DNA of 64,000 bases from Tardiphaga robiniae (GTDB taxonomy: Bacteria; Pseudomonadota; Alphaproteobacteria; Rhizobiales; Xanthobacteraceae), in assembly GCF_001618955.1 (NCBI RefSeq), contig NZ_LVYV01000023.1, forward strand, positions 186,001 to 250,000, written 5' to 3'. The notes under the pieces were generated by a model. That model was given only the letters and a program-made list of their open reading frames with translations. It ran no database searches and was not told the DNA's origin. Position numbers and translations under genes: made by a program. This document shows, one piece after another, positions 1-64,000 of the stretch (positions are counted from its first letter, which is position 1; every line of letters begins with the position of its first letter).

Positions 1-1
1 T

Positions 2-16
2 GGAGGCATCGCGTAA
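2..16 (+). CDS. Possible last codons of an upstream livG-like ABC ATPase gene
   Basis: The frame reading Gly-Gly-Ile-Ala-stop ends in TAA whose last base is the first base of the following ATG. This start-stop overlap is typical of livG followed by livF in branched-chain amino acid type ABC operons. Only four codons are visible, so the assignment rests entirely on context. Confidence 0.35.
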   Translation, partial: GGIA

Positions 17-723
17 TGGCCTTGCTCGAGGTGGAAAAGCTCGATGCGTTTTACGGCGTCAGCCAGATTCTGCACGGCATCGATCTAACCTTCGCGCCGG
101 GCGAGCAGGTCGCGCTGATCGGCCGCAACGGCATGGGCAAGACCACGCTGCTGCGTTCGCTGATGGGATTGATGCCGCTTTGTCGCGGCAGTTTGCGCTT
201 CCACGGCCATGATATCCGCAATGCAGCGCCTGAAACGATCGCGCGGTCCGGAATGGCGCTGGTGCCCGAAGGCAGGGGCATTTTCGGCTCGCTGTCGGTG
301 ACCGAAAATCTGGTGATGGCTGCGCGACCAGGCAATCATGGTCGTCAATCCTGGACCCTGCCGAAAATCTTCGAGCTGTTTCCGCGTCTGCATGAACGCC
401 GCAACAATGGAGGGCATCAACTATCGGGAGGTGAGCAGCAGATGCTGACCATCGGTCGCGCGCTGATGACCAATCCCGATATGATCATGATCGATGAGGC
501 CACGGAAGGTTTGGCGCCGCTGGTGGCGCAGTCGATCTGGCAGACGCTGGCGATCGTTCGGAGCGAGGGCATCGCGACCATCGTCGTCGACAAGGATTTC
601 CGGAGTCTGGCAAAAGTCGCCGACCGAATGGTAATCCTGTCGAAGGGCTGCGTGGTGTTCGACGGAAAGCCGGCGGCATTGGCTGCGCAGCCGGACGTGC
701 TGGAGCGCCATCTCGGCGTTTGA
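16..723 (+). CDS. livF: Branched-chain amino acid type ABC transporter ATP-binding protein (LivF family)
   Basis: Cytoplasmic ATPase of an ABC importer of the hydrophobic amino acid/aromatic acid uptake family. The 235 residues match the usual LivF length. Walker A (GRNGMGKTT) is at residues 36-44, the signature LSGGE at 136-140, and Walker B runs into DEATEGLAP near 160-168. TGGAGG at positions 1-6 is a good ribosome binding site for the ATG at 16. The rest of the transporter must lie upstream of the window. Its position beside the box cluster suggests that it takes up benzoate or a related aromatic acid; that substrate is inferred. It converges on the boxR unit with a 4-base gap. Confidence 0.9.
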   Translation: MALLEVEKLDAFYGVSQILHGIDLTFAPGEQVALIGRNGMGKTTLLRSLMGLMPLCRGSLRFHGHDIRNAAPETIARSGMALVPEGRGIFGSLSVTENLVMAARPGNHGRQSWTLPKIFELFPRLHERRNNGGHQLSGGEQQMLTIGRALMTNPDMIMIDEATEGLAPLVAQSIWQTLAIVRSEGIATIVVDKDFRSLAKVADRMVILSKGCVVFDGKPAALAAQPDVLERHLGV

Positions 724-727
724 GCGA

Positions 728-1201
728 TCAGGCCACGACGACGGTCAACGCATCGTCATTGGCCGCAATAATATTGTCGGAAAGCGGCTCCGGCCATTGC
801 ACCACCAGACGGCCGAACAGATCGTTGAGTTCTTCCCGTTCAATGGCGTCGTAAAAACAGGGCGTCGTTGCGCGCGCGATGAAGCTGTGCAGCAGGTGCG
901 CGGCGTCGTAGTCATAGACGATGTCGCCGGGAACGCTTCCCGGCTTGCGCAGCAGGAAGGTTCGCAGGCTTGTCAGGCGTGCCTGCCCGCCGTCTGTTGC
1001 GGCAAAGGAGAGCACGGCTGTCCGATGCGCAATGCGTGGGCCGTCCTGCATCCGGTCATACATCGGCAGCGCATTGGCGCTGATAACATCGGTGAGATCG
1101 CGGAAATCGTTTGAGACGTCTTCGGAATGCAGGGTGTTGCGGATCGCCATGACACCGACGGGATCGAAGCCGCGTGCTTGCAGAAGCTCGCCCAGTGTCA
1201 C
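728..1201 (-). CDS. Hypothetical protein co-transcribed with boxR
   Basis: A 157-residue protein starting at GTG; the start overlaps the boxR stop (GTGA), so the two are probably translated together. No signal peptide or membrane segment is visible. The N-terminus (LLQARGFDPVGVMAIRN) and the segment GRLVVQWPEPL near the C-terminus remind me of the domain preceding the nuclease domain in some larger GIY-YIG proteins. The nuclease part itself is absent, and this resemblance is from memory. The gene may encode a free-standing version of that domain or something unrelated. Its coupling to boxR suggests a role in sensing or in the benzoate regulon, but no function can be given. Confidence 0.6.
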   Translation of the reverse strand: MTLGELLQARGFDPVGVMAIRNTLHSEDVSNDFRDLTDVISANALPMYDRMQDGPRIAHRTAVLSFAATDGGQARLTSLRTFLLRKPGSVPGDIVYDYDAAHLLHSFIARATTPCFYDAIEREELNDLFGRLVVQWPEPLSDNIIAANDDALTVVVA

Positions 1202-2109
1202 GACGCAGCGCTTCTCAGCCCGAAAGCCTGGGCATTGGTGTTCAACACGCGCGACACCGCGCCGACCAGTTGCGCGGCAGCCTTGTCCTTGCTGAGGCCG
1301 GCCGTATCGACAATGGCGGATGCACGGGAATAGAGCGGTTCGCGGCTCAGCAGGATCGTGCGCAATTCCTGCATGGCGGAGCGGTCGTCGGCCATCGGGC
1401 GCAAGTCACCCTGGCGGCGGACGCGTGCCATATGTTCTTCGGGCTTGGCCTTGAGCCAGATCGTGTAGAACGATGACAGCACGCGATCGAAGGTCACGGG
1501 TTCCGAGACAATGCCGCCGCCGGTCGCAAGGACGATGGGCTCCTTGCGCCCCAGCAGGCCGTTCAGCGCGGCCTGTTCCATACGGCGAAAGCCCTCCTGT
1601 CCATAGAGCGCGATGATCTCGGCGACCGATAGTCCGTTGTGCTGCTCGATCTCCTTGTTGAGTTCGACGAAGCTCCAGCCGATCTTGTCCGCCAGCAATT
1701 TCCCGAGCGTCGATTTTCCGGCGCCGCGCAGCCCGATCAGGGCGATGCCGCTGAATGACATATAATTCTGGAACGGACCGTGTCCGCGTCCGGCGAGAAC
1801 ATCCTTGGCCTGGGCGATCTGGTTCGGTGTCGCGTTGCGAACGAGGTCGCGAATGACCGGCCAGTCCGTCGTGGGTTCGTCCGCCGGAATCAGATCTTCG
1901 AGATGGGCACCCATGGCGCCGGACACCCGGCGCAGCAGCACGATAGACACGTTGCCCTTGCCGCTTTCCAATTGCGCGATGTAGCGCTCCGAAATCCCGG
2001 ACACTTTTGCCAGCACCTTTCGCGACATGCCGCGCAGGCCGCGCATGGTGCGGACACGCTGGCCGAGCTGTTCAAGAAAGGCGGTTTCGGGATCGGCCTG
2101 GTCGGTCAT
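1198..2109 (-). CDS. boxR: BoxR/BzdR-type regulator: XRE helix-turn-helix fused to a shikimate-kinase-like domain
   Basis: A 303-residue regulator of aerobic benzoate degradation. The N-terminus carries an XRE-type helix-turn-helix (about residues 15-70, including SGISERYIAQLESGKG). A shikimate-kinase-like domain follows with an intact P-loop, GLRGAGKST. In the BzdR/BoxR family this domain binds benzoyl-CoA, which releases the repressor from DNA. I chose the ATG at 2109 because it begins the conserved part; an upstream TTG at 2169 would add 20 residues unlike the family. It is divergent from the benzoate-CoA ligase gene, with a palindrome between them that may be its operator. Confidence 0.92.
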   Translation of the reverse strand: MTDQADPETAFLEQLGQRVRTMRGLRGMSRKVLAKVSGISERYIAQLESGKGNVSIVLLRRVSGAMGAHLEDLIPADEPTTDWPVIRDLVRNATPNQIAQAKDVLAGRGHGPFQNYMSFSGIALIGLRGAGKSTLGKLLADKIGWSFVELNKEIEQHNGLSVAEIIALYGQEGFRRMEQAALNGLLGRKEPIVLATGGGIVSEPVTFDRVLSSFYTIWLKAKPEEHMARVRRQGDLRPMADDRSAMQELRTILLSREPLYSRASAIVDTAGLSKDKAAAQLVGAVSRVLNTNAQAFGLRSAAS

Positions 2110-2189
2110 GGGGCGTGCGTGCTCGCAGAGGATTTCAGGAAAGATAATTCCGGATGCGATTGACAGCAACCGGAGTTGGTGACTTTATA

Positions 2190-2203
2190 TGAATTATAAT
2201 TCA
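2190..2203. promoter_or_regulatory. Perfect 14-bp palindrome between boxR and the benzoate-CoA ligase gene
   Basis: TGAATTATAATTCA is a perfect inverted repeat in an A/T-rich patch. It contains TATAAT on both strands, so it could overlap the -10 elements of two divergent promoters. It is a reasonable candidate for BoxR autoregulation and control of the ligase gene. No good -35 hexamer was found at 17 bp spacing. Confidence 0.5.
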
Positions 2204-2267
2204 AAAAAGACGATAGGGAGAGCACCGTGAACAACGGTTGTGGAATCGCCCAAGGTGCAAACGCATC

Positions 2268-3818
2268 ATGAGTGGGCCGTCCAATTCTTACAATGCGGTG
2301 ACCTGGCTTCTCGACCGCAACATCGATGAGGGCCGTGGCAGCAAGCTCGCCTTCACCGATACCGTGACCGAACTGACCTATGGCGACCTGCAGACAAAAA
2401 GCTGCCAACTGGCCAATTTGCTGAAGCGGCTCGGCGTCCGGCGAGAAGAACGCGTCGCGATGATCATGCTCGACACGGTCGACTTTCCGGTGGCGTTCCT
2501 CGGCGCGATCCGGGCCGGCATCGTCCCGGTGCCGCTCAACACTCTGCTGACCTCGGAGCAATACGCCTATGTGCTGGCCGATTGCCGGGCGCGCGTGTTG
2601 TTCATTTCCGCGACGCTTTTGCCGGCAGTTGACGACATGCTTGGTCGTTTGCCGGATCTTGAGCATGTGATTGTGGTCGGTGGCGCTGGCAATGGCCGCA
2701 AGTGTCTGGCCGATGAAGTCAGGGATGAGAGCACAAGCTTCACGACGGTCGCGACCCATGCGGACGAGCCGGCCTTCTGGTTGTATTCATCCGGATCCAC
2801 CGGCATGCCGAAAGGCGTTCGCCATCTGCATGCCAGTCTGGAAGCAACGGCGACCACCTATGGCAAGCAGGTTCTCGGCATCCGCGAGGACGATGTCGGA
2901 CTGTCTGCGGCCAAATTGTTCTTCGCCTACGGTCTCGGCAACGCCATGACATTTCCCATGTCGGTTGGCGCCACGACGGTGCTCAATCCGGAGCGACCCA
3001 CGCCGGCCACCATATTCGGCCTGATGCGCCGATATCAGCCGAGCATCTTTTTCGGGGTGCCGACATTGTTCGCGGCGATGCTGAACGATGAGGGGTTCAA
3101 AACGGAAGTTCGCCTCCCGCGCCTGCGCATTTGTACCTCGGCCGGCGAGGCGCTTCCGGAGCCGGTGGGGAATGGCTGGAAGAGCCGCTTCGGCGTCGAT
3201 ATTCTCGATGGCGTTGGCTCAACCGAGCTGCTGCATATCTTTCTGTCGAATGCTCCCGGCGATATCAAATACGGCACGTCCGGTCGGCCGGTGCCAGGCT
3301 ATCGTGTGCGGCTCGTCGATGATGCGGGCCTCGATATCGCTGATGGAGAAATCGGCGAGTTGCTCGTCGATGCGCCGTCCGCCGGCGAGGGATACTGGAA
3401 TCAACGCAGCAAGAGTCGGCGCACCTTTGAAGGTCATTGGACGCGTACCGGCGACAAATATGTCCGCGATGCCGACGGGCGCTATACGTTCTGCGGACGT
3501 GCCGATGACATGTTCAAGGTGTCCGGCATCTGGGTCTCCCCGTTCGAGGTCGAGAGCGCGCTGATCGCACATCCCGCCGTATCCGAAGCGGCGGTCGTGC
3601 CGGAGGCCGACGCCGAGGGGCTGTTGAAGCCGAAGGCCTTCGTGGTGCTGAAACCGAATGCCGTGCTTGAGGGCCTGCGCGAATCCTTGAAGGATCACGT
3701 CAAGCAACGGATCGGTCCGTGGAAATATCCACGCTGGATCGAGGTTGTCGATTCCCTTCCCAAAACAGCCACCGGAAAAATCCAGCGCTACAAATTGCGC
3801 GATGGAGCGGCGGTCTGA
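2268..3818 (+). CDS. badA: Benzoate-CoA ligase
   Basis: Converts benzoate, ATP and CoA into benzoyl-CoA, the entry step of the box pathway, in the cytoplasm. The 516 residues fit the BadA/BclA family. The AMP-binding P-loop YSSGSTGMPKG lies in the first half, followed by the GVGSTELLHIFLS segment typical of benzoate/4-hydroxybenzoate ligases. TGD and the C-terminal catalytic lysine motif KTATGKIQRYKLR are also present. The ATG at 2268 starts the conserved region; a TTG at 2238 is less likely. The following hydrolase gene starts 9 bases downstream. Related ligases act on 4-hydroxybenzoate or 2-aminobenzoate, but position in a box operon supports benzoate. Confidence 0.93.
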   Translation: MSGPSNSYNAVTWLLDRNIDEGRGSKLAFTDTVTELTYGDLQTKSCQLANLLKRLGVRREERVAMIMLDTVDFPVAFLGAIRAGIVPVPLNTLLTSEQYAYVLADCRARVLFISATLLPAVDDMLGRLPDLEHVIVVGGAGNGRKCLADEVRDESTSFTTVATHADEPAFWLYSSGSTGMPKGVRHLHASLEATATTYGKQVLGIREDDVGLSAAKLFFAYGLGNAMTFPMSVGATTVLNPERPTPATIFGLMRRYQPSIFFGVPTLFAAMLNDEGFKTEVRLPRLRICTSAGEALPEPVGNGWKSRFGVDILDGVGSTELLHIFLSNAPGDIKYGTSGRPVPGYRVRLVDDAGLDIADGEIGELLVDAPSAGEGYWNQRSKSRRTFEGHWTRTGDKYVRDADGRYTFCGRADDMFKVSGIWVSPFEVESALIAHPAVSEAAVVPEADAEGLLKPKAFVVLKPNAVLEGLRESLKDHVKQRIGPWKYPRWIEVVDSLPKTATGKIQRYKLRDGAAV

Positions 3819-3827
3819 AACCGAGAG

Positions 3828-4658
3828 ATGGATGACAAGATGAGCGCATTGCAATCCGCAGGACGGCTGACCATCGGTGCGTCCGAACTCGAGTACCGCA
3901 TGATCGGTCCGCAACCCGACGCGGCGCCGACCATCGTGCTGCTGCATGAAGGGCTGGGCTCGGTCGCGCTGTGGGGCGACTTCCCGGACAAGCTTCAGGC
4001 AGCGACCGGGGCCGGCGTCTTCGTCTATTCGCGCGCCGGATATGGCGCGTCGACCCCGGTCGCGCTGCCGCGGCCGCTGGACTACATGCATATCGAAGCA
4101 CTTGAGGTGCTGCCGCAGTTGCTCGATGTCATCGGCTTTCGCCGCGGCTTGCTGGTCGGTCATTCCGATGGCGGATCCATCGCCGCAATCTATGCCGGCG
4201 GCATTCAGGATCATCGCATCCGCGGCGTCTCGATGATCGCGCCGCATTTCGTCGTTGAGGATATTTCCGTCACGTCGATCGCCGAAATCAAAACGAGTTA
4301 CGAGCAGGACGACCTGAAAGCGAAGCTCGCGCGCTGGCATGATGACGTCGACAACGCGTTCTATGGCTGGAACGGCGCATGGCTCGACCCGCAGTTCCGC
4401 GACTGGGATATTTCCGACTATCTCGCTTACGTGCGCGTGCCCGTGCAGATTTTGCAGGGCGCCGACGATCAGTACGGCACCATGAGGCAGATCGAGATCG
4501 CCGAGGTCGAATGCTATTGCCCGGTGGATGTCGAGATCATTCCCGGCGCTGCGCATTCGCCCCATCGTGAAGCCCCCGAGGCAACCTTGCGTGCCGTGGC
4601 GGATTTCGCCAATCGCCTGCTGCATTTTCACGGCGAGGGCGAATTACGCGCTGCGTAA
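3828..4658 (+). CDS. Alpha/beta hydrolase of the box operon
   Basis: A 276-residue alpha/beta-hydrolase-fold enzyme. The nucleophile elbow is GHSDGGS with Ser113, the oxyanion segment LLHEGLGS is near residue 40, and the C-terminal histidine is in GAAHSPHRE. There is no signal peptide. Alpha/beta hydrolases often sit in box clusters and have been suggested to act on CoA-thioester or lactone by-products; no specific substrate can be read from the sequence. It is tightly packed between the ligase and DUF309 genes, so probably co-transcribed. An alternative start is the ATG at 3840. Confidence 0.85.
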   Translation: MDDKMSALQSAGRLTIGASELEYRMIGPQPDAAPTIVLLHEGLGSVALWGDFPDKLQAATGAGVFVYSRAGYGASTPVALPRPLDYMHIEALEVLPQLLDVIGFRRGLLVGHSDGGSIAAIYAGGIQDHRIRGVSMIAPHFVVEDISVTSIAEIKTSYEQDDLKAKLARWHDDVDNAFYGWNGAWLDPQFRDWDISDYLAYVRVPVQILQGADDQYGTMRQIEIAEVECYCPVDVEIIPGAAHSPHREAPEATLRAVADFANRLLHFHGEGELRAA

Positions 4659-4670
4659 GCGGGTACGATC

Positions 4671-5165
4671 GTGACTGTCACTCCTTCTCTCGCGATGCCG
4701 CGCTGGCCATATCGGCTCGGCAAGCAGGTGAAGGCTGATCACGACACGCTCGCGCTGGCCAAGGCACTGGTCCCGATGCGCTATGCAGGCTTCGTCCCGG
4801 CGGGTGATCCGGCGTTGCGCTATGGGCTCGCGCTCAACGATGCCGGCTTCTTCTGGGAGGCTCACGAAATTCTCGAGGCTGTCTGGAAGGTCGCGCCGCA
4901 AAGAGGGCGCGACCGGATTCTGCTTCGCGCCTGTATTCAGGTTGCCAATGCCAATCTGAAACTCAGGCTGCAGCGGCCGCGCGCGGCATATCGATTGCTG
5001 CAGGAAGCACTGTCCGAACTCGATGAACTCGCCATGCGTCCGCTGGCGGGTGTTGCCGGAAGTTTTTCCGAGCACTTTCCGGTCGCAGTGCTGGCGTCTG
5101 TGATCGCCCATCAACTGGCAATCGATGAGGCCGAGCGCGGTCTGATTAATATCGTCCGGATATGA
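4671..5165 (+). CDS. DUF309 family protein
   Basis: A 164-residue cytoplasmic protein. The central segment FFWEAHEILEAVWKVAP is the characteristic DUF309 motif, with a histidine and two glutamates that could bind a metal. It is followed by helical sequence ending in a Leu-rich stretch. Start assigned to GTG 4671; ATG 4695 (MPRWPYRLGK) is the alternative. DUF309 genes recur in aerobic benzoate clusters, which suggests a role linked to this pathway, but the activity is unknown. Confidence 0.82.
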   Translation: MTVTPSLAMPRWPYRLGKQVKADHDTLALAKALVPMRYAGFVPAGDPALRYGLALNDAGFFWEAHEILEAVWKVAPQRGRDRILLRACIQVANANLKLRLQRPRAAYRLLQEALSELDELAMRPLAGVAGSFSEHFPVAVLASVIAHQLAIDEAERGLINIVRI

Positions 5166-5172
5166 AAGAAAA

Positions 5173-5251
5173 TGCATGTTTCCGTTCGATTCTTCTAGAC
5201 GGCTCCAATATCATGAATTATTGTGCATATAAGCAAGGCGCACGGTGCATA
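5173..5251. promoter_or_regulatory. Three TGCAT repeats upstream of boxC; possible BoxR sites
   Basis: TGCAT occurs at 5173, 5224 and 5246. The last two extend to TGCATA and are exactly 22 bp apart, about two helical turns. BzdR-family regulators are reported to bind TGCA-containing repeats, so this gap could hold a second, internal promoter for boxCBA. TATAAG at 5228-5233 is a possible -10. No convincing -35 was found. Confidence 0.4.
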
Positions 5252-5276
5252 AATCAAGACTGTCAAAGGGTGGAGC

Positions 5277-6965
5277 ATGGCCGCAGAGCAACGCGTTCTC
5301 TCGAACGGCGCCAAATTTATCGACTTCCAGACCGATCCGTCGCGCTACCGCCACTGGAAGCTCAGTGTCGATAACGACGTGGCAACGCTGACCATGGATG
5401 TCGATGAGAATGGCGGTCTGTTCGAGGGCTATCAGCTCAAACTGAATTCCTACGATCTTGGCGTCGATATCGAACTGGCGGATGCCGTGCAGCGGCTGCG
5501 CTTTGAATATCCCGAGGTCAAGGTCGTGCTGCTGCGCTCCGGCAAGAACCGCGTGTTCTGCGCTGGCGCCAATATCCGCATGCTGGCCGGCGCTACTCAC
5601 GCCCACAAGGTCAATTTTTGCAAATTCACCAACGAGACTCGCAACGGCTTTGAAGACTCGAGCGAAAATTCCGGCCAGCGCTTCATTTCAGTGATCAACG
5701 GTACCGCTGCGGGTGGTGGCTATGAACTGGCGCTGGCCACCGATCACATTATCATGGCGGACGATGGCTCGGCGGCGGTGGCGCTGCCGGAAGTGCCGTT
5801 GCTGGCGGTGCTGCCGGGCACTGGCGGTCTGACGCGTGTGGTCGACAAGCGCAAGGTGCGCCGCGATCACGCAGATTACTTCTGCACGATCGAGGAAGGC
5901 ATCAAAGGCAAGCGCGCGGTGGCGTGGCGGCTGGTCGATGACATCATCCCGAACAGCAAGCTTGAAGCCAAGGTCGCGGAACGGGCCAAAGAGTTTCTGG
6001 CGACGTCGAAACGTAGTGGCGCCGGCGATGGTCTCAAGTTGGCATCGCTGAATCGCAGATTCGACGACAGCGGCATCCGCTACGATATGGTCAATGTCGA
6101 TATCAATCGCGCAGAACGAATTGCTACCATCTCGATCAAAGCGCCCGAGGGCTCAGCACCGTCAGATATCGATGGAATGATCGCGCAGGGGGACAGTTTC
6201 TGGCCGCTGCAGGTGGCGCGCGAGCTGGACGATGCCATCCTGCATCTGCGGATCAATGAACTTGAGACCGCCATGCTGGTGTTCAAGTCGCATGGCGACG
6301 GCGCCAATGTGCTGACCCATGATGTCTTCCTCGAAACGCACAAGGTGCATTGGCTGATCAACGAGATCCGGCAATACTGGAAGCGGGTGCTGAAGCGTAT
6401 CGACGTGACGTCGCGCACGCTGGTGACACTGGTCGAGCCGGGCTCGTGCTTTGTCGGCACGCTGGCCGAACTCGTCTTCGCTGCGGACCGCTCCTACATG
6501 CTGGTCGGCCAAAAGCAGGGCGACAACCGCGCGCCGCCGGCCATTGTACTGAGCGCGATGAATTTCGGGCCTTACCCGATGAGCCACGGGCTGACGCGGC
6601 TACAGTCGCGCTTCCAGGCCGATCCGGAGGATGTAACCCGCGCGAAAGCGAGGATTGGTGAGCCGCTCGATGCGGAAACCGCCGAGCAGCTCGGGCTCGT
6701 CACCTTCGCGCTCGATGATATCGACTGGGATGACGAGGTGCGTGTGTTCTTCGAAGAACGCTGCAGCTTCTCACCCGATAGCCTCACAGGCATGGAAGCC
6801 AATCTGCGCTTTGTCGGGCCGGAGACGATGGAATCGAAAATCTTCTCGCGGCTGACGGCCTGGCAGAACTGGATCTTCCAGCGGCCCAATGCAGTTGGCG
6901 AGAACGGCGCGCTTGGACGTTACGGTACCGGCCAGAAGGCGCAGTTCGACATGACGCGCGTGTAG
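5277..6965 (+). CDS. boxC: Benzoyl-CoA-dihydrodiol lyase BoxC
   Basis: Opens the ring of 2,3-epoxybenzoyl-CoA by hydrolysis, releasing formate and 3,4-dehydroadipyl-CoA semialdehyde. The 562 residues match BoxC, a large crotonase-superfamily enzyme with two hydratase-like halves. The first half shows RVFCAGANIRMLAG and NGTAAGGGYELALATD, the oxyanion and CoA-binding segments. The second half has VEPGSCFVGTLAELVFAADR. ATG 5277 is preceded by AAAGGGTGGAGC. It is followed by boxB with a 104-base gap. Confidence 0.96.
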   Translation: MAAEQRVLSNGAKFIDFQTDPSRYRHWKLSVDNDVATLTMDVDENGGLFEGYQLKLNSYDLGVDIELADAVQRLRFEYPEVKVVLLRSGKNRVFCAGANIRMLAGATHAHKVNFCKFTNETRNGFEDSSENSGQRFISVINGTAAGGGYELALATDHIIMADDGSAAVALPEVPLLAVLPGTGGLTRVVDKRKVRRDHADYFCTIEEGIKGKRAVAWRLVDDIIPNSKLEAKVAERAKEFLATSKRSGAGDGLKLASLNRRFDDSGIRYDMVNVDINRAERIATISIKAPEGSAPSDIDGMIAQGDSFWPLQVARELDDAILHLRINELETAMLVFKSHGDGANVLTHDVFLETHKVHWLINEIRQYWKRVLKRIDVTSRTLVTLVEPGSCFVGTLAELVFAADRSYMLVGQKQGDNRAPPAIVLSAMNFGPYPMSHGLTRLQSRFQADPEDVTRAKARIGEPLDAETAEQLGLVTFALDDIDWDDEVRVFFEERCSFSPDSLTGMEANLRFVGPETMESKIFSRLTAWQNWIFQRPNAVGENGALGRYGTGQKAQFDMTRV

Positions 6966-7069
6966 CGTCCGCAACTGGAACAGCGCGGCCATGTGTCACT
7001 CTTTGGATAAATGCAAGTCGGTGGCTTGCCCAATTCGAACGATCAGAAATACAGCGGGAGACCCCAGTC

Positions 7070-8515
7070 ATGAACATCATGAATGTCGACTACAGCACCA
7101 AGATTCCGAACAACGTCAATCTGGCCGAGGATCGCCAGGTGCTCAAGGCGCTGGAGGGATGGCATCCCGGCTATCTCGATTGGTGGAACGACATGGGGCC
7201 TGAAGGTTTTCAGGAATCCCTCGTCTATTTGCGCACCGCGATATCGGTCGATCCCAAAGGATGGGCCAAGTTCGACTATGTGAAGATGCCTGAATATCGC
7301 TGGGGCGTGTTGCTGGCGCCGCAGGACACCGAGCGCAAGGTGAATTTCGGGCGACATATGGGTGAACCCGCCTGGCAGGAAGTCCCCGGCGAATATCGCG
7401 CGATGCTCCGCCGTCTCGTTGTGATCCAGGGCGATACCGAACCGGCCTCGGTCGAGCAGCAGCGTCATCTCGGCCAGACCGCGCCGTCGCTCTACGATTT
7501 GCGCAACCTGTTCCAGGTCAATGTGGAGGAGGGCCGCCATCTCTGGGCGATGGTCTATCTGCTGCAGAAATATTTTGGCCGGGACGGCCGCGAGGAGGCC
7601 GACGATCTTCTCCGTCGCCGCTCGGGGGATGCCGATGCGCCGCGCATGCTCGGTGCGTTCAACGAGGCCACGCCGGACTGGTTGTCCTTCTTCATGTTTA
7701 CCTTCTTCACCGACCGCGATGGCAAGATGCAGTTGGAGAGTCTCGCCCAATCCGGCTTCGACCCGCTGTCGCGGACCTGCCGCTTCATGCTGACGGAGGA
7801 GGCGCATCATATGTTCGTCGGCGAGACCGGCGTCGGCCGCGTGCTGCAGCGAACCTGCGAAGCGATGAAGGCGGCGGGGATCGAGGATCCAAACGCCATC
7901 GAGAAAATCCGTGCGCTCGGCGTGATCGATCTGCCGACCATGCAGAAGAAAATTAACCTGCATTATTCGCTATCGCTCGATCTGTTCGGCTCGGAAGTCT
8001 CGACCAATGCTGCGAATTTCTACAATTCCGGGCTAAAGGGAAGATTCCAGGAGACCAAGATCGAGGACGATCACCAGCTCACCAATGACATCTATCAAGT
8101 GCTGAAATTCGTCGATGGCGAGATCAAGCTGGTCGATGAGCCGGCGCTGACCGCGCTCAACATGCGCCTGCGCGACGATTACACCGCGGATTGTGCCAAG
8201 GGCGTCGAGCGCTGGAACAAGATCATCGAGAAGGCCGGCGTCAATTTCCGCTTCGATCTGCCTCACACCGCGTTCCATCGCCAGATCGGCGAATTCCGTG
8301 ATGTGAACGCCTCGCCGAAGGGGATCATCATGAGCGATGCCGCCTGGGCGAAAGCTAGGAACGACTATCTGCCGTCCGTTGACGACGGTGATTTCATCGC
8401 ATCGCTGATGACGCCGGTCAGCGAGCCCGGCAAGTTTGCCAGCTGGATATCGGCGCCGAAGGTCGGCATCGATAACAAGCCGGGTGACTTCGAATACGTA
8501 AAGATTGCGGCCTGA
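7070..8515 (+). CDS. boxB: Benzoyl-CoA 2,3-epoxidase, oxygenase subunit BoxB
   Basis: Di-iron oxygenase that epoxidises benzoyl-CoA with O2, receiving electrons from BoxA. The 481 residues match the family. The two metal-binding helices are visible: VNVEEGRH (Glu153/Glu154, His157) and LTEEAHHMF (Glu243/Glu244, His246/His247). The start is the first of two nearby ATGs (7070, 7079), behind GGGAGACC. The boxA gene follows closely. Confidence 0.97.
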   Translation: MNIMNVDYSTKIPNNVNLAEDRQVLKALEGWHPGYLDWWNDMGPEGFQESLVYLRTAISVDPKGWAKFDYVKMPEYRWGVLLAPQDTERKVNFGRHMGEPAWQEVPGEYRAMLRRLVVIQGDTEPASVEQQRHLGQTAPSLYDLRNLFQVNVEEGRHLWAMVYLLQKYFGRDGREEADDLLRRRSGDADAPRMLGAFNEATPDWLSFFMFTFFTDRDGKMQLESLAQSGFDPLSRTCRFMLTEEAHHMFVGETGVGRVLQRTCEAMKAAGIEDPNAIEKIRALGVIDLPTMQKKINLHYSLSLDLFGSEVSTNAANFYNSGLKGRFQETKIEDDHQLTNDIYQVLKFVDGEIKLVDEPALTALNMRLRDDYTADCAKGVERWNKIIEKAGVNFRFDLPHTAFHRQIGEFRDVNASPKGIIMSDAAWAKARNDYLPSVDDGDFIASLMTPVSEPGKFASWISAPKVGIDNKPGDFEYVKIAA

Positions 8516-8588
8516 AACGAGCACACGCGGCGGAAGGATTTCCAGCTTCCGCCGCTGTCAGTCTTCGATGGCACGCGTGGGATTTGCC

Positions 8589-9782
8589 ATGAACGCCCCT
8601 TTCAAACAGCACCTGATCGATCCGGAAATTTGCATCAGGTGCAACACCTGCGAGGAGAGCTGCCCGGTCGATGCGGTGACGCATGACGACAACAATTATG
8701 TTGTCAACGCGGAGATCTGCAATTACTGCATGGATTGCATTTCGCCGTGTCCGACCGGCGCAATCGACAACTGGCGCGTCGTCGCGGCACCGTATTCGCT
8801 CGACGAGCAATTCTCCTGGAATGATCTGCCGGCGCAGGAGGAGGTCGCGGACAATGGCGCTGGCGCGAGCGCCATCGAAGCACTGGAAGATGAAATCGGT
8901 GCGTTGCTCGAAGAAGCGCGTAAGGGGCTGGGCGGCAAGCCCGTCGCGCCGCCGTCATCGAGCAAGGCGTCGGTCAACCTTTACAACCGCAGCAAGCCTG
9001 CGCTGGCCACGGTAACCGGCAATTTCCGGCTCACCCACGCGACGGCCGACTCCGACGTGCGCCACATCATCCTGGATTTCGGCGAGCAGCCGTTTCCCAT
9101 CCTCGAAGGCCAGAGCATCGGCATCGTCGTGCCGGGCCTGGGCGCGGACCGCAAGCCGCATCAGGTGCGGCTCTATTCGATCGCGAGCTCGCGCGATGGC
9201 GAGAAGCCGAACACCAACAATCTCGCGCTGACCGTGAAACGTGAGCCCGGTGGGCTGTGTTCGAATTACCTGTGCGATCTGCCGCGTGGCGCAAAGGTCG
9301 AAGTCACCGGGCCGTTCGGTGCCACCTTCCTGCTGCCAAACGATCCTTCCGCGAATGTGCTGATGGTCTGCACCGGCACAGGCTCTGCGCCCTTCCGCGG
9401 CTTCACGGAGCGCCGTCGTCGTGCGATGCCCGACGCGCCGGGGCGACTGTTGCTATTCTTTGGCGCGCGCCGCCCCGAGGAGCTTCCTTATTTCGGCCCG
9501 CTGCAGAAAGTCCCGGATGCGTTGCTGGGCAAACATTTCTGTTATTCGCGCGTCCCCGGCGAACCACGGGTCTATGTGCAGGATCGAATCCGGAGCGAGG
9601 CTGCCGCGATCACGTCCCTCCTGCAGAACGGGCATACCCACGTCTATATCTGTGGATTGAAAGGCATGGAGAGCGGCGTCGAAGAGGCGTTCGCGGATAT
9701 CTGCCGCGCGGCGTCGATGGATTGGTCGGATCTGAAAGCGGCGATGCGCGGCGGTGGAAGATATCACGTCGAGACTTACTGA
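8589..9782 (+). CDS. boxA: Benzoyl-CoA 2,3-epoxidase, reductase subunit BoxA
   Basis: Transfers electrons from NADPH through FAD and two [4Fe-4S] clusters to BoxB. The 397 residues start with two ferredoxin motifs: CIRCNTCEESCP (Cys15, 18, 21, 25) and CNYCMDCISPCP (Cys44, 47, 50, 54). A linker of about 80 residues leads to a ferredoxin-NADP-reductase module with RLYSIASS (FAD) and CTGTGSAPFRGF (NADPH). I chose ATG 8589 because it begins the conserved MNAPFKQHLIDPEICIRC; ATG 8568 is possible. Confidence 0.96.
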   Translation: MNAPFKQHLIDPEICIRCNTCEESCPVDAVTHDDNNYVVNAEICNYCMDCISPCPTGAIDNWRVVAAPYSLDEQFSWNDLPAQEEVADNGAGASAIEALEDEIGALLEEARKGLGGKPVAPPSSSKASVNLYNRSKPALATVTGNFRLTHATADSDVRHIILDFGEQPFPILEGQSIGIVVPGLGADRKPHQVRLYSIASSRDGEKPNTNNLALTVKREPGGLCSNYLCDLPRGAKVEVTGPFGATFLLPNDPSANVLMVCTGTGSAPFRGFTERRRRAMPDAPGRLLLFFGARRPEELPYFGPLQKVPDALLGKHFCYSRVPGEPRVYVQDRIRSEAAAITSLLQNGHTHVYICGLKGMESGVEEAFADICRAASMDWSDLKAAMRGGGRYHVETY

Positions 9783-9875
9783 TCGATGTTGCATCCGATC
9801 CGAGCCGGCAACAACCGGTTCGATTGAACAGCCCGAATAAGAACAAAGACGGGTACGTTATGGGGGAGAGAAGCG

Positions 9876-11765
9876 ATGGTTCTGGACCGCGACAATGCGG
9901 CTGGCTCAGGCAGTCCATTTTTTCTGGCGCCGTCGGTTGACGCAGAACAGCGATCCGACGGTACGATCCTTCTTCGATCCGACACAGCGCTGCGTCCCTA
10001 TGCGCGTTGTGCCGGGGACTGGCTCGAACATTGGGCAGAACAGGCACCGGAGCGGACCTTTCTGGCGGAGCGGTCCAGTCCGGATTTGCCTTGGGTGACG
10101 CTGAGTTATGCGGAGACGCTTCGGCGGGTGCGCGGCGCGGGTAGCTGGATTCTTGCACAGGAGATGAGTGCGCAGCGGCCGCTCGCGGTACTATCGGACA
10201 ACGGCATCGAGCATGCGGTTCTGGCCCTGGCAGCGATGCATGTCGGTGTGCCCGTCGCTGCGATTTCCCCGGCATATGCGCTGATGTCGAAGGATTTCGA
10301 AAAGCTGCGTGGCGCGATTCAGCTTCTAGATCCCGGTGCTATCTACGTCTCGAACTTGCATCAGTTCGGTCAGGCCCTCGCTGCGATAGCTCCATTTCAT
10401 ACCGCTGCAGTCATCGGCGGTGGCGCGACCGCCGGGGCGGGATGGTCATATGCTGATGTGGTCACAACGCCGGTGAGCGCGGCGATCTATCATGCCTTCG
10501 CAGCGGTCGATGCCGATACGATCGCCAAATTCCTGTTCACGTCGGGATCGACGGGTGCGCCGAAGGCGGTCATCAATACCCAACGCATGCTGACCTCGAG
10601 CCAGCAGGCCAAGGCACAGACCTGGCCGTTTCTCGAAGCCCCGCAGAGCGAACTCGTCCTTCTCGATTGGCTGCCCTGGAGCCATACCTTCGGCGGAAAT
10701 CACAATTTCAATATGGTGCTGCGCAACGGCGGAACGCTGTACATCGACAGCGGCAAGCCCGCGCCCGGATTGTTCGCGACGTCGATCGCCAATCTGCGCA
10801 GCGTCATGCCGACGGTCTATTTCAACGTGCCGCGTGGCTTCGACATGCTTATTGCAGCCCTGCGGAAGGACGACGGGTTGCGAGATCGCTTCTTCAGCGA
10901 GGTGAAGTTCGTCTTCTATGCCGGTGCGGCTCTGCCGCAGAGCACATGGTCGGCGCTGGAGACACTTTCCATCGAGACAATCGGGCGTCCGTTGCCGATG
11001 GTCTCCGCCTGGGGATCGACGGAAACATCGCCGCTTGCGACCGATTGTCATTTTCAGGCGCCGAGATCAGGCAATATCGGCGTGCCGATTCCCGGTACGG
11101 AGCTAAAGCTCGTGCCATCGGACGGCAAGTTCGAGGTGCGGGTGCGCGGGCCCAATGTGACGCCGGGCTACTGGAAGGCGCCGGACCTCACCGCGAAAGC
11201 TTTTGATGGGGACGGCTTCTATCTGATCGGCGATGCCGTTGCGTTTGCAGACCCGACCCATCCGGAGCAGGGTTTGTTGTTCGACGGACGCATCGCCGAG
11301 GATTTCAAGCTGACATCGGGCACATGGGTCAACGTCGGAACGCTGCGCGTGGCAGGAATCTCCGCATTGGCGCCGCTGGTTCAGGATATTGTCGTGGCCG
11401 GCCATGGCGGCGAGGATGTGCGCTTCCTTCTTGTTCCCAACCTGGCTGCCTGCCGCGCGGTGTCCGGCCTGCCGGAGTCAGCGAGCATCGATGTCGTGCT
11501 TGGCTGCGAAAATGTGCGTTCGTTCATAGGGGAAGGGCTCGCAAGACTGAAGGCGGCAGGCGGAGGGTCTTCCACCTATGCAATTTGCGCGCTTTTGCTG
11601 GCAGAGCCGCTATCTGTCGATGGCGGCGAGATTACTGACAAGGGCTACGTCAATCAGCGCGCGGTTCTTGCGCGCCGTGCAGCCGACGTCGAAGATCTGA
11701 ACAGAGGGGTCTCAGGTCGCCTGATAATCTGCGCGAGTGTCGAGCAATACGCCCGTCAAGCCTAG
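9876..11765 (+). CDS. Feruloyl-CoA synthase-like acyl-CoA ligase
   Basis: An AMP-forming CoA ligase of 629 residues. The P-loop FTSGSTGAPKAV is near residue 220, the adenine-binding segment WGSTETSP near residue 375, and the C-terminal segment EDFKLTSGTWVNVGTLR is typical of feruloyl-CoA synthases. The N-terminus also resembles Fcs: the ring of aromatic hydroxycinnamates would be activated on the side chain. No enoyl-CoA hydratase/aldolase (Ech) or vanillin dehydrogenase lies nearby, so another aryl-propenoate, or supply of benzoyl-CoA from a phenylpropenoate, is possible. It sits 93 bases after boxA on the same strand and may be read through from the box operon. Confidence 0.82.
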   Translation: MVLDRDNAAGSGSPFFLAPSVDAEQRSDGTILLRSDTALRPYARCAGDWLEHWAEQAPERTFLAERSSPDLPWVTLSYAETLRRVRGAGSWILAQEMSAQRPLAVLSDNGIEHAVLALAAMHVGVPVAAISPAYALMSKDFEKLRGAIQLLDPGAIYVSNLHQFGQALAAIAPFHTAAVIGGGATAGAGWSYADVVTTPVSAAIYHAFAAVDADTIAKFLFTSGSTGAPKAVINTQRMLTSSQQAKAQTWPFLEAPQSELVLLDWLPWSHTFGGNHNFNMVLRNGGTLYIDSGKPAPGLFATSIANLRSVMPTVYFNVPRGFDMLIAALRKDDGLRDRFFSEVKFVFYAGAALPQSTWSALETLSIETIGRPLPMVSAWGSTETSPLATDCHFQAPRSGNIGVPIPGTELKLVPSDGKFEVRVRGPNVTPGYWKAPDLTAKAFDGDGFYLIGDAVAFADPTHPEQGLLFDGRIAEDFKLTSGTWVNVGTLRVAGISALAPLVQDIVVAGHGGEDVRFLLVPNLAACRAVSGLPESASIDVVLGCENVRSFIGEGLARLKAAGGGSSTYAICALLLAEPLSVDGGEITDKGYVNQRAVLARRAADVEDLNRGVSGRLIICASVEQYARQA

Positions 11766-12384
11766 GACGTTCAGAATCCGAACGATGCTTCGAGATTAAA
11801 AAAATATCGCGTGATGGAAGGCATCAGGTCGAGCGGTCACACACAAGACTCTGCCTATGCGATCAACTGTCACATGCCGTGTCATGTCGTCGTCACACGC
11901 CAGCGCGGGCGCCGTGGTCAAATATGGCGCTCTTCCCCAGAGCACATGGACCGGCGCGAGGGCATTCGCGCGCTCCACGAGGTCGCCTTTCCCTCCAGGA
12001 GGCGACCTCGTTTGTTTCTGATGAACGGCTCATGCGGAGTGTTCGCGGAACGTGTCCGATCCGCATGCGTGTTAAGTTGCACTAAGTTCTACTCTTGGTG
12101 CAGACCGAACTCCGGCATTTTTCTCACACAGTGAGATTTCACGCGACGCACACGGCGACTCCGGGCGCTGCACGTCGTTGCATCATTCTGATCTGTCAGG
12201 ACCCAACGAAGAAACGTTGATGCGACGGAACGGAAAATTTGAAATCCTATTCCGCCGATCGCTCGAACTATGAAGTTTCTTCTCAGGCAAACTGAGTATG
12301 ATGACTGCGATCCGCAATCGGATTGCGCGGCACCGATGCTATCGTTCCGTCAAGCACATCGACTGGACAGAGCGAGCAATAGTA
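11766..12384. other. Non-coding gap between the box region and the racemase operon
   Basis: About 620 bases without a convincing gene. It holds the terminator described separately at 11978-12018 and presumably the promoter of the downstream operon. Short open frames here lack ribosome binding sites and recognisable protein sequence. I could not identify a clear -35/-10 pair. Confidence 0.6.
11978..12018 (+). terminator. Rho-independent terminator candidate
   Basis: CGAGGTCGCCT at 11978-11988 and AGGCGACCTCG at 12000-12010 form a perfect 11-bp stem with an 11-base loop, followed by TTTGTTTCT. It is the first terminator downstream of the box/fcs-like genes, about 210 bases after the last stop codon. 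Confidence 0.65.
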
Positions 12385-13104
12385 ATGCGGACGATTGGTT
12401 TGATTGGTGGAATGAGCTGGGAAAGTACTGCTGTTTACTATCGCCGGCTGAATGAGCAAGTCCGCGCCGAACTCGGTGGGCTCCACTCCGCGGATATACT
12501 GATGCGCTCGATCAACTTCGACGCGATTGTCAGCTTGCAGAAACAAGGGCGTTGGGACGAGGCCTGTCAGGTTCTCGCTGACATCGCACGCGATCTGGAA
12601 GGAGGCGGTGCTGGTTGCATTCTGATCTGCACGAATACAATGCACAAGCTTGCCGACGAAGTGCAGCAAGCAGTGTCGATTCCGCTTCTTCACATTGCCG
12701 ACGTTACCGGCGCTGCCGTGAAGGCTGCAGGGCTGCAGCGGCCGCTACTTCTGGCAACGCGCTACACGATGGAACAGGACTTCTATGTGACGCGATTGCG
12801 CGAGGGGTTCGGGCTAGATCCCGTTATTCCCGCTGAGGCCGATCGTGTGTTCATTCACGACATCATCTTCGATGAACTATGCCAGGGCGTTGTTCGTGAG
12901 GATTCGCGCCGTCTCTATCTCGATGCGATTGCACGAGGAAAAGAGCGTGGCGCTGACGGCGTAATTCTTGGTTGTACCGAGATCTGTCTCCTGGTCGGCC
13001 CCGAGCACATCGATCTTCCGGTCTTCGATTCAACGATGCTGCATGCAGATGCGGCGTTGGCTTTTTCAATGTCGAAAGAAGAGCCGCGACCACGTGCTGC
13101 ATGA
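12385..13104 (+). CDS. Aspartate/glutamate racemase family protein
   Basis: A cofactor-independent racemase of 239 residues. Both catalytic cysteines of the family are present: Cys82 in ICTNTMHK and Cys197 in GCTEI. The N-terminus MRTIGLIGGMSWESTAVYY is typical of the aspartate racemase branch, which also accepts other acidic or substituted amino acids. I chose the ATG at 12385 since upstream in-frame codons are not family-like. It is the first gene of the 12-gene run and may interconvert D and L forms of an amino acid released from the imported substrate. Confidence 0.88.
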   Translation: MRTIGLIGGMSWESTAVYYRRLNEQVRAELGGLHSADILMRSINFDAIVSLQKQGRWDEACQVLADIARDLEGGGAGCILICTNTMHKLADEVQQAVSIPLLHIADVTGAAVKAAGLQRPLLLATRYTMEQDFYVTRLREGFGLDPVIPAEADRVFIHDIIFDELCQGVVREDSRRLYLDAIARGKERGADGVILGCTEICLLVGPEHIDLPVFDSTMLHADAALAFSMSKEEPRPRAA

Positions 13105-13179
13105 CGCCATCGTGATTAATGTTCGGGCTGGCACCAATCTTGCTGAGCTCACCAACTTGGACGGAGATGAGGTTTCTGT

Positions 13180-14040
13180 ATGAGTGATATGCGTGCTGTT
13201 CAACGGAAGATCTCGCCTGTTCTCGATCACGTCGTCATCAACGTGATGGGCCAGCTTGATGAGGCTGCTGCACAATATGTTCGCCTCGGCTTCCAGTTGA
13301 CGGAGCGCGGTCACCATACGCTCGGCTCCAGCAACAATCTTGCGATCTTCGGCACGAACTATCTTGAATTGCTCGGCTATCTGCCGGGGCGTGAAACGAT
13401 GCGTGCAGATCTCTGGACACATCCTTCGGGATTGAGCGGTCTGGTTTTCAAGTCGGTCGATGCCGATCGGGTCTATGCGACGTTGAAGGACAATGCCGTT
13501 CCCGTCATGGAGCCAATGAGCTTTGCGCGGCCGGTCGAATTGCCGGGCGGCGCCCAAGACGCGCGTTTCAAGGTCATCCGCGTGGCGGGCGACGAAGTGC
13601 AGAACGGCCGCACGTTCTTCTGCCATCATGATACGCCGGAACTGGTGTGGCGCCCCGAATGGCAGACGCATGCCAATGGCGCCACTGAAATCGTCGAATT
13701 TGTCATCGCCTCGCAGCAGCCGGCGCGAACTGCAGCGCTCTATGAACGCATGTTCGACGCACCGCTCCTGACGCCGACGGATGGCGGCTTTTCGTTCAGC
13801 GCCGGCGCAGCGACGATCTTCGTACTCGATCCTGCAGCCGTGGCCGATCGCTACGTCGGGGCCGCGCTGGTCAGCCCGGATGGCACTGACCGCATGGTCG
13901 CGCTGGTGTTCAAGGTCGCGTCGCTCGACACGCCGCGCGCCGTATTCGATGCGGCCGGCGTTTCCTTCAAGCCCTATGCTGACGGCATCATCGTGTCGCA
14001 TGCCGACGCAGCTAATGTCGCTCTGGGGTTCACGGCGTGA
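13180..14040 (+). CDS. VOC superfamily protein (glyoxalase-like domain)
   Basis: A 286-residue protein with two betaalphabetabetabeta-type halves. LDHVVINVMGQLDEAA near the start and NYLELLGYLPG match the Glyoxalase_3 type; His in LDHVV is a likely metal ligand. The second half begins near EIVEFVIASQQPARTA. Members can be isomerases, lyases or dioxygenases, so the reaction cannot be assigned. Its stop codon overlaps the start of the next gene (TGATG), which suggests coupled translation with the DUF2817 hydrolase. Confidence 0.82.
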   Translation: MSDMRAVQRKISPVLDHVVINVMGQLDEAAAQYVRLGFQLTERGHHTLGSSNNLAIFGTNYLELLGYLPGRETMRADLWTHPSGLSGLVFKSVDADRVYATLKDNAVPVMEPMSFARPVELPGGAQDARFKVIRVAGDEVQNGRTFFCHHDTPELVWRPEWQTHANGATEIVEFVIASQQPARTAALYERMFDAPLLTPTDGGFSFSAGAATIFVLDPAAVADRYVGAALVSPDGTDRMVALVFKVASLDTPRAVFDAAGVSFKPYADGIIVSHADAANVALGFTA

Positions 14041-15161
14041 TGGTAGCGCTCCCCAATGATTTCACCCGGAGTTTTGCGCTCGACTATGACGGCGCGCGCG
14101 TGAAGTTTCGCAACGCTGCGAATGACGTCGGCGCTGCGTTGACCACCTACACCCATCCGGCGCTGAAGGGCCCGAATGGCCAGGATCTGTGCATCGATGT
14201 GGAGCGGCTCGGCGATCCGCGCGCAGCTTCGCAACTGGTGATCCTCAGCGGTACCCACGGCCTCGAAGGCCTCAGCGGTTCGGCGGCGCAGATCGGTTGG
14301 ATGCAGAGCAATTTTGCACGCGCCCTTCCGCGCGGTGTGTCGATTCTCTTCGTTCACGCGATCAATCCCTACGGCTTTGCCTGGGGGACGCGAGCTACAG
14401 AGAACAATGTCGATCTCAATCGCAACTTCATCGATTTCGCCGCTCCCCGTCCGGCCAATCCGGGCTATGCGAAGCTATATCCGCACCTGCTTCCGGAGGA
14501 CTGGACGCCGGCAGCCTTGCAGATCTACGCCGACGCCGTGGAAGCCTTCAAGGACGCGCATGGCGATGACGGTCTGTTCGACACGCTGGCGCGCGGGCAG
14601 TACGACTTCCCGGAAGGTTCCAATTATGGCGGCTCCGGGCGCGAGTGGTCCAATCTGACTCTGGAGACCATCGTTGCCGATCATCTCGGTGCGGCAGAGC
14701 GCATCGGCTTCATCGATTGGCATACAGGCATCGGTGATTTCGGCGAGTCCTTCTTTCTGTGCTTCAACCCTGAAGGTGGCGCGCTTCATGCGGAAGCCGT
14801 GCGCTGGTGGGGGCGCGACCGCATCGTCGGCCAGAAGCCGAACAATTTTGCGCGGCCCAATTATCAGGGACTCGTGTTTCACGGCATGACCAGGTTCCTC
14901 GGCGCGCGACCGATGGTCGGCGCTGTGATCGAATTTGGCACGCGAGGTACCAAGGTTCGCCGCGCCCTGCAGCTCGATCTCTGGCTGAAGTTCAAGGCCG
15001 AGAAAGACAGCGAGCGCGTTCGCATGCTGCGCGCAGACCTGCACGATTGCTTCGTGCCCGTGTCGTCGCACTGGCGTGAAGAGACCACAGAACAAGCCAT
15101 TTCCATCACTCAACAGGCGGTGGAGGGGCTAGCAAGCTGGTCCCTCTCTGCCGCAGCCTGA
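14040..15161 (+). CDS. DUF2817 protein, M14-like zinc carboxypeptidase/deacylase fold
   Basis: A 373-residue putative zinc hydrolase. The M14-type metal and substrate motifs can be followed: SGTHGLEG (His and Glu), NNVDLNRNF (substrate-binding Arg), DWHTG (third ligand) and EFGTRG (probable catalytic Glu). There is no signal peptide, so it acts in the cytoplasm. The fold would suit removal of an amino acid or acyl group from the compound brought in by the neighbouring peptide-type transporter. Start ATG 14040 was chosen over the overlapping GTG 14037. Confidence 0.83.
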   Translation: MVALPNDFTRSFALDYDGARVKFRNAANDVGAALTTYTHPALKGPNGQDLCIDVERLGDPRAASQLVILSGTHGLEGLSGSAAQIGWMQSNFARALPRGVSILFVHAINPYGFAWGTRATENNVDLNRNFIDFAAPRPANPGYAKLYPHLLPEDWTPAALQIYADAVEAFKDAHGDDGLFDTLARGQYDFPEGSNYGGSGREWSNLTLETIVADHLGAAERIGFIDWHTGIGDFGESFFLCFNPEGGALHAEAVRWWGRDRIVGQKPNNFARPNYQGLVFHGMTRFLGARPMVGAVIEFGTRGTKVRRALQLDLWLKFKAEKDSERVRMLRADLHDCFVPVSSHWREETTEQAISITQQAVEGLASWSLSAAA

Positions 15162-15182
15162 ACCAACGGAGCGAGATAGATC

Positions 15183-16196
15183 ATGCGAGCAGTTGTCCTT
15201 CACGAACACGGCGATAACGATAAGCTGCAATTCACGGCGGATTATCCGACGCCGAAGGCCGGCGAGGGCGACGTTGTCATCCGCGTGCGGGCATCGTCGA
15301 TCAATTATCACGACGTTTTCACCCGCCGCGGTATGCCCGGCATCAAGGTGCCTCTGCCTGTCATCATTGGCCTCGACGTGGTCGGTGAGATCGCCGAACT
15401 TGGCGCGGGCGTTACTGGCTGGAATATCGGCGACCGCGTATTGATCGATCCCGTCAACCGCGTCGAAGGCGGCCTGATGGGCGAGACCCAGGACGGCGGC
15501 CTCGCCGAATTCTGCCGCGCCAAGGCGCATCAGCTCGTCAAGATTCCGGAAGGCGTCAGCTTTGAGCAGGCGGCCGCGCTGCCGGTCGCCTATGGCACCG
15601 CAATTCGCATGATGAATACCATCGGCCAGATCAAGGCCGGCGAGAAGGTTCTGATTCTTGGCGCCAGCGGCGGCGTTGGCGTCTGCTGTGTTCAGCTCGC
15701 CAAGCTGGCCGGCGCTTATGTGATCGCCTGTGCCGGCAGCGAGGAGAAGGGCAAGCGGCTCACGGAGCTCGGCGCGGACGAGATCATCCTCTACACGCAG
15801 TCCGACTTCATGAAGACGATCTATGAGCGCCACGGCAAGCCGCATCGCCGTCGCTTCGTCGAAGGTGGGGGTGTCGATGTCGTCGTCAATTTCACCGGCG
15901 GTGATACCTGGGTCAAATCGCTGCGTTGCCTGAAGCTCGGCGGCCGCATTCTGACCTGTGGCGCGACTGCCGGCTACTCGCCTACTGAAGATCTTCGCTT
16001 CATTTGGACCTTCGAACTGGAGATCAAGGGCTCCAACGGCTGGGAACGTGACGATATCACAAAACTGTTCGATCTCGTCGCCGCCAAGAAGCTGCAGGTA
16101 CTGATCGACAAGACCTATCCGCTGGAAGAAGCGAAGGAAGCTGTGCGCGTCATTGAGGATCGTGCGGTATTCGGCAAAGTCGTGGTGACGCCGTGA
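15183..16196 (+). CDS. Medium-chain dehydrogenase/reductase, quinone-oxidoreductase-like
   Basis: A 337-residue NAD(P)H-dependent MDR enzyme. The N-terminal GroES-like domain includes GLDVVGEIAELGAGV. The Rossmann nucleotide site is LGASGGVGVCCVQLA. The structural-zinc cysteine cluster of alcohol dehydrogenases is missing, which fits zinc-free enoyl or quinone reductases, though the annotation could also be alcohol dehydrogenase-like. It overlaps the following thioesterase gene by 4 bases. In the cluster it could reduce an enoyl-CoA or enone intermediate. Confidence 0.85.
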   Translation: MRAVVLHEHGDNDKLQFTADYPTPKAGEGDVVIRVRASSINYHDVFTRRGMPGIKVPLPVIIGLDVVGEIAELGAGVTGWNIGDRVLIDPVNRVEGGLMGETQDGGLAEFCRAKAHQLVKIPEGVSFEQAAALPVAYGTAIRMMNTIGQIKAGEKVLILGASGGVGVCCVQLAKLAGAYVIACAGSEEKGKRLTELGADEIILYTQSDFMKTIYERHGKPHRRRFVEGGGVDVVVNFTGGDTWVKSLRCLKLGGRILTCGATAGYSPTEDLRFIWTFELEIKGSNGWERDDITKLFDLVAAKKLQVLIDKTYPLEEAKEAVRVIEDRAVFGKVVVTP

Positions 16197-16618
16197 GCAA
16201 GCCCGACGTCAAGACGCTGACGGCCCCTGAGATTCAGCAAATGCTGGACGTGTCGCCGTTCAATCTGTTCCTCGGTCTTGAGGTGATCAAGGCCGATCCG
16301 GAAACGCAGGAAGTGACGATGCGGTCGCCGATGCGGCCGGAATTCGAGCGCAGGCCGGGCTCAAAGCAATGGCATGGCGGCGTCATTGCCTCGGTCATCG
16401 ACACCGTCGGCGATTTCGCCGTCGGCATGATGGTCGGGCGCGGCCTTCCGACCGTGAACTTCCGAGTCGATTACCTGAAGCCGGCTGTCGATACCGCCTT
16501 GATCGCCGTGTCGCGGGTGCGCCGTGCCGGCAAGAGCGTCGGTGTCGCTGACGTCGATGTGTTTGACGAAAAGGGGGCGCTGCTCGCCATCGGCCGCGGC
16601 ACCTATTCGACGCTTTAA
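16193..16618 (+). CDS. Hotdog-fold thioesterase (PaaI family)
   Basis: A 141-residue acyl-CoA thioesterase. KQWHGGVIASVIDTVGDFAV is the hotdog central helix with the conserved HGG, followed by the strands VNFRVDYLKPAV. The GTG start overlaps the MDR stop (GTGA). It probably hydrolyses an acyl-CoA formed by the ligase at 22137-23645, for product release or CoA recovery. Confidence 0.86.
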   Translation: MSKPDVKTLTAPEIQQMLDVSPFNLFLGLEVIKADPETQEVTMRSPMRPEFERRPGSKQWHGGVIASVIDTVGDFAVGMMVGRGLPTVNFRVDYLKPAVDTALIAVSRVRRAGKSVGVADVDVFDEKGALLAIGRGTYSTL

Positions 16619-16678
16619 GCAAAATAATAGCAGTAACGCGCGACGGGGCCGTTTCCTGTTTGCAACAAAGGAAGAACG

Positions 16679-18283
16679 ATGAGCGGTTTTAGCAGACGTG
16701 ATTTTTTGATGACGACAGCCGGTGCTGCTTTGGCCTCCGGCTTCGTTGGTTCTTCCAGCGCTGCAACGGGTACGCCGAAACGCGGTGGCACGCTGGTTGG
16801 CACCTGGGGCGGTTTCGAGCCTCAGTCGTTGTTCGTACCTGCAGGCGGCGGATCGAGTCCCTATTTCACCTCAACCAAGGTGTTCGAGCGTCTGCTTCGG
16901 CTGACGGTGGATCTCAAATTCGAGCCCGTCCTTGCCCTCGATATCAAGCCGGCCGAAGATTTTCGCAGCTATACGATCAAGCTCCGTCCGAACGTCACCT
17001 GGCATGATGGCAAGCCGCTGACTGCTGAGGATCTCGTCTTCAACGCGATGGAGTATTGGAAGCCGATTTCTGCGGGCGTCACGCTTGACGCGCTTGAGGG
17101 GGCGGAGGCGGTCGATCCGCTGACGGTCGTGCTCAAGTTCAAGGTGCCAGTGCCGGAGTTCTTCCTCAAATCGGTGCTGGCCGGCAAAGCAGGCCTTGTG
17201 ATCCCGAAGCATATCTATGCCGGAAGCAATATCATCACCAATCCGGTCAACAACACGCCAATCGGTACCGGTCCATTCAAGGTCAAGGAGTGGGTGCGCG
17301 GCAGCCACGTTGAATTCGCCCGGCATGATGGCTACTGGAATGCAGGCCTGCCGTATGTCGACAAGCTGGTGATCCGCTGGTGGCGCGATCCTGCGTCGCG
17401 CTCGGCCGCGTTCGAGGCTGGGCAACTCGATATCGGAACCTTCAATCCGATTCCGGCGCCAGACATCGCGCGCTTGACCGGCACCAAGAAATTTGTCGCT
17501 GAGACCAAGGGCTATTCGAACTCAGCGTGGATCACGAGCGTCGAGTTCAATCAGCGTCGCGAGATCTTCAAGAAGCGCGAGGTGCGTCAGGCCTTGCTGC
17601 ATGCGATCGACCGCAGCTTCATCTCCGACACGATCTTCTTCGGCCGCGCGCATCCGTCGATCGGCGCGATCCCGTCATCGAACTCCATCTTTTTCACCAA
17701 GGACGTTCAGGATTACCCGTTTGACGTCAAGAAGGCGGCGAAGCTGCTCGACGCCGCCGGCTATCCGGTGAAATCCGGCTCCCGCTTCAAGATGAGCCTC
17801 GTCTCGGCGGGTTGGTTCGAAGAGAACGTCAAGATCGGCCAGTATCTGAAACAGGCCTTTGAGGACGTCGACATCACCGTGGAACTGGCGATCCCTGATC
17901 GTGCGACCTCGCTAAAGCGTATCTACAGCGACTATGAATATGACGTTGCTGTCTCCAATAATTCCGGAAGCATCGAGCTGATCCCGGCGACGACGCAATA
18001 TTACACCACCGACGGCATCGTGAAGGGCGCCGCATTCCGCAATGCCACGGGCTATTCCAACCCAAAGATGGATGAAATCGTCGGCAAGATGGCCATCGAA
18101 ACCGACGAAAAGAAGCGCGTGTCCTTGGTACACGAGTTCGACAAGCTCGCAGCCATCGATGCGCCTATCCTGCCCATGGTCGATCTCGAACCGGTGACGA
18201 TTGCGCGCGCTGACGTTCGCAATCACTCACTGACCGCGGACTTCATGGGCGAAAGCTGGGCTGAGGTCTGGCTGGATCGCTGA
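16679..18283 (+). CDS. Oligopeptide-type ABC transporter substrate-binding protein
   Basis: A periplasmic binding protein of the SBP_bac_5 family, 534 residues. A twin-arginine signal, SRRDFLMTTAGAALASG, is at the N-terminus, so it is probably exported folded by Tat. The family landmarks are present: YTIKLRPNVTWHDGKPLTAED and the GTGPFKVKEWVRG stretch. AAAGGAAGAACG precedes ATG 16679. Members bind di- and oligopeptides, nickel, opines or other compounds, so the ligand is unknown. The genes for permeases and ATPases follow directly. Confidence 0.93.
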   Translation: MSGFSRRDFLMTTAGAALASGFVGSSSAATGTPKRGGTLVGTWGGFEPQSLFVPAGGGSSPYFTSTKVFERLLRLTVDLKFEPVLALDIKPAEDFRSYTIKLRPNVTWHDGKPLTAEDLVFNAMEYWKPISAGVTLDALEGAEAVDPLTVVLKFKVPVPEFFLKSVLAGKAGLVIPKHIYAGSNIITNPVNNTPIGTGPFKVKEWVRGSHVEFARHDGYWNAGLPYVDKLVIRWWRDPASRSAAFEAGQLDIGTFNPIPAPDIARLTGTKKFVAETKGYSNSAWITSVEFNQRREIFKKREVRQALLHAIDRSFISDTIFFGRAHPSIGAIPSSNSIFFTKDVQDYPFDVKKAAKLLDAAGYPVKSGSRFKMSLVSAGWFEENVKIGQYLKQAFEDVDITVELAIPDRATSLKRIYSDYEYDVAVSNNSGSIELIPATTQYYTTDGIVKGAAFRNATGYSNPKMDEIVGKMAIETDEKKRVSLVHEFDKLAAIDAPILPMVDLEPVTIARADVRNHSLTADFMGESWAEVWLDR

Positions 18284-18297
18284 GTGCGGAGATAAAC

Positions 18298-19266
18298 GTG
18301 CGTCGCATCATTATCCGCAGGCTCGTGCAAATCATTCCGCTGATCTTCGCGGTCATCGTGATGAATTTTGTGCTGATTCATCTGGCTCCTGGCAGTCTGT
18401 TCGACGTGATGACGTCCGAGCAGCAGATTACGGACCCGGCGATGCTGGACCAGCTGCGCCACACATATGGTGTGGATCAACCGGTGACGGTGCAGCTGGC
18501 CAAGTATATCTGGTCGGTGATGCGGCTCGATCTCGGCTACTCGTACCGGCAGAACGCCCCGGTGTTTGATGTGATCATGCAGCAACTTCCGGCGACGCTG
18601 ATCCTGATGCTGGCGGCAATCGGAATTGCCTTGCTCGTCGGCGTCACGGCCGGTGTGATGGCATCGATCAAGGTCAATACGATCTGGGACAACCTGATCT
18701 CGCTCGGTGCGGTATTCTTCTTCGCTGCACCGAGCTTCTGGCTCGGCATCATGATGACGGTGATGTTTGCGGTTAAACTCGGCTGGTTTCCGGTGGGCGG
18801 CATGCGCACCATTGGTGTGGACGAGAGCGCCATCGGCGCTGTGCTGGACGTCATGCACCATCTCGTCCTCCCCGCAACGGCGCTAGGGCTGTTCTACGCA
18901 GCGACCTTCGCGCGGGTGATGCGGGCCTCAATGTTGGAGGTGGCCCGGTTGGATTTCGTACGAACGGCGCGTGCCAAAGGCCTGTCGGGCGGTCGGGTGG
19001 TCCTGGCGCATGTGATGCGCAACGCTATGTTGCCGATCGTCACGCTGCTCGGATTGCAGCTTGGCACCATGCTCGGCGGCAGCGTCGTCATCGAGGCCGT
19101 GTTTAGCTGGCCCGGCATCGGCAGCCTGCTGTTCGACAGCGTGATGAGTCGCAATTTTCCCATGGTGCTCGGTGTGCTCATCCTCGGTTCGTTGCTGGTC
19201 GCTGTCTGCAACGCGACCGTCGATCTGCTGTATCTGCGGCTCGATCCCCGGATCAAGGCGAGGTAG
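18298..19266 (+). CDS. Oligopeptide-type ABC transporter permease, DppB-like
   Basis: Inner-membrane permease of 322 residues with about six hydrophobic segments. The first is at the N-terminus (IIPLIFAVIVMNFVLIHLAPG), whose APG tail is typical of DppB/OppB. The cytoplasmic EAA loop is FVRTARAKGLSGGRV near residues 220-235, where the ATPase docks. It starts with GTG and lies 14 bases after the binding-protein gene. Confidence 0.93.
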   Translation: MRRIIIRRLVQIIPLIFAVIVMNFVLIHLAPGSLFDVMTSEQQITDPAMLDQLRHTYGVDQPVTVQLAKYIWSVMRLDLGYSYRQNAPVFDVIMQQLPATLILMLAAIGIALLVGVTAGVMASIKVNTIWDNLISLGAVFFFAAPSFWLGIMMTVMFAVKLGWFPVGGMRTIGVDESAIGAVLDVMHHLVLPATALGLFYAATFARVMRASMLEVARLDFVRTARAKGLSGGRVVLAHVMRNAMLPIVTLLGLQLGTMLGGSVVIEAVFSWPGIGSLLFDSVMSRNFPMVLGVLILGSLLVAVCNATVDLLYLRLDPRIKAR

Positions 19267-19269
19267 TCC

Positions 19270-20115
19270 ATGATCGCTCTTTTCATCGATTTCGCCCGGC
19301 GCTTTGCCCGCAACCGTGCGGCGTTGGTCGGGCTGTTCCTCGTGCTTGTCGTAATTGGCGTCGCCATCGCAGCCCCATGGTGGTTTCCACGCAATCCGTT
19401 GCGCATTGTCGGGCGTCCCGAGATCTGGCCGTTCGTGTCACCGCGCTATCCGCTTGGGACTGACTCGCTCGGGCGCGACATCGCGGCGATGACAGCCTAC
19501 GGCGCGCGCACGACTCTCCTGATCGGCCTCTGCGCGAGTCTCACCGCCACCATCATCGGCATCACCGTTGGCGCCACTGCGGCCTATGTCGGCGGCTGGG
19601 TCGACGAGCTGTTGATGCGGCTGACCGAATTGTTCCAGACCATCCCGAACCTGATCTTCGTGCTGACCATCGTGTCGATCCTCGGGCAAAAGATCGAATA
19701 TGTCACCATCGCCGTGGGAGTCGTGACCTGGACGCCGATCGCGCGGCTGACGCGTGCCGAGTTCATGTCGCTGCGTGACCGCGAATTTGTGCAGGCCTGC
19801 CGCGCCATGGGGATGGGCAGTCTGCGGATCATGTTCGGCGAGATACTACCGAATGCATTGCCGCCGGTGATCGTGCTGTCGTCGCTGGTCATTGCCGGAG
19901 CCGTTCTGTTCGAGTCAGCCGTAGCTTTCCTCGGGCTCGGCGATCCCAATGTCACCAGTTGGGGCCAGTTGATCGGGGACGGCCGAACGCTCATTCGCTC
20001 GTCCTGGTACATCTGTGCGGTGCCGGGTCTCGCGATCATGCTCACTGTGCTGGCGCTCAACCTTGTGGGCGATGGCCTCAACGATGCGCTCAACCCAAAA
20101 CTGCGGGATCGCTGA
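19270..20115 (+). CDS. Oligopeptide-type ABC transporter permease, DppC-like
   Basis: The second inner-membrane permease, 281 residues. [11 protein letters not shown] near residue 60 is the DppC/OppC hallmark, and the EAA loop [26 protein letters not shown] is present. It starts 3 bases after the DppB-like stop, so both are made from one message and form the heterodimeric channel. Confidence 0.94.
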
Positions 20116-20116
20116 G

Positions 20117-21145
20117 ATGATCATGGGAAGCACAGCCGGTCCAACGCCAATCCTCTCCATTGAGAACCTGCAGGTGTCGTTGTTCACGCGCCGCGGCGTC
20201 TTGCCTGCGGTCGATGGCTTGTCGTTGACAGTCTCGGCCGGCGAGACGCTGGCCATCGTCGGTGAATCCGGCTGTGGTAAGTCGCTGACGGCGCTGGCGA
20301 TCATGCGGTTGTTGCCGAACCCGCCGGCAAAGATCGTCGGTGGCGCTGTCCGCTTCATGGGGCGTGATCTCGCTGCCCTGTCCGAGCGCGAGATGCAGCG
20401 GGTTCGCGGCAAGGACATCTCGATGATCTTCCAGGATCCGATGACGTCGCTGAACCCTGTCGTGGCGGTCGGGGATCAGCTGATTGAGGCAATCAGGCGC
20501 CACAATGAAGTGTCGCGTCACGAGGCGAGAGACCGCGCGGTCGAGTTGCTGCGGCGGGTGCGCATCCCGGATGCGGAACGCCGCCTCAACGATTATCCGC
20601 ACCAGATGTCCGGCGGCATGAGCCAGCGCGTCATGATCGCCATGGCGATTGCTTGTGGGCCGAAGCTCCTGATCGCCGACGAACCGACCACGGCGCTCGA
20701 CGTCACCATTCAGGCGCAAATCATCGAACTGATGAAGGAGCTGCAGTCCAGCTCCGACATGGGTCTCATCATCATCACCCATGATCTCGGCGTGGTTGCC
20801 GAAGTCGCTGACCGGGTGGCCGTGATGTATGCCGGCCGCAAGGTCGAGGAAGCGCCGGTGGAGGCATTGTTCGAGCGGCCGCTGCATCGCTACACGCGGG
20901 GGCTGCTGGGGGCGACGCCGTCGGCACAGCGCCGCCGGGGCAGCCGCTTGGTCGAAATCACGGGCAACGTGCCGGCACTGTCCGATTTGCCGCAAGGCTG
21001 TGCCTTCCAGAACCGTTGTCCCGATGTATTCGATCGCTGCCGTGCCGAGCGACCACAGCTGGCGTCGTTGCTGCCGCACCGTTCCGCCGCCTGTTTTGCT
21101 GCCGAGAAGGAGTTATCGCGCGATGCCGCTGCTATCGGTGCTTAG
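20117..21145 (+). CDS. Oligopeptide-type ABC transporter ATP-binding protein, DppD-like
   Basis: Cytoplasmic ATPase of 342 residues. Walker A is [10 protein letters not shown], the signature is MSGGMSQR, and Walker B runs into [12 protein letters not shown]. The C-terminal Cys-rich extension ([19 protein letters not shown]) is typical of DppD/OppD and may hold an iron-sulfur cluster. ATG 20117 overlaps the stop of the DppC-like gene region closely (1-base gap); ATG 20123 is an alternative. Confidence 0.93.
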
Positions 21146-22112
21146 TCTCTGTGTCCAATACCAGAGCGCACAGGGTGTCGTGCGGGCGGTCGACGATGTG
21201 AGTTTCGACCTCGAACCCGGAGAGACTGTAGGGCTGGTCGGGGAATCCGGCTGCGGCAAGTCCACGCTCGGCAAGGCGATCATGCGTCTGGTGCCGACGT
21301 CCGACGGACGCGTCTTCCTCGATGGTGACGATGTTACGCGGATGCAGGCCGGCGCGTTGAAGGCCTCGCGGAAGTCGATGCAGATGATCTTCCAGGATCC
21401 CTATGGATCGCTCAATCCACGCCACGACGTCGGCACCATCGTCGGGCAACCGCTCAGCGTCGCCGGCTGGTTGCGCCGTGATATCAAGGATCGTGTCGTT
21501 GAGCTGATGGGACAGGTAGGCCTGCCGGCCGACGCGATGCGGCGCTATCCGCATGAGTTCTCTGGCGGCCAGCGCCAGCGTCTCGGCATTGCGCGTGCAC
21601 TTGCGCTCAAGCCCAAGGTCATCATCTGCGACGAGCCGGTATCTGCGCTGGACGTTTCGGTGCGCGCGCAGGTCATCAATCTGCTTGAGGACCTGCAGCA
21701 GGCAACGGGCGTGTCGTATCTGTTCATCTCGCACGATCTGTCGGTCGTCGAGCATATTTCGGACCGGCTGATCGTGATGTATCTCGGTCGTATCGTCGAA
21801 ACAGGCCGCAGCGAGGACGTCTGGGATAGACCGGCGCATCCTTATACGGAGGCCTTGCTCGCCGCCGCGCCGATCGCCGATCCGCGCACTGCACGGAGCC
21901 GCGCCCGCAGCGTGCTGCAGGGTGAGTTGCCAAGCCCGCTCAATCCGCCGCCAGGCTGCAGCTTCAGTACGCGCTGCCCCTACGCTCAAGCGCTTTGCCG
22001 CGAGGAGCGACCGATGCTGCGTGACGTCGTCGGTGGCCGCAAGGTGGCTTGTCATTACGATCTGCTTGAACAACCCGCGGCGCTGCCGCGGGTTGCGCGG
22101 GTGGCCAATTGA
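21123..22112 (+). CDS. Oligopeptide-type ABC transporter ATP-binding protein, DppF-like
   Basis: The second ATPase, 329 residues. Walker [11 protein letters not shown], signature FSGGQRQRLGIARAL and Walker B IICDEPVSALD are intact. The C-terminal CSFSTRCPYAQALCREERP is the DppF/OppF Cys-rich tail. The ATG at 21123 overlaps the DppD-like gene by 23 bases; upstream in-frame sequence belongs to a shadow of that gene. Confidence 0.92.
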   Translation: MPLLSVLSLCVQYQSAQGVVRAVDDVSFDLEPGETVGLVGESGCGKSTLGKAIMRLVPTSDGRVFLDGDDVTRMQAGALKASRKSMQMIFQDPYGSLNPRHDVGTIVGQPLSVAGWLRRDIKDRVVELMGQVGLPADAMRRYPHEFSGGQRQRLGIARALALKPKVIICDEPVSALDVSVRAQVINLLEDLQQATGVSYLFISHDLSVVEHISDRLIVMYLGRIVETGRSEDVWDRPAHPYTEALLAAAPIADPRTARSRARSVLQGELPSPLNPPPGCSFSTRCPYAQALCREERPMLRDVVGGRKVACHYDLLEQPAALPRVARVAN

Positions 22113-22136
22113 GTTCTCAGAAGTGGAGCATTGCCA

Positions 22137-23645
22137 ATGCGGTGGAATAATCTCGGCGACCTGATCGATCGCAGCGGTGACCTCGATCGGGAGGCGGTCA
22201 TCGATCTGATCGATCCCGCGCATCCCAGGCGCTACACGCACCGTCAGATCGACGAGATGGCAAACGGGGTCGCCAAGTATCTCGTCGATAACGGTTACAA
22301 GCGCGGCACACATATCGCAATTCTGTCGCTTAACCGCGCCGAATACATCATGTGCTATTTCGGCATTATGCGCGCCGGATGCATCGCTGTTCCGGTCAAT
22401 ATCAAGGCTGCGCGCGATACGGTCGATTTTGTGATGGATGACGCGAAGATCGCGCTGGCCTTTGTCGACAATGCCAACCGGCCGATGGTGCGCGACGGCA
22501 TTCCAGTCATCAATTTCGACGACAACGGCCCAAGCGGTTTTGCTGCGACCATCCGGCCCGCCATATTCAACGCCGTCGAGACTACGCAGGAAGAGATAGG
22601 GCAGATGCTCTACACCTCTGGCTCCACCGGCCGCCCCAAAGGCGTACCGCTATCGCATTACGGCCAGCTCTGGGCGATCTCGACACGTACCAGCGGCGCG
22701 CTCAACCAGGATGATCGCTACATCATCGCGCAGCCGCTGTTTCACATGAATGGCCTGTTCGCCATCAAGACCATCTTCGCCCAGAACGCGTCGGTCGTAA
22801 TACTGCCGTCGTTCGAGACCCGCAGTTATATCGAGGCCATCGCCAAGTACAAGGTGACCGCCGCCACGGCGGTTCCCACCATGTGGGCCCGTGTCGTCAA
22901 GGAAACGGAACTGCTGGCGAAGAATGATATCACCTCGGTTCGTCGCCTGATGCTTGGATCGGCGCCGATGACCATGGGTCTGTGGGACAGGATCAAGCAG
23001 GCGCTGCCCAACGTCGTGATGACGATGGGCTATGGTACCACGGAAGCGGGGCCGGCTGTGTTCGGTCCGCATCCCGACAAGGTTCCGACGCCGCCGTTGG
23101 GGTTGGGATATCCGATCCATCTGGAAGATGTCCGGCTCGTCAACGGAACCGAGAATGAAGGCGTGTTGTTGATGCGGAATCCAGCAGTGCTGGATCACTA
23201 TCACAATCTGCCGCAGCAGACCGCCAAGGTGCTGACCGATGGTTGGTATTACAGTGGCGATGTGATGCGCCGCGATGCCAGCGGCTTCTATTTCTTCGTA
23301 GGCCGTGCCGACGACATGTTTGTCTGCTCCGGCGAGAATATCTATCCGGGCGAAGTCGAGAAGCTGTTGGAACGTCACCCACAGGTCCAGCAAGCCGCGG
23401 TGGTGCCGTTGCCCGACGAAGAGCGTAGTCAGGTGCCGGTCGCCTTTATCGTCACCCGCGAGCAGCCCACGCCGAGCTTCGATGATATCCGTCAGTTCGC
23501 CATCGCCAATGGTCCGGCATATCAGCACCCGCGGCGGGTTGAGTTCGTCCACGAACTGCCTTGGGCGGGCACCAACAAGATCGATCGCAAGGCGCTGATC
23601 GATCGGGCGCGCAGCCTGGAAGCCAGTCACGGCTGGTCCGCATGA
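22137..23645 (+). CDS. AMP-forming acyl-CoA ligase
   Basis: A 502-residue adenylate-forming enzyme that activates a carboxylic acid with ATP and CoA. P-loop YTSGSTGRPKGVPLS, MGYGTTEAGP and the A8 hinge FFVGRADDMFVCSGENIYPGEVE are clear; the C-terminal lysine is in GTNKIDRKAL. It is closest to long-chain or aryl acid ligases by general appearance. GTGGAG precedes ATG 22137. Its stop overlaps the SDR start (ATGA). In the operon it likely makes the CoA thioester that the SDR, MDR and thioesterase then process. Confidence 0.9.
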   Translation: MRWNNLGDLIDRSGDLDREAVIDLIDPAHPRRYTHRQIDEMANGVAKYLVDNGYKRGTHIAILSLNRAEYIMCYFGIMRAGCIAVPVNIKAARDTVDFVMDDAKIALAFVDNANRPMVRDGIPVINFDDNGPSGFAATIRPAIFNAVETTQEEIGQMLYTSGSTGRPKGVPLSHYGQLWAISTRTSGALNQDDRYIIAQPLFHMNGLFAIKTIFAQNASVVILPSFETRSYIEAIAKYKVTAATAVPTMWARVVKETELLAKNDITSVRRLMLGSAPMTMGLWDRIKQALPNVVMTMGYGTTEAGPAVFGPHPDKVPTPPLGLGYPIHLEDVRLVNGTENEGVLLMRNPAVLDHYHNLPQQTAKVLTDGWYYSGDVMRRDASGFYFFVGRADDMFVCSGENIYPGEVEKLLERHPQVQQAAVVPLPDEERSQVPVAFIVTREQPTPSFDDIRQFAIANGPAYQHPRRVEFVHELPWAGTNKIDRKALIDRARSLEASHGWSA

Positions 23646-24403
23646 GCGGGCTGGCGGGGAAAATCGCGCTGGTTACTGGCGCAAGTCGGGGGATCGGTCA
23701 GGCTATCGCACGTCGCTTGGCGAAGGATGGCGCAACCGTCGCGATCCATTACAACGCCTCGGTCGATGCGGCGAATGAGACTGTGGCGGCCATCGCCGCT
23801 GCGGGGGGCAATGCCTTTGCCATCAAGGCCGATCTCTCGGAACGCAGTGGAGCAACTTCCCTGGCCGCTGATCTATGTGCCGAACTGACCAAGCGTTATG
23901 GCAGCCCTGCATTCGATATTCTCGTCAACAACGCCGGTCTCGGAAAACGCGCGACCATCGAGGATATTTCTGAGGACGACTTCGACCTTCTGCTGCAGAC
24001 CAATCTGAAATCGCCGTTCTTTCTGATCAAGGCGTTGATGTCGCATCTGCGCAATGGCGGCCGTATCATCAACATCTCGTCGATGGGGACGCGTTCGGCC
24101 TATCCGACCATGGCCGCCTACGCGCCGGCCAAAGCGGGTCTGGAAGCGCTGAGCCGCTTGCTGGCCGTTCATCTCGGCGGTCGACAGATCACAGTGAATT
24201 CCGTGATGCCCGGTGCGACGGCGACGGACATGAACATCGTCGCGCGCGATCCGGTGGCCAGCCGCGCAGTGGCTGAGACAATCGCGCTCGGCCGGGTCGG
24301 GCAACCCGACGATATCGCCAGGGTCGTCGCCTTTCTCGCGTCGGACGAAGCGGGCTGGGTCACTGGCCAGCAGATCGATGCCAGCGGTGGCCAGCGACTG
24401 TAA
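23642..24403 (+). CDS. Short-chain dehydrogenase/reductase (classical SDR)
   Basis: A 253-residue NAD(P)-dependent oxidoreductase. The nucleotide motif is TGASRGIGQAIA and NNAG follows. The catalytic Ser is in INISSMGT and the Tyr-Lys pair in YAPAK. The C-terminus GWVTGQQIDASGGQRL is typical of FabG-like enzymes. It overlaps the ligase gene by 4 bases and is the last gene of the run. Substrate unknown; a beta-hydroxyacyl-CoA would fit the context. Confidence 0.9.
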   Translation: MSGLAGKIALVTGASRGIGQAIARRLAKDGATVAIHYNASVDAANETVAAIAAAGGNAFAIKADLSERSGATSLAADLCAELTKRYGSPAFDILVNNAGLGKRATIEDISEDDFDLLLQTNLKSPFFLIKALMSHLRNGGRIINISSMGTRSAYPTMAAYAPAKAGLEALSRLLAVHLGGRQITVNSVMPGATATDMNIVARDPVASRAVAETIALGRVGQPDDIARVVAFLASDEAGWVTGQQIDASGGQRL

Positions 24404-24627
24404 GAGGCCACGCGGTCAATCAACGAGCCGATATCACGACACACGGTGGCGAATTCATCTTAGCGCTGCGTCAGCGAAGGCGTCGCTTTTGACGCCAGCC
24501 TGCTGCTTGAATGCGCAGCGATGATAATTGTTTATGCTCGCGAACTCCCAAATCTCGCAATAGCATTGCGTCACGATGGCAATGAACGGCAGAAATATTC
24601 TGCGTGCACCCTTCATCGGAGGCCAAC

Positions 24628-25143
24628 ATGCTCGACGAGCTCGACCGCAAAATTCTCGCGGCACTCCAGGTAGACAGTAGCCTTTCCATGCAGGACCTCG
24701 CCGATCGCGTAGGTCTGAGTTCCACGCCGTGTTGGCGTCGCATCCAGAAGCTCGAAAGCTCTGGCTACATCAAGCGACGCGTTGCACTTCTCGATGCAGA
24801 CAAGCTGAATTTGGGTGTCAGCGTTTTCATCGCCGTGCGAACGAACCAGCATAACGCGGAGTGGGTTCAGCGTTTCCGGAAGATCGTCGTCAGCTTCCCC
24901 GAGGTGGTTGATTTCTATCGCCTGAGCGGTGACGTGGACTATCTGATCCGGGCTGTGGTCTCGGATATCCGGGCCTACGACGATCTTTATCAGCGGCTGA
25001 TCGCGAAGATTGATCTGCATGATGTGTCGTCAATGTTCACGATGGAGCAGATCAAGTCGACGACCGAATTGCCGCTCATGAATGCTTTGGTGAAGCAGGG
25101 CAGGAGCGATATATCTTCGACGGCGCACTCCCTGTCACATTGA
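24628..25143 (+). CDS. Lrp/AsnC family transcriptional regulator
   Basis: A 171-residue regulator with an N-terminal winged helix (LDELDRKILAALQVD through GLSSTPCWRRIQKLE) and a C-terminal RAM ligand-binding domain. GGAGG sits 8 bases ahead of ATG 24628. Lrp/AsnC proteins usually sense amino acids and control nearby transport and catabolism genes. The adjacent operon with a racemase and peptide transporter is the obvious target, though it lies 224 bases away in the same orientation. Confidence 0.9.
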   Translation: MLDELDRKILAALQVDSSLSMQDLADRVGLSSTPCWRRIQKLESSGYIKRRVALLDADKLNLGVSVFIAVRTNQHNAEWVQRFRKIVVSFPEVVDFYRLSGDVDYLIRAVVSDIRAYDDLYQRLIAKIDLHDVSSMFTMEQIKSTTELPLMNALVKQGRSDISSTAHSLSH

Positions 25144-25459
25144 GATGCCGCGGTTGGATAGATCGTGGCAGTTACCGAAGCCTTCAATATGAGCTGAGTG
25201 TCGGGGGAGCCAACCCTTGCGTCGATATCGTGCGAAATACTCGTATGATTTTTGATGGCTCCGACGTTATCGCGTGGAGTGTATTCGTTCGCGTGGACGG
25301 ACAGCACTGTTCTACGATTTCTCCGAGAGCGGCACGTCCGGCCGATCACATGCTGCGGGGCGATTGACCGGTTCGTCGATCTGGATCGGCGATGCCGTCG
25401 CATTTGGCGGCCTTCTACGGTTCGACGGGGGTCGGCAGAGGCATTATGTGCGCCAAACG
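25144..25459. other. Intergenic stretch with no recognised feature
   Basis: About 315 bases after the Lrp gene. Open frames here have no ribosome binding site or family-like sequence. I see no promoter, repeat or RNA gene. Confidence 0.55.
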
Positions 25460-25482
25460 AAAAACCCGCCGGTTAGGGCGGG
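25460..25482 (-). terminator. Rho-independent terminator on the minus strand, downstream of tRNA-Thr
   Basis: Read on the minus strand: CCCGCC, six-base loop, GGCGGG, then a run of five T. It is a strong intrinsic terminator and the first one beyond the tRNA-Thr gene, about 245 bases from its 3' end. Confidence 0.8.
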
Positions 25483-25727
25483 ATTCAGCGGTCATCTCGA
25501 TTTTGGTCCATCATTCAAAGTCACAAGCGTACCGCCCCCGCGAAGGGGGCTGTTTCAAGTTCGTTTGAGTCCGGTGATACGGCTGCTTATGCCGGGCGAC
25601 TGGAACGGGTAGGGAACAGAGCCCCGGATATTCCCGTATTGAACCGCGATTCGCGTTCTGTTCAGCCGCGAGATGCCTGATTGTCAGGCGCCTCGGTCGG
25701 GAGAACTTATTGATTTAACGGGGGAAA
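25483..25727 (-). ncRNA. Possible structured RNA between tRNA-Thr and its terminator
   Basis: The stretch between the tRNA 3' end and the terminator contains at least two clear hairpins: GCCTGA/TCAGGC at 25675-25689 with a 3-base loop, and GCCCCC/GGGGGC at 25534-25550 with a GCGAA loop. No protein frame is convincing. The whole would be transcribed on the minus strand with the tRNA. I considered 6S, SRP, tmRNA and RNase P RNA and could not match any of them. It may be a small RNA or just a long trailer. Confidence 0.3.
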
Positions 25728-25802
25728 TGGTGCTGCCAGACAGGATTGAACTGTCGACCTCTCCATTACCAATGGAGTGCTCTACCACTGAGCTACGGCA
25801 GC
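25728..25802 (-). tRNA. tRNA-Thr (GGT anticodon)
   Basis: On the minus strand the acceptor GCTGCCG pairs with TGGCAGC, the D arm begins TAGCTCAG, and the anticodon stem CTCCA/TGGAG closes the loop TTGGTAA with anticodon GGT. The T arm holds GTTCAATC. The discriminator is A and CCA is encoded. Confidence 0.95.
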
Positions 25803-26135
25803 ATGCTGGGTACAGGAATCAGCCTCAAGGGCGCCTACCAAGCGGGGCGATCCTTGCCACAAGGTCACGGGCGGCGCAAGCGCGGGTGGCACTTCGAATG
25901 CATCATTATAACAGGGGTGTGGTCGGCCTGTTGCGGTTGCAGCCGCCTTGCGCTTCGCTATTGGCGAGTCGATCCGGTTCCCCATGGCCCGCCAACCGCC
26001 GGCAGAGCCTTCATTGGCCGGATCATCACCTCGAGAAGTCGATATCTCGCGTGATCCGTTGAAGGCGGTTATGTATGGATCACAGGATCCAATCTGGCGC
26101 ATCTGTGCACGCCATTCGATCGACCATAACTGCCC
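25803..26135. other. Intergenic stretch with no recognised feature
   Basis: About 330 bases between tRNA-Thr and the next plus-strand gene. It must hold the tRNA promoter on the minus strand and a promoter for the 26136 gene, but I could not define either. Confidence 0.5.
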
Positions 26136-26348
26136 ATGACCGATACGCCGAGCAAACCCGCCAAGGAAAGTGCAACTGCCCGTCAGGACAGGCTGCGCCA
26201 GGCGCTGCGTGAAAATCTCAAGCGCCGGAAGGTGCAAATGCGCGGGCGCGCCAGTCAGGCCGGCGATGTCGTCGCAGTCGAGGCGTCATCGGATGCCGAT
26301 AAGATACAGGACTTCTGTTCAAGACCCGTCGATCCCGATCGGGATTGA
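26136..26348 (+). CDS. Small hypothetical protein, Arg/Lys-rich helical
   Basis: A 70-residue protein with a basic helical core, RQDRLRQALRENLKRRKVQ, and an acidic C-terminal end. Similar short proteins are common in the Bradyrhizobium group, often near murA. No function is known. It starts with ATG, and lies 35 bases before the flavoprotein gene. Confidence 0.65.
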   Translation: MTDTPSKPAKESATARQDRLRQALRENLKRRKVQMRGRASQAGDVVAVEASSDADKIQDFCSRPVDPDRD

Positions 26349-26383
26349 TGGCGCCTGTCCACCGCGTCAGCATGCGAGTTTAA

Positions 26384-28093
26384 ATGTCATCAGAATCTCA
26401 GGCATCATCCAGCGCCGAACTGCCGGTCTACGCGCCGCGGGCGGCGCTGCCGCGTCACGATCAGACTTTTCCCGTGCTGACGGCGGCGGAGATCGAGCGG
26501 ATGCGCCGCTTCGGTGAGATCCGGCATTACAAGGATGGCGATTGCCTGTTCGAGACCGGCAAGCTTGGTCCCGGCATGTTCGTGGTGCTATCCGGACATG
26601 TGACGATCACCCAGCGTGACGGTTTCGGCCGCATCACGCCGGTGGCCGATCAGTGCACCGGACAGTTCGTCGCCGAGATCGCGCAGCTGTCGGGCCGCGT
26701 CGCGCTGGTTGACGGTCATGCTGAAGGCGATGTCGAAACGCTGCTGATTCCGCCGGAACGGCTGCGCGCGCTGCTGATCGCGGAAGCGGATCTGGGCGAG
26801 CGCATCATGCGTGCGCTGATCCTGCGTCGGGTGAACCTCCTGCAGGGCAGCGCTGGCGGTCCGGCTTTCATCGGCGCAGCCAATTCCAGCGATGTCATTC
26901 GCCTGCAGGGCTTTCTCAGCCGCAACGGATATCCGCATCATCTGCTCGATCCGGCAACGGACAAGGACGCCGCCGATCTGATCGCGCGCTATACGCCGTC
27001 GCCGGAGGATCTGCCGCTGGTGGTGGTGGCTGACGGCACGGTGCTGCGCAATCCGTCATTCTCCGAACTCGCCCGCGCGATGGGCATGATCAGCCATATC
27101 GCCAAGGGCAAGACCTATGACGTTGCCATCGTCGGCAGCGGACCTGCGGGCCTGTCCACCGCGGTGTATGGCGCGTCCGAAGGTCTGTCGATTGCGGTGT
27201 GCGATGCCAAGTCGTTCGGCGGGCAGGCCGGTGCCAGCGCGCGGATCGAGAACTATCTCGGCTTTCCCACCGGCATCTCCGGCATGGCGCTCACGGCGCG
27301 TGCCTTCAACCAGGCGCAGAAATTCGGCGCCGATATCATGATTCCGGCCGCTGTGAAGTCGTTGGACTGCTCACGCAAGGACGGCTTGTTCGCGCTGGAG
27401 TTAGACGATGGCGATGTCATGCGTGCCAAGGCCATCGTGGTGGCATCGGGCGCGCGCTATCGACGGCCGGATATCGAGCGGCTCGCCGATTTCGAAGGTC
27501 GCGGCGTCTGGTACTGGGCATCTCCGATCGAGGCCCGGCTCTGCAGGGAGCAGGAAATCTACCTGGTCGGCGGTGGCAATTCGGCAGGTCAGGCGGCGGT
27601 GTTTCTCGCGAGCCAGGCCAACAAGGTGCATATGGTGATCCGCGGCGGGGGCCTCGGCGCCAGCATGTCGCGCTATCTGATCGAGCGCATCGAGGCGACA
27701 CCGAATATCGAGCTGGTCTTCAACACCGAAGTCGTGGCGCTGGAGGGGACGCAGGAGGCGGGGCTCGAACGGATCTGCACCCGTAGTCGGCTGTCCGGCG
27801 AGGAGTCCTGCGCTGACATCCGCAATCTGTTCCTGTTCGTCGGCGCCGATCCCGCCACCCAATGGCTGGCGGATTGCGGCGTCACCCTCGATCGTCATGG
27901 CTTCATCATCACCGGCATTCCCGCCAATGGCCGCAGCGTGCAGGCGCTGGAGACGTCGGTGTCCGGTGTCTTTGCGGTCGGTGATGTGCGCTCGGGTTCG
28001 GTGAAGCGTGTCGGTGGCGCGATCGGCGAGGGCGCCCAAGTGGTGGCGGCGCTGCATGGTTTTCTCGGCGATGCGGCCACACCGACCCTTTGA
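26384..28093 (+). CDS. Cyclic-nucleotide-binding domain fused to a thioredoxin-reductase-like flavoprotein
   Basis: A 569-residue three-part protein. Residues about 35-150 form a CAP_ED (cNMP-binding) domain, about 165-225 a thioredoxin-like segment, and about 245 to the end an FAD/NAD(P)H thioredoxin-reductase-like module with VGSGPAGLSTAVY and VGGGNSAGQAAV. At the place where thioredoxin reductases have CATC the sequence is Trp378-Ala-Ser-Pro381, so the redox disulfide is missing. From memory this is general in the cNMP-fused family. It may accept electrons differently or act as a redox sensor. The zinc-finger gene 20 bases downstream is probably co-transcribed. Confidence 0.88.
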   Translation: MSSESQASSSAELPVYAPRAALPRHDQTFPVLTAAEIERMRRFGEIRHYKDGDCLFETGKLGPGMFVVLSGHVTITQRDGFGRITPVADQCTGQFVAEIAQLSGRVALVDGHAEGDVETLLIPPERLRALLIAEADLGERIMRALILRRVNLLQGSAGGPAFIGAANSSDVIRLQGFLSRNGYPHHLLDPATDKDAADLIARYTPSPEDLPLVVVADGTVLRNPSFSELARAMGMISHIAKGKTYDVAIVGSGPAGLSTAVYGASEGLSIAVCDAKSFGGQAGASARIENYLGFPTGISGMALTARAFNQAQKFGADIMIPAAVKSLDCSRKDGLFALELDDGDVMRAKAIVVASGARYRRPDIERLADFEGRGVWYWASPIEARLCREQEIYLVGGGNSAGQAAVFLASQANKVHMVIRGGGLGASMSRYLIERIEATPNIELVFNTEVVALEGTQEAGLERICTRSRLSGEESCADIRNLFLFVGADPATQWLADCGVTLDRHGFIITGIPANGRSVQALETSVSGVFAVGDVRSGSVKRVGGAIGEGAQVVAALHGFLGDAATPTL

Positions 28094-28113
28094 GCTCATA
28101 ACCGGAGATCATC

Positions 28114-28422
28114 ATGCCCAAAGGCTGCACGCATATTTCCGGCATTCGCGATGTGACGCCCAGCGCACTCGGTTGCGAGGAATGCCTGAAGACGGGCAGC
28201 ATATGGCTACACTTGCGGATCTGCCGGACCTGCGGCCATGTCGGCTGTTGCGACGATTCCCCGAACAAGCACGCGACCAAGCATTTCCACGCCACGAAGC
28301 ATCCGATCATCGAAGGCTACGATCCGCCCGAAGGTTGGGGTTGGTGCTATGTCGACGAAGTCATGTTCGATTTGTCGGATCGAAAGACTCCGCACAACGG
28401 GCCGATTCCACGCTACTACTAA
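28114..28422 (+). CDS. UBP-type zinc finger protein
   Basis: A 102-residue free-standing zf-UBP domain. Ligand candidates are Cys5, His7, Cys21, Cys24, Cys37, Cys40, Cys45, His53, His57 and His63, matching the three-zinc UBP pattern. In eukaryotes this domain binds the free C-terminus of ubiquitin; bacteria with this gene lack ubiquitin, so the partner is unknown. It follows the cNMP/flavoprotein gene closely, which suggests joint work in a redox or signalling function. Confidence 0.88.
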   Translation: MPKGCTHISGIRDVTPSALGCEECLKTGSIWLHLRICRTCGHVGCCDDSPNKHATKHFHATKHPIIEGYDPPEGWGWCYVDEVMFDLSDRKTPHNGPIPRYY

Positions 28423-28647
28423 TCGCGTGAGTGCCATCCGGCCTCGTCGGGCTGCCGCTCGCGCATGACGCCGCGAACGCGGTGGCGTGTTTCAACGCCT
28501 GCATGGGCAGCGTCAACGAACGTAAAGCCATCATATCAGGACGCGGCGGCGAAAAATCAAACTTGAATGATGAGTATCAGCCAAAAACAGTTGGCGAGTT
28601 TCCGCAGTACACTGTAGCTTTTGAAAAGTTCTAAAGCGGGGGGCATC

Positions 28648-29154
28648 ATGGTTTTGGGAATGAGCTTGGCAACGTTCACGTTGCTTCATGTGGTGATCAG
28701 CCTGATCGGCATCGTCGCGGGCCTGGTCGCAATGGTCGGGTTGCTGAAGTCAAAGCCGCTGCCCGGCTGGACCGGTCTGTTTCTGCTGACGACGATCCTG
28801 ACCAGCGTGACCGGCTTCTTCTTCCCGGTCGAAAAACTGTTGCCGTCGCATGTCATCGGCATCATTTCGCTGGTGCTGCTGGCGGTCGCCTGTCTGGCAC
28901 TGTACGGCCAGAAGCTGGCGGGGCCATGGCGCTGGATTTATGTGCTGACTGCGATGATCTCGCTTTATCTCAATGTGTTCGTGCTGGTGATCCAGAGCTT
29001 CCTGAAGGTCCCGCCGCTTCATGCGCTGGCACCGAGCGTGCCGCCGAGTGAGCCGCCTTTTGCGATCGTTCAGGGCATCGTGCTGGTGTTCTTCGTCGTC
29101 ACTACCTTCCTTGCGATCAGGAAGTTTCGCCCGATGCCCGGCGGCTTCGCCTGA
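28648..29154 (+). CDS. Small integral membrane protein
   Basis: A 168-residue protein with about five hydrophobic segments, including FTLLHVVISLIGIVAGLVAM near the start and IVLVFFVVTTFLAI near the end. Short loops include a Pro-rich one (PSVPPSEPPF). It has no motif that I recognise. AAGCGGGGGG precedes ATG 28648. It is alone between the zinc finger gene and a convergent TetR gene. Confidence 0.75.
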   Translation: MVLGMSLATFTLLHVVISLIGIVAGLVAMVGLLKSKPLPGWTGLFLLTTILTSVTGFFFPVEKLLPSHVIGIISLVLLAVACLALYGQKLAGPWRWIYVLTAMISLYLNVFVLVIQSFLKVPPLHALAPSVPPSEPPFAIVQGIVLVFFVVTTFLAIRKFRPMPGGFA

Positions 29155-29185
29155 TCGCCAGGCGGCGATCTCCCGCCGATAGCCG

Positions 29186-29845
29186 CTAGACTTTGTCTTT
29201 TCGGACGGGCGATTCCCCGAGGATCGCCCGTATCTCGCCGAAGGTGCGCTTCACAAGCGCCTCGGGTCTTTCGCCTGCGTCCTGCGCCAGCCAGATCTCG
29301 CCGCCGATTCGCATCGCGCCCGTCGTGATCATGGAGACCAGCCGCGCCTGTAATTGGCCGGATTTGTCTTTGGCGCGGTTGCCGAGCGCGGCAGCGATGG
29401 CGCGCTCCATCTTCTCGTATTTCACGTGGTCGCGCGCGCGCAGCGCGGGATTGCCGTGCTTCAATCGCGCAATGGCGATCGCCTCGGAGCTCTCGAGCTG
29501 CTGTGCCATCGAGAGCAAAGCATTTTCCGCGGCCAGCAGCATCGGCTCGTCCGCGGGCCTTGCGGTGATCGCGGCCACAAGGAAATCCGTGCTGGCATCC
29601 TGCCACGCCAGAACGAGGTCTTCCTTCGACGCGAAATAATGGAAAAAGCTGCGGCGCGAGATCTCTGCGGCGGCCGCAATGTCGTCCAGCGTCGTTTCCT
29701 CGAAACCGCGCTTGAGAAACAACTCCATCGCGACCTTGGTGAGCCGCTCTCGCGTCTGCTGGCGCTTCTTTTCGCGCAGACCGGTCGGCGGCACAGCAGG
29801 TGCCGCAACCGATTCCGCGTCTGTTTTCCTCGGCTTAGCCGGCAT
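29186..29845 (-). CDS. TetR/AcrR family transcriptional regulator
   Basis: A 219-residue repressor-type protein. The helix-turn-helix is at about residues 25-70, with FLKRGFEETTLDDIAAAAEISRRSFFHYF split across helices; the rest is a helical ligand-binding domain. The ATG at 29845 starts after a long unlikely N-terminal extension. It is divergent from an SDR gene with a 13-bp palindrome between them, so it probably controls itself and the SDR. Confidence 0.88.
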   Translation of the reverse strand: MPAKPRKTDAESVAAPAVPPTGLREKKRQQTRERLTKVAMELFLKRGFEETTLDDIAAAAEISRRSFFHYFASKEDLVLAWQDASTDFLVAAITARPADEPMLLAAENALLSMAQQLESSEAIAIARLKHGNPALRARDHVKYEKMERAIAAALGNRAKDKSGQLQARLVSMITTGAMRIGGEIWLAQDAGERPEALVKRTFGEIRAILGESPVRKDKV

Positions 29846-29888
29846 CCTGGCGGTCACAACAATCCTCGATCTGCACCTATTGCAAGTT

Positions 29889-29901
29889 TGCACTGAGTGC
29901 A
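29889..29901. promoter_or_regulatory. Perfect 13-bp palindrome, probable TetR operator
   Basis: TGCACTGAGTGCA is perfectly symmetric about its central G. It lies in the gap between the divergent TetR and SDR genes, 44 bases upstream of the TetR start and 58 upstream of the SDR start. Its form (TGCACT-N-AGTGCA) resembles known TetR/AcrR family operators. Confidence 0.6.
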
Positions 29902-29958
29902 CATTTATGTCCGGCGGCCGCGCCGCGCAACGATTCTCGATCCTGGGGAGATATAAGC

Positions 29959-30894
29959 ATGACGGACTGGAGCATCGACCATATTCCGCCCATGACCGGC
30001 AAACTGGCCGTGGTGACCGGAGCGACAGGCGGCCTCGGCTTCGAGACGGCATTGGCGCTTGCGGGAGCCGGCGCCGAAGTGGTGCTGACCGGCCGTAGCG
30101 ACGCCAAGGGGAGCGCTGCGATCGAGCGCATCTGCGAGCGGCATCCCGATGCGATCATCAGCTATGAGCACCTCGATCTCGCCAGCCTGGACTCCGTCGC
30201 TACTTTCGCGCGCCGTTTCGATGCGATGTATGCGTCGCTCGATCTCCTGATTAACAATGCCGGCGTAATGTCGCTGCCCGCGCGCCAGACCACTGCTGAC
30301 GGCTTCGAGATGCAACTCGGTACCAACTATCTCGGTCACTACGCGCTCACGGCGCGCTTGCTCCCGGTACTTCGCCGCAACAAGGCGCCACGGGTCGTCA
30401 ATCTCAGCAGTCTTGCGCATCGTTCGGGCATCATCGATTTCGACGATCTTCAGGGAGCGACGTTCTACAAGCCCTGGAAAGCCTATGAGCAGTCGAAGCT
30501 GGCGATGCTCGTCTTCGCGATCGAACTGCAGCGGCGCAGCGATGCCGCGGGCTGGTGTCTGATGAGCAATGCCGCGCATCCCGGTTATGCCCTGACCGAT
30601 CTCATTCCGAACGGTCCCGGCAGCGGTGGCCTCATGGGGCTCGGAGGCCGGTTGCTGCGTCCGCTGAGCCATTCAGCCGCCGCCGGTGCCTTGCCGACAT
30701 TGTTTGCAGCCACCTCACCCGATGCGAAGCCGGCTGGCTATTACGGCCCGAACGGCTTCTACGAATTGAAGGGGCCGCCGGCTCCCGCGAAGATCATGCC
30801 GCGGGCGCAGGATGCCACCGTTGCCGCGCGGCTGTGGGAGGTCTCCGCTGCGCTCACCGGCACGTCGTTCGATCAGGTCGCGATTGCCGCCTGA
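29959..30894 (+). CDS. SDR family oxidoreductase (retinol-dehydrogenase-like)
   Basis: A 311-residue NAD(P)-dependent oxidoreductase. TGATGGLGFETALAL is the nucleotide motif, NNAGVMSLP follows, the catalytic Ser is in NLSSLAHRSG, and YEQSK carries the Tyr and Lys. The length and the motifs resemble the retinol dehydrogenase/WW-domain oxidoreductase branch. Probably regulated by the divergent TetR. A second NAD(P)-binding protein gene follows 42 bases downstream. Confidence 0.88.
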   Translation: MTDWSIDHIPPMTGKLAVVTGATGGLGFETALALAGAGAEVVLTGRSDAKGSAAIERICERHPDAIISYEHLDLASLDSVATFARRFDAMYASLDLLINNAGVMSLPARQTTADGFEMQLGTNYLGHYALTARLLPVLRRNKAPRVVNLSSLAHRSGIIDFDDLQGATFYKPWKAYEQSKLAMLVFAIELQRRSDAAGWCLMSNAAHPGYALTDLIPNGPGSGGLMGLGGRLLRPLSHSAAAGALPTLFAATSPDAKPAGYYGPNGFYELKGPPAPAKIMPRAQDATVAARLWEVSAALTGTSFDQVAIAA

Positions 30895-30936
30895 TTGCGC
30901 CGCTCGATCGACTGTCAGTCATCCAAAGGAAGTCTC

Positions 30937-31602
30937 ATGAAAGTCATTTTGTTCGGTGCGACCGGCATGGTTGGGCAAGGCGCGCTCCGCGAGTGCCTGC
31001 TCGATCCCAATGTCGAGAGCGTGCTCGTGGTCGGCCGCAGCTCCACCGGGCAACGCGATGCCAAACTGCGTGAGATCAAGCATACCGATCTTTTCGACCT
31101 GTCGGCCATCGCGCCTGATCTGACGGGCTATGACGCCTGCCTGTTTTGCCTCGGGGTTTCTTCGCTGGGCATGAGCGAGCCAGACTATCGCCGGGTCACC
31201 TACGACATCACCCTCGCGGTGGCGAATACGCTGGTGGGGCTCAATCCTGCGATGACCTTCGTTTACGTCACCGGCCAGAGCACCGACAGCAGCGAGCAGG
31301 GCAACGTGATGTGGGCGCGGATCAAGGGCAAGACCGAGAACGATCTGCTCAAGCTGCCGTTCAAGGCCGCCTACATGTTCCGCCCCGGCGGCATCCAGCC
31401 GTTGCACGGCGTTCGCTCGAAGACGGCGTGGTATCAGGCGATCTACACTGCGACCGCGCCGTTATGGACGCTCCTGGTCCGGATCGCGCCGAAATACGTC
31501 ACGACGACCGAAAAACTCGGCCGTGCCATGATCCGGGTGGTTCGCAACGGTTATTCCAAGCCCATTCTGGAGACGCCTGATATCAACATGGTCGGTGCGT
31601 AA
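30937..31602 (+). CDS. NAD(P)H-binding atypical SDR
   Basis: A 221-residue protein with an N-terminal Rossmann motif LFGATGMVGQGALREC and a middle YVTGQSTDSSEQG region. This matches the NAD(P)H-binding/epimerase-like atypical SDRs, for which no activity is established. AAAGGAAG precedes ATG 30937. It is probably the second gene of the SDR unit, closed by a terminator 3 bases after the stop. Confidence 0.82.
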   Translation: MKVILFGATGMVGQGALRECLLDPNVESVLVVGRSSTGQRDAKLREIKHTDLFDLSAIAPDLTGYDACLFCLGVSSLGMSEPDYRRVTYDITLAVANTLVGLNPAMTFVYVTGQSTDSSEQGNVMWARIKGKTENDLLKLPFKAAYMFRPGGIQPLHGVRSKTAWYQAIYTATAPLWTLLVRIAPKYVTTTEKLGRAMIRVVRNGYSKPILETPDINMVGA

Positions 31603-31604
31603 AC

Positions 31605-31624
31605 GGGCCGATTCGGCCCTTTTA
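31605..31624 (+). terminator. Rho-independent terminator after the SDR pair
   Basis: GGGCCG-ATT-CGGCCC at 31605-31619 followed by TTTT. It lies directly after the stop codon at 31602 and separates the SDR unit from murA. Confidence 0.75.
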
Positions 31625-31728
31625 CAGATTTGCTGCCGGCCTCATCGAAAAACCGCAAATTTCGACGCTTTTGCTTTAAAGAGGCCATCCGCCCTATAGT
31701 CAGGGCACAGCAATCAGCGGGAAACGGT

Positions 31729-33018
31729 ATGGATCGCATTCGCATCGTCGGCGGCAGCAAACTCAATGGCACGATCCCGATTTCGGGCGCCAAGAACGCG
31801 GCGCTGCCATTGATGATCGCCGGTCTGCTGACCGACGAGACGCTGATTCTCGACAATGTGCCGCGTCTGGCCGACGTCGCGCAGTTGCAGCGTATTCTCG
31901 GCAATCACGGCGTGGACATCATGTCGGCCGGCAAGCGTCCGGGCGATCATGAATATCAGGGCCAGACCCTGCACATCTCCGCCGCCAATATCATCGACAC
32001 CACTGCGCCCTATGAGCTGGTCTCGAAGATGCGCGCCTCCTTCTGGGTGATCGCGCCGCTGCTGGCGCGCATGCACGAGGCTAAAGTGTCGCTGCCCGGT
32101 GGCTGCGCCATCGGCACCCGTCCGGTGGATCTGTTGATCATGGCGCTGGAGAAACTCGGCGCCGAGCTGACCATCGACGGCGGCTACGTGATCGCCAAAG
32201 CCCCCGGCGGCCTCAAGGGCGCCGAGATCGATTTTGCCAAGGTCACCGTCTCCGGCACCCATGTGGCGCTGATGGCTGCGACGCTGGCCAAGGGCACGAC
32301 CATCATCAACAACGCGGCGTGCGAGCCGGAAATCGTCGACGTCGCCGACTGCCTGAACAAGATGGGCGCGCGCATCTCCGGCGCCGGCACCACGACGATC
32401 ACGATCGAGGGCGTGGCCAAGCTGAATGGCACGCGCCACACCGTGCTGCCGGATCGTATCGAGACTGGCACCTATGCCATGGCCGTGGCCATGACCGGCG
32501 GCGATGTGCAACTCTCAGGCGCTCGGCCGGAATTGTTGCAGGCGGCGCTCGACGTGCTGGTCGAAGCAGGAGCAACGGTGACGCCGAACAATGACGGCAT
32601 TCGCATCTCGCGCAATGGCGCCGGCATCAAGCCTGTGAACGTGTCGACAGCGCCGTTCCCGGGTTTTCCGACAGATCTTCAGGCGCAGTTGATGGCGCTG
32701 ATGACCACGGCGAAGGGGTCGTCGCATATCACCGAAACGATATTCGAAAACCGCTTCATGCATGTGCAGGAGCTGGCACGCTTCGGCGCGCGGATTCACC
32801 TCGACGGTGAAACCGCGACCATCGACGGCACGGCCAAGCTGCGCGGCGCGCCCGTGATGGCGACCGATCTGCGTGCCTCGGTCTCTCTGGTGATCGCTGG
32901 CCTCGCCGCGGAAGGCGAGACCATGGTCAACCGCATCTATCATCTCGATCGCGGCTTCGAGCGGCTCGAGGAAAAGCTGTCCGCCTGCGGCGCCACCATC
33001 GAGCGCATCAGCGGATAG
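31729..33018 (+). CDS. murA: UDP-N-acetylglucosamine 1-carboxyvinyltransferase
   Basis: Transfers enolpyruvate from PEP to UDP-GlcNAc, the first committed step of peptidoglycan synthesis. The 429 residues match MurA. The catalytic and fosfomycin-target cysteine is Cys126 in [13 protein letters not shown]. The N-terminus [24 protein letters not shown] is typical, and ATG 31729 was chosen for it. It leads the block with DUF2948, hisD, UPF0262 and the phosphatase gene. Confidence 0.97.
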
Positions 33019-33039
33019 GGTTCTCTCAAAGGGGTCGTC

Positions 33040-33492
33040 GTGACGGGTCAACGCAAGCTGATTGCACTGGATGCCGACGACCTCGCGGTGATTTCTGCGC
33101 ATGTGCAGGATGCGGCCGTTAATGTCGGCGACATTATCTGGCGGCAGAGCGAGAAGCGACTGGTGGTCGGCATGAGCCGGCTCGACTGGGACCAGGCAAT
33201 TTCAGGCGAGGTGACGCCGCGCCGGCTGGTCTCGGCACTGCGGTTCGACCGCGTGCTGGCTTGCAAGTCCCGCGATATCGATCTCGACAGGCCCGACATC
33301 GCGCTGGAACTGCTCGGCATCGAATTCCATGCCGCCGAGCCTCCTGGCGGCAGTGTCGTCCTGATCTTCGCCGGCGGGGGCGCGCTCCGGCTGGACGTCG
33401 AGTGCCTGGAATGCGAACTGGCCGACTTGGGTCCCGACGATCTCACCGGCGCATCCGGGGCCGGCACCGAGGCCTCCGGCCTGGACGCCTGA
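33040..33492 (+). CDS. DUF2948 family protein
   Basis: A 150-residue protein found between murA and hisD in many alphaproteobacteria. Conserved landmarks include LIALDADDLAVISAHVQDA at the start and the late ALRLDVECLECELADLG. The start is GTG. The function is unknown; the fixed position between murA and hisD is the only clue. Confidence 0.88.
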   Translation: MTGQRKLIALDADDLAVISAHVQDAAVNVGDIIWRQSEKRLVVGMSRLDWDQAISGEVTPRRLVSALRFDRVLACKSRDIDLDRPDIALELLGIEFHAAEPPGGSVVLIFAGGGALRLDVECLECELADLGPDDLTGASGAGTEASGLDA

Positions 33493-33595
33493 TCCGCTAT
33501 TCATCCTTTCCATTGCAGCACAGGGTTGACGGCCCTTTGCCGCCGCGCCATTGAGCAGGGGGCCTTGGCCGGCAAGGCCCCGCCGGAACACCAGC

Positions 33596-34891
33596 ATGCC
33601 AATTCGTATCGATACCGCCAGCGCCGATTTCACCCAGCGCTTCAATGCCTTCCTGACCATGAAGCGTGAAGTCGCGGCCGATATCGAGGTCGCCACTCGC
33701 GCCATCGTCGACGACGTCGCCGCCCGCGGCGACGCAGCGCTGCTGGAGGCCACCCGCAAGTTCGACCGGCTGGACCTCAAGGCCTCCGGCCTGCGCGTGA
33801 CCCCGGCCGAAGTCTATGCCGCCGTTGCTGCCTGCGACGCAGAGACCGTTGAGGCCCTGACATTCGCCCGCGACCGCATCGAGCTGTTCCACAAGCGCCA
33901 GCTCCCCAGGGATGATCGCTTCACCGATGCGCTGGGCGTCGAGCTCGGCTGGCGCTGGAGCGCCATCGAGGCTGTTGGCCTCTATGTGCCCGGTGGGACT
34001 GCTGCCTATCCGTCGTCGGTCTTGATGAATGCCGTGCCGGCCAAAGTCGCCGGCGTGGAGCGCGTGGTGATGGTGGTGCCGTCGCCGGACGGCAAGCTCA
34101 ATCCGCTGGTGCTGGCCGCTGCAAAGCTCGGTGGCGTCTCCGAAATCTACCGCGTAGGCGGCGCACAGGCCGTGGCCGCGCTCGCTTACGGTACCGACAC
34201 CATTGCGCCGGTGGCCAAGATCGTGGGCCCCGGCAATGCCTATGTGGCCGCCGCCAAGCGCCAGGTGTTCGGCAAGGTCGGCATCGATATGATCGCAGGT
34301 CCCTCCGAGGTGTTAGTGATCGCCGACGATAGCGCCAATGCCGACTGGATTGCCGCCGATCTGCTGGCGCAGGCCGAGCACGACGCCAATGCGCAGTCGA
34401 TCCTGATCACCGACAGCGAGCGCCTTGCGGACGATGTTATCCTTGCCGTCGAGGCCCAGCTAACCACACTGCCGCGCGCCGAGATCGCGCGTGCGTCGTG
34501 GGAGAATTTCGGCGCGGTCATTCTGGTCGAGAAGCTCGATGACGCCGTGCCGCTCGCCAACGCCATTGCCGCCGAGCATCTCGAAATCATGACGGCCGAT
34601 CCTGAGGCGTTCTCGCTCAAGATACGCAATGCCGGCGCCATCTTCCTGGGTGGCCATACGCCGGAAGCGATCGGCGATTATGTCGGCGGCTCCAACCACG
34701 TGCTGCCGACGGCGCGTTCGGCGCGGTTCTCGTCGGGCCTCGGCGTGCTTGACTTCATGAAGCGAACATCGATCCTGAAGTGCGGGCCGGATCAGCTGCG
34801 GGCGCTGGGACCGGCTGCGATGACGCTGGGCAAGGCCGAAGGCCTCGATGCCCACGCACGTTCGGTCGGATTGCGCCTCAATTTGCGATGA
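33596..34891 (+). CDS. hisD: Histidinol dehydrogenase
   Basis: Zinc-dependent NAD enzyme converting L-histidinol to L-histidine in two oxidation steps. It has the expected 431 residues. [36 protein letters not shown] (zinc ligands) and GGSNHVLPT are all intact. ATG 33596 starts the conserved part. The stop overlaps the UPF0262 start (ATGA). Confidence 0.97.
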
Positions 34892-35385
34892 GTAGTGCCC
34901 CTCCACCAGAGGATGACAGCAACAACCGCATCGTGGCGGTGACGCTCGATGAGGAATCGATCGGCCGTTCCGGGCCGGATATCGAGCATGAGCGCGCGAT
35001 CGCGATCTACGATCTGATCGAGCAGAATCTGTTCGCGCCGGAAGGCGCGCACGTCGGCCCGTTTACGCTGCATATAGGCATCACCGGCAGCCGGCTGATG
35101 TTCGACATCCGCCGCGAGGACGGTACGCCCGTGGTCGCGCACCTTCTGTCGCTCGGGCCGTTCCGCCGCATCGTGAAGGACTACTTCATGATCTGCGACA
35201 GCTACTATCAGGCGATTCGCACCGCTACGCCCGACAAGATCGAGGCCATCGACATGGGCCGCCGCGGCATCCATGACGAAGGCTCGCGGACGCTGCAGGA
35301 ACGATTGGCCGGCAAGGTGCGCGTCGATTTCGAAACGTCGCGGCGGCTGTTTACGTTGATCTCCGTCCTCCATTGGAAGGGCTAG
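34888..35385 (+). CDS. UPF0262 family protein
   Basis: A 165-residue conserved alphaproteobacterial protein. [20 protein letters not shown] and [19 protein letters not shown] are typical of the family. Function unknown. It is translationally coupled to hisD by a 4-base overlap and followed after 6 bases by the phosphatase gene. Confidence 0.9.
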
Positions 35386-35391
35386 CCGCTG

Positions 35392-35859
35392 ATGGCCGCG
35401 CCGCCACGCGCGCGCACGCCTCAGGCGGTGTTGTTTGCCTGTGGCCAGAACAGCGTGCGTTCGCCGATGGCCGCCAGCCTCCTGCAGCAGATGTTCCCGC
35501 AGGCGCTGTATGTGAAATCCGCCGGGGTGAAGAAGGGAGAGCTCGATCCCTTCGCAGTGGCCGTGATGGCCGAACTCGGCCAGGACATCTCCAGACACAA
35601 GCCCATGACCTTCGAAGAACTCGAAGACTGGGAAGGGCTCAATTTCGATCTCATCATCACGTTGTCGCCGGAGGCGCATCACAAGGCGCTGGATCTGACA
35701 CGCACTGATGCCGCCGAGGTCGAATACTGGCCGACGGTGGATCCCACGGGAACCGAAGGTAACCGCGACCAGAAACTGGCGGCCTATCGCGAGGTCTGCG
35801 ATGGGCTTTTGCTGCGGATCCGCAAGCGTTTCGCCAAAGGCGGTGCAGCCAGCGGATGA
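35392..35859 (+). CDS. Low-molecular-weight protein-tyrosine-phosphatase-like protein
   Basis: A 155-residue member of the LMW-PTP/arsenate reductase fold. The phosphate-binding loop CGQNSVRS provides Cys17 and Arg23 of the CX5R(S/T) motif. The late segment EYWPTVDPTG carries the Asp that could act as general acid. A role as protein phosphatase rather than arsenate reductase is likely, as no ars genes are nearby. In related genomes infA follows this gene; here it does not. Confidence 0.88.
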   Translation: MAAPPRARTPQAVLFACGQNSVRSPMAASLLQQMFPQALYVKSAGVKKGELDPFAVAVMAELGQDISRHKPMTFEELEDWEGLNFDLIITLSPEAHHKALDLTRTDAAEVEYWPTVDPTGTEGNRDQKLAAYREVCDGLLLRIRKRFAKGGAASG

Positions 35860-35875
35860 ATGCTACAGCACACTA

Positions 35876-35924
35876 GTCATTCCGGGTTCGAGATCGCCTT
35901 ATGGCCCTCTCGCCCCGGAATGAC
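35876..35924. repeat. Intergenic palindromic repeat of the GTCATTCCGGG type
   Basis: GTCATTCCGGG at 35876-35886 and CCCGGAATGAC at 35914-35924 are a perfect 11-bp inverted repeat with a 27-base centre. Similar CATTCCGGG...CCCGGAATG palindromes are widespread between genes in the Bradyrhizobium/Rhodopseudomonas group. It lies where infA would be expected. Confidence 0.7.
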
Positions 35925-35999
35925 GAGCCTAGTTCCGGTTGTCGAACCATCCCCCTTCCGATAGGTTCCGCGCGCATTTCCAGGATCGATCACATCGCC

Positions 36000-36623
36000 A
36001 TGCTCGGCCGCCCCAAATTCGTTCTCGCCTCCGGTTCGCCCCGTCGCCTCAGCCTACTCAATCAGGCCGGGATCGAACCCGATGCGCTGCGTCCCGCCGA
36101 TGTCGACGAGACCCCGAAGCGGGGCGAACTGCCGCGCGCCTGCGCCAATCGCCTGGCCCGCGCCAAGGCGGAAGCGGCGCTGAAATCAGTCCAGCTCGAC
36201 GACGAACTCCGCGGCGCGTTCATTCTCGCAGCCGATACCGTGGTGGCCGTCGGTCGTCGCATCCTGCCCAAGGCAGAACTGGTCGATGAGGCCTCGCAGT
36301 GTCTGCGGCTGCTGTCGGGCCGCAACCACCGTGTCTACACAGCAGTCTGCATCGTCACCCCCAAGGAAAGCTTCCGGCAGCGGCTGATCGAGACCAAGGT
36401 GCGCTTCAAGCGCCTTAACGAAGAAGACATCAGCACCTATATCGGCTCCGGCGAGTGGCGCGGCAAAGCCGGTGGCTACGCTGTGCAGGGCATTGCCGGC
36501 TCCTTCGTGGTCAAGATGGTCGGCTCCTACACCAATATCGTCGGCCTGCCGCTCTACGAGACCGTCTCGCTGCTGGGTGGCGAAGGCTTCCCGATCCGTT
36601 TCGGCTGGTTGAATGCAAGCTAA
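36000..36623 (+). CDS. maf: Maf family nucleotide pyrophosphatase
   Basis: Hydrolyses non-canonical or modified nucleoside triphosphates such as m7GTP or dTTP/UTP to monophosphates. The 207 residues show the N-terminal motif LASGSPRRL, the ADTVV catalytic segment with Asp, and [16 protein letters not shown] 36000 starts the family-like part. The 3' end overlaps yacG by 11 bases. Confidence 0.94.
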
Positions 36624-36789
36624 GGTGTCCAAATCCGGCGAAAAGCCGTGCCCGATCTGCGGCAAGCCCGTGGTGGAGGCCTCCAAACCGTTCTGTTCCG
36701 AGCGCTGTCGCGACGTCGATCTCAACCGCTGGCTGTCGGGCTCCTATGCGATTCCCGGCAAACCGACGGATGATGAGGACGCCGAATAG
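36613..36789 (+). CDS. yacG: DNA gyrase inhibitor YacG
   Basis: A 58-residue zinc-binding protein that inhibits DNA gyrase. The four zinc cysteines are Cys13 and Cys16 (CPIC) and Cys28 and Cys32 (CSERC), followed by the family tail [17 protein letters not shown]. It overlaps the end of maf by 11 bases, as in other alphaproteobacteria. Confidence 0.95.
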
Positions 36790-36947
36790 GCTCGACGGGC
36801 ATTTGCGCTGCCCAAGCCAGTCCGAAGCGGCCATTTCCCATTGTTTTGACGGCAAAATCTTCGTTCACAGAAATGCCATCGGGCGGGTGGACAGGGCCGA
36901 TTTGCCTGACTATAAACCGGCGCTCCCTGGACCTGATCCGGGGCGGC

Positions 36948-37023
36948 GCCCAGGTAGCTCAGTTGGTAGAGCATGCGACTGAAAATCGCAGTGTCGGTGG
37001 TTCGATCCCGCCCCTGGGCACCA
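36948..37023 (+). tRNA. tRNA-Phe (GAA anticodon)
   Basis: Acceptor GCCCAGG pairs with CCTGGGC; the D arm starts TAGCTCAG; the anticodon stem TGCGA/TCGCA closes the loop CTGAAAA with anticodon GAA; the T arm carries GGTTCGATCC. Discriminator A and encoded CCA. Its place after yacG is conserved in related genomes. Confidence 0.97.
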
Positions 37024-37265
37024 CTGTTATCCTGCCCGCAACATGATGCGAAGCAACGAGTGCTAACTTTCGCTTAATGGCGTAAGCCGCGCATGGACGT
37101 GGTAATTGCCGGCTATTCCGACTCGTCGAGCGACTGAGTATTTCGAGGATAGCGGGATCCTGATCTTTGTGCCGGGCTGCGCGCGCACGGAGGATCTCAT
37201 TCTACCAATCAAAATGCAGGGGCGGGCGGATTGGTGATCGCGCTGGAATGTTTTACGGATGTCCC

Positions 37266-38138
37266 ATGTCGCAGCATCCGCTCTTTCGCATTATCAGCCG
37301 ATTCAAGCGCGAACCCTCACGCACCGGCTCACTGATCATTACCTTCTATGGCGACGCGATCTTGCCGCGTGGCGGATCGGTGTGGCTCGGCACATTGCTG
37401 GCATTTCTGGAGATGCTGGAGATCGACGGGGGCGTGGTGCGCACAGCGATGTCCCGTCTCGCCGCCGACGGCTGGCTCGATCGCGAGAAGGTTGGCCGCA
37501 AGAGCTTTTACAAGCTGGGTCCAAGCGGGCAGGAGCGCTTCGCGTCAGCCGTAGCGCATGTCTACAATCCGCAGCCCTCCGAGTGGCAGGGGCTTCTTGA
37601 ATTGCTCCTGATCTCTAATGGCGGGGATCGCGAGGTGTCGCGCGCCGCATTGACCGAGGCGGGGTTCGGCAATCCGATGCCGGGCGTCTGGGTCGCGCCA
37701 TCCGGCACCGCCGTGCCATCGGCAGCGGCCGGTGCGATCCGGCTGGAAGTATCGGCCGATAACGAAATGGGGCGACGCTTGATTGGGGAGTCCTGGCTGC
37801 TGCCGCGGATCGCCGACTCTTATCGGGATTTTCTGAAGACCTTCGCACCGCTCGAGGCGTGGATCGCCGGCGCGGACGCACTGCCGCCGGCAGATGCGAT
37901 GCTGGCGCGCGTCCTGCTGATTCATCAGTACCGCCGTGTCCTGCTGCGCGACCCATTGCTGCCACCGGCGCTGCTGCCGGCGGATTGGCCCGCTGCAGAG
38001 GCTCGTGCGCTGTGCGGACGGATCTACCGGGCCTTGCTCTCAGCCGCCGAGCAGTGGCTCGACCAACATGGTGCAAGCGCTGACGGACCGTTACCTGTAC
38101 CCGGCATGGAACTCGCACGCAGGTTCTCGGGCCAATAG
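37266..38138 (+). CDS. paaX: Phenylacetate pathway regulator PaaX
   Basis: Repressor of phenylacetate genes that is released by phenylacetyl-CoA. The 290 residues contain the N-terminal winged helix (LITFYGDAILPRGG onwards, with TAMSRLAADGWLDREK) and the Pro/Trp-rich PaaX C-terminal domain ending near RRVLLRDPLLPPALLPADWP. This is a little shorter than the E. coli protein (316). ATG 37266 is preferred; ATG 37248 is possible. It lies just ahead of paaA with an A/T-rich inverted repeat between them. Confidence 0.9.
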   Translation: MSQHPLFRIISRFKREPSRTGSLIITFYGDAILPRGGSVWLGTLLAFLEMLEIDGGVVRTAMSRLAADGWLDREKVGRKSFYKLGPSGQERFASAVAHVYNPQPSEWQGLLELLLISNGGDREVSRAALTEAGFGNPMPGVWVAPSGTAVPSAAAGAIRLEVSADNEMGRRLIGESWLLPRIADSYRDFLKTFAPLEAWIAGADALPPADAMLARVLLIHQYRRVLLRDPLLPPALLPADWPAAEARALCGRIYRALLSAAEQWLDQHGASADGPLPVPGMELARRFSGQ

Positions 38139-38148
38139 CCATTATGTT

Positions 38149-38184
38149 ACAAAAATATCTTGATATTCTATTTTTCCGTTATAT
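38149..38184. promoter_or_regulatory. A/T-rich inverted repeat upstream of paaA; possible PaaX site
   Basis: AATATCTTGATATT at 38154-38167 is a perfect 14-bp palindrome, inside an A/T-rich stretch between paaX and paaA. TTGATA (38160) and TTATAT (38179) are only 13 bases apart, so they do not form a convincing promoter pair. Position makes it a candidate PaaX operator for the paaABCDE operon. Confidence 0.45.
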
Positions 38185-38213
38185 GTTGTGGGAAACATAC
38201 GGGAGGACGAGGC

Positions 38214-39206
38214 ATGTATACGCAGGCCCTGAATGCGCCGCAGGCCGACGACCGGCATCTGGAAGACGCTGACAAATCCGCTCGTTTCGAGGCCCGCGTC
38301 GCCAATGAGGAGCGCATCGAGCCCAATGACTGGATGCCTGCCGCCTATCGCAAGACATTGACGCGGCAGATTTCCCAGCATGCGCATTCCGAAATCGTCG
38401 GCATGCTGCCGGAAGGCAATTGGATCACGCGTGCGCCGACCCTGCGTCGCAAGGCGGCGCTGCTGGCCAAGGTGCAGGACGAGTGCGGGCACGGCCTCTA
38501 TCTCTACGCGGCCGCGGAAACGCTCGGCACCTCGCGCGAGGAACTCGTCGATCAGATGCTGAGCGGCAAGGCGAAGTATTCGTCCATCTTCAACTATCCG
38601 ACGCTGACCTGGGCTGATATCGGCGCGATCGGATGGCTCGTGGACGGTGCCGCCATCATGAACCAGATTCCGCTGTGCCGATGTTCCTACGGCCCCTATG
38701 CGCGCGCGATGATCCGCGTCTGCAAGGAAGAGTCGTTTCATCAGCGCCAAGGTTACGAGATCATGGTCACGCTGTCGCACGGCACGCCCGAACAGAAGGC
38801 GATGGCGCAGAGTGCGCTGGATCGCTGGTGGTGGCAGTGCCTGATGATGTTTGGCCCGCCGGATGGCGAGAGCCAGCACAGCGATCAGTCGACTCGCTGG
38901 AAGATCAAGCGTTTTTCCAATGACGAGCTGCGTCAGAAATTCGTCGACGCCACCGTTCCCCAGTCCGACTATCTCGGCCTCAAGATCCCGGATGCGGATC
39001 TGAAGTGGAACGCAACGACAGGCCACTGGGACTACGGCGCCATCGACTGGCAGGAATTCCAGGACGTGTTGGCCGGCAATGGCCCCTGCAATCGCGATCG
39101 TCTCGCCGCGCGCCGCAAGGCACATGACGATGGCGCATGGGTCCGCGAGGCCGCCACGGCCTATGCAGAGAAACAGCGGGCACGCCGCGCTGCTGTCGCA
39201 GCTTGA
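38214..39206 (+). CDS. paaA: 1,2-phenylacetyl-CoA epoxidase, catalytic subunit PaaA
   Basis: Catalytic di-iron subunit that epoxidises phenylacetyl-CoA with O2. The 330 residues match PaaA. The metal helices are [12 protein letters not shown] and [10 protein letters not shown], with the Glu and His ligands. GGGAGGACGAGGC gives a strong ribosome binding site for ATG 38214. First gene of paaABCDE. Confidence 0.97.
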
Positions 39207-39223
39207 ACGGACAGGAGCTGATC

Positions 39224-39511
39224 ATGAGCACGCCAAACATCCAGCTTTGGGAAGTCTTCATCCGCAGCCGCAACGGGCTTGCACACAAGCATGTCGGATC
39301 GCTGCACGCCGCGGATGCTGCGCTGGCGATGCAGGCGGCGCGCGATATCTACACGCGCCGCGGCGAGGGGCTGTCGATCTGGATCGTCCCGTCGGACACC
39401 ATCGTCGCCTCGGATCCCGCCGAAAAGGACATGATGTTCGATCCGGCACTGTCCAAGATCTATCGGCATCCGACATTCTACGATGTGCCGGACGAAGTCG
39501 GCCATATGTGA
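39224..39511 (+). CDS. paaB: 1,2-phenylacetyl-CoA epoxidase subunit PaaB
   Basis: A 95-residue small subunit of the epoxidase complex that bridges PaaAC dimers. IQLWEVFIRSRNGLAHKHVG is the family signature. ATG 39224 is preceded by ACAGGAGCTG, 17 bases after paaA. Confidence 0.95.
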   Translation: MSTPNIQLWEVFIRSRNGLAHKHVGSLHAADAALAMQAARDIYTRRGEGLSIWIVPSDTIVASDPAEKDMMFDPALSKIYRHPTFYDVPDEVGHM

Positions 39512-39590
39512 GCAAGCGCACGCGCTGCTTCTTTCGCGCACGCGCCATGCTCTTACAGCAACAGAATTCTTGCCAGCAGGATCACAGGCC

Positions 39591-40367
39591 ATGGCTGCAG
39601 CTTCGATTTCGGTAACTGAGAGCTCCCTGGTGCTCTATGCGTTGCGTCGTGCAGACGACGCGCTGATCCTGGGGCACCGGTTGTCGGAATGGTGCGGCCA
39701 TGCGCCGATGATGGAAGAGGATATGGCGCTCGCCAATATGGGCCTCGACCTGATTGGCCAGGCGCGTGAGCTGTATAGCTACGCGGCCAAGGTCGAAGAC
39801 AACGGCAATGACGAGGATCGCTACGCCTATCTGCGCGACGTCCGTCAGTATCGCAATCTCCTGCTGGTCGAGCAGCCGAATGGCGATTTCGCGCGCACCA
39901 TCGTCCGGCAGTTCTTCTACTCGGCCTTCGCCGATGCCTACTGGCGCGCCATGATGGGTTCCGAAGATGCCACTCTGGCTGCGATCGCCGCGAAATCCGA
40001 GAAAGAGAGTGCCTATCATATCAGGCATTCGTCCGAATGGGTGATCCGCCTCGGCGACGGCACGCCCGAGAGCCACCGCCGTGCGCAAGATGCAGTTGAC
40101 GATCTCTGGGCATTCACCGGCGAGCTATTCCATACCGATGACAGCGATGCCGGATTGATCGCCGATCGGCTTGTCATCGATCCCGAAAGCCTCCGTGCCG
40201 GCTGGACCGACACAGTGACCGGGATTTTGCGGACGGCGACGCTGGCGTGCCCCGGGAAAAGCTGGATGCAGAAGGGCGGGCGATCGGGAAACCATAGCGA
40301 GCATCTCGGTCATCTTCTCAGCGAGTTGCAGTCGCTACAGCGCTCGTTCCCGGGCGCAACGTGGTAG
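39591..40367 (+). CDS. paaC: 1,2-phenylacetyl-CoA epoxidase structural subunit PaaC
   Basis: Structural partner of PaaA with a ferritin-like fold, 258 residues. LGHRLSEWCGHAPMMEEDMA and ANMGLDLIGQARELY are typical of PaaC. ATG 39591 (MAAASISV) starts the conserved part. The end overlaps the GTG start of paaD by 7 bases. Confidence 0.95.
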   Translation: MAAASISVTESSLVLYALRRADDALILGHRLSEWCGHAPMMEEDMALANMGLDLIGQARELYSYAAKVEDNGNDEDRYAYLRDVRQYRNLLLVEQPNGDFARTIVRQFFYSAFADAYWRAMMGSEDATLAAIAAKSEKESAYHIRHSSEWVIRLGDGTPESHRRAQDAVDDLWAFTGELFHTDDSDAGLIADRLVIDPESLRAGWTDTVTGILRTATLACPGKSWMQKGGRSGNHSEHLGHLLSELQSLQRSFPGATW

Positions 40368-40864
40368 TCGCCGATACCAATGACAGTGCGTTGCGCGCGC
40401 GCGCATGGGCTGCGGCCGCCGAAGTGGTCGATCCGGAAATTCCGGTCCTGACCATCGCGGATCTTGGCGTGCTGCGCGACGTATCCATTGTGGACGGACA
40501 GGTCGAAGTCGCGATTACGCCGACTTATTCAGGATGCCCGGCGATGAACATGATCGCGCTGGAAATTGAACTGGCTCTGACGCGCGAAGGAATCCGCAAT
40601 TCGAGGGTCAAGACGGTGTTGTCGCCAGCCTGGACGACGGACTGGATGAGCGATGACGGCCGCCGCAAGCTGAAGGACTACGGCGTGGCGCCGCCGCAAT
40701 CCGGCGGCGGCCGTCGTGCATTGTTCGGCGAGCAGCAGGTGGCCTGCCCGCAATGCGGGTCGAGCGAAACCGAGGTGCTGTCCGAATTCGGCTCGACGTC
40801 ATGCAAGGCGCTGTGGCGCTGCACAGCGTGCCGCGAGCCATTCGATTATTTCAAGTGTCATTAG
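40361..40864 (+). CDS. paaD: Iron-sulfur maturation protein PaaD
   Basis: A 167-residue SufT/MIP18-like protein needed for the iron-sulfur cluster of the epoxidase system, probably for PaaE. The N-terminal part has VVDPEIPVLTIADLGVLRDV and TPTYSGCPAM. The C-terminal zinc ribbon-like part has CPQC and CTAC. Start GTG overlaps paaC. Confidence 0.94.
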   Translation: MVVADTNDSALRARAWAAAAEVVDPEIPVLTIADLGVLRDVSIVDGQVEVAITPTYSGCPAMNMIALEIELALTREGIRNSRVKTVLSPAWTTDWMSDDGRRKLKDYGVAPPQSGGGRRALFGEQQVACPQCGSSETEVLSEFGSTSCKALWRCTACREPFDYFKCH

Positions 40865-40876
40865 GACGAGCGGCCG

Positions 40877-41956
40877 ATGTCCCAAATTCCCAAATTCCAT
40901 CGCCTCGCGGTTGATGATTTGCGCCGTGAGACCTCCGATGCGGTGTCGATGACATTCGCCATTCCCGAAGATCTCGAACAGGATTACGCGTTTGCGCCGG
41001 GCCAGTATCTGACGTTGCGGACTATGATGGATGGCGAGGAGGTGCGCCGGTCCTATTCGATCTGCTCCAGCCCTGATGATCGCGAACTGCGCATCGCCGT
41101 GAAGAAGGTCGATGGCGGCGCCTTTTCGAACTGGGCGCTCGAGCAGCTCAAATCGGGGGACGAACTCGACGTCATGACTCCGACCGGTCGCTTCGGCATC
41201 GCGCATGCGCCGGAGCAGGCGCGCATCCATGTCGGCTTCGCCGCCGGATCCGGCATCACACCGATCATGTCGATCATTCGCGGCATTCTCGCGCGTGAGC
41301 CACAGAGCCGCTTCTTTCTCTTCTACGGCAACCGGACGGCCTCCGGCATTCTGTTTCTTCAAGCACTGGAGGAATTGAAAGACCGGTTCATGGGTCGTCT
41401 GTCCGTGTTCCACGTCCTATCTCAGGAAGAACAGGACCTGCCGATCCTTTACGGCCGGCTCGATCGCGACAAAGTCTCCATTTTGCTGCGCGCGATGGTG
41501 CCGGCTCAGGCGGTCGATCACGTATTCATCTGCGGACCGGTGGCCATGAGCGAGGAAATCGCGGCGACCTGCGCCGAACTCGGCATCGCCGCCGAACATG
41601 TTCACGTCGAGCGTTTTGTCTCAGGTCTTGGCGGCAAGCCGCGGCCCAAGCCTGTCGTGGCGCCTGAGACACCGCCCAAGGCGGTCGCGGCGCTCATCGT
41701 GGACGGCAAGCGCAAGGACGTGCCGATCGTCGAGGGGGAATCCATCCTCGATGCGGCGCTTCGCGCGGGCATGGATCTACCCTATGCCTGCAGGGGCGGT
41801 ATGTGCAGCACTTGCCGTGCCAAGGTCGTTGAAGGCGACACGCAGATGGATGTCAATTATTCGCTGGAGCCGTGGGAGCTGGAGGCGGGCTTCGTGCTCA
41901 CCTGTCAGGCACATCCGGTGTCTGCGCGCATCACCGTCGACTATGATCAGGTCTGA
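40877..41956 (+). CDS. paaE: 1,2-phenylacetyl-CoA epoxidase reductase PaaE
   Basis: NADPH-dependent reductase feeding electrons to PaaA. The 359 residues join an FNR-like module (RRSYSICSS for FAD, GSGITPIMSI for NADPH) to a C-terminal plant-type ferredoxin with Cys305, Cys310, Cys313 and a fourth Cys in VLTCQAHP. Its stop directly abuts the stop of the convergent thioesterase gene. Confidence 0.96.
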   Translation: MSQIPKFHRLAVDDLRRETSDAVSMTFAIPEDLEQDYAFAPGQYLTLRTMMDGEEVRRSYSICSSPDDRELRIAVKKVDGGAFSNWALEQLKSGDELDVMTPTGRFGIAHAPEQARIHVGFAAGSGITPIMSIIRGILAREPQSRFFLFYGNRTASGILFLQALEELKDRFMGRLSVFHVLSQEEQDLPILYGRLDRDKVSILLRAMVPAQAVDHVFICGPVAMSEEIAATCAELGIAAEHVHVERFVSGLGGKPRPKPVVAPETPPKAVAALIVDGKRKDVPIVEGESILDAALRAGMDLPYACRGGMCSTCRAKVVEGDTQMDVNYSLEPWELEAGFVLTCQAHPVSARITVDYDQV

Positions 41957-42382
41957 TTACTTGCTGTCGCGCATGATCGCATAGGCGGTCTGGGCCAGCG
42001 CGACTGGTTTTGCGTCGCTTGCGGTTTCGATCGTTACGCTGCCGAACGCCATGGTGCGCCCGAGCCTGACTACACGTGCCTGAGCCAGCAGATCGGAACG
42101 CATGGCCGGTTTGAGGAAGTGGATAGTCTGATCCACTGTGGTCATCGGCAGATATTCGCCCGCTGCCGAAGATATAGCGAACACCATGGCGGTGTCGGCC
42201 AGAGACATCAGCGCCTGTCCGCAAACCACGCCGTTATCGCGGCAGAGCCTGTCCGAGAACTTCATGCGCAAGATAGCGCCGTCACCGCCGATGCTTTCGA
42301 TTGAGAGGTCGAGGTCCTGCACCCATGGGGCAAAAACGGTCTGCAGCAGATGAGTGGCAGTGGAGGCGTCGAAGGTCGTCAT
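41957..42382 (-). CDS. Hotdog-fold thioesterase at the end of the minus-strand paa operon
   Basis: A 141-residue PaaI-superfamily thioesterase, distinct from the paaI gene at 48158. NGVVCGQALMSLADTAMVFA is the central helix; the usual HGG is replaced by CGQ, so the active-site geometry may differ. Start ATG 42382 was chosen over an upstream ATG at 42421 that would overlap the P450 gene. It lies 31 bases beyond the P450 stop, on the same strand, and is probably the last gene of the paaG operon. Confidence 0.83.
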   Translation of the reverse strand: MTTFDASTATHLLQTVFAPWVQDLDLSIESIGGDGAILRMKFSDRLCRDNGVVCGQALMSLADTAMVFAISSAAGEYLPMTTVDQTIHFLKPAMRSDLLAQARVVRLGRTMAFGSVTIETASDAKPVALAQTAYAIMRDSK

Positions 42383-42413
42383 CACGGAGCATCCTGCATT
42401 CGGTGTGAAGAAA

Positions 42414-43661
42414 TCATCCAAGCGTTACGGGCAATGACGTGAAGCCGCGGAATCGTGCGCGCCGGGCGCGTTTTGCGGGGCCCGCGGCTGCGAAATTCGG
42501 GAAGCGGGCCATGAAGCGTCCGATGGCGATGCGGCCTTCCATGCGGGCAAGATTGAGACCCGCGCAGACATGGGCGCCCGAAGCGAAAGCCAGATGACGG
42601 TTCGGCGAGCGGCTGATGTCGAGTTGATCGGGCGCAGCAAATTGCGCGGGGTCGCGGTTCGCGGCGCCGATGCACAGCGTGATCAGCGTGCCCTTTGGAA
42701 GTGCGATGCCTCCGATCTCGGTCTCGACTGCGGCGCTGCGGTTGCCGAGCTGATTGGAGCTTTCGAATCGCAGGAATTCCTCGATCGTGGGGCGGATCAG
42801 CGCCGGCTCGTCGATCAGACGCTGCTTCTGCTCTGGAAAGCGCAACAGTAGTTCGAGGCCGTTGCCGATCAGATTGGTCGTGGTCTCATGGCCGGCATTC
42901 AGGATAAAAATACAGTTCTGCAGCAATTCACTTTCACCGAGCCGTTCGCCGCCAGCGGTTTCGCCGGCGATGAGACGTGTCAGGACGTCGTGTTCGGCAT
43001 TGCCCGGCCGCGCTCGCCGGTTTGCGACAAGGCGGCGTAGATAGTCGAGAAATTCGGCGACGGCGGTTTCGCCGCGTGACTGCACCTCCGCCGACAGCGT
43101 TGGTTCAAGGGCGCCGAGAATGGCAAGCGACCAGCCGCGCAGTGGGCCGCGTTCGTCATGGGGGACGCCAAGCAGGTTGCCGATCACCTCGATGGGGATC
43201 GCCGAGGCGAAGTCCTCGATCAGGTCGGCATGGCCGCGGGCCGCCATGTCGTCGAGCAGGCGATCGACCAAAGCGACCAGCCGTGGTTCGGTTTCAGCAA
43301 TCGCGCGGGGGCTGAGGGCGCCGGCAATCAGGTGGCGCACACGCGTATGCAGCGGCGGATCGTTGAACACGAGGCTGGTGGTGTGATGTTCGAACAGCAG
43401 CGAGCCCACGCCGTATTTAGGTGCGAACTCCATCTTCTTGTCGGAACTGAAGCGGGTCGTGTCCTTGTAGATGGCCTCGAGATCGCTGTGCCGTGTCAGG
43501 AACAACGAACCATCCGGCATCCTGTGCAACGGGTCGTGCGCCTGCAGCGCGCGATAGGTTGGATAGGGGTTATCATAGAAGGCGTCGGGCAACGCCTGCA
43601 ACGAAAAGTCGCGGATGAGCTCCGCATCACCGATCGCCGTCGTGCTGGCCATGAGATGCAT
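42414..43661 (-). CDS. Cytochrome P450
   Basis: A soluble 415-residue bacterial P450. The heme loop is FASGAHVCAG with the thiolate at Cys366. The I-helix oxygen motif is AGHETT and the K-helix is EEFLRFES. No membrane anchor. Ferredoxin and reductase partners are not next door, though PaaE-like or other redox proteins could serve. It sits between the EthD and thioesterase genes downstream of paaZ. A start at ATG 43652 is also possible. Hydroxylation or oxidative release of an aromatic compound that feeds phenylacetate is a guess from context. Confidence 0.92.
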   Translation of the reverse strand: MHLMASTTAIGDAELIRDFSLQALPDAFYDNPYPTYRALQAHDPLHRMPDGSLFLTRHSDLEAIYKDTTRFSSDKKMEFAPKYGVGSLLFEHHTTSLVFNDPPLHTRVRHLIAGALSPRAIAETEPRLVALVDRLLDDMAARGHADLIEDFASAIPIEVIGNLLGVPHDERGPLRGWSLAILGALEPTLSAEVQSRGETAVAEFLDYLRRLVANRRARPGNAEHDVLTRLIAGETAGGERLGESELLQNCIFILNAGHETTTNLIGNGLELLLRFPEQKQRLIDEPALIRPTIEEFLRFESSNQLGNRSAAVETEIGGIALPKGTLITLCIGAANRDPAQFAAPDQLDISRSPNRHLAFASGAHVCAGLNLARMEGRIAIGRFMARFPNFAAAGPAKRARRARFRGFTSLPVTLG

Positions 43662-43690
43662 CTCTACCGATCATCGACGCCATGACAGGC

Positions 43691-44002
43691 TCAGGCCAGA
43701 ATCTCGCTGATCTGAACCGTAGCCTGAGTATCGGTGAAATTCGGGATGTCGGCGAAGATCTCACGGCCATGCGCCTTGCCAGCAGCCTTGAAATTGTCGA
43801 GCGAGCCGAAGGTCAGCAGCGCCATCATCTGGAAGTCCGGCGCGCTGCCGTCGGGCTTGCTGACGCCCTTGACGACCTGGGCGTTGCTGAGCCCGTGCGG
43901 TGTCCAGCGCTCCTTTACCAGGGGCATATGCTTGCTCAGATAATAATCGAGGTCGAATTTCGTCTCGGCTCCGGCGGGGTACATCACTGTGACGAGGATC
44001 AT
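43691..44002 (-). CDS. EthD family protein
   Basis: A 103-residue dimeric ferredoxin-like (alpha/beta barrel) protein. It begins MILVTVMYPAG and contains YYLSKHMPLVKERW, the EthD signature. EthD proteins accompany P450 systems, for example in fuel-ether degradation, without a fixed enzymatic activity. Position immediately upstream of the P450 gene in the same operon fits such a link. Confidence 0.88.
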   Translation of the reverse strand: MILVTVMYPAGAETKFDLDYYLSKHMPLVKERWTPHGLSNAQVVKGVSKPDGSAPDFQMMALLTFGSLDNFKAAGKAHGREIFADIPNFTDTQATVQISEILA

Positions 44003-44068
44003 GGTGGTTTCCTGAATGAGTTGCGGATGTAACGGCTGGCAGAGAAGAGCCGCTGCCGGATAGAACGT

Positions 44069-46096
44069 TCAGGGCCGCACGGCGTTCATGGTGAGAAGTT
44101 CATAGGTTGCGGCAGTTTCGCCGGTCGCCGTGGTGATCTCGACGTCCCAGCGGACCTCGCCATACTGCTTGTTGCGCGGCGATTTCTCCTTCGCGGTCAA
44201 CCGGACCTTGATCGCTTCGCCGGGTTGTACCGGCTTGACGAAGCGCAGCGAGTCCAGACCGTAATTGGCGAGCACCGGACCGGGATCGGGGTCCACGAAC
44301 AGCCCTGCGGCGAAGGACAGCAGCAGATAGCCATGGGCGACGCGGCCAGGAAAGAACGGATGTTCCTTGGTCGCTTCCTCGTCCATATGGGCGTAGAAGG
44401 TGTCGCCGGTAAAATGGGCGAAGTGTTTGACGTCCTCGAGTGTGATCGTGCGTTCCTTCGACATGAAGGTCTGCCCGATATCGAGATCCTCGAAGTGATA
44501 GCGAAACGGATGTCGTTCCTTTTCGACGATCGCTGCGCCCTTGGACCAGCTTCCGGTGATCCCGGTGAGCATGGCAGGCGATCCCTGCAAAGCGGTGCGC
44601 TGCATGTAGTGCTGCAGGCTGCGGATGCCGCCGAGTTCCTCGCCGCCGCCGGCGCGGCCGGGGCCGCCATGGACCATCTGCGGCATGGGTGAGCCGTGGC
44701 CTGTCTGTTCCTTGGCACAATCGCGATCGATCATCACCAGGCGCCCGTGGAAGCTGCCGATGCCGAATACGAGATCGGATGCGATCTTCGTATCATGCGT
44801 ATAGACTGACGCGACCAGGCTGCCGCCACCGCGGTTGGCGAGCGTGACCGCGTCATCCAGCGCGTCGTAGCCCATCACGGTACAGACCGGGCCAAATGCT
44901 TCGATCGCATGCACGCTGACGGCACTGGCGGGATTCGCGCAATGCAACAGCAAAGGCGGTACGAAAGCGCCGCGCGCGGCGTCCGCGCCCTCGACAGAGA
45001 AACGGTCGGGATCGCCGCTCACCAGTTCGGCCTCGCTGCGCAACTTCGCCACATGGGCGAGGACGTCGCGCCGTTGGTCCAGTCCCACCAGCGGGCCCAT
45101 GCGCACGCTTTCCAGTTCGGGATTGCCGATGGTGATTTTGGCGAGCCGTTCGCGCAGCGCTGCGATGACGGCATCGACATGGGCGGCTGGTGCGATGGCG
45201 CGGCGGATCGCGGTGCATTTCTGTCCCGCCTTCACCGTCATCTCCTTCGCCACCTCCTTGATGAACAGGTCGAATTCCGGCGTGCCCGGCGCCGCGTCCG
45301 GCGCCAAAATTGCGGCGTTGAGCGAATCCCGCTCAGCCACGAAACGAACCGCCTCCCGGGCAATAACCGGATGCCGCTGCAGCTTTTCCGAGGTCTGGGC
45401 TGAGCCGGTGAAGGACACTACATCCTGGCAGGTGAGGTGATCGAACAAGTCGCCGGTCGAGCCGACGACAAACTGGAATGCGCCTGCGGGCAGAATACCG
45501 GACTCGGCGATCATGCGCGCCAGCGCGTGGGCTACATAGGATGTGACGGTCGCAGGCTTGGTGACGACCGGAACGCCGGCCAGCAATGCGGGGGCGAGCT
45601 TCTCCAGCATGCCCCAGCAAGGGAAATTGAACGCATTGATATGCACGGCGACGCCGTGCAGCGGCGTCACGATATGCTGGCCAGCGAAGCTGCCGGTTTT
45701 CGACAGCGATTCCACGCCGCCATCGAGCAGAAATTTCGCATTTGGCAGTTCGCGGCGGCCTTTGCCGGCATAGACGAACAAGGTGCCGATGCCGCCGTCG
45801 ACATCGATCATGTTATCGATGCGGGTCGCGCCGGTCTGGAATGACAGCTTGTAGAGCTGCTCCTTGCGCTCGGTCAGATATTGGCCGAGTTTCTTCAGCA
45901 TGTCCGCGCGCTGGTGGAAGGTCAGTCGTCGCAGATGCGCGCCGCCAGTGCCGCGGGCATAGTCCAGCGTCTTGCGCATATCGATTCCGCCACTGGTCGC
46001 TTGCGCGACCACGTCGCCGGACACTGCGCTGGCGATCTCGATCAGGTCGCGCCCAGGGGCCGCCCATTGTCCGCAAACGAAGCTTTCGAGTTTCAT
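44069..46096 (-). CDS. paaZ: Bifunctional oxepin-CoA hydrolase/semialdehyde dehydrogenase PaaZ
   Basis: Opens the oxepin-CoA ring and oxidises the resulting semialdehyde. The 675 residues combine an aldehyde dehydrogenase domain (about 1-520; catalytic Cys in [15 protein letters not shown] site around [11 protein letters not shown]) and a C-terminal MaoC-type hydratase ([22 protein letters not shown]). ATG 46096 starts the family-like [12 protein letters not shown] 43-base gap separates it from paaR upstream. Confidence 0.96.
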
Positions 46097-46139
46097 GAGA
46101 TCGCCCTTCTTTGTGAGTGGCCCGAATTGGTAGGTAGCG

Positions 46140-46778
46140 TTACTTCCGCCGCGCGGCAGCACGTTTGGGGACCGGCGCGGGCTGCGCCAGCAGGTCGCGC
46201 GTGCCGTCGACGATCAGCCGCGTGACCAGGTCGGCATAATCCGCGCGGGTGAATGGGCCCTGGCTCCTGAACCAGAGGTAGTGCCAGTTGACCATTCCGA
46301 ACAGCGACATGGTCACCGGCTTGAGCATTGTTGTACCCGCTAGCTGTGGGGCGATCGCGGATACGGCGCTGGAGAAGATGCGCACGAGTTCGCGCTCCAT
46401 GTTTTTCAACGTGGACTGGCGTTCGTCGGACAGGAACCGCATGCTGCTGATCTGGACGCTATGCTGCGCGTCGGCGTCGCGATAGGCCTCGAGCAGCGCC
46501 GCCACCAGGTCGCGTAATCGTGCGTCAGGTGCCAGATCGGGCTGGTCGGCAGCCTCGACGACTTGCAGCAGGTCTTCGAGATGGACGCGGATGACGTCGA
46601 ACAGAAGCTCATCCTTGTCCTTGTAGTAATGATAGAGATTTGCCTTCGACACCCCGCATGCGGCGGCAATCTTGTTCATGGATGCACGGTCATAGCCGTA
46701 TTCGGAGAACAGCTCCGCCGAGCGATCGAGGATCGCGCGGCGCTTGTCGTCGTAGTTATTGGCGCGGGGACGGGCCAT
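46140..46778 (-). CDS. paaR: TetR family regulator of the paa operon (PaaR-like)
   Basis: A 212-residue repressor-type protein. The N-terminal helix-turn-helix is in residues about 10-55 (ELFSEYGYDRASMNKIAAAC, VSKANLYHYYKDKDEL). PaaR in other proteobacteria responds to phenylacetyl-CoA. It is inside the paaG-paaI-paaK-paaR-paaZ operon, and a TetR-like palindrome at 49487-49508 sits at the operon head. ATG 46778 begins the conserved part. PaaX is present too, so control may be double. Confidence 0.85.
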   Translation of the reverse strand: MARPRANNYDDKRRAILDRSAELFSEYGYDRASMNKIAAACGVSKANLYHYYKDKDELLFDVIRVHLEDLLQVVEAADQPDLAPDARLRDLVAALLEAYRDADAQHSVQISSMRFLSDERQSTLKNMERELVRIFSSAVSAIAPQLAGTTMLKPVTMSLFGMVNWHYLWFRSQGPFTRADYADLVTRLIVDGTRDLLAQPAPVPKRAAARRK

Positions 46779-46800
46779 GCTGAAGCGGATTCCTTGGTAT

Positions 46801-48135
46801 CTAGCTCTGCGGCCGGCGGTCAAGGATGCGTCGGGCCTTGCCGGCCGAACGTTCGATGCCGTCGGGGTCGCGGATGATGACGCGCGATGTGATGCCGATG
46901 GTGTCCTTGATCGCCTGCTCCAGCCGGTTTGCGGCGGCCTGGCGAAGTTCGGAGTCAGAGAATTCGGGACGAGCCTCGACGTGAATCTCCATCTCGTCCA
47001 TGCGACCGCTACGCGTCAACACGATCTGGTAGTGCATCGACAATCCAGGGATGGTCTGCAGCTTTTCCTCGATCTGGGTGGGAAACACATTGACGCCGCG
47101 CAGGATGATCATGTCGTCGGTTCGGCCCGTGACTTTCTCCATGCGTCGCATGGCGCGCGCCGTGCCGGGCAGCAGGCGGGTGAGGTCGCGCGTCCGGTAA
47201 CGGATGATCGGCATTGCCTCCTTGGTCAGCGATGTGAACACCAACTCGCCTTGCTCGCCGTCTGGCAGCACCTTCCCGGTGTGCGGATCGATCACCTCCG
47301 GATAGAAATGATCCTCCCAGATATGCAGCCCGTCCTTGGTCTCCACGCACTCGCTGGCGACGCCCGGGCCCATCACCTCCGACAGGCCGTAGATGTCGAC
47401 CGCATGGAGATCGAAGGCTTCCTCGATCTCCTCGCGCATCGCATTGGTCCACGGCTCAGCACCAAAGATGCCGATTCGCAACGATGACTTGCGCGGATCC
47501 AGGCCCTGCTTCCGGAATTCATCGAGGATCGCCAACATGTAGGATGGCGTAACCATGATGATGTCCGGCTTGAAGTCGGTGATAAGCTGCACCTGACGTT
47601 CGGTCATGCCGCCGGAGATCGGGATCACCGTGCAGCCGAGACGTTCCGCGCCGTAATGCGCGCCAAGACCGCCGGTGAACAGGCCGTAGCCATAGGCGTT
47701 GTGCAGTTTCATGCCGGCGCGTCCGCCCGCGGCGCGGATCGAGCGCGCGACCACATCGCTCCAGGTGTCGATGTCGCGCTTGGTGTATCCGACGACGGTG
47801 GGCTTGCCGGTGGTGCCCGACGAGGCATGGATGCGTGCGACCTGCTGTTCGGGTACGGCAAACATGCCGAACGGATAGTTGTCGCGCAGATCGGCCTTGG
47901 TGGTGAACGGAAATTTCGCGAGATCGTCGAGGCTCTTGAGGTCGCTCGGATGAATGTCGGCGGCGTCGAACTTGCTGCGGTAATGCGGCACGTTGTCATA
48001 CGCATGGCGCAGTGACCATGAGAGTTGCTTCAGCTGCCAGGTCCGCAGGTCTGCGGTAGCGGCGACTTCATAGCGGTCCAGTTCGGTCGGCTCGGGTCTG
48101 AGCTGGTCCAGCTTGCGCAACGGCATTTGAAACAT
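46801..48135 (-). CDS. paaK: Phenylacetate-CoA ligase
   Basis: Activates phenylacetate to phenylacetyl-CoA with ATP. The 444 residues match PaaK. HASSGTTGKPTVVGYTKRD is the P-loop, YGLSEVMGPGVASEC the adenine-binding region, and GRTDDMIILRGVNVFPTQIE the hinge. ATG 48135 starts a normal N-terminus; paaI lies 22 bases upstream. Confidence 0.97.
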   Translation of the reverse strand: MFQMPLRKLDQLRPEPTELDRYEVAATADLRTWQLKQLSWSLRHAYDNVPHYRSKFDAADIHPSDLKSLDDLAKFPFTTKADLRDNYPFGMFAVPEQQVARIHASSGTTGKPTVVGYTKRDIDTWSDVVARSIRAAGGRAGMKLHNAYGYGLFTGGLGAHYGAERLGCTVIPISGGMTERQVQLITDFKPDIIMVTPSYMLAILDEFRKQGLDPRKSSLRIGIFGAEPWTNAMREEIEEAFDLHAVDIYGLSEVMGPGVASECVETKDGLHIWEDHFYPEVIDPHTGKVLPDGEQGELVFTSLTKEAMPIIRYRTRDLTRLLPGTARAMRRMEKVTGRTDDMIILRGVNVFPTQIEEKLQTIPGLSMHYQIVLTRSGRMDEMEIHVEARPEFSDSELRQAAANRLEQAIKDTIGITSRVIIRDPDGIERSAGKARRILDRRPQS

Positions 48136-48157
48136 GGAAGCCTCCCGGATCGGTTTT

Positions 48158-48628
48158 TTATTGAGCTAGGGTGGAATTTGGCGGCAGCAACTCGCCCGAG
48201 ATGGTGCGTGAGTGGCCGCGGAATTCGGCAACGACCACATTCTTGCTGTCACGCACCGTGACGTCGTAGATGCCGCCACGCCCGGCCTTTGAGCGTTCGA
48301 TGGCGTGGGCGGTGAGCGTCTCGCCGGCAGCAACAGCGCGGATGAATGTCACGGCGCATTGTTGCGCGACGGCGCGCTGATTGTAGCTATTGCAAGCGAA
48401 TGCGAAAGCCGAGTCGGCGAGGGTAAAGATGAAGCCGCCGTGGCAGATGTCGTGACCATTGGTCATGTCCGGCCGCACCGTCATGGCGAGTACCGCTTCG
48501 CCGGGCGCGATCCGCCGGATCGACATGCCCAGTGCCTTGCTGGCACGATCATCGTGCCACATCGTGTCGGCACAGGCTTGGGCCATGGTCTGTGCAGCGG
48601 TCTCGGCTGCTGCCTCACGCGACTCCAT
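48158..48628 (-). CDS. paaI: Phenylacetyl-CoA pathway thioesterase PaaI
   Basis: A 156-residue hotdog thioesterase that rescues CoA from dead-end hydroxyphenylacetyl-CoA or other pathway thioesters. NGHDICHGGFIFTLADSAFA is the PaaI signature, with the HGG motif. The ATG overlaps the paaG stop (ATGA); CGGGAGGCAGTG precedes it. Confidence 0.95.
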   Translation of the reverse strand: MESREAAAETAAQTMAQACADTMWHDDRASKALGMSIRRIAPGEAVLAMTVRPDMTNGHDICHGGFIFTLADSAFAFACNSYNQRAVAQQCAVTFIRAVAAGETLTAHAIERSKAGRGGIYDVTVRDSKNVVVAEFRGHSRTISGELLPPNSTLAQ

Positions 48629-49419
48629 CACTGCCTCCCGACAAAGCGCGGTGCGCGCTTTTCCATGAAGGCGGTGACGCCTTCGAGATAGTCCGGCGTG
48701 CGACCGGCCTGTCCCTGCAGATCGCATTCGAGGTCAAGCTGCTGGTCAAGACTGTTGATCTCAGAGGCGTCGAGCGCCTGTTTCATCAGCGCAAGTCCTG
48801 CCGTGGGTTGGGTCGCAAAATGCGTGGCGAGACGATGCGCCTCGGTCATCAGGTCGGCGTCATCGACCGATTTCCAGATCATGCCCCAGGCTTCCGCCTG
48901 GTCCGCGGGAACGGGTTCGGCGAGTAGTGCGAGCGCCCGGGCCCGCGCGGTGCCCACCAGTCTCGGCAGGATCCACGTGCCGCCAGCATCCGGGACGAGG
49001 CCGAGCTTGGCGAAGGCCTGGATGAATTTCGCGGAGCGCGCGGCGATCACGATGTCGCAGGCAAAGGCTACATTGGCGCCCGCGCCGGCCGCGACGCCGT
49101 TGACGGCACAGATCACCGGCATCGGTAGGCTGCGCAATTTGCGAACCAGCGGATTGTAGTAGGTCGCAATGGTGACCGAGAGATCCGGCGTTTCACCTGG
49201 CGTGAAAACGCCGTCGGAGAGATCCTGTCCGGCGCAGAAGCCGCGGCCGGCGCCGGTCAAGAGCATGGCACGGCAGGATGTGTCGGCTTCCGCAGCTACC
49301 AGGGCCGCCATCAATTCGGCATGCATTGCTGCGCTGAACGAGTTCAACCGGTCGGGCCTGTTGAGCGTGAGAACGCGATAGCCTTCACGGATTTCGGTCG
49401 TGACGAGACTCGTATCCAC
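48628..49419 (-). CDS. paaG: 1,2-epoxyphenylacetyl-CoA isomerase PaaG
   Basis: Crotonase-superfamily isomerase turning the ring-epoxide into oxepin-CoA. The 263 residues contain GAGRGFCAGQDLSDG and VNGVAAGAGANVAFACD; the Asp of DLSDG is part of the active site. It is the first gene of the minus-strand paa operon, divergent from livK. Confidence 0.94.
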   Translation of the reverse strand: MDTSLVTTEIREGYRVLTLNRPDRLNSFSAAMHAELMAALVAAEADTSCRAMLLTGAGRGFCAGQDLSDGVFTPGETPDLSVTIATYYNPLVRKLRSLPMPVICAVNGVAAGAGANVAFACDIVIAARSAKFIQAFAKLGLVPDAGGTWILPRLVGTARARALALLAEPVPADQAEAWGMIWKSVDDADLMTEAHRLATHFATQPTAGLALMKQALDASEINSLDQQLDLECDLQGQAGRTPDYLEGVTAFMEKRAPRFVGRQ

Positions 49420-49486
49420 CGCTTCCTCCCTATTGTTGCTTCGTCGTTATTTTTCGGCTCTGCGCCGTTGTGAAGCAGACGTTACT

Positions 49487-49508
49487 ATTGACCAACCGTC
49501 CGGTCAAT
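49487..49508. promoter_or_regulatory. TetR-type inverted repeat over divergent -35 elements (possible PaaR operator)
   Basis: ATTGACC at 49487-49493 and GGTCAAT at 49502-49508 form an inverted repeat around ACCGTCC. Each arm supplies a TTGACC -35 hexamer: on the plus strand TATAAA follows at 49509-49514 (15-base spacing), and on the minus strand TAACGT lies about 17 bases away. A repressor here would block both livK and paaG. The inner bases are less symmetric. Confidence 0.5.
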
Positions 49509-49621
49509 TATAAAAGTCGACCCGGGATTTGGTGCCATCGCGCGCGGGTTTGGCCGCTAGGATGCACGCAAAGCGCCGGGCACGCTCAAAAATGGGCGGC
49601 CATCACAAGGGAGGAAACGAG

Positions 49622-50803
49622 ATGACGTGCCACTCGCATTTCAAGAGCCTTGCTATTGCCGCAGCCATCGCGCTGCCGCTGTCGGGACTGTCCATCTACA
49701 GTCCGGCGCTCGCACAGCAGACCGTCAAGATCGGATCGGTGCTGTCGGTCACAGGCCCTGCGTCGTTTCTCGGCGAGCCCGAAGACAAAACGCTGCGCAT
49801 GTATGTCGACAAGATCAATGCTGCTGGCGGCGTGGCCGGCAAGAAGATCGAACTTGTGATCTATGATGACGGCGGCGACGCCAACAAGGCGCGCACATTC
49901 GCCACCCGTTTGATCGAGGACGACAAGGTGGTCGCGATGGTCGGAGGTTCCACCACGGGCACCACCATGGCGATGGTACCGGTGTTCGAAGAGGCGCAGG
50001 TCCCGTTCATCTCGCTGGCGGGCGCGATCGAAGTGGTCGATCCTGTGCGCAAATTCATTTTCAAGACGCCGCACACGGACAAAATGGCGTGTGAGAAGAT
50101 CTTCGAAAATCTCAAGCAACGCAATTTTACCAAGATAGCGATGATTTCCGGCACTGATGGCTTCGGCGCTTCGATGCGGGCCCAGTGCGTCAAGGTCGCC
50201 CCGACCTATGGCGTGCAAATCATCGCCGAGGAGACCTACGGCCCGCGCGACAGCGACATGACGGCGCAGCTCACCAAGATCAAGGGCGTTGCCGGGGTGC
50301 AGGCCGTGGTCAATCCCGGTTTCGGACAAGGGCCCGCGATCGTGACGCGCAACTATGCGCAGCTCGGCATGTCGGCGACCCCGCTGTATCAGAGCCATGG
50401 CGTGGCATCGAAGAGCTTCATTGAACTTGCCGGCCCTGCGGCGGAAGGCGTCCGACTCCCAGCGGCGGCATTGCTGGTCGGCGACAAGCTGCCGGACGGC
50501 GACCCGCAGAAGAAGGTCGTCGTCGACTACAAGCAGACATTCGAGGCGACCGCCAAGCAACCGGTCTCAACCTTTGGCGGTCATGCATATGACGGGTTGT
50601 ACATCATGGTTGAGGCGATGAAGCGCGCCAATTCCACCGACGCCAAGAAAGTGCGCGATGAAATCGAGAAGACAAAGGGCTTTGTCGGCACCGGTGGCAT
50701 CGTGACTATGTCTCCGACTGACCATCTCGGCCTCGATCTATCCGCCTTCCGCATGCTGGAAGTGAAGGGCGGCGACTGGACCTTGTTGCCACCCGGTACC
50801 TGA
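49622..50803 (+). CDS. livK: Liv-type ABC transporter substrate-binding protein
   Basis: Periplasmic binding protein of the LivK/aromatic-acid family, 393 residues. A Sec signal peptide (about 30 residues, ending SPALAQ) is followed by TVKIGSVLSVTGPASFLGEP. ATG 49622 is preceded by AAGGGAGGAAACG. Divergent position to paaG and a shared control region suggest that phenylacetate or a related aromatic acid is the ligand, but branched-chain amino acids cannot be excluded. Confidence 0.9.
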   Translation: MTCHSHFKSLAIAAAIALPLSGLSIYSPALAQQTVKIGSVLSVTGPASFLGEPEDKTLRMYVDKINAAGGVAGKKIELVIYDDGGDANKARTFATRLIEDDKVVAMVGGSTTGTTMAMVPVFEEAQVPFISLAGAIEVVDPVRKFIFKTPHTDKMACEKIFENLKQRNFTKIAMISGTDGFGASMRAQCVKVAPTYGVQIIAEETYGPRDSDMTAQLTKIKGVAGVQAVVNPGFGQGPAIVTRNYAQLGMSATPLYQSHGVASKSFIELAGPAAEGVRLPAAALLVGDKLPDGDPQKKVVVDYKQTFEATAKQPVSTFGGHAYDGLYIMVEAMKRANSTDAKKVRDEIEKTKGFVGTGGIVTMSPTDHLGLDLSAFRMLEVKGGDWTLLPPGT

Positions 50804-50909
50804 CGTCGCAACCGGCGATCTCCGCGACACGCATGGTCGTGCGCGGGTATCGACCGCTCTCGCTCCACGCAGAACAGATTGTACTGGCAATGAAAGGCCG
50901 TTGGCACGC

Positions 50910-51782
50910 ATGCCGGAGTTTTTTCAATTTCTGGTCTCGGGCCTGACGATCGGCGCGGTCTACGCCCTGGTCGCGCTTGGCTTTACCCTGGTCTACAATG
51001 CCTCCGACGTGGTGAACTTCGCCCAAGGCGAGTTCGTCATGCTGGGCGGAATGGTCACGGTGTTCGTTCATGCGGCCGGTGTGCCGCTGCCGCTTGCGGC
51101 GCTGGTTGCGGTCATCGTGTCGGTCGTCCTTGGCCTGTCGCTGTACTGGCTCGCAATCGCGCCGGCCCGCGGTGCGTCGGCTGTGTCGCTGATCATCATC
51201 ACCATCGGTGCGTCGATCCTGCTGCGCGGTGCGGCGCAGATCGTTTTCGACAAGCAGTTTCACAAGCTGCCGGCATTCTCCGGTGATACGCCGGTGCAGA
51301 TGCTGGGCGCCGCAGTTCAGCCGCAGAGCTTCTGGGTGATTGGCGGCACGGCCGTGATGGTCCTGCTGCTCTACGTCTTTCTTGAACGAACCCTGCTCGG
51401 CAAGGCTGTGCTCGCCACATCGGCCAATCGGTTCGCCGCACGGCTTGTCGGCATCAACACCACGACCATCATGGCGCTGGCTTTCGGCGGCTCGGCCGCC
51501 ATCGGTGGTGTTGCCGGCATCCTGATCACGCCGATTACCCTGACGAGCTACGATGTCGGCACGTTGCTGGCGCTGAAGGGCTTTGCCGCGGCCATGCTCG
51601 GTGGCATGGGCAATCCGCTCGGTGCCGTTGCCGGCGGGTTGCTGCTCGGGTTGCTCGAAGCGTTCGGCGCCGGTTACATCAGCTCGACCTACAAGGACGC
51701 GTTTGCCTTCATCGTGATCCTCGCAGTGCTGTTTGCCGCGCCACAGGGGCTGTTCGGCCGCCGCACCATCGAGAGGGTCTGA
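50910..51782 (+). CDS. livH: Liv-type ABC transporter permease LivH
   Basis: Inner-membrane permease of 290 residues with about eight hydrophobic segments. LVSGLTIGAVYALVALGFTL and the later AAMLGGMGNPLGAVAGGLLL are typical. ATG 50910 was chosen over TTG 50901. livM follows 3 bases after its stop. Confidence 0.93.
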   Translation: MPEFFQFLVSGLTIGAVYALVALGFTLVYNASDVVNFAQGEFVMLGGMVTVFVHAAGVPLPLAALVAVIVSVVLGLSLYWLAIAPARGASAVSLIIITIGASILLRGAAQIVFDKQFHKLPAFSGDTPVQMLGAAVQPQSFWVIGGTAVMVLLLYVFLERTLLGKAVLATSANRFAARLVGINTTTIMALAFGGSAAIGGVAGILITPITLTSYDVGTLLALKGFAAAMLGGMGNPLGAVAGGLLLGLLEAFGAGYISSTYKDAFAFIVILAVLFAAPQGLFGRRTIERV

Positions 51783-51785
51783 GCG

Positions 51786-52730
51786 ATGCTTGCAGCCCTG
51801 CGCCACCGCTATGGAATTCTGCTCGTGCTGGCGATCGTCATCGCCGTCCTGCCGCTGGCATTTCCGTCGAGCTATTATTTCCGGGTCGCGTCATTGGTCT
51901 GGGTCTCTGCCTTCGCGGCGATCGGCCTGAATATCCTGATGGGCAAGGCCGGGCAGGTCAGTCTCGGCCATGCCGGTTTTTTCGGGATCGGCGCCTATGC
52001 CGTAGCGATCGGCCCGACGCATCTTGGCGTGCCGTCGCTGGTGGCGCTGCTGCTCGGCTGCCTGCTATCGGCACTGCTGGCCTTCCTTGTCGGCCGCCCG
52101 ATCCTTCGCCTGAAGGGGCACTACCTCGCTATCGCAACGCTCGGCTTCGGCGTGTTGGTGGCGCTGGTAATTACCACAGAAAGCCGCTGGACCGGTGGTC
52201 CAGACGGCATGTCGGTGATGAAACTCACGCTGTTCGGCTGGCGTGCCAGCGGATCCGATACCTGGTACTGGATCACAGGCGGACTGCTGCTCGCCGGCAC
52301 GTGGATCGCGCTCAATCTCGATGAGACGCCGACCGGACGCGCGTTTCGGGCGCTGCACGACAGCGAGATCGCTGCAAGGGTGACTGGCATCAACGTCAAT
52401 CGCTTCAAGCTGCAGGCCTTCGTCATCGCGGCGGTCTACGCCTCACTGGCAGGCTCCGCGCTCGCGTTGATGAACGGATTTGTCAATCCGGATCAGGCCG
52501 GCTTCCTGCATTCCATCGAACTAGTGACCATGGTTGTCCTTGGCGGTCTCGGCTCGGTGCTGGGTAGCATCGTCGGGGCGGCCGTGTTGATCATGCTGCC
52601 GCAGGTGCTCACCGTGTTCCAGGAATACGAGAACCTGTTGCTCGGTGCCATCATCATCGTGTCGATGATCTTTATGCGCGAGGGCATCGTGCCCATGCTG
52701 TCGAAGTTCATGATGGGGCGCCGCGCATGA
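51786..52730 (+). CDS. livM: Liv-type ABC transporter permease LivM
   Basis: Second permease, 314 residues with about nine hydrophobic segments. GLNILMGKAGQVSLGHAGFF is the LivM signature, and GRAFRALHDSEIAARVTGIN is the cytoplasmic loop that contacts the ATPase. Overlaps livG by 4 bases (ATGA). Confidence 0.94.
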   Translation: MLAALRHRYGILLVLAIVIAVLPLAFPSSYYFRVASLVWVSAFAAIGLNILMGKAGQVSLGHAGFFGIGAYAVAIGPTHLGVPSLVALLLGCLLSALLAFLVGRPILRLKGHYLAIATLGFGVLVALVITTESRWTGGPDGMSVMKLTLFGWRASGSDTWYWITGGLLLAGTWIALNLDETPTGRAFRALHDSEIAARVTGINVNRFKLQAFVIAAVYASLAGSALALMNGFVNPDQAGFLHSIELVTMVVLGGLGSVLGSIVGAAVLIMLPQVLTVFQEYENLLLGAIIIVSMIFMREGIVPMLSKFMMGRRA

Positions 52731-53509
52731 CCATTCTCAAGGTCGACGACATCGGCATCTCGTTCGGTGGGCTCAAAGCTATCGACGGCGTCGGCTTCTC
52801 GGTCGAGGCCGGCCAGATATTCTCGATCATCGGGCCGAATGGTGCCGGCAAGACCACATTGTTCAACGTGATCTCCGGCATCTACGAAGCGAGCGAAGGC
52901 CGTATCGAACTGGCGGGGCAGGATGTCACCCGTTTCGCACCTGATGTACTGGCGGCTCGGGGGCTGTCGCGTACCTTCCAGAATCTGCAGATCTTCCAAC
53001 GTATGACCGCGATCGAGAACGTCATGGTCGGCCGCCATCTGCAGGAAAAGTGCAACCTGTTCGCGGATCTGTTCCGGCTGCCTTCGGTGACACGCCAGAA
53101 CAAGGAGACTCGCGCGGCTGCGCTTGCTTTCCTGGATGAGGTCGGCTTGCGGGATCACGCGGATACGCCGGCTGGAGCGCTATCCTACGGGGCCTGCAAG
53201 CGCCTTGAGATCGCACGCGCGCTGGCTGCCGAGCCGCGTGTGTTGTTGCTCGACGAGCCGGCGGCAGGCTGCAATTCAGTGGAGACCGAGGAGATCGACC
53301 GGCTAATCTGTCGGGTGGCCGCGAAGGGCATCGCCGTGGTGCTGGTCGAGCATGACATGAAGTTGGTGATGAAGATCTCTGATCGAATCCTGGCGTTGGA
53401 GCGGGGGCGGCCGCTCATCGAGGGCAGTCCAGGCGAGGTGCGCGCCAACCCAGCCGTGCTTGAAGCCTATCTCGGCAAACATGGCGCACGGGAGGCTGCC
53501 CGTGCTTGA
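52727..53509 (+). CDS. livG: Liv-type ABC transporter ATP-binding protein LivG
   Basis: Cytoplasmic ATPase, 260 residues. Walker A GPNGAGKTTLF, signature LSYGACKRLEIARAL (SYGA instead of the usual SYGQQ context), Walker B VLLLDEPAAG and the H-loop VLVEHDM are present. One unusual point is the Cys in DEPAAGCNSVETEE, where most LivG have Leu. Overlaps livF. Confidence 0.93.
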   Translation: MTILKVDDIGISFGGLKAIDGVGFSVEAGQIFSIIGPNGAGKTTLFNVISGIYEASEGRIELAGQDVTRFAPDVLAARGLSRTFQNLQIFQRMTAIENVMVGRHLQEKCNLFADLFRLPSVTRQNKETRAAALAFLDEVGLRDHADTPAGALSYGACKRLEIARALAAEPRVLLLDEPAAGCNSVETEEIDRLICRVAAKGIAVVLVEHDMKLVMKISDRILALERGRPLIEGSPGEVRANPAVLEAYLGKHGAREAARA

Positions 53510-54206
53510 GATCTCCAATCTGCGCAGTCGCTATGGACGTATCGAAGTCCTTAAGGGCATCAGTCTCGACGTGCAGACCGGCGAAGTTGTTGCGCTGATC
53601 GGTTCGAACGGCGCAGGAAAGACGACGCTGCTGCACGCGCTATCCGGAGTTCAGCCGATCAGCGACGGCCAGGTGACGTTTCTTGGTGAACGCATCGACG
53701 GCTTGCCTGCCCATCGCCGCGTGGCGCGCGGCATTCTCCAGTCGCCAGAGGGGCGGCAGATATTCGGCCCGCTCACCGTGGAGGATAACCTGCGGCTCGG
53801 CGCCTATTTGCGGCGCGACAAGGACATCGCCGAAGATCGCGACAGGATCTTCGGCATGTTTCCAATTCTGGCCGAGAAGCGAAATCAAATAGCAGGGGGC
53901 TTGTCGGGCGGGCAGCAGCAGATGCTGGCCATCGGCCGTGCTTTGATGGGCAAACCGAAGCTGTTGCTGCTAGATGAACCTTCGCTCGGTCTGTCACCCC
54001 TGCTTGTTGATCAGATCTTAGCGGCCATTGTTTCGTTACGTGCCCTTGGCATGACCGTATTGCTTGTTGAGCAGAATGCCATGGCAGCGCTTGAAATCGC
54101 TGACCGCGGTTATGTGATTGAAACCGGCCATATTGTCCATGCCGGACCCGCATCGCAATTGCTGTCAGATCCCAAAGTAAAAGCGGCTTATCTCGGCTTG
54201 GAATAA
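53502..54206 (+). CDS. livF: Liv-type ABC transporter ATP-binding protein LivF
   Basis: Second ATPase, 234 residues. Walker A GSNGAGKTTLL, signature LSGGQQQMLAIGRAL, Walker B LLLLDEPSLGLSP and VLLVEQNAMAAL are intact. I chose GTG 53502 because GGGAGG lies 7 bases upstream; ATG 53481 has no ribosome binding site. It overlaps livG by 8 bases and ends the operon. Confidence 0.92.
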   Translation: MLEISNLRSRYGRIEVLKGISLDVQTGEVVALIGSNGAGKTTLLHALSGVQPISDGQVTFLGERIDGLPAHRRVARGILQSPEGRQIFGPLTVEDNLRLGAYLRRDKDIAEDRDRIFGMFPILAEKRNQIAGGLSGGQQQMLAIGRALMGKPKLLLLDEPSLGLSPLLVDQILAAIVSLRALGMTVLLVEQNAMAALEIADRGYVIETGHIVHAGPASQLLSDPKVKAAYLGLE

Positions 54207-54430
54207 TGTAGGTATGGCCGCTTGTGGCGCAAAGCTGTCATTCGATCCCTTTGCGATTCCATGAGGGGATGCGCATATGACCCGCATTCCGCCGACCTAG
54301 TACGCGAGATGACGCCGCGTCTGACAGCACCGCTGTCAATTCTCGTCCTCAACGAGCTGTTGTGAGCCATCCAACGATGCAGCAACGTGTGCTTGCGAGA
54401 AGCAAGCGCCAGCGGACAGGGCCTGGTCCT

Positions 54431-54565
54431 TTATGACGCAAAGCGAAGGATGCGCTCGGCCATTCTCACATTGGCGAGATCGAGCATCCGGCCGTCCAGT
54501 GTCACGGCGCTATGCCCGTCCCGTTCGGCGGCGCGCATCGCTTCGATGATCGTCAGTTTCCTTTT
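54431..54565 (-). pseudogene. C-terminal remnant of a citrate-lyase-beta/HpcH aldolase-like gene
   Basis: On the minus strand, 44 codons before a TAA encode LTIIEAMRAAERDGHSAVTL and then DGRMLDLANVRMAERILRF. This matches the end of CoA ester lyases of the citrate lyase beta/malyl-CoA lyase family (AVSLDGKMID..SIRMAE pattern). The N-terminal and catalytic parts are absent: upstream the frame merges into the tail of the GntR gene. It overlaps that gene's stop by 13 bases. Probably debris from a deletion. Confidence 0.65.
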
Positions 54566-55452
54566 TTGTGCGTGCTTGGCGCTGTGGCCAATGCCTGTTC
54601 GAGATGCAGGCGCATTTTGGCGGAGGCTTGGCTGAAATCTTCTGTTGCAATCGCCTCGATGATTGAGACGTGCTCTCGGCACCAGTCCTGGACGCGACGA
54701 CTATTCGTATAGCTGCCGAATTCCAAAAGCCGTCTCAATCGATTCTGGTGTTGGACCGCCTGAACGAAGAAGGCGTTGCCGCTGAATTCAGCGCACATTT
54801 CGTGAAACGCTGCATCCGTCTCGAACAGTTGCGCACTGCTAACGGAAGCGATGTCAGGATGCGAGATGAGATACAAATGTTGTAAGCGTATTCGTTCGAT
54901 GGCGGCGAGATCCGGTTTGAATGTCGGTAGCAGGAAGCAGGCCGGCTCGAGCGTGAGCCGAAATTCGTAGCTGCCTCGCAACGAGACGAGGGAATCGAAG
55001 GTCGGAAGGAAGGTCCATCCGTGTCCCTTATTCTTCGCGATCAAACCGTCCTCGGCAAGTCGCGACAGGGTGCGCGTCAGCGCCACACGGTCGACGTCGT
55101 AGCGACGCGCGATTTCGCTCTGGGTCATGGAATTCGGAACGGCGTTATCCAGACGATCACGCACCAGCCGCTGGTAGAGTTTCTCGTCTGCCGTCGAAGG
55201 AACCTCGATCTCAATGCGATGCAATGAGTCGAACGGCTTGCGCAGGAAATATCCGTGGTTCTTCCGCGTATCGACGATGCCACGCTCGGCAAGAAGGTTC
55301 AGCGCGGAGCGAATTGGCGTTCGCGAAACGCCGACAAGATCCGCGAGCTGCTGCTCACGCAGATGATGGCCCGGCTCCAGCTTGGCGTCGCGGATGACGT
55401 CCAGAAGCTGATTGGCCAGGTGGAAACTGCTCTGACGGGAGGAAAGCGCCAT
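54553..55452 (-). CDS. GntR family regulator (FCD) with two winged-helix domains
   Basis: A 299-residue regulator. Residues about 10-72 are a GntR winged helix (LREQQLADLVGVSRTPIRSA). Residues about 90-145 look like a second one (SMTQSEIARRYDVDRVALTR). The C-terminal half is an FCD ligand-binding domain (FETDAAFHEMCAEFSGNAFF). It is divergent from the operon starting at 55650 and probably controls it. The 3' end runs into the citrate lyase remnant. Confidence 0.87.
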   Translation of the reverse strand: MALSSRQSSFHLANQLLDVIRDAKLEPGHHLREQQLADLVGVSRTPIRSALNLLAERGIVDTRKNHGYFLRKPFDSLHRIEIEVPSTADEKLYQRLVRDRLDNAVPNSMTQSEIARRYDVDRVALTRTLSRLAEDGLIAKNKGHGWTFLPTFDSLVSLRGSYEFRLTLEPACFLLPTFKPDLAAIERIRLQHLYLISHPDIASVSSAQLFETDAAFHEMCAEFSGNAFFVQAVQHQNRLRRLLEFGSYTNSRRVQDWCREHVSIIEAIATEDFSQASAKMRLHLEQALATAPSTHKKGN

Positions 55453-55600
55453 TTTTCAGCGGAGGTTTCGATGGTTCATAGTTAAAGTACGATACGTTTC
55501 ATTCAATACAATATGACCTTCGCGTGTTCCAAGCAAAATATGGGTGATAAAAGCTTAGGCAAGAGTTGCCTGCCGATGAGGCTTGACGAAGCTGGGGGCA

Positions 55601-55622
55601 TTGATTGTACGTTGTGCATCAA
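55601..55622. promoter_or_regulatory. Candidate operator upstream of the amino acid ABC operon
   Basis: TTGAT at 55601-55605 and ATCAA at 55618-55622 form an inverted repeat with a 12-base centre containing TGTACGTTGTGCA, itself partly symmetric. It lies 27 bases ahead of the first gene. GntR/FCD operators are often short imperfect palindromes, so this is a candidate only. Confidence 0.3.
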
Positions 55623-55649
55623 TAAAACAATCAAAGCACAGGTGCCACC

Positions 55650-56477
55650 ATGCCACGCTTGCGCATTGTCTGCGAAATATTGTTGCTCTGCTTGGTCGGC
55701 CCGGCTTTGCTTTCCAGACAGGTCATGGCCGCCGACCTCTCTGCCGCTACTCTCGTGGAAAAAGCAGCACTGACCTACGGCGTCGCCGCCACCTTCGCGC
55801 CGTTCGAATATCAGAAGGACGGCAAGCTGACGGGCTTCGACATCGATATGATCGGTGCGTTGAGCAAAAAGCTTGGAGCCGAGGCGAAGCCCATGAACAT
55901 GGAGTTCAAGGGCCTGATCCCCGCGCTTCAGGGCGCGCGCATCGATCTCATCAATTCCGCCATGTATATCAATGAGCAGCGCGCCGCTCAGGTCGAGTTC
56001 ATTCCCTATCTGAAGATCGGCACCCTGGTCGTCGTGCAGACAGCCAATCCCGCGAAGATCACGGGGCGCGACAATTCCCTGTGCGGCAAGACGATCGCTG
56101 TCACGCTCGGTGGCATACAGGAGAGCTACGCGCGGCAGGATGACAAGCGATGCCGCGATGGCGGGCTCGCAGGCGTCACCGTGATGACGCTGCCCACCGC
56201 GCAGGATTCCGCGTTGACGTTGCGACAGGGGCGCGCCGATGCGCTGTTTAATGCCACACCGGGCGCCGTCGAACTGATGGACAAGGTGCCGGGCGTTTAT
56301 GCCATGGTCGGGGCTGAGTTCGAGGCGAACACTCAGATCGGCCTCGCGGTACGCAAGGGCGACACGGCGATGAAAGCGGCGGTCGAGGCCGCGCTCAAGG
56401 AAATCGTCGCCGACGGTACTTACAAGGCGCTGATCGAAACCTGGAAGTTTCCTCCCTCCGTGTCGCTGCTCAACTGA
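55650..56477 (+). CDS. Polar amino acid ABC transporter substrate-binding protein
   Basis: Periplasmic SBP_bac_3 protein, 275 residues. The signal peptide spans about 28 residues (LLLCLVGPALLSRQVMAA). YGVAATFAPFEYQKDGKLTG and FDIDMIGALSKKLGA are the family landmarks. First gene of the operon controlled by the divergent GntR. Ligand unknown; cyclic or modified amino acids such as ectoine are transported by relatives. Confidence 0.9.
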   Translation: MPRLRIVCEILLLCLVGPALLSRQVMAADLSAATLVEKAALTYGVAATFAPFEYQKDGKLTGFDIDMIGALSKKLGAEAKPMNMEFKGLIPALQGARIDLINSAMYINEQRAAQVEFIPYLKIGTLVVVQTANPAKITGRDNSLCGKTIAVTLGGIQESYARQDDKRCRDGGLAGVTVMTLPTAQDSALTLRQGRADALFNATPGAVELMDKVPGVYAMVGAEFEANTQIGLAVRKGDTAMKAAVEAALKEIVADGTYKALIETWKFPPSVSLLN

Positions 56478-56489
56478 GAGGGCCTTGCC

Positions 56490-57215
56490 GTGTCAATCGA
56501 GCTCGTCCTGCATTATCTGGTGTCATCGAGCTTCATTCACGGCGCGGGGATGACCCTGCTGCTGACGGTGACCTCGCTGTTCTTCGGCGTCATGATCGGT
56601 CTCGTGCTCGCGCTGATTCAGGAGAGCCGGACGCGCACGGGGCAGGTCGTGACGTTCTTTTACCTGTGGCTGTTTCGCGGCACGCCGGTGCTGTTCCAGG
56701 TCATCTTTATCTACAACGTGCTGCCGTCGTTCGGCATCAAGCTGTCGGCATTCGTGTGTGCCGTGCTGGCGCTGTCCTTGAATGAGGGCGCGTACATGGC
56801 GGAAATCTTGCGGTCGGGTCTGCAGGCAGTGAAGAAGGGCCAGCGTACGGCCGGCCTCGCGCTCGGCATGACCGGCAGCCAGATGATGCGCTATGTCGTC
56901 GTTCCGCAGGCGGCACGAATCGTCTTGCCGCCGATCGGCAACCAGATGATCGGCATGCTGAAGCTCAGCGCGCTGGTCTCGGTGATCGCCGTCGAAGAAT
57001 TGTTACTGGTCGCGAACCAGACCGCGAGCGCCGACTTCCGCTACTTCGAGGCACTAACCGCGGCCGGCATCTACTATCTCGCGATGACGACGGCCTTCAT
57101 GGGCCTGCAGATACTGATCGAGACGGCGCTCGATCCCAAGAAGCGTCAGCGCATGCGGCGGGTCCCGCTGACCGAGCGCATGCTCGGGACATCGAAATCG
57201 TTCGCTGTTCGATAG
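56490..57215 (+). CDS. Polar amino acid ABC transporter permease
   Basis: A 241-residue inner-membrane permease of the His/Glu/Gln family. It has about five hydrophobic segments; ALSLNEGAYMAEILRSGLQA and KGQRTAGLALGMTGSQMMRY form the conserved region. There is only one permease gene, so it may act as a homodimer. It starts with GTG 12 bases after the binding-protein gene. Confidence 0.92.
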   Translation: MSIELVLHYLVSSSFIHGAGMTLLLTVTSLFFGVMIGLVLALIQESRTRTGQVVTFFYLWLFRGTPVLFQVIFIYNVLPSFGIKLSAFVCAVLALSLNEGAYMAEILRSGLQAVKKGQRTAGLALGMTGSQMMRYVVVPQAARIVLPPIGNQMIGMLKLSALVSVIAVEELLLVANQTASADFRYFEALTAAGIYYLAMTTAFMGLQILIETALDPKKRQRMRRVPLTERMLGTSKSFAVR

Positions 57216-57224
57216 GCGCAGGGA

Positions 57225-57965
57225 ATGGTCGTGGAGCATTTTCTCGAGATCGTCGGCATCAACAAGAGCTTCGGATCTGTGCAGGTCCTGAAGACTTGCA
57301 GCATGACGGTTGCAGCGAAGGAGACCGTTGTCGTCATCGGTCCGTCCGGTTCCGGAAAGTCGACGCTGCTGCGTTCGATCAACCTGCTGGAGCCGGTCGA
57401 CAGCGGCGATATTTTCTTCGCCGGTGAGAATATCACGCGCGAACGCAAGAAGGCGCATCTGCTGCGTCAGCAGATCGGCATGGTGTTCCAGAATTTCGAG
57501 CTGTTCGCTCACCTTTCTGCGGTCGAAAATGTGATGCTTGCGCCAATGAAGATCCTTGGCGTCAGCTCTGCCGATGCTCACGACATTGCCGTTGATCTGT
57601 TGCGGAAAGTCCAGATTCCGGAAAAAGCGGATGCCTTCCCCGACGAGTTGTCGGGTGGTCAGCAGCAGCGTGTCGCCATCGCCCGCGCGCTCGCCATGCG
57701 TCCCAAGTTGATGCTCTACGATGAGCCGACATCCGCACTCGATCCCGAAATGATCCGCGAAGTTCTCGACGTCATGGCCGAGCTGAGCGCGGAGGGCATG
57801 ACGAGCATCGTTGTGACTCATGAGATGGGGTTCGCGCGCCGCGCCGCCGACAGGATCGTCTTCATGGAGCAGGGCGAGATCATCGAAAGCGCGTCGAGCG
57901 ATCAGTTCTTCGGCGGGACGGTCAATGATCGGGCGCGTCGGTTCCTCGATCAGATCCTTCACTGA
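57225..57965 (+). CDS. Polar amino acid ABC transporter ATP-binding protein
   Basis: A 246-residue cytoplasmic ATPase. Walker A GPSGSGKSTLLR, signature LSGGQQQRVAIARAL, Walker B LMLYDEPTSALDPEM and H-loop VVTHEM are intact. It belongs with the two preceding genes and starts 9 bases after the permease. Confidence 0.94.
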   Translation: MVVEHFLEIVGINKSFGSVQVLKTCSMTVAAKETVVVIGPSGSGKSTLLRSINLLEPVDSGDIFFAGENITRERKKAHLLRQQIGMVFQNFELFAHLSAVENVMLAPMKILGVSSADAHDIAVDLLRKVQIPEKADAFPDELSGGQQQRVAIARALAMRPKLMLYDEPTSALDPEMIREVLDVMAELSAEGMTSIVVTHEMGFARRAADRIVFMEQGEIIESASSDQFFGGTVNDRARRFLDQILH

Positions 57966-57987
57966 GCACATGTCCGGAGTCCGTTGA

Positions 57988-59151
57988 ATGCCCTTGTCCC
58001 CCGATGCCGCCCGCATGAAGCGCGAACTGGCGAGCCTCGTCGCGATCGACACGCAAAACCCTCCCGGCAACGAAGCGCGCGCCGCGCAATTTCTGCGCGG
58101 TCTGCTGACGACCGAGGGATTTGAAGTCGCGTTGCAGGAGTACAAGCCGGCGCGGATCAACGTCATCGCGCGGCTTGAGAACGGCGCCGGCCCGGTTTTT
58201 GCCTTCAACACCCATATGGACGTCGTACCGGTGGGCGATGGCTGGTCGTCCGACCCCTTTGCCCTGAAGGAGGCGGATGGGCGGCTCTACGGTCGCGGCG
58301 CGTGCGACTGCAAGGGCCCGCTTGCGGCGATGCTGGAGGCCATGCGCATGCTCGCTGCGGATCGCGCGGCATGGTCGGGCACGCTGCTCGGCATCTTCGT
58401 TGCCGACGAGGAAATCGCGAGCGAAGGCGCCAAGTTCTATGCCGCCAGCGCGCCGAAGATCGACGCTGCCGTTATCGGCGAGCCCACCTCCAATGCAACC
58501 TTCACCGCGCACAAGGGAAGTCTGCGTCCCCTGGTGCGGGTGCACGGCGTGTCGGCGCACTCCGGTACGCCGCATCTCGGGGAGAACGCGATCTACCGTG
58601 CCGGTGAACTTCTCGGTCTTGTTGCTGAACATCACGAAGGCGTCGTGCGTCATCGCACCCATCCGCTCGTGGGAGCGGCAAGCCTGACGGTGACCCGCAT
58701 GAATGGCGGTCATGCGGATAATGTGCTGCCCGGCGCTTGCGATCTTCTGCTTGATCGCCGGATGGTGCCGGGCGAGGACGAAGAGGCGGTCAAGCGTGAA
58801 ATCGGCGACTTACTCGCGCTCGCCCGTGAACGCTTTGGCGTGCGTGCCGAGATCATCGGTTACAACGCAACGACCGGCGGTGCGACGGAGACAGCCCTGG
58901 ACACTCCGATCGTGCAAGCGAGCCTCGCCGCAAGCCGGGCCCATGGTGCAGCCAAGTCGGGTCCCTTCGGTTTCCAGGGTGGCTGCGATCTCGTGCATTT
59001 CCGCAGCATCGGCGCGCAGGGAACAGTGATCGGCCCGGGTGATCTCGCCGTTGCCCACAAGCCCGATGAGTTCGTGCCGGTGGATGAGTTCGTCGCCGCC
59101 AGCTTGATCTATCGCGATGTGGCGAAAGCCATGTTGCAGAACGGAGCTTGA
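57988..59151 (+). CDS. M20 family deacylase/peptidase (ArgE/DapE-like)
   Basis: A 387-residue zinc hydrolase. Metal and catalytic residues are in NTHMDVVPVG, GRGACDCKGPL, ADEEIASEG, IGEPT and VAHKPDEFV. The dimerisation domain contains VHGVSAHSGTPHLG. Such enzymes remove acyl or aminoacyl groups from amino acids (acetylornithine, succinyl-diaminopimelate, N-acetyl amino acids). It is in the operon of an amino acid importer, so it likely acts on the imported compound. Confidence 0.9.
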   Translation: MPLSPDAARMKRELASLVAIDTQNPPGNEARAAQFLRGLLTTEGFEVALQEYKPARINVIARLENGAGPVFAFNTHMDVVPVGDGWSSDPFALKEADGRLYGRGACDCKGPLAAMLEAMRMLAADRAAWSGTLLGIFVADEEIASEGAKFYAASAPKIDAAVIGEPTSNATFTAHKGSLRPLVRVHGVSAHSGTPHLGENAIYRAGELLGLVAEHHEGVVRHRTHPLVGAASLTVTRMNGGHADNVLPGACDLLLDRRMVPGEDEEAVKREIGDLLALARERFGVRAEIIGYNATTGGATETALDTPIVQASLAASRAHGAAKSGPFGFQGGCDLVHFRSIGAQGTVIGPGDLAVAHKPDEFVPVDEFVAASLIYRDVAKAMLQNGA

Positions 59152-59155
59152 GCTG

Positions 59156-60256
59156 GTGCGTGTCTCGCTGCACTCGACTGATCTGCATTATAGCGGTGGC
59201 CTCGTGCTACACACGGCGTCGTCCGGCAGCATTCCGTATCTGAAAGAAATTTATCTGCGGCTCGACGATGGCGAGACGATCGGTGTCGGCGAGATCCGGG
59301 TCAACATCGCCTACCTCAACGGTTTCACCGAAGGCACCGTGGTGGAATGTGCCGCTGCAGCCATCGGCGCCGTGGACTGGACGCAGGATCCGGCCGACTT
59401 GATTGCCACCATGGCGGATTGGGGGAAGCCCCTGATCACTCCGGTGCGCGCGCTGATCGACTGTGCGCTGCATGACCTTGTTGCACGTCGCGAACACCTG
59501 ACTGTGGCCGCCTGGCTCGGCGCCTCCTCGCAGAAGGTGGTCCACGAGACCAACCAGACATTGTTCTGGTCGCCGTTCGACGAATTCCTTGCGCAGGCAC
59601 AATCCTATGTCGATCGCGGCTTCACGGATCTCAAGGTTCGGGTCGCCGCCGCCGATTTCGCCGAAGATCTGCGCCGGATCGCGATGCTGCGTGAGCGTTT
59701 CGGCGCGCGGGTCAAGATTGCCGCGGACGCCAACGGGCGTTGGTCGGCGACGGAAGCGCTCGAGAAACTCGACGCGCTGGCCGTTTACGATCTCGCTTAT
59801 GTCGAGCAGCCCGTTCCACCCGGAGACTGGGCGGTCGTCGATTTGCTTGCCGATCGAAGTCCGTTGCCGGTGATGCTCGACGAAAGCGTCGCCACGCCGG
59901 ATGATATCGCGCGGATCTGCACTTATGGCGGTCGGGTTTTTGCGCACCTCAAACTGGTAAAGCTCGGTGGCATTGCGCCGACCGTGGCTGCGGCGCGGCG
60001 GCTGTCAGATGCGGGCATTCCTTTCATGATTGGCCAGATGAACGAAGGCGGTGCGGCGACCGCTGCAGCACTTCACGTGGCCTGCGCGACGTTGCCTACT
60101 TTTGCTGAGCTCTATGGCGCCGACGGACTCATCAATGATCCCGTCTCGGGCGTCTCGTACACGGCAGGAACCGTGTACGCGGACCATGCATTTGGCCTCG
60201 GTGTCACCTTCGATACTGCAGCCACCCACCTCATCGGAGATCGCAATTATGGATAA
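59156..60256 (+). CDS. Enolase-superfamily enzyme (muconate lactonizing/racemase subgroup)
   Basis: A 366-residue enzyme with an N-terminal capping domain and TIM barrel. With GTG 59156 as start, the active-site set is Lys160-x-Arg162, metal ligands Asp191, Glu217 and Asp242, and Lys266 on the opposite face. The Lys pair on two faces suits 1,1-proton transfer (racemase or epimerase, such as N-acyl amino acid, dipeptide or hydroxyproline betaine epimerases). KxR instead of KxK is unusual. The start overlaps nothing; ATG 59117 would overlap the M20 gene by 35 bases. Confidence 0.85.
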   Translation: MRVSLHSTDLHYSGGLVLHTASSGSIPYLKEIYLRLDDGETIGVGEIRVNIAYLNGFTEGTVVECAAAAIGAVDWTQDPADLIATMADWGKPLITPVRALIDCALHDLVARREHLTVAAWLGASSQKVVHETNQTLFWSPFDEFLAQAQSYVDRGFTDLKVRVAAADFAEDLRRIAMLRERFGARVKIAADANGRWSATEALEKLDALAVYDLAYVEQPVPPGDWAVVDLLADRSPLPVMLDESVATPDDIARICTYGGRVFAHLKLVKLGGIAPTVAAARRLSDAGIPFMIGQMNEGGAATAAALHVACATLPTFAELYGADGLINDPVSGVSYTAGTVYADHAFGLGVTFDTAATHLIGDRNYG

Positions 60257-61421
60257 CAACGGCATTCGGCAGGGCTCGGAATCAGCTTTCCCGAAAGCGG
60301 AATACGACCAGCGGATTGCGCGCGCGCGCAAACTTCTGGCTGCGGCCGGCATCGACGTCATAGTCGTGACGGGGCCCGAGAATATCTTCTATCTCACCGG
60401 GCAGCAGACGCCGGGCTACTACACTTTCCAGGCGTTGGTGTTGCCGGTGGAGGGCGAACCCGCATTCGTCGTCCGGCAGCTCGAATATTTCAACTTCACC
60501 GCAAACACCTTCATCGCGAACGCGGAAATCTATCAGGACGGCGATCAGCCGGTGAACTTCCTGGTGAACGTCATCAAGGCGCGCGGCTGGGCGTCGAAGC
60601 GCCTTGCCATCGACAAGCGCGGCTGGTTCCTTCCGATCGCCACCTATGAAGCGCTGCAGGACAGGCTCGGTGCATTCCACGACGGCGCCGGGATCATTGA
60701 ACAGCTCCGGATCGTGAAGTCGGTGGCCGAGATCGAGAAAATCGCGACTGCTGCCTCTTATGTCGAAGCCGGCATGCGTGCCGGGCTTGCTGCGGTGAAA
60801 GCGGGCGCGAGCGAGAATGATTTTGTCTCGGCCATGGTGGGGGCGGCGATCTCAGCGGGGTCCGAATATGTCGGCATGGAGCCACTGGTCTCCGCTGGCC
60901 GGCGCTCCGGGGTGCCGCACGGCACCTGGCGCCGCGGCAGACTGGGGATGAACGAGCCTGTCTTCCTCGAAATGGCCAGCAGCCACGATCGCTATCACGC
61001 CGCCTTGATGCGCTGCGCCTGGGTCGGCGCGATGCCGCAAGTGGCGGTCGATATGGAGAAGACCTGTCAGGAGGGGCTTCAGGCGGCGCTCGCGGCGATC
61101 CGTCCCGGTGCGCCATGCGAGGCGCCGCATATCGCCTGCCAGCAAGTGATCGACCGGGCCGGCTATACCGAGAACTTCAAGAAGCGCGCGGGCTACAGCA
61201 TTGGCATCGCTTTCGCGCCCGATTGGGGCGAGGGCGGCATCCTCAGCCTCTATACGGGCGTTACCACCGAGTTGCGGCCGGGAATGGCGTTCCACATCCC
61301 GGTAGCGCTGCGCGTCTTCGGTCAGTTCACAGTCGGCGTCAGCGAGACGGTGGTGGTCACCGAAACCGGCTGCCGTGCGCTCAGCGTGATCGATCGTCCG
61401 ATCCTGCGCATCCCCGGCTGA
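60249..61421 (+). CDS. M24-family hydrolase lacking metal ligands (creatinase/ectoine-hydrolase-like)
   Basis: A 390-residue pita-bread-fold protein. The N-terminal domain has GIDVIVVTGPENIFYLTGQQT. In the C-terminal domain four of the five metal ligands of aminopeptidase P are replaced: VFLEMAS (Glu for Asp), YHAALMRC (Ala for Asp), AGYSIGIAF (Tyr for His) and GMAFHIPVA (Pro for Glu). GYSIGIAFAPDWGEGG resembles creatinase and ectoine hydrolase (DoeA) from memory, enzymes that cleave a C-N bond without metal. It overlaps the upstream gene by 8 bases. Confidence 0.85.
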   Translation: MDNNGIRQGSESAFPKAEYDQRIARARKLLAAAGIDVIVVTGPENIFYLTGQQTPGYYTFQALVLPVEGEPAFVVRQLEYFNFTANTFIANAEIYQDGDQPVNFLVNVIKARGWASKRLAIDKRGWFLPIATYEALQDRLGAFHDGAGIIEQLRIVKSVAEIEKIATAASYVEAGMRAGLAAVKAGASENDFVSAMVGAAISAGSEYVGMEPLVSAGRRSGVPHGTWRRGRLGMNEPVFLEMASSHDRYHAALMRCAWVGAMPQVAVDMEKTCQEGLQAALAAIRPGAPCEAPHIACQQVIDRAGYTENFKKRAGYSIGIAFAPDWGEGGILSLYTGVTTELRPGMAFHIPVALRVFGQFTVGVSETVVVTETGCRALSVIDRPILRIPG

Positions 61422-61457
61422 CACCACAACAATTCAACATTCGGAAGGACAGGAATT

Positions 61458-62387
61458 ATGAAAGATATCACTGAGTGTCATGCGCGGTTGCGCGGACTGT
61501 TCAACATCACCGTCACGCCATTCAAGGCTGATGGTGCGTTCGACTATGTGGGCTTGGCGCGGAATATCGAGCGGGTCATCAGCCTCGGCTTCGACGGCAT
61601 TCTGATCGGCGGCACCTATGGCGAGTTTCCGGCCATGTCCGCCGAGGAGCGGGCCGATCTGTTCCGGCGGGTGATGGACATCGTCGGCGACCGGGTTCCG
61701 GTCATGCTGTGCAGCGCCGGCTCCGATGTCCGTGTCGTCCGTGAACTGACGGCGCTTGCCGGCGACCTTGGCGGCCTGCCGATGGTGACGCCACCCTTCG
61801 TTTCGGAGGTCACGGATGCGCAGATCGTGGCGTTCTTCCGCGACATGGTCCCGCTCTCGCGAACCGGCGTGCTGGTCTACAACGCACCCGGCATCGGTAT
61901 TACCCTGTCGCCATCGACGCTGGAGCAACTCGCCGAGATTCCCGGCGTCGTCGGCGTGAAGCAGGGGGATCTGTCTCCTACAGCGATCGATCAGATTGCC
62001 AATCGGATCGGCGGCCGTATCCGTTTGTTCTGCGCTTCTGATCTCGCTTTCCTTGGTCCGATGATGTGCGGCTTCGACGGTATCAGCTCGACCAACAGCT
62101 GCGCGCTGCCGGAGCTCATTCTGGCCGCCTATCGAACGCTCGAAGCCGGCGATGCAGCGGTGGCACGCGATCTGCATCGGCTTTGGTATCCCTTCCGGGC
62201 TCTGGCACGAGAATTCGGGCAACCACAGACGACCAAGGCTGCCATGAACCTGCGTGGTTTCGATGGTGGCTCGGTTCGTCCGCCGCTGCGGGATCTTGAG
62301 ATTGCGAACATCACGGCGGTTGCCAAGGTGTTGCGCGAACTGGCCGCCGATCGGCGTTCGGGATTCAGCGCTGACCTTGCCGCCTGA
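61458..62387 (+). CDS. Dihydrodipicolinate synthase family lyase
   Basis: A 309-residue class I aldolase-type enzyme. The Schiff-base lysine is in GVVGVKQGDLSPTA and the conserved tyrosine in GVLVYNAPG. GGTYGEFPAMSAEER replaces the GTTGE motif of DapA. In catabolic operons members act as keto-acid aldolases, dehydratases or pyrroline-4-hydroxy-2-carboxylate deaminase. No dap genes are nearby, so this is not the lysine pathway enzyme. Confidence 0.88.
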   Translation: MKDITECHARLRGLFNITVTPFKADGAFDYVGLARNIERVISLGFDGILIGGTYGEFPAMSAEERADLFRRVMDIVGDRVPVMLCSAGSDVRVVRELTALAGDLGGLPMVTPPFVSEVTDAQIVAFFRDMVPLSRTGVLVYNAPGIGITLSPSTLEQLAEIPGVVGVKQGDLSPTAIDQIANRIGGRIRLFCASDLAFLGPMMCGFDGISSTNSCALPELILAAYRTLEAGDAAVARDLHRLWYPFRALAREFGQPQTTKAAMNLRGFDGGSVRPPLRDLEIANITAVAKVLRELAADRRSGFSADLAA

Positions 62388-62459
62388 CCAGAATACACGC
62401 GCGGCAAGAACATGATGCGTGACGACACCATCGCAAACATCACACAGAGGAGCAGTCAA

Positions 62460-63719
62460 TTGAATCGCAGGCAGTTGCTTAAGAGTGGTGGGTCCGTTCT
62501 GTCCTTCGCTGCCATGTCGGGTCTGGCCCGACCTGTCCTTGCTCAAACGAGTCCGGAGATTGTCATCGGGGTCTTATTCCCGATGTCCGGCGCGAACGCG
62601 CAGATCGGTATTGATGCGCGCCACGCGATGGAAACGGCGGCAGATATCGTCAACAATTCCTACGATCTCGATTTGCCGATGGCAAAGAATGCCGGTCTCG
62701 CCGGGCTGGATAACGCCAAGATCAAGCTGATCTTCGCCGACCATCAGTCCGATCCCCAGAAGGGGCGGGCGGAGGCCGAACGCCTGATTACTCAGGATAA
62801 AGTGTGCGCTCTGATCGGGTGTTATCTGTCGTCGGTTTCCTCCACCGTCAGCGCCATCGCCGAACGCTATGGCTTGCCGTTCCTGTGCGCCGACTCCTCA
62901 TCGCCAAGTCTGGCGCGTCGCGGCCTCAAATTTTTCTTCCGCCCGGCTGCGCAGGATGAAATGTTTTCGGCCGCGATGTTCGATTTTCTCGATGCTCAGA
63001 AGGCGAAGGGCAAGAAGGTCGAAACCGTCGGCCTGCTTTTCGAGGACACGATCTTCGGTACTGATTCGTCAAATACCCAGCGCAAGCTGGCCGCGGAGCG
63101 CGGCTACAAGCTCGTCGTCGACCTCAAGTACAAAGCTAATTCACCATCGCTCACCGCCGAAGTGCAGCAGCTTAAATCTGCAGATCCGGATGTGCTGCTG
63201 CCCTCGAGCTACACCACCGATGCAATCCTCTTGATGAGGACGATGGGCGAACTTGGCTACAAGCCCAAGAATATCGTGGCCCAGGCGAGCGGCTTTTCTG
63301 ACAAGGCGTTTCTCGACGCGATGGGAAGCAAGGTGGCCGGCCTCATCTCGCGTGCGAGCTTCTCGCTGGACATGGCACAGAAGCGACCGAGTGTCCTGAA
63401 AGTCAATGATATGTACAAAGCGCGCTCCAACCGTGACCTGAACGATAGTACTTCGCGTGAACTGATGGGGCTGCTCGTTCTCGCCGACGCGATCAACCGT
63501 GCCAAATCGACCGACGGCGAGAAGATTCGGGAGGCGCTCGCGGCGACAGATATCCCGGGTGAGCGCACCATCATGCCGTGGAAACGCGTCAAGTTCGGCG
63601 CTGACGGGCAGAACGCCGATGCCGATCCGGTGCTGGTTCAGTATGTCGGTGGAACGTTCGTCACGATCTTTCCCACGGCAGTGGCGATGGCCGAGCCGGT
63701 GTGGCCGATGAACGTCTGA
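62460..63719 (+). CDS. Liv-type ABC transporter substrate-binding protein
   Basis: A 419-residue periplasmic binding protein. NRRQLLKSGGSVLSFAAMSG looks like a Tat-type signal; ASSPEIVIGVLFPMSGANA-like sequence begins the mature part. I chose TTG 62460 because AGAGGAGCAG stands just ahead; ATG 62412 would add 16 residues. No permease or ATPase genes are visible in the 280 bases left, so either they lie beyond the window or it uses another transporter. It closes with a strong terminator. Confidence 0.86.
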   Translation: MNRRQLLKSGGSVLSFAAMSGLARPVLAQTSPEIVIGVLFPMSGANAQIGIDARHAMETAADIVNNSYDLDLPMAKNAGLAGLDNAKIKLIFADHQSDPQKGRAEAERLITQDKVCALIGCYLSSVSSTVSAIAERYGLPFLCADSSSPSLARRGLKFFFRPAAQDEMFSAAMFDFLDAQKAKGKKVETVGLLFEDTIFGTDSSNTQRKLAAERGYKLVVDLKYKANSPSLTAEVQQLKSADPDVLLPSSYTTDAILLMRTMGELGYKPKNIVAQASGFSDKAFLDAMGSKVAGLISRASFSLDMAQKRPSVLKVNDMYKARSNRDLNDSTSRELMGLLVLADAINRAKSTDGEKIREALAATDIPGERTIMPWKRVKFGADGQNADADPVLVQYVGGTFVTIFPTAVAMAEPVWPMNV

Positions 63720-63731
63720 TGATATAGTACG

Positions 63732-63766
63732 AGGAGGCATCGGCGTTGGTCGATGCCTCCTATTTG
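63732..63766 (+). terminator. Rho-independent terminator after the binding-protein gene
   Basis: AGGAGGCATCG at 63732-63742 pairs with CGATGCCTCCT at 63751-63761 (11 bp, 8-base loop), followed by ATTTGT. It lies 12 bases after the stop codon and suggests that the pxpA-like gene starts its own unit. Confidence 0.75.
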
Positions 63767-63890
63767 TCGATTGTCCTCGGTTTCATGCTCCCTCGAAACT
63801 GTCGTCTTTCGCATGCCACCGGGATTCCCGAGAATGTCTGGCTGATGTCGTGCCGTCATGAGCCCCGCTTAATGAAATAGGGAGGTACCA

Positions 63891-64000
63891 ATGCCATCCG
63901 TCGATCTGAATTCCGATCTCGGCGAAGGTTTTGGCACTTATCGCTGTGGCGACGACGAGGCCATGCTTTCGATCGTCACGTCAGCCAATGTGGCATGCGG
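63891..64000 (+). CDS. pxpA: LamB/YcsF family protein, 5-oxoprolinase subunit A-like (partial)
   Basis: The first 36 codons read [20 protein letters not shown] followed by [17 protein letters not shown], the signature start of the LamB/YcsF (PxpA) family. With PxpB and PxpC it opens 5-oxoproline with ATP. AGGGAGGTACCA precedes ATG 63891. The gene is cut by the window end; the presence of pxpBC downstream cannot be checked. Confidence 0.88.

Follow-up and report, generated by a model that had tools for sequence, protein, structure and literature searches.

A dithiol-free cNMP-domain thioredoxin-reductase-like flavoprotein and its zf-UBP gene partner in Tardiphaga robiniae

The zf-UBP fold is known mainly for its ubiquitin-reading members; at the locus described here it accompanies a flavoenzyme, and it occurs with an antiporter and in chaperone clusters in other phyla. 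Bacterial ZF-UBP domains were reportedly proposed by Burroughs, Iyer and Aravind in 2011 (Mol Biosyst 7:2261) to belong to a cyclic nucleotide-dependent redox signaling system together with cNMP / TrxR proteins. Regarding the flavoenzyme, thioredoxin reductase (TrxR)-like ferredoxin/flavodoxin:NADP+ oxidoreductases (FNRs) are described as CxxC-less TrxR folds featuring three extra hinge residues (PMC8564101). The K+/H+ antiporter KefC contains an RCK domain and requires a separate NADH-binding protein for full activity, and KefF was purified with FMN (PMC11150392). In the window, i.e., the whole analyzed stretch of 64,000 nucleotides from Tardiphaga robiniae, genes for a flavoprotein and a zf-UBP protein are located next to each other on the forward strand.

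Domain architecture and cofactor site of the flavoprotein

The first gene (26384..28093, + strand) was identified from its open reading frame, Pfam matches, and a structure model, and encodes a cNMP-domain/glutaredoxin-like/thioredoxin-reductase-like flavoprotein of 569 amino acids. The N-terminal cyclic-nucleotide-type domain named in the initial annotation was recovered as a Pfam cNMP_binding match (PF00027) at residues 47–131 (26522..26776, +) with 41.8 bits (cut-off 27.5). Residues E98 and R105, which we take to be the phosphate-cassette Glu and Arg of the cNMP domain, are present in 111/133 and 86/133 relatives, respectively, a set including proteins devoid of this domain, and in 87 and 64 of the 91 alignment rows that are not gapped at column 97. 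The residue following R105 is Val; CRP has Ser/Thr after the cassette Arg.

A glutaredoxin-like domain without CxxC, deduced from the model, a PDB match, and the alignment, extends over approximately residues 153–238 (26840..27097, +) and had been overlooked previously. Its model reached a pLDDT of 84.7, the best PDB match being mycoredoxin Mrx1 (2lqo, E 3.9e-4, TMq 0.70).

The thioredoxin-reductase-like FAD/NAD(P)H core at residues 245–550 (27116..28033, +) was supported by the Pfam family Pyr_redox_2 (113.3 bits, cut-off 26.1), a PDB sequence search, and the model. Alignment with the CxxC-bearing TrxR-like paralog of the window genome (CAT-C) placed Y-W378-A379-S380-P381-I at the active-site position, confirming the Trp-Ala-Ser-Pro reading (27515..27526, +) of the initial annotation. 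CxxC was found neither at the TrxR active-site segment (0/133 distinct relatives, window protein included) nor in the glutaredoxin-like domain (0/133), the relatives being defined by a BLAST E < 1e-40 against the window protein, a threshold at which ordinary TrxRs drop out. These 133 flavoproteins were derived from 174 ORFs and were kept if the match spanned residue ≤260 to ≥500 with E ≤ 1e-40. As CxxC is absent, ordinary thioredoxin reduction is not to be expected from the sequence, in line with the initial annotation, and, because none of the 133 examined proteins carries the motif, the public name 'thioredoxin-disulfide reductase' of some members is very probably wrong. CxxC-less TrxR folds in general have many possible acceptors.

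The motif HRRxxxR for the NADPH 2'-phosphate is likewise missing (0/133), with the lone R420 retained in all 133 relatives. With CxxC missing from both redox domains and HRRxxxR absent, the protein might also be a pseudo-enzyme with a conformational role: having FAD and NAD(P)H bound, it would sense the NAD(P)H/NAD(P)+ ratio along with the N-terminal signal and pass its state to the zf-UBP protein in the absence of a steady electron flow. Inputs arriving in cis or via a receiver domain and a partner that is a zinc finger, not an obvious redox protein, would fit this explanation, which we consider doubtful, since five cofactor-site positions (G279, Q281, N290, N399, and R420) are invariant (133/133), more than would seem necessary for purely structural reasons. 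This invariance points to a functional FAD/NAD(P)H site. The enzyme is predicted to turn over NAD(P)H. In the model (pLDDT 88.2, pTM 0.87), the two-domain FAD/NAD(P)H fold is present (Z 36.6, rmsd 1.8 over 305 residues to 3cty). The model fitted the flavin-reducing state of TrxR (5mh4; TMt 0.94, rmsd 1.8–1.9 Å) far better than the flavin-oxidizing state (5mjk; TMt 0.63, rmsd 7.5–7.7 Å), as would be expected if no disulfide must swing in, a predicted conformation being weak evidence.

FNRs of the TrxR fold likewise lack CxxC (PMC8564101), and Bacillus cereus FNR2 matches the model with a Z of 29.8 and an rmsd of 3.1 over 307 residues. That the protein is such a TrxR-type ferredoxin/flavodoxin:NADP+ oxidoreductase with an added sensor domain is, however, very unlikely: its best PDB sequence matches are nearer to TrxR (E 7.9e-38) and AhpF (E 3.2e-33) than to FNR (E 7.5e-18), and a further CxxC-less TrxR-like paralog in the window genome (C34) could fill the FNR role. 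Moreover, no gene named ferredoxin or flavodoxin was found in the 25 annotated neighbourhoods of relatives described below, which contained one (2Fe-2S)-binding protein, located beside a molybdopterin enzyme.

The lone cysteine Cys387 (27542..27544, +) could make the protein a non-standard thiol reductase, in which either Cys387 or the zinc-finger cysteines would relay electrons, in some lineages to a neighbouring thioredoxin. Its presence in 114/133 relatives favors this assumption; however, it is replaced by T, V, Y, L, I, F or M in the remaining 19, is located in the helix that follows the former CxxC position, and aligns with Tyr in the CxxC-bearing paralog.

The zf-UBP protein and its association with the flavoprotein

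The zf-UBP gene (28114..28422, +) begins 20 bp downstream of the flavoprotein ORF and was predicted from ORF and Pfam data to encode 102 amino acids, the zf-UBP domain comprising residues 21–84 (PF02148; 49.6 bits, cut-off 22.7). A Shine-Dalgarno-like GGAG (28104..28107, +) lies 6 bp before its ATG; this arrangement and the short gap therefore suggest that both genes likely form a single predicted operon. The window genome has a single zf-UBP, which is unfused.

PDB entry 2ida, whose deposition title is 'Hypothetical protein' with no function given, covers residues 1–101 of the window zf-UBP protein (E 3.1e-64), assigning the latter to a bacterial family in which the structure of a close relative has been solved. 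Among 130 distinct zf-UBP sequences obtained from 217 ORFs, C21, C24, C37, C40, C45, H53, H57, and H63 are invariant (130/130), followed by H7 (129/130), C78 (126/130), C5 (122/130), and D81 (122/130); by analogy to HDAC6, the conserved residues presumably act as zinc ligands. An extra cysteine, Cys46, also occurs in 130/130 sequences and would be a further candidate for the thiol relay considered above.

In ubiquitin-binding zf-UBP domains, an Arg grips the C-terminal carboxylate of ubiquitin. The Arg of human USP16 aligns ungapped with Asp47 of the window protein (28252..28254, +), that of USP49 follows one residue later, after a gap, and USP20 and USP33 feature Glu opposite Asp47. Position 47 is Asp in 129/130 and Glu in 1/130 sequences, and binding of the ubiquitin tail is accordingly judged unlikely on this sequence basis. 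Although the protein shares the fold family of ubiquitin-binding domains, the acidic residue makes it extremely improbable that it reads a ubiquitin-like tail or the C-terminal carboxylate of another protein. The protein, noted in the initial annotation as occurring in an organism without ubiquitin, therefore need not be a misplaced ubiquitin reader.

Conservation of the pair, on which the initial annotation had made its proposal depend, was evident: 30 of 32 distinct zf-UBP genomes from three draws within the window's phylum carry the flavoprotein, 23 of them within 1 kb. The flavoprotein was also detected in the flank of 52 out of 80 zf-UBP loci and elsewhere in the genome for 25 of the 28 others. 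All six zf-UBP genomes (6/6) in the class of the Deinococcales MAG G407 have a flavoprotein, flavoprotein genomes amounting to 14/111; here the match is the core alone (query start 156–174). Fisher p-values for co-occurrence were 1.5e-8 (class), 1.0e-11 (order), 8.8e-15 (phylum), and 1.3e-6 (class of G407), these values being too small owing to relatedness among the genomes and to genomes shared between draws. The three phylum draws share G000, G257, G292, and G323, and some of the 80 loci stem from draw genomes (e.g., L108, G354).

The zf-UBP query was the window protein for the class and order draws and PF02148 for the phylum draw and the class of G407. E limits for the flavoprotein were 1e-60 (class and order draws and the genomes of the 80 loci), 1e-55 (phylum draw), and 1e-50 (class of G407), and flavoprotein counts in all four draws refer to a subset of first-look candidates scored per genome. 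At these limits, the flavoprotein was not found in the zf-UBP genomes G345 (order draw) and G740 (phylum draw), nor in the MAGs G401, G405, and G412 (loci L131, L148, and L159). Conversely, zf-UBP is absent from 30/45 flavoprotein genomes of the phylum draw, and hence the core can work without it.

Chance adjacency of the two genes was rejected in view of their co-occurrence in four genome draws. A conserved third gene was likewise dismissed: all-against-all ORF clustering of the 80 loci yielded six clusters represented in at least 20 loci (78, 62, 60, 52, 25, and 21), and most ORFs of each large cluster lie inside zf-UBP or flavoprotein ORFs, and thus represent the pair itself or shadow ORFs. 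The handful of smaller clusters that were named belong to common families, e.g., ABC transporters and SDRs.

Input domains, antiporter fusions and gene neighbourhoods in relatives

Receiver and kinase motifs were identified by eye in the sequences of relatives. A protein with a receiver domain and the flavoprotein core adjoins a kinase that itself carries a cNMP domain in Caballeronia NK8 (L173), Streptomyces fungicidicus (L234), and Deinococcus aetherius (L235), and the same combination occurs in G860 (L263) and G873 (L266). The input is thus swappable: the core has the cNMP domain in cis, or a receiver domain takes its place and an adjacent histidine kinase carries the cNMP domain.

KefC-like antiporters of Deinococci and of one Phycisphaerae MAG carry zf-UBP as their C-terminus. 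This Na_H_Exchanger+TrkA_N+zf-UBP fusion was detected at L149, L164, and in five genomes of the class of G407 (L259–L263). For the G860 fusion protein, KefC was the best-scoring model, at 246.9 bits far below the cut-off of 752. G860 is the only genome with the fusion directly beside the core, the ORFs for the antiporter-zf-UBP, receiver-core, and cNMP-kinase proteins being arranged in tandem. In G873, a free zf-UBP ORF is followed by the receiver-core and cNMP-kinase ORFs; the fusion and the core are approximately 1.3 kb apart in G765, with another long ORF between them, and reside on different contigs in G798, G806, and G873.

Of 25 annotated plasmid regions, which were hand-chosen, not random, and include repeats of related plasmids, 6 feature chaperone genes beside the pair or the flavoprotein. 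Four Rhodococcus plasmids carry chaperone genes and trxA, then the pair, with trxA directly upstream of the zf-UBP gene; Streptomyces NBC_01001 has chaperone genes beside the flavoprotein and no annotated zf-UBP; and Paraburkholderia dioscoreae harbors Clp ATPase, Hsp20, and PsiE genes beside the pair or flavoprotein. The antiporter, a kinase or the plain pair was observed in another 6/25 regions. Nothing telling was found in 13/25, namely those of Variovorax, Nostoc, Oscillatoria, Streptomyces NBC_01558 and NBC_01176, Arthrobacter, Hymenobacter, Paraburkholderia pBN1, Cupriavidus, Deinococcus aquaticus, Sphingomonas, Caballeronia p2, and Microvirga. The chaperone association is a lead rather than a rate. 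The position of trxA in the Rhodococcus plasmids would suit the thiol reductase introduced above; however, a trxA neighbour is limited to five actinobacterial plasmids among the 25 regions, and, together with the variability of Cys387, this renders that explanation quite unlikely.

In the window itself, eight neighbours at 22–33 kb were scanned with Pfam and assigned to AMP-binding, SDR, Lrp/AsnC, TetR, SDR, and EPSP-synthase-family proteins, two having no match. No chaperone, thioredoxin or antiporter gene was among these eight, nor were clpK, hsp20, trx or kefB of the transmissible locus of stress tolerance.

Proposed function and comparison with known systems

A redox-linked signalling pair, as put forward in the initial annotation, is the most economical reading of the locus. 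With moderate confidence, we favor a signal-gated NAD(P)H-flavin oxidoreductase and a zinc-finger docking adaptor that together constitute one module. The N-terminal cNMP-type domain, binding a cyclic nucleotide or another ligand, would control how NAD(P)H passes hydride to FAD within a TrxR-fold core from which both the dithiol and the HRRxxxR motif have been lost, and the reduced flavin would then act on, or reshape, a complex with the zf-UBP protein, to which the enzyme is presumed to bind. The latter may serve as an adaptor recruiting the flavoenzyme to a client without reading ubiquitin. In relatives, the clearest candidate client would be the KefC-like K+/H+ antiporter, in analogy to the pairing of KefC with the flavoprotein KefF, and the chaperone and thioredoxin clusters of some plasmids point to stress protection as a possible setting. 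Antiporter fusions, the variant with a cNMP kinase and a receiver, and chaperone clusters, all of which were found in relatives, can narrow the 'unknown purpose' previously assigned to the pair; links to K+-pump and heat-shock genes in other bacteria suggest a stress-protection job.

A wider generalization is tentative and, in our view, unlikely to hold in full: a widespread module in which a cNMP-type signal, in cis or through a kinase/receiver relay, gates a dithiol-free TrxR-fold flavoenzyme that zf-UBP plugs into clients, chiefly KefC-like K+/H+ antiporters, for which it would be a further counterpart of KefF without being related to it, and heat-shock/disaggregase machinery. If true, bacterial zf-UBP would be a redox-control adaptor predating or paralleling the role of this domain with ubiquitin.

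Coupling of a zf-UBP gene to a cNMP-TrxR gene, a feature taken from what the 2011 proposal is said to contain, was found across the sampled genomes. The pairing thus appears to have been predicted already, the window locus being a new member, and the antiporter and phosphorelay contexts may extend that prediction; in our literature searches, no other description of the pair was found in titles or abstract openings.

The low-Mr thioredoxin reductases (TIGR01292) and AhpF (TIGR03140) have the fold and the FAD/NAD(P)H core in common with the window protein. In contrast to the former, it lacks CxxC and HRRxxxR, and its score of 212.1 bits is below the TIGR01292 cut-off of 343.45. AhpF features N-terminal tandem Trx folds with CxxC, whereas the window protein has a single glutaredoxin-like domain devoid of this motif and reached 149.4 bits, below the curated cut-off of 502.9. 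With the TrxR-like FNRs, it shares the CxxC-less TrxR fold, but adds signal-input and glutaredoxin-like domains and a zf-UBP partner, and the sequence match is weaker. KefF has a flavodoxin-like fold and is unrelated. The likeness to KefC/KefF lies in a K+/H+ antiporter combined with a separate NADH-binding protein, whereas the present system involves a zf-UBP tail and a TrxR-fold enzyme.

Domain layout and loss of the dithiols

The flavoprotein ORF (26384-28093, 569 aa) and the zf-UBP ORF (28114-28422, 102 aa) lie on the same strand, separated by a gap of 20 bp, with a GGAG preceding the second ATG. According to Pfam, residues 47-131 of the flavoprotein represent a cNMP_binding domain and residues 245-550 Pyr_redox_2, while the zf-UBP domain covers residues 21-84 of the smaller protein. 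Located 198 bp downstream of the pair (28621-29151) is the gene for a membrane-like protein of 177 aa, for which neither Pfam nor NCBIfam gave a match at E 1e-5, and none of the eight window neighbours scanned was of chaperone type. The genome search revealed a single copy of each gene, along with two distant TrxR-like paralogs. The second of these, located on contig C34 of the same genome (92224-93141, locus L042), features no CxxC at the aligned position and is possibly a TrxR-type ferredoxin:NADP+ oxidoreductase.

In the initial annotation, the redox CxxC was stated to be replaced by Trp-Ala-Ser-Pro, which was confirmed by alignment with the CxxC-bearing paralog on contig C1 (CAT-C), placing W378-A-S-P at this position. 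Furthermore, the region between the two Pfam domains was found to fold as a domain of its own rather than as a linker (strand-helix-strand-helix-strand-strand-helix; pLDDT 84.7, folded alone from 40 sequences), its closest PDB matches being mycoredoxin Mrx1, glutaredoxins, and NrdH-like proteins, of which the top one alone passes E 0.001. A CxxC in this glutaredoxin-like domain was detected in none of the 133 distinct relatives, window included, which were picked at BLAST E < 1e-40, thereby leaving out ordinary TrxRs. Together with the W378-A-S-P core, this indicates two redox-type folds in the flavoprotein, neither of them bearing a CxxC.

Residues G279, Q281, N290, N399, and R420 are invariant among the 133 relatives, in none of which the NADPH motif HRRxxxR was present. 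The model of the whole flavoprotein (pLDDT 88.2, pTM 0.87) fitted a TrxR in the flavin-reducing state well (5mh4, rmsd 1.8 over 303 residues), whereas the fit to the same TrxR in the flavin-oxidizing state was poor (5mjk, rmsd 7.5 over 302 residues). As described in PMC8564101, a 67-degree swing gives NADPH, then the disulfide, access to the flavin in TrxR, and in FNRs of the TrxR fold, which are devoid of CxxC, the rotation serves another purpose. The modelled conformation fits, as weak evidence, an enzyme to which NAD(P)H donates hydride and which needs no disulfide step. A lone Cys387, present in 114 of the 133 relatives, is the best candidate residue for a thiol role. The pair is most likely to represent a predicted signal-gated, dithiol-free NAD(P)H-flavin oxidoreductase, for which the zinc-finger partner would act as an adaptor.

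A solved relative of the window's zf-UBP protein is 2ida (E 3.1e-64, residues 1-101). Twelve positions, which we assign to three zinc sites by comparison with HDAC6, are kept in 122 to 130 of the 130 distinct zf-UBP sequences. The Arg of USP16, which grips the ubiquitin tail, aligns with Asp47 of the window's protein; the Arg of USP49 lands one residue further, past a gap, and USP20 and USP33 feature Glu. Position 47 is Asp in 129 of the 130 sequences and Glu in one. The partner is a zf-UBP-fold zinc protein, yet one that is unlikely to read ubiquitin. As a control, 14 well-known genomes were searched with PF02148, two of which gave a match (Deinobacterium chartae and Methanosarcina acetivorans).

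Prevalence of the pair

Genome draws at the class, order, and phylum level (190, 199, and 398 genomes, respectively) contained 12, 33, and 45 genomes with the flavoprotein and 6, 15, and 16 with zf-UBP, the latter also encoding the flavoprotein in 6/6, 14/15, and 15/16 cases. In the pooled draws, the flavoprotein was present in 30 of the 32 distinct zf-UBP genomes (exceptions: G345 and G740), with both genes within 1 kb in 23; thus, the pair highlighted in the initial annotation is real and conserved. Since 30 of the 45 flavoprotein genomes of the phylum draw were free of zf-UBP, the flavoprotein is the broader part and zf-UBP an addition to it.

Among the best 80 of 587 loci, two of which originate from one strain and some from genomes also included in the draws, the flavoprotein was found within the fetched flank at 52, and elsewhere in the genome for 25 of the other 28. 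At these 52 loci, the zf-UBP gene was located downstream on the same strand (38), upstream (6), or on the opposite strand (8), with a spacing below 500 bp between stop-to-stop ORFs at 49. One contig titled Actinobacteria bacterium (L121:4960-8303) carries a pair like the proteobacterial ones, its zf-UBP being 74% identical to that of the window, reflecting either mis-binning or transfer.

Input domains, antiporter fusions, and chaperone neighbourhoods

In some relatives, a receiver domain replaces the cNMP domain, and the adjoining histidine kinase carries a cNMP domain of its own. This receiver-core variant was observed in Caballeronia NK8 (with two cNMP-domain kinases), on Streptomyces fungicidicus p1 (followed by a zf-UBP gene), in Deinococcus aetherius, and in G860 and G873, two genomes from the class of the Deinococcales MAG G407. 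The receiver Asp/Thr/Lys and the kinase H-box (HELNNP or HEMNNP) were judged by eye to be present in the variant sequences inspected. At two loci (L169 and L178), Pfam detected no N-terminal domain ahead of the core. Signals of the same kind would thus reach one and the same core by two routes, a cNMP domain in cis or a kinase/receiver, which is the best evidence here for regulation of the core by its N-terminal domain.

Na_H_Exchanger-TrkA_N antiporters that end in a C-terminal zf-UBP were identified in one MAG of the Phycisphaerae (L149), in Deinococcus ficus (L164), and in five genomes belonging to the class of G407 (L259-L263). Among 111 genomes of this class, the flavoprotein core was identified in 14, including 6/6 zf-UBP genomes. 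The antiporter-zf-UBP protein of G860 is matched best by the KefC model, far under its cut-off (246.9 of 752 bits), and heads a one-strand tandem of stop-to-stop ORFs (L263, 1168-6397), namely antiporter-zf-UBP (1168-3294), receiver-core (3285-5009), and cNMP-kinase (4958-6397), the one such case found. In G873 (L266), a free zf-UBP ORF precedes the receiver-core and cNMP-kinase ORFs, the antiporter fusion being located on another contig. As PMC11150392 states, full KefC activity requires the separate NADH-binding protein KefF. By analogy with KefC and KefF, a KefC-like antiporter, as seen in relatives, is a candidate client of the pair.

Four Rhodococcus plasmids (L176, L232, L236, and L163) feature the order (dnaK-grpE-)dnaJ-cbpM-clpB-trxA-zf-UBP-flavoprotein, where dnaK-grpE would fall beyond the stretch opened for one of them; the cluster looks like an actinobacterial counterpart of a transmissible stress-tolerance locus. 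DUF1931 follows the flavoprotein in three of the four. The cluster is also found on one Streptomyces plasmid, where no zf-UBP is annotated, and Paraburkholderia dioscoreae plasmid pI (L169:472-8252) encodes PsiE, the flavoprotein core, zf-UBP, a Clp ATPase, and Hsp20. In total, 6 of the 25 plasmid regions opened showed chaperone context; as these were hand-picked and closely related plasmids repeat, the chaperone link represents a lead only.

Relation to known systems

In public annotation, a 'UBP-type zinc finger domain-containing protein' adjoins a 'cyclic nucleotide-binding domain-containing thioredoxin-disulfide reductase'. Burroughs, Iyer and Aravind reportedly proposed in 2011 that bacterial ZF-UBP domains act within a cyclic-nucleotide-dependent redox signalling system. 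The window locus is thus a further example of a pairing already predicted, and the main idea of the pair has probably been proposed before. A literature search by title and abstract start yielded no recognisable experimental study of the pair. Aspects that may be new are the figures on how often the two genes are paired, the glutaredoxin-like domain devoid of CxxC, the variant with kinase and receiver, the fusion of zf-UBP to a KefC-like antiporter, and the chaperone clusters.
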